From: Hyphomicrobiales bacterium
GTDB taxonomy: Bacteria; Pseudomonadota; Alphaproteobacteria; Rhizobiales; HXMU1428-3
Length of the DNA: 23,483 nucleotides
Direction of reading: 5' to 3'
Assembly: GCA_021775385.1 (NCBI GenBank)
Contig: JAJFHW010000149.1
Location: 1-23,483, forward strand
This document shows, one piece after another, positions 1-23,483 of this stretch (positions are counted from its first letter, which is position 1; each line of letters begins with the position of its first letter). The position numbers were made by a program, and so were the translations under genes. Below the pieces are notes generated by a model. The model did not search any database. It was not told the DNA's origin and worked only from the letters and a program-made list of their open reading frames with translations.

Positions 1-1037
1 CCTGTGCAAATCTTCAACTCCTTAAAGCCATCAAGCACATCAAGCTTTGTAAGTGCAATGCCAGTAATACCAGCAACTTTAAGAGTTTGTCGCACTAAAC
101 AAGCATCAAACCAACCACAACGACGCTGACGCCCGGTTACAGTACCAAATTCATGGCCGCGTTCACCAAGCCGCGTTCCATCTTCACAAAACAATTCTGT
201 CGGAAATGGCCCCATACCAACACGAGTTGTATAAGCTTTAGTAATACCAAGCACATAATCAAGGGCTGTTGGTCCAATGCCACAACCGGTCGCAGCTTGT
301 GCTGCCACTGTGTTCGACGATGTCACATAAGGGTAAGTACCATGATCAATATCAAGTAGCACACCTTGTGCACCTTCAAACAAAATACGTTTACCCTTAC
401 GGCGTGCCTCATCCAAAAGCTTCCATACAGGCTCAATATAATCTATTACTTGAGGCGCAATTTCCTGCAACTTATCAAGGATATCAGAAGCCACAAGTTC
501 AGCCTCTCCCATACCACGGCGCAAAGCATTATGGTGGGTCAGCAAACGGTCAACCTTTGCAGGCAGCGCATCAAGATCAAGTAAGTCCATCATGCGAATA
601 GAGCGGCGACCGACCTTATCTTCATAAGCTGGACCAATACCACGCTTGGTAGTGCCAATTTTACCCTTACCAGCTGCTTTTTCACGAAGAGCATCCAAAT
701 CTTGATGAACAGGTAAAATCAAAGTGGCATTTTCAGCAATACGCAAAGTTTCAGCCGTTAAATTAACCCCCTGCTCGCGCAAAGTCTCAATCTCTGAAAC
801 AAGCGCCCAAGGATCAATCACCACACCATTACCAATAACGGCTAATTTCCCCTCACGCACAACACCAGATGGCAGCAATGAAAGCTTATAGACTTTGCCG
901 TCAATCACAAGAGTATGGCCAGCGTTATGGCCCCCTTGAAAGCGCGCAACAATATCAGCTCTCTCAGAAAGCCAATCAACAATCTTGCCTTTACCCTCAT
1001 CACCCCATTGAGAGCCAACCACAACCACATTTGCCAT
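1..1037 (-). CDS. purA: Adenylosuccinate synthetase (partial, C-terminus beyond window)
   Basis: Joins IMP and aspartate using GTP to give adenylosuccinate, the first committed step of AMP synthesis, in the cytoplasm. Reading leftwards from ATG at 1037, the frame stays open to the window edge and gives about 345 of the roughly 430 residues usual for the family. Visible hallmarks are the N-terminal phosphate loop [10 protein letters not shown] (residues 9-18, with catalytic Asp13), GGHNAGHT (35-42, with His41), a [14 protein letters not shown] segment, FEGAQG, and [12 protein letters not shown]. The start is supported by AAGGA seven bases upstream. It stands divergent from the EamA gene across a 330-base gap. 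The 3' end and its downstream neighbour are not visible. Nothing is odd in the readable part. Confidence 0.97.
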
Positions 1038-1367
1038 GGGGAAATCCTTAAATCTTGAAAATGAATATGAAAAATAATGTGACACCTGAGCCTGAACCCA
1101 AACGTAAATCACGGGCGAATATAACCGCATAAACTAAAATGTGCGAGTGCAATTCCACAAAAAAGATGCGAAAAATCGCACCATATACGAAGAATTTGTC
1201 GATTTATCAGTATTATTTGACAGGACAGATAAAAATAGATGAGTTAACTCTATCTCACAGGGCAAAAAAGGGTAGAAACAATAATAACAACATGACAGAA
1301 ATCAAATGCCACTATTATTCCCTTGTCACAAATGATACTCCTGTCATCCCCTTATCCAGGCTAAACC
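1038..1367. other. Divergent intergenic region purA / EamA gene
   Basis: This 330-base AT-rich gap separates the starts of purA (minus) and the EamA transporter (plus), so it should hold promoters for both. A TTGACA hexamer on the plus strand lies at 1217-1222, but no convincing -10 box follows at 16-18 bases, so I do not call a promoter. ATGACAG (about 1292-1298) and CTGTCAT (about 1340-1346) form a 7-base inverted repeat with a long loop. No small gene with a ribosome binding site was found. Confidence 0.5.
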
Positions 1368-2303
1368 ATGATTATAAAATCACTCATTTCTCGCCTATAT
1401 AACAATGCTTATCTTTTGATATTGCTTGCCATTCTATTCTGGGCAGGAAATTTCGTGATGGGGCGCGGTGTAGCAGAGACCATACCTCCAATGATTTTAA
1501 GCTGCCTAAGATGGTTATTAGCTTCAGCTTTATTGTTACCTTTTGCCTGGCCACACTTAAAAAAGGATTGGCCTGAAATTAAAGGTCGTATTCCTTATTT
1601 TTTCCTACTCGGCCTCTTAAGTGGCGCAGCCTTTAACGCCCTTACCTATCTAGGTCTACACACAACAACCGCCACAAATGCATTTGTGATCAACGCCGCT
1701 TTGCCAATTTTCATTATTTTATCTAATTTCATATTAAACGGCACCCACCTCACATTAAAGCAAAGCCTATCGGTCATCATTTCACTATTGGGTGTTTTGT
1801 TGATTATTTGCAAAGGTGACTTAAGCTCACTCATCAAACTCAAATTCACCTTTGGAGATATCATGGTCACAACAGCCATGATCTCTTGGGCCATCTACAC
1901 AGCCCTGTTGCCAGGGCGGCCTAAAATCCATTCACTGAGTTTTGCTGCACTCACCTTCATGACAGCAACAATCATTTTAATTCCATTCACTTTTATTGAA
2001 TTTTATCTCGGCTATAGAGCAGAACTCAACCTAACCAGCCTAGGTGCCCTTCTTTATGTCGGCATCTTTCCAGGACTTTTAGCTTATATATTTTACAATC
2101 GCGGCGTTGAGCTCATTGGCGGCAACACAACAGGCATCTTACTCTATCTGATGACACCAATCGGAGCGCTATTGTCCATTTTATTTTTAGATGAAATTCC
2201 CCAAGCCTATCATTACATAGGTTTCGCCCTCATCCTCGCAGGCGTCATCATTTCATCAGAAGCAAAGCCAAAACAAAAAGATGCCACCAAGCAAGAAGCT
2301 TAG
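1368..2303 (+). CDS. EamA/DMT-family membrane transporter
   Basis: A 311-residue polytopic inner-membrane protein of the drug/metabolite transporter superfamily. It shows the ten-helix, two-EamA-repeat layout: the first repeat runs roughly over residues 14-146, the second over 160-298, each with the family's glycine- and proline-rich helices (for example the LLALLFWAGNFVMGRG-like first helix at about 17-33). The C-terminus is short and polar (KPKQKDATKQEA). Members export amino acids, nucleosides or small toxic compounds; the substrate cannot be read from sequence. The start has a weak AGG seven bases upstream. It is the only plus-strand gene here, divergent from purA and convergent with the MuiA-like gene. 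Its last codons overlap that neighbour's terminator hairpin. Confidence 0.9.
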   Translation: MIIKSLISRLYNNAYLLILLAILFWAGNFVMGRGVAETIPPMILSCLRWLLASALLLPFAWPHLKKDWPEIKGRIPYFFLLGLLSGAAFNALTYLGLHTTTATNAFVINAALPIFIILSNFILNGTHLTLKQSLSVIISLLGVLLIICKGDLSSLIKLKFTFGDIMVTTAMISWAIYTALLPGRPKIHSLSFAALTFMTATIILIPFTFIEFYLGYRAELNLTSLGALLYVGIFPGLLAYIFYNRGVELIGGNTTGILLYLMTPIGALLSILFLDEIPQAYHYIGFALILAGVIISSEAKPKQKDATKQEA

Positions 2304-2310
2304 TGGCATC
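2271..2310 (-). terminator. Rho-independent terminator of the MuiA-like gene, inside the 3' end of the EamA gene
   Basis: On the minus strand, GATGCCAC (2310-2303) and GTGGCATC (2287-2280) form a perfect 8-bp stem with a 15-base loop, followed at once by TTTTTGTTTT. On the plus strand the hairpin is not followed by a T tract. It therefore most likely ends minus-strand transcription of the gene at 2339-4042. It overlaps the last eight codons and the stop of the convergent transporter gene. Confidence 0.7.
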
Positions 2311-2338
2311 AGAAGTTCTCATCGTTTAAAATAAAAAC

Positions 2339-4042
2339 CTAACGAAGCGTAATTGTTTTATCTTTCGGCCATACAACCTGATAACCAAATTCAATAACCT
2401 TTGCTTTCTGAGGAGCAAGCGTCACGTCCCAAGCCATCACACCGCGCTTGTCATCAACATTTGTGCGCGTTGGTTTCGGGCTAGCAGCCAATAGCGAGAC
2501 ATGCAATGTATCTTTTTCAGAATATGGCATCTGATCAAGAACAGTCATTTTCATCGGTGTTTTATGTCCACTAACAATCGTCACCTTATATTTACGAACA
2601 TCACTATTCGAAGTCGTTAGCAATCCGGTTTTACCTTTAACCCGGTTTTGGCGAACCCATTTAACATTCACCTTACTATCAACACCAAAGCCAATATCTA
2701 ATTTCTGATCAGGCTCAACCAAGCCTAAACGAGATTGCCCCACATACACACCATCTCTAAATAATGAGACAGAGCCTGGAATAAGCGCGTTACCTGTTTT
2801 GTTTACAAAAGAAGCATGTAAGAAAGCTTTTTGCATCTTTTTAGGCACAGCAAAAAGCTGCACATCTGGCGTTAGTGAAATCGCATCCAAAAATACTTTT
2901 TTTCGCGTCCCATCACGTTTGATCGTGGTTTTATTAGCAACGTCAAACGTCATTTGAAACTGACCGCTATTCACTTTAGCCATACGCGGCTTTGCAGGGG
3001 CTTTCATAGCCATTAGACCTGATGAGCGTGATAAAGATTTTTTAGCTTTATATTGACGACGATCAATTTTAGCAGCTTGATCCATCTCTTGTGCTATCAT
3101 CGGTTGTGAAATAGGACGCGGCTTCTTTTTATAATCAATCAACCAGGCAAACAAGTCAGGCGCTTTAGTCCGCCCAGTAGGGTTTGTGGTTGATAATCTA
3201 AGCTTCACATTCGTCCAGTCTTCACTTGTTGACTGGCGAATAACAGCGCGTCGAACCAAATTAAGGTTAGCTTTGTTTTTCCCATCAGCTGTTTTAAGGC
3301 GCGCATCATATAAAGGAGCCCAGCTTGCTCCTCTAATTTGATAGTGCACAACAAACCGAGCCTTGCCTGATTTGTCAGCTTCAACATTCACAGTCAAATG
3401 TGTCCGTCGCTTGCGTCTATTCGGACGCTCAGAAAGTTGAGCACGAATGTTCTTAATCCGTTTATCCAAATCGCGAAGCTGTACTTTGGCCTTGAGCGCT
3501 TTGGCTTGCGTTTCTAAAAATTTATCGCCCATCAAATTATAAAGGTTAGAATATTGCGTCACAACATCAGTGCCACCTTGATCGTTACGGCCCATTGGAC
3601 GAGACGGTAGCAACGCCATTTCATTCAGTAATTTCTTTTGCAACTGGGCAGCCTGAATAATCGAGTTGGTTAGTTCTCGCTCATCACGGAGAGTTTGCAA
3701 TTGCTGCATCAATAACTCTCTTGCTGAATTATCAGTTGCAGAGTTCAATGCTTCAGTAACCACACGCTGGTCAACAGAGCCAATCTCTATAGGACCATCA
3801 CCAGCCCCCTCAATACGCAATGAACTCGCTTGCAAATCTGATGGTAAATCTTTGACCGATAGCTGATGCTTACCGGCCGGTAGACCAACACTAATAACAC
3901 GTGTTACTTGTGCTCCATTTGGAAATACCATCACAGATGATATCCGTGATTGACCATTAATTTCATCTGCTAATGCTGCGCTTATACCAAGTCCCGTAAG
4001 AGACGTGGTGAGCATAAAAGCTCCTAGTACTAATTTCTTCAT
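2339..4042 (-). CDS. MuiA-family (DUF4140/DUF4139) exported protein
   Basis: A 567-residue protein of the 'mucoidy inhibitor A' family. Residues 1-25 form a Sec signal peptide with an ALA cleavage site before Asp26. The DUF4140-like N-terminal domain follows (about 32-135, beginning SRISSVMVFPNGAQVTRV). A charged helical, probably coiled-coil stretch covers about 100-210 (QQLQTLRDERELTN, KALKAKVQLRDLDKRIKNI). The C-terminal DUF4139 beta-rich domain covers about 220-567 and includes the family-typical YQIRGASWAPLYDARL and ending FGYQVVWP. Periplasmic location is inferred. The biochemical role is unknown; the family name comes from a reported effect on mucoidy. A GGGAG ribosome binding site lies eight bases before ATG, and its leader carries a 9-bp hairpin. 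It is probably monocistronic, with its own terminator. Confidence 0.85.
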   Translation of the reverse strand: MKKLVLGAFMLTTSLTGLGISAALADEINGQSRISSVMVFPNGAQVTRVISVGLPAGKHQLSVKDLPSDLQASSLRIEGAGDGPIEIGSVDQRVVTEALNSATDNSARELLMQQLQTLRDERELTNSIIQAAQLQKKLLNEMALLPSRPMGRNDQGGTDVVTQYSNLYNLMGDKFLETQAKALKAKVQLRDLDKRIKNIRAQLSERPNRRKRRTHLTVNVEADKSGKARFVVHYQIRGASWAPLYDARLKTADGKNKANLNLVRRAVIRQSTSEDWTNVKLRLSTTNPTGRTKAPDLFAWLIDYKKKPRPISQPMIAQEMDQAAKIDRRQYKAKKSLSRSSGLMAMKAPAKPRMAKVNSGQFQMTFDVANKTTIKRDGTRKKVFLDAISLTPDVQLFAVPKKMQKAFLHASFVNKTGNALIPGSVSLFRDGVYVGQSRLGLVEPDQKLDIGFGVDSKVNVKWVRQNRVKGKTGLLTTSNSDVRKYKVTIVSGHKTPMKMTVLDQMPYSEKDTLHVSLLAASPKPTRTNVDDKRGVMAWDVTLAPQKAKVIEFGYQVVWPKDKTITLR

Positions 4043-4060
4043 TATTTTTCTCCCAGTGAG

Positions 4061-4081
4061 TAGATATGCTTTGCATATCTA
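4061..4081 (-). promoter_or_regulatory. 5'-leader hairpin of the MuiA-like gene
   Basis: TAGATATGC and GCATATCTA form a perfect 9-bp stem with a 3-base loop. It ends about nine bases before the GGGAG ribosome binding site. No T tract follows in the direction of transcription, so it is not a terminator; a transcript-stabilising hairpin or a protein binding site is possible. Confidence 0.45.
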
Positions 4082-4290
4082 AAAAAGTCCAAACCCCAAA
4101 TTTCATTTTTAAAGAAACAATCTCTTTCTATCTTAAGTTATGTCTCTTTCAGGTAAAATGAATTAACACCACTAGACATGAACCGAATATGAAAAACTAA
4201 CCACATTACAAATTTGTAACGTACCGTTTTCATTTATAAAAATTCACTATATCAGTCCCGCTCTATAAATCCGTTGTAACACTGATACAT
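4082..4290. other. Intergenic region upstream of the MuiA-like gene
   Basis: AT-rich, with no gene. It holds a perfect 14-base palindrome TTACAAATTTGTAA (4206-4219) and a 7-base inverted repeat TATCAGT / ACTGATA (4250-4256 and 4281-4287). These are candidate operator sites for the MuiA-like gene, whose promoter should lie here. No promoter hexamer pair was strong enough to call. Confidence 0.4.
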
Positions 4291-4326
4291 AAAAAAGGCC
4301 CCCCTGTGACAATAGGAGAGCCTTTT
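4291..4326 (-). terminator. Probable terminator of the serC-serA unit
   Basis: AAAAGGC (4294-4300) pairs with GCCTTTT (4320-4326). An inner stem with two mismatches closes on CCT/AGG. Read on the minus strand, the hairpin is followed by six T residues. It lies about 200 bases after the serA stop; the repeat element at 4383-4514 lies in between and would be part of the serA 3' untranslated RNA. The short T run on the plus side could also let it work in that direction. Confidence 0.65.
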
Positions 4327-4382
4327 ATGAACAATGTTAAATATTCAACATCTAAAGAAAAACAAATCTTTTCTCGCATTAC

Positions 4383-4514
4383 GAAGAAGGAGCTCAGTCC
4401 ACTTCAGACTGAGGGACATGGCAGCTAGCTGCCCAGCACAAACGCCGTCCCTTCGCAGGCAAACTGTGCGGATGCGTAGTGGGCATCTGAAGCACAACAA
4501 AAGAGCCGTGAGAG
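4383..4514. repeat. Palindromic intergenic element, copy 1
   Basis: A 132-base block starting GAAGAAGGA and ending AGCCGTGAGAG, the same ends as the block at 7646-7761. Inside are a 7-bp stem CTCAGTC/GACTGAG (4393-4413, loop with ACTTC), the shared word GGACATGG, a perfect 14-base palindrome (4420-4433) enclosed by GGGAC/GTCCC (4413-4417 and 4447-4451), and a nested hairpin TGTGC/GCACA around GATGC/GCATC (4465-4496). It lies seven bases beyond the serA stop. Comparable mosaic palindromes are known in rhizobia and Brucella, but I cannot assign this to a named family. Confidence 0.6.
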
Positions 4515-4520
4515 AGAAAA

Positions 4521-6101
4521 TCAAAAGCTCAAGCGCTTCGCATCAACAACATGCTCTAGCTCGCGAACAGCATCAAGAGTTTCATCACTTACGCGATTAT
4601 CAATCCCAATAAGCGCAATCGCATTGCCACCTTCTTCTTCACGTCCAAGATTAAAGTTAGCAATGTTTGTATTTGACTTACCAAGCACAGTACCAAGCGC
4701 ACCAATAAAGCCAGGCTTGTCTGTGTTCTCAATATAAAGCATCTCATTATCAAGCGCTGCTTCCATATTAATACCGCGTACCTGAATAATTCGTGGTTTG
4801 CCATCTGAGAAAACAGTCCCTGCAACAGAGCGCTCTTGGCGTTCCGTTTTAACAGTTAAACGCATATAGCAACCATAGGCGCCTTCAGCACCGCGTTTTG
4901 TTTCTTCAATCACAATACCGCGTTCTTGAGCATTTACAGTCGCACTTACCATATTGATATCAGCAGATTGAGGACGCATCACACCGCAAACAGCAGCAGC
5001 TGTAAGAGTTTTAGTATTCATCTCACCAATGTCACCAACAAACTCAACACGTATCTCTTTAAGACCTGTTTCAATAAGTTGGCCCGCAAACAAACCAAGC
5101 TGTTCAGCAAGTTGAGCATAAGGGCGCAAACGAGGTGCTTCTTCAGCAGAAACTGATGGGAAGTTAATCGCATTCGTACTAGCACCAGTTAGCAAATAAT
5201 CCGACATTTGCTCAGCAACTTGCACAGCTACGTTCACTTGAGCTTCATCAGTTGAAGCACCAAGATGAGGTGTACAAATCATATTCGGCGCATCAAAGAG
5301 AATGTTTTCTTTCGCTGGCTCAGATGCAAACACATCAAACGCAGCACCAGCTACTTTACCACTATCTAAACCCGCGCGAAGCGCTTCTTCATCAACTAGA
5401 CCACCACGAGCACAGTTAATAATGCGAACGCCTTCTTTCATTTTAGAAATTGCGGCTTCATTGATGATGTTCTTAGTTTTATCGGTAAGAGGTGTGTGCA
5501 AAGTAATGAAATCAGCACGCTTGAACAAATCATCAAGCTCAACTTTTTCAACACCAATTTCGATAGCACGTTCAGCAGTGAGGAAAGGATCAAAAGCAAC
5601 CACTTTCATCTTCAAGCCAATACCACGTTCAGCTGCAATCGAGCCAATGTTACCACAACCAATAACACCAAGTGTTTTGCCAGTAACTTCAACGCCCATA
5701 AATTTGGACTTTTCCCATTTACCAGCATGAGTAGAAGCATTCGCTTCAGGAATTTGACGAGCAAGCGCCATCATCATAGAAATAGCATGCTCAGCAGTGG
5801 TGATTGAGTTACCAAAAGGTGTGTTCATAACAATCACACCATTAGCTGTTGCCGCTTTAATATCAACATTATCGACACCAATACCAGCACGACCAATCAC
5901 CTTAAGGTTTTTAGCAGCTGCTAAAATTTTTTCATTTGGCTTTGTTGCTGAGCGAATAGCAAGCCCATCATAATCGCCAATAATTTCAAGTAGCTCTTCT
6001 TTTTCCAAGCCAACTTTAACATCAACATCAATGCCGCGTTCTTCAAAAATCTTTAGTGCAAGCGGGCTTAATTTATCTGAAATAAGGACACGTGGTGCCA
6101 T
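4521..6101 (-). CDS. serA: D-3-phosphoglycerate dehydrogenase
   Basis: Oxidises 3-phosphoglycerate to 3-phosphohydroxypyruvate with NAD+, the first step of serine synthesis, in the cytoplasm. At 526 residues it is the long form. The order is substrate-binding domain, NAD-binding Rossmann domain with GCGNIGS (148-154), intervening domain (about 315-450), and a C-terminal ACT domain (about 455-526, with NIANFNLGR). The catalytic residues of the family are seen at Arg232 (NCARGG), Glu261 and His279 (TPHLGAST). The ACT domain suggests control by serine or a related ligand. ATG follows AGGAG by seven bases. It lies 83 bases after serC, probably in the same transcript, with a strong hairpin in the gap. 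No defect is seen. Confidence 0.97.
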
Positions 6102-6117
6102 GATACTCTCCTTGGGG

Positions 6118-6139
6118 AGGCCTCTCTATTGAGAGGCCT
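6118..6139 (-). promoter_or_regulatory. Intercistronic hairpin between serC and serA
   Basis: AGGCCTCTC and GAGAGGCCT form a perfect 9-bp stem with a four-base loop (6127-6130), just ahead of the serA ribosome binding site. The minus-strand RNA continues with CTCC, a four-base spacer and then GGAG, so the CTCC could also mask the serA ribosome binding site (AAGGAGAG). No T tract follows directly, so full termination is unlikely. It may act as an RNA-processing or translation-control element, or as a weak pause. Confidence 0.6.
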
Positions 6140-6184
6140 TTATCTAAGAAATTGATTTATCTTTTTGTGAAATAAACTTAATGC

Positions 6185-7351
6185 TTAAGCCAATTCAGAC
6201 TTTGCAGTTGCAAAAGCCCAATCAAGCCATGGCGTCAAAAGCTCAAGGTCACTGGCTTCAACAGTCGCACCAGCCCAGATACGAAGACCCGCAGGTGCAT
6301 CGCGATAAGAGCCAATGTCTAAAGCTGCGCCAGCTTCATCAACAAGCTTAACAAGGCGCTTTGCAAACGCGGCTTGTGCATCACTATCTAGAGCTGCAAC
6401 AACAGGGTCGACAATTTTCAAACAAACAGATGTGTTTGAAGCAATGTCGTTCGATACCGCTAAGTTGGCAACCCAATCAGTTTTTGCAATCCAGTCATTG
6501 AGAACTTGAGCATTCTTGTCAGCACGAGCCTTCAGGGCAGTGAGCCCGCCAATGTTTTCAGCCCATTTCAAACCGTCGACATAATCTTCAACAGCAAGCA
6601 TAGACGGCGTGTTAATTGTCTCACCCTTAAAGATACCCGCAATTAATTTGCCGCCCTTAGTAAGACGGAAAATTTTAGGCATTGGCCAAGCTGGTGTGTA
6701 GCTCTCAAGACGAGCAACAGCTCTCGGCGATAAGACCAACATGCCATGCTGCCCTTCACCGCCCATAACTTTCTGCCAAGAGTAAGAAAGAACGTCAACT
6801 TTGTCCCAGGCAATATCCTGAGCAAAAACAGCTGACGTCGCGTCAACTAGTGTAAGACCTGCACGGTCGCTAGCAATCCAGTCACCGTTTGGCACCCGAA
6901 CACCAGATGTCGTTCCATTCCATGTGAAAACAACGTCTTTGTTGAAATCAACAGCAGATAAATCCGGAAGTTCACCATACTCAGCATCAAGAACTCGAAC
7001 ATCTTCAAGTTTCAATTGCTTCGTAATATCAGTGACCCAACCCTTACCAAAGCTTTCCCAAGCCAAAACATCAACGGGGCGTTCACCAAGTAGTGACCAC
7101 ATCGCAGCTTCAAAAGCACCTGTGTCAGAAGCTGGCATAATACCAACAACATAATCATCAGGAATACCTAAGATTTCTTTGGTTTTGTCGATTGCTAATT
7201 TCAAACGAGCTTTACCAACACCCGAACGGTGCGAACGTCCAAGAACAGCATCTTTTAAATTGTCTAGAGAATAACCAGGGCGTTTAGCACAAGGTCCAGA
7301 AGAAAAGTGCGCGTTTAAAGGCAGCGCTGCCGGTTTGTTTAGATCTGTCAT
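6185..7351 (-). CDS. serC: Phosphoserine aminotransferase
   Basis: PLP enzyme that transfers an amino group from glutamate to 3-phosphohydroxypyruvate, giving phosphoserine (second step of serine synthesis); in many bacteria it also acts in pyridoxal phosphate synthesis. The 388 residues match the alphaproteobacterial/Methanosarcina-like SerC group. N-terminal [23 protein letters not shown] (41-50), WESFGKGW and the PLP lysine region [15 protein letters not shown] (Lys194) are all visible. The start ATG follows GAGAGG at a seven-base spacing, and this ribosome binding site is embedded in a structured leader. It is first in a serC-serA pair, the usual arrangement in these bacteria. No defect is seen. 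Confidence 0.96.
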
Positions 7352-7400
7352 GATCTATCCTCTCAGATAGTTGCCTCTCGGTGGGGAGAGGTGGCCCACG
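7352..7400 (-). promoter_or_regulatory. serC leader RNA, candidate serC motif
   Basis: The last 49 bases before serC ATG hold CCTCTC (7391-7386), GAGAGG (7379-7374) and a second GAGAGG (7364-7359) that is the ribosome binding site. CCTCTC can pair with either GAGAGG: with the first it makes a hairpin with a six-base loop, with the second it hides the ribosome binding site. CTATC/GATAG (7370-7366 and 7359-7355) form a further small stem around the ribosome binding site. A 'serC' RNA motif upstream of serC-serA is described in alphaproteobacteria; position and gene order fit. The match is from memory, without a covariance search. Confidence 0.6.
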
Positions 7401-7404
7401 ACAG

Positions 7405-7433
7405 GAGTTAGTTTAGTTAGAACTCAATGTCAA
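7405..7433 (-). promoter_or_regulatory. Candidate serC promoter
   Basis: TTGACA (7433-7428) is followed after 17 bases by TAACTC (7410-7405). Transcription would begin near 7398, giving a leader of about 47 bases that consists almost only of the paired elements at 7352-7400. The -35 box is a perfect match; the -10 box is moderate. Confidence 0.45.
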
Positions 7434-7544
7434 CAAAATTGTCGCACCAGCTTAAAATAGCTCCTATGCAATGAACACATGTCTTAAAAATCAATACCAA
7501 AGTCAAACATTCAACCCGATTTATGAAAAAAAAACGATGCCCAA

Positions 7545-7611
7545 GGTACCTGTTGCTAAGCACCCCAGCTCGTAGACTTATGAGCTTCATCTCATAGAAT
7601 AATCGTGGGTG
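7545..7611. repeat. Partial palindromic element, copy 2'
   Basis: These 67 bases align without gaps to 7695-7761 at about 79% identity (53 of 67), 150 bases apart. The ATGAG...CTCAT hairpin (7578-7597) is kept with one pair changed to a possible G-U pair on the plus strand. It lacks the GAAGAAGGA half, so it looks like a decayed or 3'-only copy of the element at 7646-7761. It ends next to a run of seven A residues, as that copy does. Confidence 0.55.
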
Positions 7612-7645
7612 AAAAAAACAGTTTCAATCAGTTAACTCACAACAT

Positions 7646-7761
7646 GAAGAAGGAATGACACCACTTCGGTGTCAGGACATGGTGAAGCGCCAGCGTAACC
7701 CGGTGCTTAGCACCGCACCTCGTAGGCCTATGAGCTTCAGCTCATAGAATAGCCGTGAGAG
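7646..7761. repeat. Palindromic intergenic element, copy 2
   Basis: A 116-base block with the same ends as 4383-4514 (GAAGAAGGA and AGCCGTGAGAG). It holds three hairpins: TGACACC/GGTGTCA (7656-7674), CGGTGC/GCACCG with a TTA loop (7701-7715), and CTATGAGC/GCTCATAG with a TTCA loop (7728-7747). The first corresponds in place to CTCAGTC/GACTGAG of copy 1: the stem sequence is different but pairing is complete, and both are followed by GGACATGG. The element ends six bases before the porin terminator hairpin. Confidence 0.6.
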
Positions 7762-7795
7762 CATAAAAAAAGGCAGGCTCAATGGCCTGCCTTTT
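7762..7795 (-). terminator. Rho-independent terminator of the outer membrane protein gene
   Basis: AAAAGGCAGGC (7768-7778) and GCCTGCCTTTT (7785-7795) form a perfect 11-bp stem with a six-base loop. On the minus strand it runs into seven T residues. It lies 19 bases after the stop codon of the porin-like gene. Confidence 0.9.
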
Positions 7796-7814
7796 AAAAT
7801 TCTATTATTTAATC

Positions 7815-8567
7815 TTATTTATAAGATTCATATACAGGCTCTGGTGAGCAATCACGCAAACAACCAAGCTGATAACGAAGACCAACACGAATTTCATGTG
7901 TTTCTAAGTCTTCAAGCTCAAATTGACGACCTGGAGTTTTGCTATCATCAAATTTGCCATCACCCATATTCAAATAACGATAGCCAATATCAAGCTTCCA
8001 GTTAGAACGAAGGTCAATATCAACACCTGCCATCAAGGCCCAAGCAAACGTTGTATCGCTATCGTCAGAGTCATCACCATCCATTGACAAAGCTGCAAAA
8101 CCAACACCAACGCCTACGTAAGGTGTGATACGGTGGCCCATGTCAAGATCGTAATAAAAGTTGGCTAAACCAACAAGAGAGCTTAATTCACCAGTAAATT
8201 GGTTCGTTGGCACAGTACCTGAATCAAGCTGAGCAAATACATCTGTATCGCCTCTATAGTCCAAAGTTAAATCAACACGAAAACCGCGCATAAGGTTATA
8301 ACCAATACCGCCACCAAACATGAACTTATCATCAATGTCTTCAAGAATGAATTTTGCAGCACCCGTATCAGTCATGGTGAAATCATCATAAAAAGATCCA
8401 CCAATATCACCGCGCAAATACCATCCACGATTATTATCAGACACGCCTTCATAAACGTCGTCTTTTAAGCTTCCGCGATAATCATCTCCCAAATCAGCAG
8501 CACCAGCAGTAGTACCTGTTAGCACCAACATAAGGGCGCCGATGAAGCTTGCCTTACATTTACACAT
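7815..8567 (-). CDS. Outer membrane beta-barrel protein (Omp25/opacity-like)
   Basis: A 250-residue protein with a signal peptide ending TTAGA-A at about residues 20-24 and a mature part rich in alternating hydrophobic and polar strands (GWYLRGDIGGSFYDDF, MRGFRVDLTLDYRGD, RITPYVGVGVGFAAL, WKLDIGYRYLNMGDG, HEIRVGLRYQLG). This fits the small eight-stranded barrel proteins common in Rhizobiales outer membranes, with structural or host-surface roles. It is unusual that the last strand (RVGLRYQL) is not at the C-terminus: a 15-residue tail with a Cys-x3-Cys pair follows, whereas such proteins usually end on an aromatic residue. The start has AAAGGGGA six bases upstream. It is monocistronic, with its own terminator. 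The function is not known in detail. Confidence 0.8.
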   Translation of the reverse strand: MCKCKASFIGALMLVLTGTTAGAADLGDDYRGSLKDDVYEGVSDNNRGWYLRGDIGGSFYDDFTMTDTGAAKFILEDIDDKFMFGGGIGYNLMRGFRVDLTLDYRGDTDVFAQLDSGTVPTNQFTGELSSLVGLANFYYDLDMGHRITPYVGVGVGFAALSMDGDDSDDSDTTFAWALMAGVDIDLRSNWKLDIGYRYLNMGDGKFDDSKTPGRQFELEDLETHEIRVGLRYQLGCLRDCSPEPVYESYK

Positions 8568-8771
8568 AATATTTCCCCTTTAGATTAATGCCAACACAAC
8601 TGTGGCGACCCCCTGTACCAAAAACAAACAAGTACAGTTCTCTTGGGAGATAATCGCGGAGAAACATTAAAAGAGAATTAACACAAAGAAGAGAAACCCA
8701 TTGAATCTATTAACAAAACGTTAAATGAAGGTGGCGAAATAAAACAATTCACAACCAATTATTATCAATTC
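8568..8771 (-). promoter_or_regulatory. Upstream region of the outer membrane protein gene with a CtrA-like box
   Basis: TTAA-N7-TTAA, the full-length CtrA consensus spacing of alphaproteobacteria, occurs at 8710-8724, about 143 bases before the start codon. Nearer the gene, CTGTAC/GTACAG (8613-8618 and 8632-8637) form a 6-bp hairpin in the probable 5' untranslated region. The region is AT-rich, so the CtrA-like box may be chance. No -35/-10 pair is convincing. Confidence 0.3.
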
Positions 8772-8810
8772 AAAAAACGATTCACTTTAGAAAAAACGAA
8801 TAAAGTCAAT
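8772..8810 (-). terminator. Possible weak terminator of glmM
   Basis: On the minus strand ATTGACTTT and AAAGTGAAT pair over nine positions with one mismatch, followed by CGTTTTTTG. The stem is low in GC, so stability is doubtful. It lies about 37 bases after the glmM stop. Confidence 0.35.
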
Positions 8811-8846
8811 TCAGTACTCGCACTTACTAACAAAAATATACCAAAC

Positions 8847-10187
8847 TTAAACAGCCTTAAGAACCCCAACAATGTCAGAAACAACATCCTCAACTAATCC
8901 TTTATCATCGCCTTCAGCCATCACTCTAATAAGAGGCTCTGTACCAGAAGGCCTGATAACAAGGCGGCCCTTTTGCCCAAGTCGCTCCTCTCCATCCTTA
9001 ATAGCTTCAATAACTGAAAGCTCTTCAAGGGGAGCGCCTGAGGTAAAACGAACATTTTGTAGCAATTGTGGGATAGGTTCAAACTGCGAACAAACCTCGC
9101 TCACTGGCTTTCCAGAAGAAACAACAACAGCCAAAACTTGCAAGGCTGAAACAAGGCCATCACCTGTAGTTGAAAAGTCCGTCAAAACAATATGACCTGA
9201 TTGCTCACCACCAACATTAAAACCATGTTGACGCATATGCTCAACAACATAGCGATCACCAACAGGTGTTCGAATGAGCTTAAGGTTTTCACCTTCCAAA
9301 AATCTTTCAAACCCAAGATTTGACATAACTGTGGCCACAACACCACCAGCCTGAAGTTTGCCCTGATCATTCCAAGATTTTGCTATCACAGCCATCAATT
9401 GATCACCATCAATTAACTGGCCTTTTTCATCAACAATCACCACACGGTCGGCATCACCATCAAGAGCAATACCAATATCGGCACGCATTTCTTTTACTTT
9501 TTCACAAAGCGCTTCAGGAGAGGTTGAACCACACCCTTGATTGATGTTAGTACCATTCGGTTCAACACCAATGGTAATCACTTCTGCACCAAGTTCCCAA
9601 AGAGCTAGCGGGGCAACTTTATAAGCCGCACCATGAGCACAATCGATCACAATGCGTAAATTTTCAAATCGCATATTACGAGGCAAGCTTCGCTTAGCCG
9701 CCTCAATATAACGATCACGAGAACTCTCAATGCGTTTAGCCCGCCCAATATCACGCGGATCAGCAAGTAAAGAGGAATTATCCCCCTCAATCATTTCAGC
9801 TATTTCAGCTTCTTGCGCATCACTAAGTTTATAGCCATCCGGGCCAAATATTTTAATGCCATTATCAGCAAAACCATTATGGGACGCAGAAATCATAACC
9901 CCAAGATCAGCGCGCATAGAGCGTGTAAGCATCGCAACCCCAGGAGTTGGAACAGGCCCTAGTTGAAACACATCCATACCAACAGATGTAAACCCGGAAA
10001 TCAGGGCAGACTCAATCATATAACCCGAAAGACGGGTATCCTTACCAATCACAACACGGTGGCGATGGCCGCCATTAGTGAACATTTTACCAGCAGCCAT
10101 ACCTAGTTTTAAGGCAATCTCACTGGTCATAGGGTATTGGTTTGCCTGCCCACGAACACCATCAGTACCAAAAAGTTTCTTTGACAT
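8847..10187 (-). CDS. glmM: Phosphoglucosamine mutase
   Basis: Interconverts glucosamine-6-phosphate and glucosamine-1-phosphate on the way to UDP-N-acetylglucosamine, for peptidoglycan and lipopolysaccharide. The 446 residues match the family length. Seen are FGTDGVRG (6-13), the phosphoserine loop MISASHNGF with the catalytic Ser102, the Mg2+ loop DGDADR (243-248), the sugar-binding segment GGEQSGHI, and the phosphate-binding RPSGTEP (412-418). Activation by phosphorylation of the loop serine is family knowledge. The ribosome binding site is weak (GGGG eleven bases upstream). It is downstream of folP across 258 bases, in the order ftsH-folP-glmM as in E. coli. A 9-bp inverted repeat lies in the gap upstream. 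Confidence 0.97.
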
Positions 10188-10251
10188 AAAAACATCAACC
10201 CCGTCATTCTAACTAAAAATTCTAGATCTCTTATCCCAAGATCTCTTTATC

Positions 10252-10288
10252 TACCGTGATAATCCACTTTAAAACGAAAATCACGGTA
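10252..10288. repeat. Inverted repeat upstream of glmM
   Basis: TACCGTGAT (10252-10260) and ATCACGGTA (10280-10288) are perfect 9-base arms separated by 19 bases. AGATCTCTT also occurs twice nearby (near 10214 and 10231). No T tract follows on either strand, so it is not a terminator. It may be an operator or a leader structure for glmM, which lies 65 bases away. Confidence 0.45.
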
Positions 10289-10445
10289 AAAACATGCAGC
10301 AAACACTTTGCTTAATCACATATTACATATGAATTTTACAATAAAACACTGATTAGATTGAATGGATTTCGAAAATATCATAGATATAAACGGTTAAAAT
10401 ACAAAAAGTTTGAAAAGATGACCAAAAACTATAGTAAAGCTAAGC

Positions 10446-11504
10446 TTACCTACCTTTACATCCCCAAACCTTAAGTGCCTGGACAGTTTCAGCCACATCA
10501 TGAACTCTGAAAATCTGAACACCTTGGCTCGCTCCAAGCATTACCGCAGCAAGCGAACCCGGCAAACGCTCACTCGCCTTCTCATTTCGCGATAAAGCTC
10601 CAATAAAAGATTTACGAGAACATCCAAGCAGCAAGGGTACCCCTAATCCATGAAAAAGACTTAAGGCTTTTAACAACTCACAATTATGAGAAACACTTTT
10701 ACCAAACCCAATACCAGGATCGAGAATAATATTTTCCGTCCGAACACCAGCCTCAACCGCACGCTGCAAACTTATCGACAAATAATCATAAACATCCAAA
10801 ACAACATTATTGTAAGAAGGATTTTCTTGCATCACTTCAGGCGTTCCTTGTGCATGCATTAGAATAACAGGCACATTCAAGGAGGCAGCAACTCCAAGAG
10901 AATTTGGATCAAATGTCAAAGCCGAAACATCATTGATAATATTAGTTCCAGCTTGAACAGCCGCTGTCATAACTTCTGATTTCCGAGTATCTATCGAAAT
11001 AATTACATCACTTTTTGATCGCAAAGCCTCAATAACAGGGATCACCCGTTCAAGCTCATCTTCAATGGAAACCAATTCAGCCCCTGGCCGTGTACTCTCC
11101 CCGCCAATATCAATAATATCAGCGCCCTCTTCTACCATTTTCAAACCGCGCTCAACTGCTTGCGATACTTGGATATGTTGTCCACCATCAAAAAAACTAT
11201 CCGGCGTAACATTGAGCACTCCCATTATTCTAGGTCGCTCAAGAGAAAGCGAAGCCAAAGGCAACCGGTCAGCTGAAACCATCTCAGCTATAATTGAATA
11301 CTCATCAGGAACTTCAGCAAGAGAAAACAAATGCCGGCGCACCTCAGGCCCTCCACCAGGCTTTCCTCTAAGTCCACACCGACTTAAGCACTCAACTTGG
11401 CTATAACCAATCCCCTCAACACCGGCAAGAGAAGCTATTTTAACACCCCCCATTAATCCGTCTTTATCATCAAATTGAAATGGAAGCGGACGCCAATAAT
11501 CCAT
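10446..11504 (-). CDS. folP: Dihydropteroate synthase
   Basis: Condenses p-aminobenzoate with hydroxymethyl-dihydropterin pyrophosphate to dihydropteroate in folate synthesis; this is the sulfonamide target. The TIM-barrel core starts near residue 90 and shows all family motifs: MGVLNVTPDSFFDGG (94-108), DIGGESTRPGA (132-142), ISIDTRKSEV, NDVSAL, MHAQGTPEVMQ, DPGIGFGK, LLLGCSRKSFIG and RVHDV. About 88 residues precede the core, making the protein 352 residues rather than about 280; similar N-terminal extensions are known in alphaproteobacterial DHPS, so this is not a fusion error. The start has AGAGGTG four bases before ATG. It lies between ftsH and glmM, as in E. coli, but a terminator after ftsH suggests its own or read-through transcription. 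Confidence 0.95.
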   Translation of the reverse strand: MDYWRPLPFQFDDKDGLMGGVKIASLAGVEGIGYSQVECLSRCGLRGKPGGGPEVRRHLFSLAEVPDEYSIIAEMVSADRLPLASLSLERPRIMGVLNVTPDSFFDGGQHIQVSQAVERGLKMVEEGADIIDIGGESTRPGAELVSIEDELERVIPVIEALRSKSDVIISIDTRKSEVMTAAVQAGTNIINDVSALTFDPNSLGVAASLNVPVILMHAQGTPEVMQENPSYNNVVLDVYDYLSISLQRAVEAGVRTENIILDPGIGFGKSVSHNCELLKALSLFHGLGVPLLLGCSRKSFIGALSRNEKASERLPGSLAAVMLGASQGVQIFRVHDVAETVQALKVWGCKGR

Positions 11505-11558
11505 TATTCACCTCTAAAAAAATGCATATTTACTTTTATTATATAGAACCCCACTACC

Positions 11559-11600
11559 AAAACAAAAAACCCAAATCAACAAATGTCGACTTGGGTTTTT
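11559..11600 (-). terminator. Rho-independent terminator after ftsH
   Basis: AAAAACCCAA (11565-11574) and TTGGGTTTTT (11591-11600) form a perfect 10-bp stem, with GTCGAC within the loop. On the minus strand it is followed by a T-rich stretch (TTTTTTGTTTT including the stem end). It lies about 40 bases beyond the ftsH stop and before folP. Confidence 0.75.
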
Positions 11601-11627
11601 GGATCTATAGCAGAACTATATCATATA

Positions 11628-11643
11628 TAGGGTCTAGACCCTA
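11628..11643. repeat. 16-base perfect palindrome over the ftsH stop codon
   Basis: TAGGGTCTAGACCCTA reads the same on both strands, and the ftsH stop (TAG, 11643-11641) forms one end of it. It is followed, before the terminator hairpin, by a second imperfect inverted repeat (GATCTATAG / CTATATC, about 11602-11622). Purpose unknown; a 3'-end RNA hairpin with almost no loop, or a DNA-binding site, are possibilities. Confidence 0.5.
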
Positions 11644-13575
11644 GCCTTGCGGCTGTGGTTCCATATCACCAGAAGGTTCTTCGCCGCCTGGTTTCGGTTT
11701 AGTTTTCCCCGAAATAGGAACAACAGAATGAGATCCACCTGATTGATCATCGGGTTCATCCCGTTGAAGAGGCTTACCACTAATCAGATTGGCAACTTCT
11801 TCACCACTCAATGTTTCATATTCAAGCAAGCCCTGAGCAACAATTTCCAGGTCATCGCTTTTTTCTTCAAGAATCCGGCGTGCAGTCGTTTCACCATCAT
11901 CAATTAAACTTCTAACTTCTTCATCCACTAAACGAGCGGTTTCTTCAGAAATGTTCACAGAGTTAGAAACAGAATGACCAAGGAAAACCTCTTCCTGATT
12001 GCTATTATAGAGCACACGTCCAAGCTTTTCAGACATGCCCCACTCCATAACCATCTTGCGAGCAAGCCCCGTTGCCATCTGAATATCACCAGTGGCACCA
12101 TTGGTGACTTTGTCATCTCCAAATATTTTAATCTCGGCTTCGCGGCCGCCAAACAATACAGCCAAACGCGAAACACAATATGAACGTGTATAAGAATGAC
12201 GATCCGTCTCAGGCAAGTTCATGGTCACACCTAGTGCACGCCCTCGTGGAATAATTGTCACCTTATGAAGAGGGTCAAATTCAGGAACATGCAACCCAAC
12301 AATCACGTGGCCAGCTTCATGGTAAGCTGTGTTTTTCTTTTCATGTTCAGTCATAACCATAGAGCGGCGCTCCGCTCCCATCATAACTTTATCTTTCGCA
12401 TCTTCAAATTCTTGCTGAGTAACCATCCGCATTGAGCGACGTGCAGCAAGAAGTGCAGCTTCATTCACAAGGTTCGCTAGATCAGCACCAGAAAATCCAG
12501 GTGTACCTCTAGCTAAAACTTTCACATCAACATTCGGAGCCAATGGCACTTTTTCTGAATGAACTTTCAAGATTTTTTCGCGGCCAACAACATCAGGCAA
12601 CGGCACAACAACCTGACGGTCAAAGCGACCAGGACGCAACAATGCTGGGTCCAAAACATCTGGACGGTTGGTAGCAGCTAAAAGAATAATACTTTCATTC
12701 GCTTCAAAACCATCCATCTCAACGAGTAACTGGTTCAAAGTCTGCTCGCGTTCATCGTTACCGCCGCCAAGACCAGCACCACGATGACGACCAACAGCAT
12801 CAATCTCGTCAATGAAAATAATACAAGGCGCATTACGTTTAGCTTGTTCAAACATATCACGCACCCGGCTGGCACCAACACCAACAAACATTTCAACAAA
12901 GTCCGAGCCAGAAATTGTAAAGAACGGCACATTCGCCTCGCCAGCAATCGCACGGGCTAACAATGTTTTACCGGTCCCCGGAGGGCCAACAAGAAGCGCA
13001 CCATGCGGAATATGACCGCCCAAACGCTGGAACTTTTGCGGGTCTCTTAAATATTCAACAATCTCAACCAAATCATCTTTGGCTTCATCAACACCAGCAA
13101 CATCTTCAAATGTCTTGCGGTCATGATGCTCCGTTAAAAGCTTTGCCTTAGATTTACCAAAGCCCATGGCTTTGCCACCACCACCTTGCATTTGGCGCAT
13201 AAAAAAGATCCAAACACCAATCAGCAATAGGACAGGCAAGAAGGTCGTCAATAAAATATTCAAGAATGAATTAGACTCATCTTCAGGCGGCTTCGCGGTA
13301 ATCTTCACACCCTTAGAGGAAAGCGTACCAATCAAATTAGGGTCATTCGGAGCATAAGTCCCAAACGCACCACCATTACCAAACTGCCCGGTCACTTTCT
13401 GACCAGCAATTGTCAGTTCTTTGACATTACCCTGCTCAACTTGAGCTAACAATTCAGAGTAACTGATTTGAGTTTGTTTAGGATTATTTTGCGCTCCTTG
13501 GATCATATTAAATAACACAAGCAACAATAATAGAATGACAACCCAAACCGCGAAATTGCGAAAATGCGAATTCAT
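11641..13575 (-). CDS. ftsH: ATP-dependent zinc metalloprotease FtsH
   Basis: Hexameric membrane-anchored AAA+ protease that degrades misassembled membrane proteins and regulatory proteins such as the heat-shock sigma factor and LpxC. The 644 residues contain two transmembrane helices (about 8-25 and 103-126) around a periplasmic domain, Walker A GPPGTGKT (197-204), Walker B IIFIDEID (252-259), the second region of homology [19 protein letters not shown], and the zinc site HEAGH (419-423) with Asp497 as third ligand. The C-terminus is a polar, proline/glycine-rich tail. ATG follows AGGA by seven bases. It has a long structured upstream region and its own terminator. All catalytic residues are present. 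Confidence 0.98.
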
Positions 13576-13644
13576 AAAAATTTCCTATCCCAAAGGCAAA
13601 AAACGAGTAAGTCCTCGTCTCACTTTGCCTCATTACATAAAGCA

Positions 13645-13671
13645 TCATCACAAACAATCTATTTGTGATGA
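13645..13671 (-). promoter_or_regulatory. Leader hairpin upstream of ftsH
   Basis: TCATCACAAA and TTTGTGATGA form a perfect 10-bp stem with a seven-base loop, about 70 bases before the ftsH start codon. There is no T tract on either side. The half-site TCACAAA is also found in the palindrome upstream of tolQ (22644-22659). Confidence 0.5.
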
Positions 13672-13698
13672 AAATTGGTACAGATAAAACTGTCCCTA

Positions 13699-13732
13699 AA
13701 TAAAAAGATGGCAAACAATAAAAATTGTTGCC
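13699..13732 (-). terminator. Terminator-like hairpin in the tilS-ftsH gap
   Basis: On the minus strand GGCAACAAT pairs with ATTGTTTGCC (9 bp with one bulged base, loop TTTT), followed by ATCTTTTTATTT. It could end transcription from tilS, or act as an attenuator in a long ftsH leader if the ftsH promoter lies further upstream. The stem is low in GC, so strength is uncertain. Confidence 0.4.
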
Positions 13733-13892
13733 CCAAAACCGTGATATTCAATATCCAAAAAACTGAATTAACCGAAAATGGTTGAAAATAAACACCTTAA
13801 CAAAAGGCGTTATAAGCAAATTATGTAAACATTTTCGTAAAAATTCCACCCTTTATAGCTAGCTTATAAAAAACCAGCATCTCTCCACCTTA

Positions 13893-13921
13893 ACATAGGC
13901 ATGAAGGCAAGATTTGCCAAG
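13893..13921 (-). promoter_or_regulatory. Possible heat-shock-type (RpoH) promoter for ftsH
   Basis: CTTGGC (13921-13916) and CTATGT (13898-13893) are 17 bases apart. This resembles the alphaproteobacterial RpoH pattern CTTGAC-N17-CTATAT with one change in each box. ftsH is heat-shock controlled in many bacteria. The leader would be about 310 bases long, which is unusual, so this is tentative. Confidence 0.25.
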
Positions 13922-14069
13922 AGGAAGAAAAGAAAGAAAAAGTGTTTTTCTCAAGAACTTCAACGCACTTTACAATAATTTCTCACAAGAATAAGGCTAA
14001 TTTCTTATTCTACCTGTTAAACACACAATTTAGGAATGTGCAAAACACAATTTGACGAATAAATTGAGT

Positions 14070-15455
14070 TTAAAATAACAATGTTTTCCAGTTTTTAAGC
14101 GGAAAAACGGCCCTTTCAAACGAAACATCGTCCAGGAAAGCATCCAAATCACCAAACAGCTCCACAAAAAGGCTTTCATCATAAATCTCTAACTGAGGAA
14201 CAGCCACCAATTGCCCATTTTGCCAACACCCCGCAACAGCAGGTAAAATTGTTTTCGAAGCAGTTAACCGAGATAACCCGGTACCTAATTCGAGGTATTT
14301 TTCTTTTATTTTTGCTAGTTCCACTTTAGAAAAACCACGAATAAGCATGTCACCAGAAAAGTCATCCGGAACCTTAATTTCAATCCGCCGATCCCATATC
14401 ACGCCCCTACGTGAAGAAATAGAATGGCTACTTTCAAAACTCTGCTCAACAATCTCAAACGGAGCACGCCCGATTTCGCGAGAAAATTGCAAATATCCAT
14501 CAGCTTTTTTCTCACACATCACACCAGCAAGCACAAACTTCTCTAGCCCCATAGTTTCTAAATGGGCAGTACCACTTTCTAAACTAGAAAGAGAACGACC
14601 TTCAACACCAAAAGCAATGAGTAATCGCCTTAAAATTCGTACCTGTATTTCATTTGGAAGAGAGAAGTAATCCTCTCCCTTCATAAACAAAAGCCCAACA
14701 CGATGCGCCGTCACGTGCGAGCGAACAAAGTCGATGGCTTGGTTCTCAAGAGCCAAGCGCCCGCGCTGCAAACGGCGCACACTCTCGCCAATCATTTCAG
14801 AAAAACGGCCATCATTATCGAAGGAATTAAGGAGTTGTCTAACTTGAACACGTTCATAATTAGCGTCACTGTTACTTGGGTCTTCAACCCAATCAATACC
14901 GCGTGTCTTAAGCCAAGAACGTAAAGTTTTACCACGAATATTTAAAAGCGGTCTGAGAATCTGCATTCCATAAAGCTCTCTTTGAGCATGCATAGAAGAA
15001 AGCCCGTCAATACCACTCCCCCGCCCCAAGCGCATCAAAAACGTTTCTGCCTGGTCATCAAGAGTGTGCGCCGTCAATAAATGAGAAAGATTTAATTCTT
15101 TTAACTGAGATGCCATGGCCTCATAACGCCCATCTCGTGCCCGTGCTTGCAAAGAGCTCCCCTCCTCCAGGCCGTTCAGCTTAATAGGAACACCAGTAAA
15201 CCCAAGCTCTTCAGCCGTACGAATAACGAAAGCGACTTCCTCTGCTGCTTCCGCGCGAACTCCATGATCAACCGAGAAAACCACATCCTTTGCGTCGTTG
15301 AGCGGATATCTAGAGCGCCAGTCCGCAAAAAGATGCAACAAAGCCATGCTATCCCCACCACCAGAAACAGCCAGGCCAACAGCCCCCACACCTTGTGCTT
15401 CTTGGCCAAAAAGCTGAGAAAACAAATGATCAATTTTAGAATGAGTAAGCTCCAT
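14070..15455 (-). CDS. tilS: tRNA(Ile)-lysidine synthetase
   Basis: Modifies C34 of the tRNA-Ile with CAU anticodon to lysidine with ATP, so that it reads AUA. The N-terminal PP-loop ATPase domain (about 1-215) shows AVSGGGDSMALL (SGGGDS at residues 31-36), FSVDHGVRAEA, LTAHTLDDQAETFLMRLGRGSG, and the RPLLNIRGKTLRSWL segment. The remaining part is diverged, as is usual in alphaproteobacteria. The frame extends to a TTG at 15464, but GTAGG lies directly against that TTG and nine bases before the ATG at 15455, so I choose the ATG (461 residues). It lies 119 bases after cpoB, and may be read from the same transcript. Confidence 0.93.
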   Translation of the reverse strand: MELTHSKIDHLFSQLFGQEAQGVGAVGLAVSGGGDSMALLHLFADWRSRYPLNDAKDVVFSVDHGVRAEAAEEVAFVIRTAEELGFTGVPIKLNGLEEGSSLQARARDGRYEAMASQLKELNLSHLLTAHTLDDQAETFLMRLGRGSGIDGLSSMHAQRELYGMQILRPLLNIRGKTLRSWLKTRGIDWVEDPSNSDANYERVQVRQLLNSFDNDGRFSEMIGESVRRLQRGRLALENQAIDFVRSHVTAHRVGLLFMKGEDYFSLPNEIQVRILRRLLIAFGVEGRSLSSLESGTAHLETMGLEKFVLAGVMCEKKADGYLQFSREIGRAPFEIVEQSFESSHSISSRRGVIWDRRIEIKVPDDFSGDMLIRGFSKVELAKIKEKYLELGTGLSRLTASKTILPAVAGCWQNGQLVAVPQLEIYDESLFVELFGDLDAFLDDVSFERAVFPLKNWKTLLF

Positions 15456-15574
15456 AAGATGCAACCTACAATTAGAGGCACCTTAAAAGCAAGAATAAGA
15501 ATAAAAGTAAAAAATCAAGAAAGTGATGGGCAAAAATGAAACCGATTGAAATACATTCAAACCTGTTTATAAAA

Positions 15575-16438
15575 CTACCTACACCGAGCCTTAGTCTGCT
15601 CTTGCCCCAATCGCCGGGCAATATGCCCTGAGAGAGATTTGTATTTATCATTCAATTGAGCGTATGTCTGACACGCCGCCTCAGATTGCCCTAACCGTTG
15701 AAGGGACATTCCCAGTTTAAGTAAATTATCAGGACCCTTCACACTGTTTTTATAGGTTTTATATCCCTTTAAAAACTCATGCGCTGCTTTTCTATAATCA
15801 TTACGTGCAAAGTAAGTTTCACCCAACCAATATTGCGCATTTCCTGAAAGTTCATCTTGCGGGTAGTTTCTCAAAAAAGAACGAAACGTCGCTTCAGCAG
15901 AAACATAATCACTCGCCATCAAATAATTATAGCCAGCATCATAAAGCTTGCGAGATGGAACCCCATTCACCGCAACACGGCTCTTAGGAACTTGCCCATC
16001 GAGTGGTAGATCAGCACCCGGTATAGGTTGATCAGATATTACACGTCCATTTGACAATTGTTTCTCTGATTGTGTGTCAGCTCCCCAACCATCAGTACTA
16101 AACTGAGGTTCACCCGTAACTCTATCGGCTGATCCCTGATCAAGTCTTTGGTCAAGTGGTAAGCGGCGCTCAAAATTTTGCTTATTCAGAGGCTGATTTT
16201 GCCGCACACCTTTTTGCACCAATGTCTGCAAGGCACCAATCATTGATTTCATCTCAGTGATCTGAGCTTCAAGACGATCAATCCGACGTTGCGCCTCATT
16301 CAATTCATCAAGTTGAGAAGATTTAGCCTTGTTAGCTTTTGCATCTTGAGCAAAGGCAAGAGAATGCCCATTAACACTCAAAAACGCGCTAACATTCAAA
16401 AGAATGGATAAAAACAACACCCCAGTTAAATGTCTCAT
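15575..16438 (-). CDS. cpoB: Cell division coordinator CpoB (YbgF)
   Basis: Periplasmic Tol-associated protein that coordinates outer-membrane constriction with peptidoglycan synthesis in E. coli. A signal peptide (ending near SLAFAQ) is followed by a coiled-coil trimerisation helix (LDELNEAQRRIDRLEAQITEMK, about residues 43-63), a low-complexity polar linker (about 80-155), and a TPR domain (about 160-287) with the repeat-typical DAGYNYLMASDYVSAEATF, QYWLGETYFARNDYRKAAHEF and LKLGMSLQRLGQ. An upstream TTG at 16456 extends the frame by six codons. I prefer ATG at 16438 (287 residues), which has GGGG eight bases upstream. It is the last gene of the Tol-Pal run, 46 bases after pal. Confidence 0.92.
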   Translation of the reverse strand: MRHLTGVLFLSILLNVSAFLSVNGHSLAFAQDAKANKAKSSQLDELNEAQRRIDRLEAQITEMKSMIGALQTLVQKGVRQNQPLNKQNFERRLPLDQRLDQGSADRVTGEPQFSTDGWGADTQSEKQLSNGRVISDQPIPGADLPLDGQVPKSRVAVNGVPSRKLYDAGYNYLMASDYVSAEATFRSFLRNYPQDELSGNAQYWLGETYFARNDYRKAAHEFLKGYKTYKNSVKGPDNLLKLGMSLQRLGQSEAACQTYAQLNDKYKSLSGHIARRLGQEQTKARCR

Positions 16439-16484
16439 ATGCCGTACCCCAAACAATTTTTAGCCCAGAATTTAAAACCAGAAT

Positions 16485-16988
16485 TTAATAATTAGCTGCA
16501 CCGTTTAATTTTGTCTCAACACGGCGGTTTTGTGACCAGCAACTAATATCATTACAAATTGCAACAGGACGTTCTTTACCATATGAAATGGTTCTGAGGC
16601 GGGTTGGGTTAACTCCATTTTGTATAAGATAATTTTTAATCACATCAGCCCGGCGACCACCAAGAGCAATGTTATACTCACGGGTTCCACGTTCATCAGC
16701 ATGACCTTCAAGCGTGACAGAGTAGTTAGAATACTGCTGCAACCACTTAACCTGGTTGCGCAAAATACCTAAAGCCTGTGCAGTCAGCTGCACACTATCG
16801 GTAGTGAAATGTACCGTTGTTCCAACATTCACAGCAAAGTCTTGCGGTGTTCCCGGTTTGGTTGGAACCCCAGTTAAGCTTTTATTCGCATTGCTACACC
16901 CAGTGACAAAAACTGCCAACATTAGAATACAAGTAAGCCTAAAAAAGCCCCGCATAAATAAATCCAGTCTTAAAAAATGAGATATCAT
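16485..16988 (-). CDS. pal: Peptidoglycan-associated lipoprotein Pal
   Basis: Outer-membrane lipoprotein that binds peptidoglycan and TolB. The lipobox VTGC places the lipid-bearing Cys at residue 31 of the chosen start. An OmpA-like C-terminal domain follows, with LEGHADERGTREYNIALGGRRA and NPTRLRTISYGKERP. An ATG two codons further upstream (16994) touches the GAGG ribosome binding site directly; the ATG at 16988 sits six bases from it, so I use that (167 residues). Another ATG (16955) would give a more typical short signal peptide but lacks a ribosome binding site. It is separated from tolB by an unusual 1.8-kb stretch. All Pal motifs are intact. Confidence 0.95.
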   Translation of the reverse strand: MISHFLRLDLFMRGFFRLTCILMLAVFVTGCSNANKSLTGVPTKPGTPQDFAVNVGTTVHFTTDSVQLTAQALGILRNQVKWLQQYSNYSVTLEGHADERGTREYNIALGGRRADVIKNYLIQNGVNPTRLRTISYGKERPVAICNDISCWSQNRRVETKLNGAANY

Positions 16989-17452
16989 TTTCATCCTCAG
17001 TTTTTCATCCTACCCTCAGATTTGCCCCCCTTAAAGTATGCTGGGGTTAAATACAACGGCGGTTACTCTTAGCTAAAATTGCTTCAAGCATTTTCAAATT
17101 ATTAAATTTCAATCAACACTCACCATCAATGCTTACAAAATCCAGCAAGAAGAAAACACTAAATTTTAGCATATCTCTAACTGAGAAAACAAATCAGATG
17201 GCATAACTATACATGTTTTTTTATGAACTGAAACTGATGAACAAGAACTTTTGGCTTAGAATGTTGATTTCAAGAAAACATCTTCAAGCACGCCAACAAA
17301 CACTCAAATAAACAAAGGCCTTCTTTGCAGTAAGCTCCAACCAGTCAAAAAACATACATCATAGCTAATGCAAAGAAAGCCCAAGATAAAAGCAAAATTA
17401 TGAATTATCTTATTTTAGAGTTGCAAATACGCATACAACAGCTAGATGCCCC
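16989..17452. other. Intergenic region upstream of pal
   Basis: No gene was found in these 464 AT-rich bases. On the minus strand TTGATG and TTTAAT, 17 bases apart (about 17128-17100), form a possible pal promoter, and TTGAAG-N16-TAACCG lies closer. AAGATAA/TTATCTT (about 17382-17411) is a weak hairpin after the membrane-protein gene. Since pal is so far from tolB here, its own promoter is expected in this stretch. Confidence 0.4.
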
Positions 17453-17857
17453 CTAAAAAACGAAACTTTTCGCCGGATAAAACAGAATTCCAGCAGCAAC
17501 CAAGCCAATCCAAAAGCCAATCTCCAAAGTCTCTGTAATCGGCTGAATGCCTTTGATGGCCCCGTATATATGAACAATAACCATCATCACAAAAACCAGA
17601 ATTAAAAAGTCGCAGATAAAGCTAACTCCGCTCCCATATAATATCGCACGCAAGACCATCACTTCAACAACAAGAGCAAAAGAACCCATACATCGCCCAA
17701 AATAAACGGCTAAGTCTGTATCTTCTGGAATTGACCATAAAAGCATCTTAGCCCATAACATCGGCGTAAAAAATATAGGAATTACGAAAGCAACCGTAGT
17801 CACAATCATTAAAATAAGTAGGTAAGTTTGTGTGTAATCAGAATAATACCCGAGCAT
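17453..17857 (-). CDS. Hypothetical four-helix membrane protein
   Basis: I do not recognise this 134-residue protein. It has four likely transmembrane helices (about 12-34, 53-73, 79-99 and 111-129) with short charged links (for example SIPEDTDLAVYFGR and IKGIQPITETLE). A strong AGGAGG ribosome binding site precedes ATG by six bases, so it is very likely a real gene. Small membrane proteins with the pattern of a Phe/Tyr-rich N-terminus, a conserved Pro-Glu-Asp loop and four helices are common as DUF families, but I cannot name one. It lies between the micro-lipoprotein genes and pal, inside the Tol-Pal run. A link to envelope function is only suggested by this position. Confidence 0.75.
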   Translation of the reverse strand: MLGYYSDYTQTYLLILMIVTTVAFVIPIFFTPMLWAKMLLWSIPEDTDLAVYFGRCMGSFALVVEVMVLRAILYGSGVSFICDFLILVFVMMVIVHIYGAIKGIQPITETLEIGFWIGLVAAGILFYPAKSFVF

Positions 17858-17962
17858 TAATCCCTCCTGCTAAATTATACAAAGAGAGAAAGCTAAAAGG
17901 TTAACTCTAGAAAAGAATGAGAATTACGAAAGAGAAATGTAAAGAGAGGAAAGAAAAAGTCA

Positions 17963-18022
17963 GGTCAGTGTAATAAACAATACAAACATCAAAAATTTAA
18001 AATATGAATTTTAAATCTGACC
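17963..18022. repeat. Nested inverted repeat upstream of the membrane-protein gene
   Basis: GGTCAG (17963-17968) and CTGACC (18017-18022) enclose a perfect 9-bp AT-only hairpin ATTTAAAAT/ATTTTAAAT with a four-base loop (17995-18016). On the minus strand the inner hairpin runs into TTTTT. It could be a second terminator behind the one at 18055-18096, or a regulatory site. Confidence 0.4.
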
Positions 18023-18054
18023 AGTTTTCTTAAATGACACCAGGCAACAGACAT

Positions 18055-18096
18055 AAAAAAACCGCGCTGCATACCATTTAAAATATGCAACACGGT
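18055..18096 (-). terminator. Strong terminator after the micro-lipoprotein genes
   Basis: The minus-strand RNA forms a 13-bp stem, ACCGTGTTGCATA (18096-18084) with the arm at 18073-18061, including two G-U pairs and a ten-base loop. Seven T residues follow. The G-U pairs make it complete only on the minus strand. It lies 48 bases after the stop of the 46-codon gene and separates it from the membrane protein and pal. Confidence 0.85.
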
Positions 18097-18144
18097 CTTT
18101 TAACTGTTCTGAAAAATTAATTTCAGTCAAGTTGGTCGTTAAAA

Positions 18145-18285
18145 TTAACGAACAGCTTGAGTAACAGGAGCAACATCGCCACCAAGTTTCATTGGCTCAT
18201 GACGTACTTCACGACGACAAGCGCCAAGAGTAGCAACAGTACCAACGATAGTAGCAGCAATGATTAGACCTTTAAATTTATTCAT
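18145..18285 (-). CDS. Micro-lipoprotein A (46 residues)
   Basis: A tiny gene with ATG at 18285 and GGGGG seven to eight bases upstream. The protein has a Lys-containing N-region, a hydrophobic core (GLIIAATIVGTVATLGA) and a lipobox LGAC with Cys23, so a 24-residue mature lipoprotein is expected. The mature part begins CRREVRHEPMKLGG and ends VTQAVR. It is paralogous to the gene at 18393-18539: the Cys is at the same residue and the first 13 mature residues are identical. Residues after Cys are Arg-Arg, without Asp at +2, which fits outer-membrane sorting under the usual rule. A strong terminator follows. I do not know the family; entericidins are of similar size but do not share this sequence. 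Confidence 0.8.
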   Translation of the reverse strand: MNKFKGLIIAATIVGTVATLGACRREVRHEPMKLGGDVAPVTQAVR

Positions 18286-18392
18286 GGTAATTCCCCCTTC
18301 AGGTAATGTTTTGGATCAAGGTGATCCGGTTTGAAACTATATAATCCTAGTTAGTCAACATGACACTTTAATGTGCCAATTAATGAAATCAA

Positions 18393-18539
18393 TTAACGTA
18401 TCTGCTGTTCCACAACATTCAAAGCAGCATCAGACCCAAGCTTCATTGGTTCATGACGAACTTCACGGCGACATGCAGAAACACTAGCAACTGCACCGAT
18501 AAGAACGGCAGCAACTAATAGTCGTTTATACGATTGCAT
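18393..18539 (-). CDS. Micro-lipoprotein B (48 residues)
   Basis: ATG at 18539 is preceded by AAGGAG at an eight-base spacing, one of the best ribosome binding sites in the window. The protein has a Lys-Arg N-region, a hydrophobic stretch (LLVAAVLIGAVASVSA) and a lipobox VSAC with Cys23. The 26-residue mature part begins CRREVRHEPMKLGS and ends VVEQQIR. It matches the gene at 18145-18285 in the whole lipobox-to-Gly35 region; signal peptides and tails differ more. The pair lies directly after tolB on the same strand. The conserved basic/His-rich motif suggests a binding role (partner unknown); this is inference. Confidence 0.8.
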   Translation of the reverse strand: MQSYKRLLVAAVLIGAVASVSACRREVRHEPMKLGSDAALNVVEQQIR

Positions 18540-18777
18540 TATGTAAACTCCTTAAGAATTTTACGAGCAGTGCATACATCCGGATTACCGGCGTTACCCT
18601 ACAAGATCAAGAACAGATGCGATACAGTCACATGTTTTCACACACAATGATGCGAAAAAGACACGAATTACTGCATTTTAACCCCTTCAAGCATGTTAGA
18701 ACCATGATTAATACACAGCCCCATCTAACATCAGAGATTCAAATCGATTCTATCTATAAAGGCAAGAACTATAACAA
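18540..18777. other. Intergenic region between tolB and micro-lipoprotein B
   Basis: A 238-base gap with no further gene on either strand that has a ribosome binding site. CCGG-ATTA-CCGG (about 18580-18591) forms a small hairpin in the probable leader of micro-lipoprotein B. No clear tolB terminator was found, so read-through from tolB into the micro-genes is possible. Confidence 0.4.
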
Positions 18778-20178
18778 TTATTTATTAACACGAGGTGACC
18801 AAGCCGGGTCTGATCCCCAAGAAGGTGTTCTAACACGCCGCTCATTATACCCTGTTAAGTCGACAGAATAGATGCGAGCACCGCCTTTTGCACCAGGAGA
18901 CTCGCGAAAAAACATCAATACACGCCCATTTGGCGCCCACGTTGGGCCTTCATTATGATAACCCTCAGTCAAAATTCGCTCGCCCGAACCGTCTGGCTTC
19001 ATAACTCCAATAAGAAATCGCCCCGGTACTTGCTTAGTAAAGGCTATTAAATCACCCCTGGGCGACCAAACCGGCGTTGAATAACGCCCATCACCAAAAC
19101 TGATTCTCTTAGCGTTGGAGCCATTAGAATTCATAACAAAAAGTTGCTTAGAGCCACCTCTGTCAGATTCAAACACAATGTTTTTGCCATCAGGTGAGTA
19201 ACTCGGCGCTGTATCAATAGACGCGCTGTTCGTTAAGCGGACACTTTGCTTAGTGCCAATATCAAGGGTAAAAATGTTCGCATTTGCCCCTTGTTGCAAA
19301 CTCATAATGATTTTCCGACCATCTGGGGAAAACCTAGGAGCAAACGTCATATTAGGAAAATCGCCGACTACACGCTTCTGTCCCGTTTCCAAATTGAGCA
19401 AATAAACACGCGGAACCCCGCTTTCATACGACATAAAAGTAAGCTCATTAGCACGGGGTCCAAACCGCGGCGTTAAAACCAAATGCCGTCCCTGAGTTAA
19501 ATAACGCAGGTTATGCCCATCTTGATCCATAACGGCCAAACGCTTAATACGGCGTTTTTTACCGCCCGTTTCATCAATAAACGCAACCCGAGTGTCAAAA
19601 TACCCAGTCTCTCCAGTGAGACGCTTATAGATCGTATCCGCAATCACATGCCCAACACGGCGCCAGTTCTCATTTTCAATGAAAAATTGCTCACCTGAAA
19701 GCTGCTTACCAGAAAACACATCCCACAAACGATATTGCGCTTTAATACGCCTATCAGGAAGCCGCTCTACCTTACCAACCACAACAGCCTGCGCTTTAAT
19801 TACTCGCCAATCAGAAAACTTAGGAACACTTAAAACACTCGCATTTTTTTCAATAAAAGAAAGAGGGTCAAGTGGTTCAAACAATCCAGAGCCCGCCAAA
19901 TCAGCCTGAATAACCTGCACAACTTCTTGAGCAAAACGTTGGTCCTCAAAAGTCTTGCCTTCAAACGCTGAAATAGCAATTGGAATAGCCTGCACATTAC
20001 CTTCAGTAATATCAATCTCTACCTGAGCATATGAAGGAGAGGAAAAACCAAGCAGACAAACAAAACTAGCGATCATTGCCAAAAAATATTTTGGCAGTTT
20101 TGAAGCAAAAAGTGTCAAATTGTATTGAATTACAGAATTTTGAACTGGGTTTTCCCATAATCTTGTTCTGTGAGCCAT
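18778..20178 (-). CDS. tolB: Tol-Pal system protein TolB
   Basis: Periplasmic protein linking TolA and Pal. It has a signal peptide (hydrophobic [15 protein letters not shown], cleavage near SYA-Q), an N-terminal domain ([20 protein letters not shown], and a [14 protein letters not shown] segment) and a six-bladed beta-propeller with repeated SPDG-type blades ([61 protein letters not shown]). The frame reaches a GTG at 20190, but AAGG touches that codon directly. ATG at 20178 has AAGGTG nine bases upstream and is preferred (466 residues). It follows tolA by 107 bases. It is followed, unusually, by two micro-genes rather than by pal. Confidence 0.96.
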
Positions 20179-20285
20179 CTTGATTTTCACCTTTTTGATA
20201 ACATTAAATCTTCAAATTTTTAAATATCTGAGTTTGAATATGAGCAAAATCTATTAACTCAGAACTTGAGCTTTAACAAATAACT

Positions 20286-21164
20286 TTATCCGCGCAGCAT
20301 ATCACGCGGATTAAAGTTCAAAATCATATCCTGCCACGTGTCATATTTAGCACCTGGCAAATTATAAGGCTGACATTGCCATACAGCCCGTGCCGCGCTA
20401 TCAGCCGCAGCCCGATGGAAAGAAGAAGAGCCCCGATTTAGAACACGTGGCTGCCCCTTTAATGTTCCGTCCTTATTAAGTTTGATCCGCAACTTTACGC
20501 TCAACTCTTCAGCACCGAGCCCACCAACTGGTGGGTTCCAACATCGTGAAACTCGCCGACGAAACGCATCAATCTCATTAATGCTCATCTTCAAATGCTT
20601 GCCTCGCGGGTTCCCCTTGACCTTCTTAGCACCAGGCAAATCTGGCAATTTAGAAGACGTTGGCCCAGAATCAGGCACTTTGTTTAGAAGGGCTGCGATT
20701 TTATCTTCGTTGAATTTTTTCTTCTTGCGCTTTTTTTTAACAATTTTCGCTTTCGGTTTTGGCTTGGGCTTCGCTTTTTTCTTAGGTTTAGGCTTCGGCT
20801 TTTTAGCAACCTTTTTCTTTACCGGTTCGACTTTCTTTTTCTGAGCTTCAGGCTTTTTAATCGGAACCGGTTCTTGTTTTTCAGCCACAGGCTGTACGGC
20901 ACGTTTAGGTGCTGGTTTTTTCTTTTTCTTCTTTTCTTGAATTTCTTTAGCTATCGGTTTTTTGTCTTTTTTCTTAGTCTCTTTTTTCGCAGGCGCTTTC
21001 TTTACCCCAGCCTTCAGCTTGGTTAACTCAGAAATATCAACAATTTCCATCGGAATAGATTTAACTTCGATCGGCTTTAGAGCCTTCGCTGTTGTAAGAG
21101 AGAGGAGCGCAAAAGCCAAGAGGGTGCTATGAAACACCATAGATATGATAAGCCCTAGCTTCAC
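20286..21164 (-). CDS. tolA: TolA, cell envelope integrity inner-membrane protein
   Basis: Anchors in the inner membrane and reaches through the periplasm to TolB/Pal, driven by TolQ-TolR. Residues 4-26 form the single transmembrane helix. Residues about 55-155 are an extremely Lys/Pro-rich linker (KPKPKPKKKAKPKPKPKAK and KKKRKKKK). The C-terminal TonB/TolA-like domain (about 195-292) includes RRRVSRCWNPPVGG, LRIKLNKDGTLKGQP and RAVWQCQPYNLP, with two cysteines. The start is GTG at 21164 with AAGGAG six bases upstream. The 292 residues are shorter than in E. coli (421), and the linker is basic instead of the Ala/Lys-rich helix of enterobacteria. It is third in the tolQ-R-A-B series. Confidence 0.92.
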   Translation of the reverse strand: MKLGLIISMVFHSTLLAFALLSLTTAKALKPIEVKSIPMEIVDISELTKLKAGVKKAPAKKETKKKDKKPIAKEIQEKKKKKKPAPKRAVQPVAEKQEPVPIKKPEAQKKKVEPVKKKVAKKPKPKPKKKAKPKPKPKAKIVKKKRKKKKFNEDKIAALLNKVPDSGPTSSKLPDLPGAKKVKGNPRGKHLKMSINEIDAFRRRVSRCWNPPVGGLGAEELSVKLRIKLNKDGTLKGQPRVLNRGSSSFHRAAADSAARAVWQCQPYNLPGAKYDTWQDMILNFNPRDMLRG

Positions 21165-21210
21165 CCTTTTCTCCTTAAATTACGTGTTAAACATTCAACG
21201 CGACAATGCT

Positions 21211-21256
21211 TATTCAGTGCACATTACGCACCCTATTCAATATGCATTATTGCACC
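21211..21256. repeat. Imperfect tandem repeat in the tolR-tolA gap
   Basis: Two adjoining units of 22 and 23 bases (21211-21232 and 21234-21256) share TATTCA...ATTA..GCACC, with further partial likeness in between. They fill the space directly after the tolR stop. The repeats are too few and diverged to be called a known element. Confidence 0.35.
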
Positions 21257-21709
21257 TTATTGACTGCTTGCATCAGTCACAATCGCTAGCCGAGTAAACC
21301 CGGCATTAGAAATTTTTCCCATCACCTGTGAAATCATGCCATGCAATGATTTCTGATCACCACGAATATAAATACGCTCATTATAGCCATTTTTAGCAAT
21401 GGCTTTAAGTTTGGGAACCAGCTCTTCGAGAGTAATCTCTTTATCTTGAATATAAACCTTGCCTAGTTTATCAACCGAAATAGTCAGAGGTTCTTTCTCT
21501 CCTCCTAATGATTTCGCTTCTGTTTTTGGCAATTCAAGAGGAATCCCAGCACTCAACAAAGGCGCCGTTACCATGAAAACAATCAGTAGAACCAACATAA
21601 CATCAACAAATGGTGTCACATTAATATCAGACATAACAGCAGCACCGCCACGGCTACGAGACCTGCGTCTGCGTGGAATAGCTTTTCCACCTCCTAATGA
21701 TGCACCCAT
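21257..21709 (-). CDS. tolR: Biopolymer transport protein TolR (ExbD family)
   Basis: Inner-membrane motor subunit that couples the proton gradient to TolA. The 150 residues comprise a basic cytoplasmic N-terminus (RRRRSRSRGG, 13-22), a single transmembrane helix (about 33-53) beginning NVTPFVDVMLVLLIVFMV with the proton-carrying Asp36, and a periplasmic domain with LPKTEAK and IYIRGDQKSLHGMISQVMGKISNAG. ATG has GAGG seven bases upstream. It lies 79 bases after tolQ and 92 bases before tolA, on the same strand, and is very likely in one operon with them. Length and motifs are normal. Confidence 0.96.
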   Translation of the reverse strand: MGASLGGGKAIPRRRRSRSRGGAAVMSDINVTPFVDVMLVLLIVFMVTAPLLSAGIPLELPKTEAKSLGGEKEPLTISVDKLGKVYIQDKEITLEELVPKLKAIAKNGYNERIYIRGDQKSLHGMISQVMGKISNAGFTRLAIVTDASSQ

Positions 21710-21788
21710 TTTATATCCTCGGCTCTAAAGCCTCTATATGAAATCAGCCTTTTATATTAAAAGCTCATACTATCAAATTAAGACTTAA

Positions 21789-22574
21789 CTATTTCCGCAT
21801 CTCAATTTGACGCGATAAAATAGCTCCAAATTCATCTGCAAAGCCTTCATAGCGCTGAGAAAGTCTCGAAATATCAGATGAATATTTATTATAAAAAATC
21901 ACAGCCGGAATAGCAGCCAACAGACCTAAAGCTGTTGCAAACAGAGCTTCAGCAATACCAGGAGCCACAACAGCCAAACTCGTATTTTTAGATGCAGCGA
22001 TAGATGAGAAACTATTCATAATCCCCCAGACTGTACCAAACAGCCCAACAAAAGGAGCCGTTGACCCAACCGTAGCCAGGAATAATAATTTGCTCTCTAA
22101 CTTTTCAATTTCACGGTTAAGAGCAACATCCATAACTTTCTCGATGCGCATTTGGACGGAGACCATCACCTTCGGTCCAGCTTTTAAGCTTTCATTCCAT
22201 TCTCTCATAGCCGCTAAAAAAATGCTCTCAACACCTTTCGTCTCGCGCCGTGACACATCTTCATAAATTTCTTCAAATGGCTCTCCAGACCAAAAAATCT
22301 TTTCAAAATCATTTGAACGTTTTCTAGCTGAAGAAATTGAAAACATCTTTTCAAAAACAATACCCCACGCCCAGATAGAGGCAAAAGCCAAACCAATCAT
22401 GACTATTTTTACAACAATATCTGCTTGCAGAAAGAGAGAGACAAAAGAAAAGTCACTGCTGTTCACGGTAACGTTCGCGCTCATCAATGAGCTAGCACTC
22501 ACCAACGCATCAGCACCAAAAAGTACACCACTATTTGCAACAAATACTGGTACAGCAAGCATAGAAATATCCAT
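21789..22574 (-). CDS. tolQ: Tol-Pal motor protein TolQ (MotA/TolQ/ExbB family)
   Basis: Forms the proton-driven inner-membrane motor with TolR. Three transmembrane helices are visible: about 50-75 (ADIVVKIVMIGLAFASIWAW), about 165-190 (the family's FLATVGSTAPFVGLFGTVWGI) and about 205-228 (ALFATALGLLAAIPAVIFYN), with the large cytoplasmic loop between the first two. The open frame runs up to an ATG at 22640, but only the ATG at 22574 has a good ribosome binding site (AGAGGA), so 261 residues are chosen; the extra N-terminus would also be atypical. It follows ybgC by about 246 bases, a gap with a perfect palindrome that may mark its own control region. Confidence 0.95.
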   Translation of the reverse strand: MDISMLAVPVFVANSGVLFGADALVSASSLMSANVTVNSSDFSFVSLFLQADIVVKIVMIGLAFASIWAWGIVFEKMFSISSARKRSNDFEKIFWSGEPFEEIYEDVSRRETKGVESIFLAAMREWNESLKAGPKVMVSVQMRIEKVMDVALNREIEKLESKLLFLATVGSTAPFVGLFGTVWGIMNSFSSIAASKNTSLAVVAPGIAEALFATALGLLAAIPAVIFYNKYSSDISRLSQRYEGFADEFGAILSRQIEMRK

Positions 22575-22643
22575 AAACTTCCTCTGATCTATCCCTTTGA
22601 AAATTGAAGGGTGTTTATTATGAGGCCTAATGCAAGCCATCTT

Positions 22644-22659
22644 TCACAAAATTTTGTGA
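22644..22659. promoter_or_regulatory. 16-base palindrome upstream of tolQ
   Basis: TCACAAAATTTTGTGA is a perfect palindrome about 70 bases before the chosen tolQ start. The size and symmetry fit a dimeric repressor or activator site. It does not match a consensus I know with certainty. It shares TCACAAA/TTTGTGA half-sites with the hairpin before ftsH (13645-13671), at a different spacing. Confidence 0.5.
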
Positions 22660-22820
22660 CAAAAGAAGGGCTCAAAAATGGTCCAAATCGTTAAAAATCA
22701 AGTTCACATCAAGATAATACAGCCTCTTCACCCCTGTTTTATCTCATTTTTTAGAAAATTATCACCAAACAACAAACATGCTTCATCTGTAGTTAAATTA
22801 TTCGCGGGTCCTATTCAAGC

Positions 22821-23318
22821 TTAAGCTTCCTTCTTAAAGAACGCTTCTTTAATCGCCTCGCTTAAGCGAACCGGCCGCCCATTCTCGTTAATTAAAACGA
22901 TAGTCACCAATGCCTTAAACAAAACCGTGTCCTCTCGCCTAATTTCCTGGGCTATTTTCATACTGGCTGTGCCTTGCTCCGCGACTTTCGTCTCAACCTC
23001 TAAAACATCATCCATCATCGCGGGTTTTAAATAATCAATATCCATATGCCGAACAACAAAGAAGCACCCAGAGGCCCCATCAGCGCCCTCAAATAGCTCT
23101 TTCTGGTTCAAACCAATCAGGCGAACAAAATCTGTTCTGCCTCGTTCACACCAGCGAATGTAACTCGCATGATAAACAAGACCAGAAAAATCAGTGTCCT
23201 CATAATAAACCCGAAGCGGCAAGACATGGCTGTCACCTCGCAAACATCCGGCTAAATCCGGCCACTCCTTTTGGGAGTTTTTCTCAGAGTTAGTGGTCTG
23301 TGTCTCAAGCTCTGACAT
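22821..23318 (-). CDS. ybgC: Tol-Pal system-associated acyl-CoA thioesterase YbgC
   Basis: Hotdog-fold thioesterase acting on acyl-CoA or acyl-ACP, normally the first gene of the tol-pal cluster. The family motif VYYEDTDFSGLVYHASYIRWCERGRTD begins at residue 38, with the catalytic Asp in the EDTD group (Asp43). The 165 residues include a polar 30-residue N-terminal extension compared with E. coli YbgC (134), common in alphaproteobacteria. ATG has GAGG seven bases upstream. The stop lies in a 12-base palindrome AAGCTTAAGCTT (22817-22828). It is separated from the preceding gene by a strong terminator, so it probably starts the transcription unit that contains tolQ-tolR-tolA-tolB. Confidence 0.94.
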   Translation of the reverse strand: MSELETQTTNSEKNSQKEWPDLAGCLRGDSHVLPLRVYYEDTDFSGLVYHASYIRWCERGRTDFVRLIGLNQKELFEGADGASGCFFVVRHMDIDYLKPAMMDDVLEVETKVAEQGTASMKIAQEIRREDTVLFKALVTIVLINENGRPVRLSEAIKEAFFKKEA

Positions 23319-23429
23319 GTAACATCCTCAATTTAATGTTTTGCAGTGAAATATTAGGGCCAACCATTCAAATCAAAGCGTTTAGCATCCCTATCCAAAG
23401 TAAGGTAAGCAAGGATCATGACAAATCAC

Positions 23430-23468
23430 AAAAAAAATCGCTCGACGAGATTAGGCCTCATCAAGCGA
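23430..23468 (-). terminator. Strong terminator of a gene beyond the right edge
   Basis: On the minus strand the RNA forms a 12-bp stem with two G-U pairs (arms at 23468-23457 and 23449-23438) and a seven-base loop, followed by eight T residues. The G-U pairs would be A-C mismatches on the plus strand, so it serves minus-strand transcription. It ends the unit upstream of ybgC; ruvB is the usual neighbour in related genomes, but no part of it is recognisable here. Confidence 0.85.
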
Positions 23469-23483
23469 CTTATAATCAAACGT
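23451..23483 (-). CDS. Possible 3' end of the upstream gene (partial)
   Basis: From the window edge, one minus-strand frame reads TFDYKSLDEA and stops at TAA (23453-23451), within the terminator hairpin. Ten codons cannot identify a gene. It is listed because a stop codon within a terminator stem also occurs at the EamA gene end (2271-2310), and because a gene is expected to end near here. Confidence 0.2.
   Translation of the reverse strand, partial: TFDYKSLDEA

Follow-up and report, generated by a model that had tools for sequence, protein, structure and literature searches.

Why should an alphaproteobacterial Tol-Pal cluster carry two minute lipoprotein genes between tolB and pal, and what might their products do? 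The two genes lie on the minus strand of the window analyzed here, a 23,483-nucleotide stretch from a Hyphomicrobiales bacterium, and are referred to by labels coined for this work: lipA (18145..18285; 46 codons, mature protein of 24 residues) and its tandem paralogue lipB (18393..18539; 48 codons, mature protein of 26 residues). A first-pass annotation, made from the letters of the window, had described a pair of lipoprotein genes with ribosome binding sites, signal peptides, and a lipobox Cys at residue 23, and each element was found as described. Shine-Dalgarno-like stretches precede both genes (GAAGGGGGAA for lipA and AAGGAG for lipB), and both encode a signal peptide with a lipobox (LGAC and VSAC, respectively) placing the Cys at residue 23. 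The first 13 residues of the two mature proteins, hereafter the head, are the same (CRREVRHEPMKLG); this identity, also pointed out at first pass, is real, and the same head recurs in six of seven same-genus relatives, with no hit in the seventh, a draft genome (G005). In the genome of the window itself (79% complete), no copies other than these two were found.

Gene order in the window was read as ybgC-tolQ-tolR-tolA-tolB-lipB-lipA-(134-aa ORF)-pal-cpoB-tilS-ftsH. The names tolB, pal, tolR, cpoB, tilS, and ftsH derive from family matches, tolA has a TonB_C match below the cut-off, and two further genes are presumed from position to be tolQ and ybgC. The upstream neighbor of the pair is tolB (18778..20190, minus strand; TIGR02800, 451 bits), so the lip genes do directly follow tolB as had been proposed; the accompanying idea that they displace pal did not hold, since pal sits downstream on the same strand (16485..16994; TIGR02802, 134 bits), 1.15 kb from the nearer lip gene as measured between BLAST ends. 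Between lipA and pal lies a hydrophobic 134-aa ORF (17453..17857, minus strand) that has no Pfam or NCBIfam match and no counterpart in the 20 related stretches searched. Because the lip-to-pal distance is shorter in same-genus relatives, a recent insertion is suggested for this ORF. Elsewhere in the window, a serC leader RNA (7350-7401, minus strand; RF00517, 64.8 bits) was identified directly upstream of a 388-aa ORF (6185-7351).

A profile built from 24 members matched 67 of 397 genomes of the order at E<=1.8e-6, a count that includes the window genome and the source genomes of the profile. These matches span 15 families, and the motif is thus kept beyond close strains. Another 19 genomes with weaker matches (E 1.5e-5 to 0.01) were left out of the count; by position these resemble signal-peptide matches, mostly within longer frames. 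A search of named genomes with one narrow peptide pattern returned 16 loci, all from metagenome-assembled genomes (MAGs) named Hyphomicrobium, Methyloligella, Rhodomicrobium, Hyphomicrobiaceae, or less precisely. Among 385 genomes sampled from the class, a strong match was found only in the window's own genome, and ten others gave weak matches (9.6e-4 to 2.5e-5) that fall mainly on the signal peptide. A sample of 200 genomes from the phylum returned four others, all weak, one belonging to the window's order and one encountered before. Two weak hits outside the order were read (L185 and L189), both without the head. From these sequence searches we infer that the lip genes are members of an uncatalogued micro-lipoprotein family, apparently old, found in one branch of Hyphomicrobiales and likely made up of lipid-anchored mini-proteins. 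A search of titles and abstract openings returned no publication on a lip-like gene between tolB and pal.

Genomic context was read in 60 of the 67 strong-match genomes. Both tolB and pal flank lip in 52 of these, one flank is present in seven, owing to contig ends or a lost gene, and neither in one (G016); wherever tolB was seen, lip is on its strand. The linkage to tolB and pal, which the first-pass annotation had put up for checking, is thus constant. In relatives with no lip match (n = 36), tolB and pal are adjacent in 29, separated by a median of 205 bp versus ~850 bp where lip is present. Two of these 29 (G028 and G035) have tolB-pal gaps of more than 400 bp and contain no such lipoprotein among frames of at least 30 aa, and the remaining seven of the 36 gave no pal match within the ~3 kb fetched. 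In a TolB tree of 61 genomes, a quick reconstruction without an outgroup in which G113 and G012 sit on long branches, 33 of the 36 lip-less genomes share the same side of a branch with SH-aLRT support of 99, and three changes account for the presence or absence of lip. This distribution is compatible with a single old gain followed by a few losses (G037 and two small genomes, G010 and G060).

Copy number varies within the family. One taxonomic family (f2), which includes the MAG named Hyphomicrobium (L053 and L071 have identical lip sequences), has one to three tandem copies. One genome (G171) is best read as a recent duplication because the nucleotide sequences of its two copies hardly differ. 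In six f2 genomes (L049, L102, L103, L109, L110, and L111), an additional member is found no more than about 3 kb from a TolA-like gene, whose product scored above the TonB_C cut-off in two of three cases scanned. One genus (g32) has extra copies with the same head beside unrelated genes, for example those for a sulfatase and an extensin-like protein.

Which part of so small a protein is conserved? The Cys is invariant in an alignment of 35 members, some of which were chosen by a Cys-containing pattern, and Cys, Pro, and Lys are kept in nearly all members, with Gly mostly next after Lys. The basic, His-containing motif that had been put forward as the binding part is not the best-kept element, as His is missing in several members; head types in Hyphomicrobium include CRREVPHTPMKLG and the His-less CRREEPAPLKLG. 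The mature part measures ~17-30 aa across the family, and the tail appears dispensable because, in family f32, forms of 36-39 aa stop at EPLKLG. AlphaFold2 predicted, at low confidence, a helix over residues 2-26 and no secondary structure beyond (mean pLDDT 67; block pLDDT 47-60 past residue 26). Two members fall outside the motif pattern, those of G113 (head CRKEVAEPSLKLG) and G232 (CRKEVAHDSFKLG), and were left out of the head, dN/dS, paralogue, hairpin, and promoter/terminator sets. Rows with an incomplete motif are G018b and G159b (contig ends), G025 (HETLKFG), G052 copy 1 (ending KLS), and G233 (ending EPLK).

Comparison of lipA with lipB bears out the earlier surmise that the first mature half is constrained. 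Over the 13 head codons there are five synonymous and no non-synonymous differences, whereas the 22 signal-peptide codons show two synonymous and 13 non-synonymous differences (head versus signal peptide, Fisher p = 0.0006). Between genomes of the genus, dN/dS is 0-0.22 for the 46-aa gene lipA (six genomes) and 0.22-0.54 for the 48-aa gene lipB (five genomes), reaching up to 0.53 in other groups; these are NG86 estimates on 40-48 codons and carry the large error of short genes, and the set used for dN/dS and head differences contains one mis-parsed second head (G155). The values are not near 1, and the lip protein is evidently under purifying selection at the sequence level.

The likeness of heads within a genome extends well past the window. 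Signal peptides in f2 are largely copy-specific and heads are alike within each genome: EEPA in all three copies of G095, EEPV in all three of G128, EEAA in both copies of G316 and of G355, and VPHT in both copies of G201 and of G220. Heads are identical in 13 of 23 two-copy genomes; nine genomes differ by one or two residues, largely copy-specific Arg/Lys, and G256 differs by four. Per head codon, non-synonymous differences amount to 0.059 between paralogues versus 0.135 between same-copy genes of other genomes, and synonymous differences to 0.38 versus 0.337; signal peptides differ by 0.33 between paralogues versus 0.24 between same-copy genes. This comparison covers 24 two-copy f2 and named genomes, including nFW332 (a repeat of G390), and uses heads of equal length only (314 of 552 same-copy pairs). 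Own head pairs have on average 0.72 differences versus 2.47 +/- 0.21 for shuffled pairs, and none of 20000 shuffles reached so low a value (18 genomes; phylogeny ignored).

Two processes could make paralogous heads alike, and the codons bear on both. In G201, 11 of 13 head codons differ between the copies with no residue change. Sites at which the two copies agree in residue but two genomes do not yielded 156 site-by-pair cases; in 132 of them, at least one of the genomes encodes the shared residue with different codons in its copies. This count ignores phylogeny and is drawn from f2 and named genomes alone with nFW332 dropped (251 cases when families are mixed). At one position, the codons are GCG/GCT/GCT in G095 and GTG/GTT/GTT in G128, such that the residue has changed in all copies and the third bases are copy-specific. 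Across f2, third bases were kept per copy in nine patterns versus four crossed patterns; this signal is weak, and the general case therefore rests on the codon differences. Copies located elsewhere in the genome in f32 also carry the head of the tol locus, with codons again partly different. Recent gene conversion is unlikely because paralogue codons differ, and an old conversion followed by synonymous drift is possible; a shared partner towards which the heads are selected is the simpler account and, judged from these codon patterns, the likely one.

The lip genes look like a separate transcription unit, judging from candidate signals on either side. A promoter-like element, CTTGATC-N13-CCGGTA, lies upstream of lipB at 18586..18611 (minus strand), some 70 nt ahead of the first copy. 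It was not among the output of a sigma-70 scan of the window. The pattern CTTGA-N13..17-GGTA occurs in 30 of 66 distinct copy-1 upstream regions versus 5 of 1320 random 90-mers, which were taken from the same loci and are mostly coding, the pattern having been framed after inspection of the upstream sequences. A terminator-like hairpin follows lipA at 18056..18101 (minus strand), before the 134-aa ORF and pal. The window terminator alone is not significant, because one was found versus 0.7 +/- 0.9 in shuffles of the region; across the family, a terminator-like structure follows the last copy at 40 of 66 loci versus 7.9% of mononucleotide shuffles. A further hairpin, GGATCA-CCT-TGATCC (18313..18327, minus strand), lies 27 nt before the lipA start, and two of its pairs co-change by eye among same-genus orthologues (A-U to G-C and C-G to U-A). 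A general 5' hairpin, CGGC..GCCG, was considered for the other copies and rejected, as it showed mostly no excess over mononucleotide shuffles and some sequences break the pairing. Measured against a ribosomal-gene stretch of a relative (G003), the codon adaptation index (CAI) of lipA (0.835) is higher than that of all 17 window ORFs of at least 120 aa compared, and that of lipB (0.611) is unremarkable. Strong codon bias is also found in both G003 copies, and the index is moderate in G302 (0.481 and 0.582) and G193 (0.716), for which the reference sets are small. On codon usage, lip is probably well expressed in the window genus.

Several known small lipoproteins invite comparison. Lpp is encoded by a tiny gene that has a promoter and a terminator to itself and strong codon bias; the lip genes appear to share this layout, and lipA shares the codon bias. 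The mature Lpp protein, however, is ~58 aa long versus ~17-30 aa for lip, which lacks both a conserved C-terminal Lys and a predicted helix beyond residue 26. Pal is an outer-membrane lipoprotein encoded in the same cluster, but lip has no OmpA-like domain and pal is separately present downstream. Entericidin genes (ecnAB) are laid out in tandem. In class and size (~50 aa), lip resembles the entericidin family, including Agrobacterium Atu8019 (PMC10117765, PMC7296081). Across 35 members, neither the 6 Pfam nor the 17 NCBIfam families listed at E <= 0.1 include an entericidin model; the family matches that do occur are weak and scattered (PG1828_fam_lipo at 0.005 and LsoB_effector at 0.01 in NCBIfam, with 5 of 35 members each; best Pfam match, 0.015).

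LptM (YifL, NF047847) is a very small outer-membrane lipoprotein, as lip is predicted to be. It has a conserved N-terminus beside the lipid anchor that contacts LptD and a C-terminal region that differs outside Enterobacteriaceae (PMC10567701). The head and locus of LptM are both different from those of lip. Identity of the two was rejected, as only 1 of 35 members matches NF047847 (E = 0.037) and the 27.7-bit cut-off was not reached; a separate LptM match occurs elsewhere in 7 of 7 genomes tested, above the cut-off in six, and four of the seven matches were inspected individually. A phage o-spanin origin was likewise rejected, with no match to lipA in 50,697 phage records; lipB matches O_Spanin_T7 at E = 0.13, and PHROGs returned weak matches to undescribed families (best for lipA, PHROG 35017, E 0.0021). 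A plasmid search with one family member gave no match.

Does lip work with its neighbors? A possible, though on balance improbable, reading is that lip is a Tol-Pal accessory: the head would attach to Pal or TolB, or else to peptidoglycan next to Pal, and lip would modulate outer-membrane constriction at division or at the growing pole. The constant position between tolB and pal on tolB's strand speaks for it, as do the further f2 members near TolA-like genes, which may be plain shared synteny. In Sinorhizobium meliloti, Tol-Pal has a part in unipolar growth and in division (PMC7327166). Genus g32 weighs against this reading. A strong lip match is present in 11 of its genomes; TolB_N was found in two of ten tested, and in the eleventh (G373) the locus includes tolB. 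All eight genomes without TolB_N keep the lip match, three of them being drafts of 90% completeness or less; the set also includes two single-contig genomes. At three such loci (L179, L043, and L215), tolQ, pal, and lip remain, along with ybgC in the two where it was sought, and no tolR, tolA, or tolB match was obtained; lip stands ~500-560 nt before pal. ExbD/TolR-type proteins are encoded elsewhere in four of five TolB_N-less g32 genomes tested, and Pal at the g32 locus scores 104-109 bits in four genomes, under the 125-bit cut-off. In one genome, pal matches near the lip match occur solely as three adjacent pieces (G080:C2:180243-180549), as would be expected if pal is broken or the contig misassembled. 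Another genome, G113, keeps tolB and lip; its sole Pal_lipo match (45.5 bits) lies in a 345-aa frame elsewhere and is similar to an additional hit in G144 that is not Pal (41.5 bits, 365 aa). TolB is thus not required, given the TolB_N-less g32 genomes, and Pal may not be, given the G113 score; the first-pass proposal that the proteins could act with TolB is not borne out as a requirement, and a Pal-linked role of the micro-lipoproteins is conceivable. The accessory reading also sits poorly with the promoter-like element and terminator of lip itself, and with the same-head g32 copies beside unrelated genes.

The explanation that we tentatively prefer, at somewhat less than even likelihood, is that lip is a lipid-anchored peptide whose head docks one common outer-membrane partner, with the tail as a spacer and the Tol-Pal address as an ancestral one. 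The protein would be exported, receive its lipid at Cys23 through Lgt/LspA/Lnt, and reach the outer membrane by the Lol route, there to serve as a short, flexible tether. In the head, Cys is followed by mostly basic residues, then by P-[M/L]-K and usually Gly; the head would dock as a linear peptide, as modelled on the contact of the LptM N-terminus with LptD (PMC10567701). The partner, common to all copies, would most likely be a membrane-proximal protein machine of the outer membrane; the tail would be a dispensable spacer, and neither TolB nor perhaps Pal a required partner. A surface lipoprotein of the entericidin or Atu8019 type, acting on the membrane itself in envelope stress or vesicle docking and needing no specific protein partner, is quite unlikely. 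Similar size, lipobox, and tandem layout (as in ecnAB) favor it, but no entericidin model was returned at E <= 0.1 for the 35 members, and the likeness of heads within genomes suggests a specific partner. Atu8019 itself is exposed at the surface of Agrobacterium and takes part in vesicle docking (PMC7296081). Least credible, and very improbable, is a translated leader or attenuator for pal, in which the ORF would be regulatory and the protein incidental. The lipA hairpin of the window genus, the strong Shine-Dalgarno stretches, and the terminator-like structure between lip and pal would suit such a device; purifying selection on the protein, a conserved signal peptide and lipobox, like heads written in different codons, and copies away from pal all count against it.

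What does the family add? Lip is an uncatalogued but widely conserved small protein at one of the best-studied envelope loci, and size cut-offs tend to hide such proteins. Paralogue heads that are alike despite different codons provide a handle for a partner search by co-variation, and TolB-less genomes that keep lip offer a natural test of its function. It is possible, if doubtful, that lip is a lineage-specific outer-membrane peptide cofactor, in which case the like heads would be a matched key co-evolving with its machine, and the family would have arisen in the Tol-Pal locus, become TolB-independent, and, in some genera, spread to further loci.
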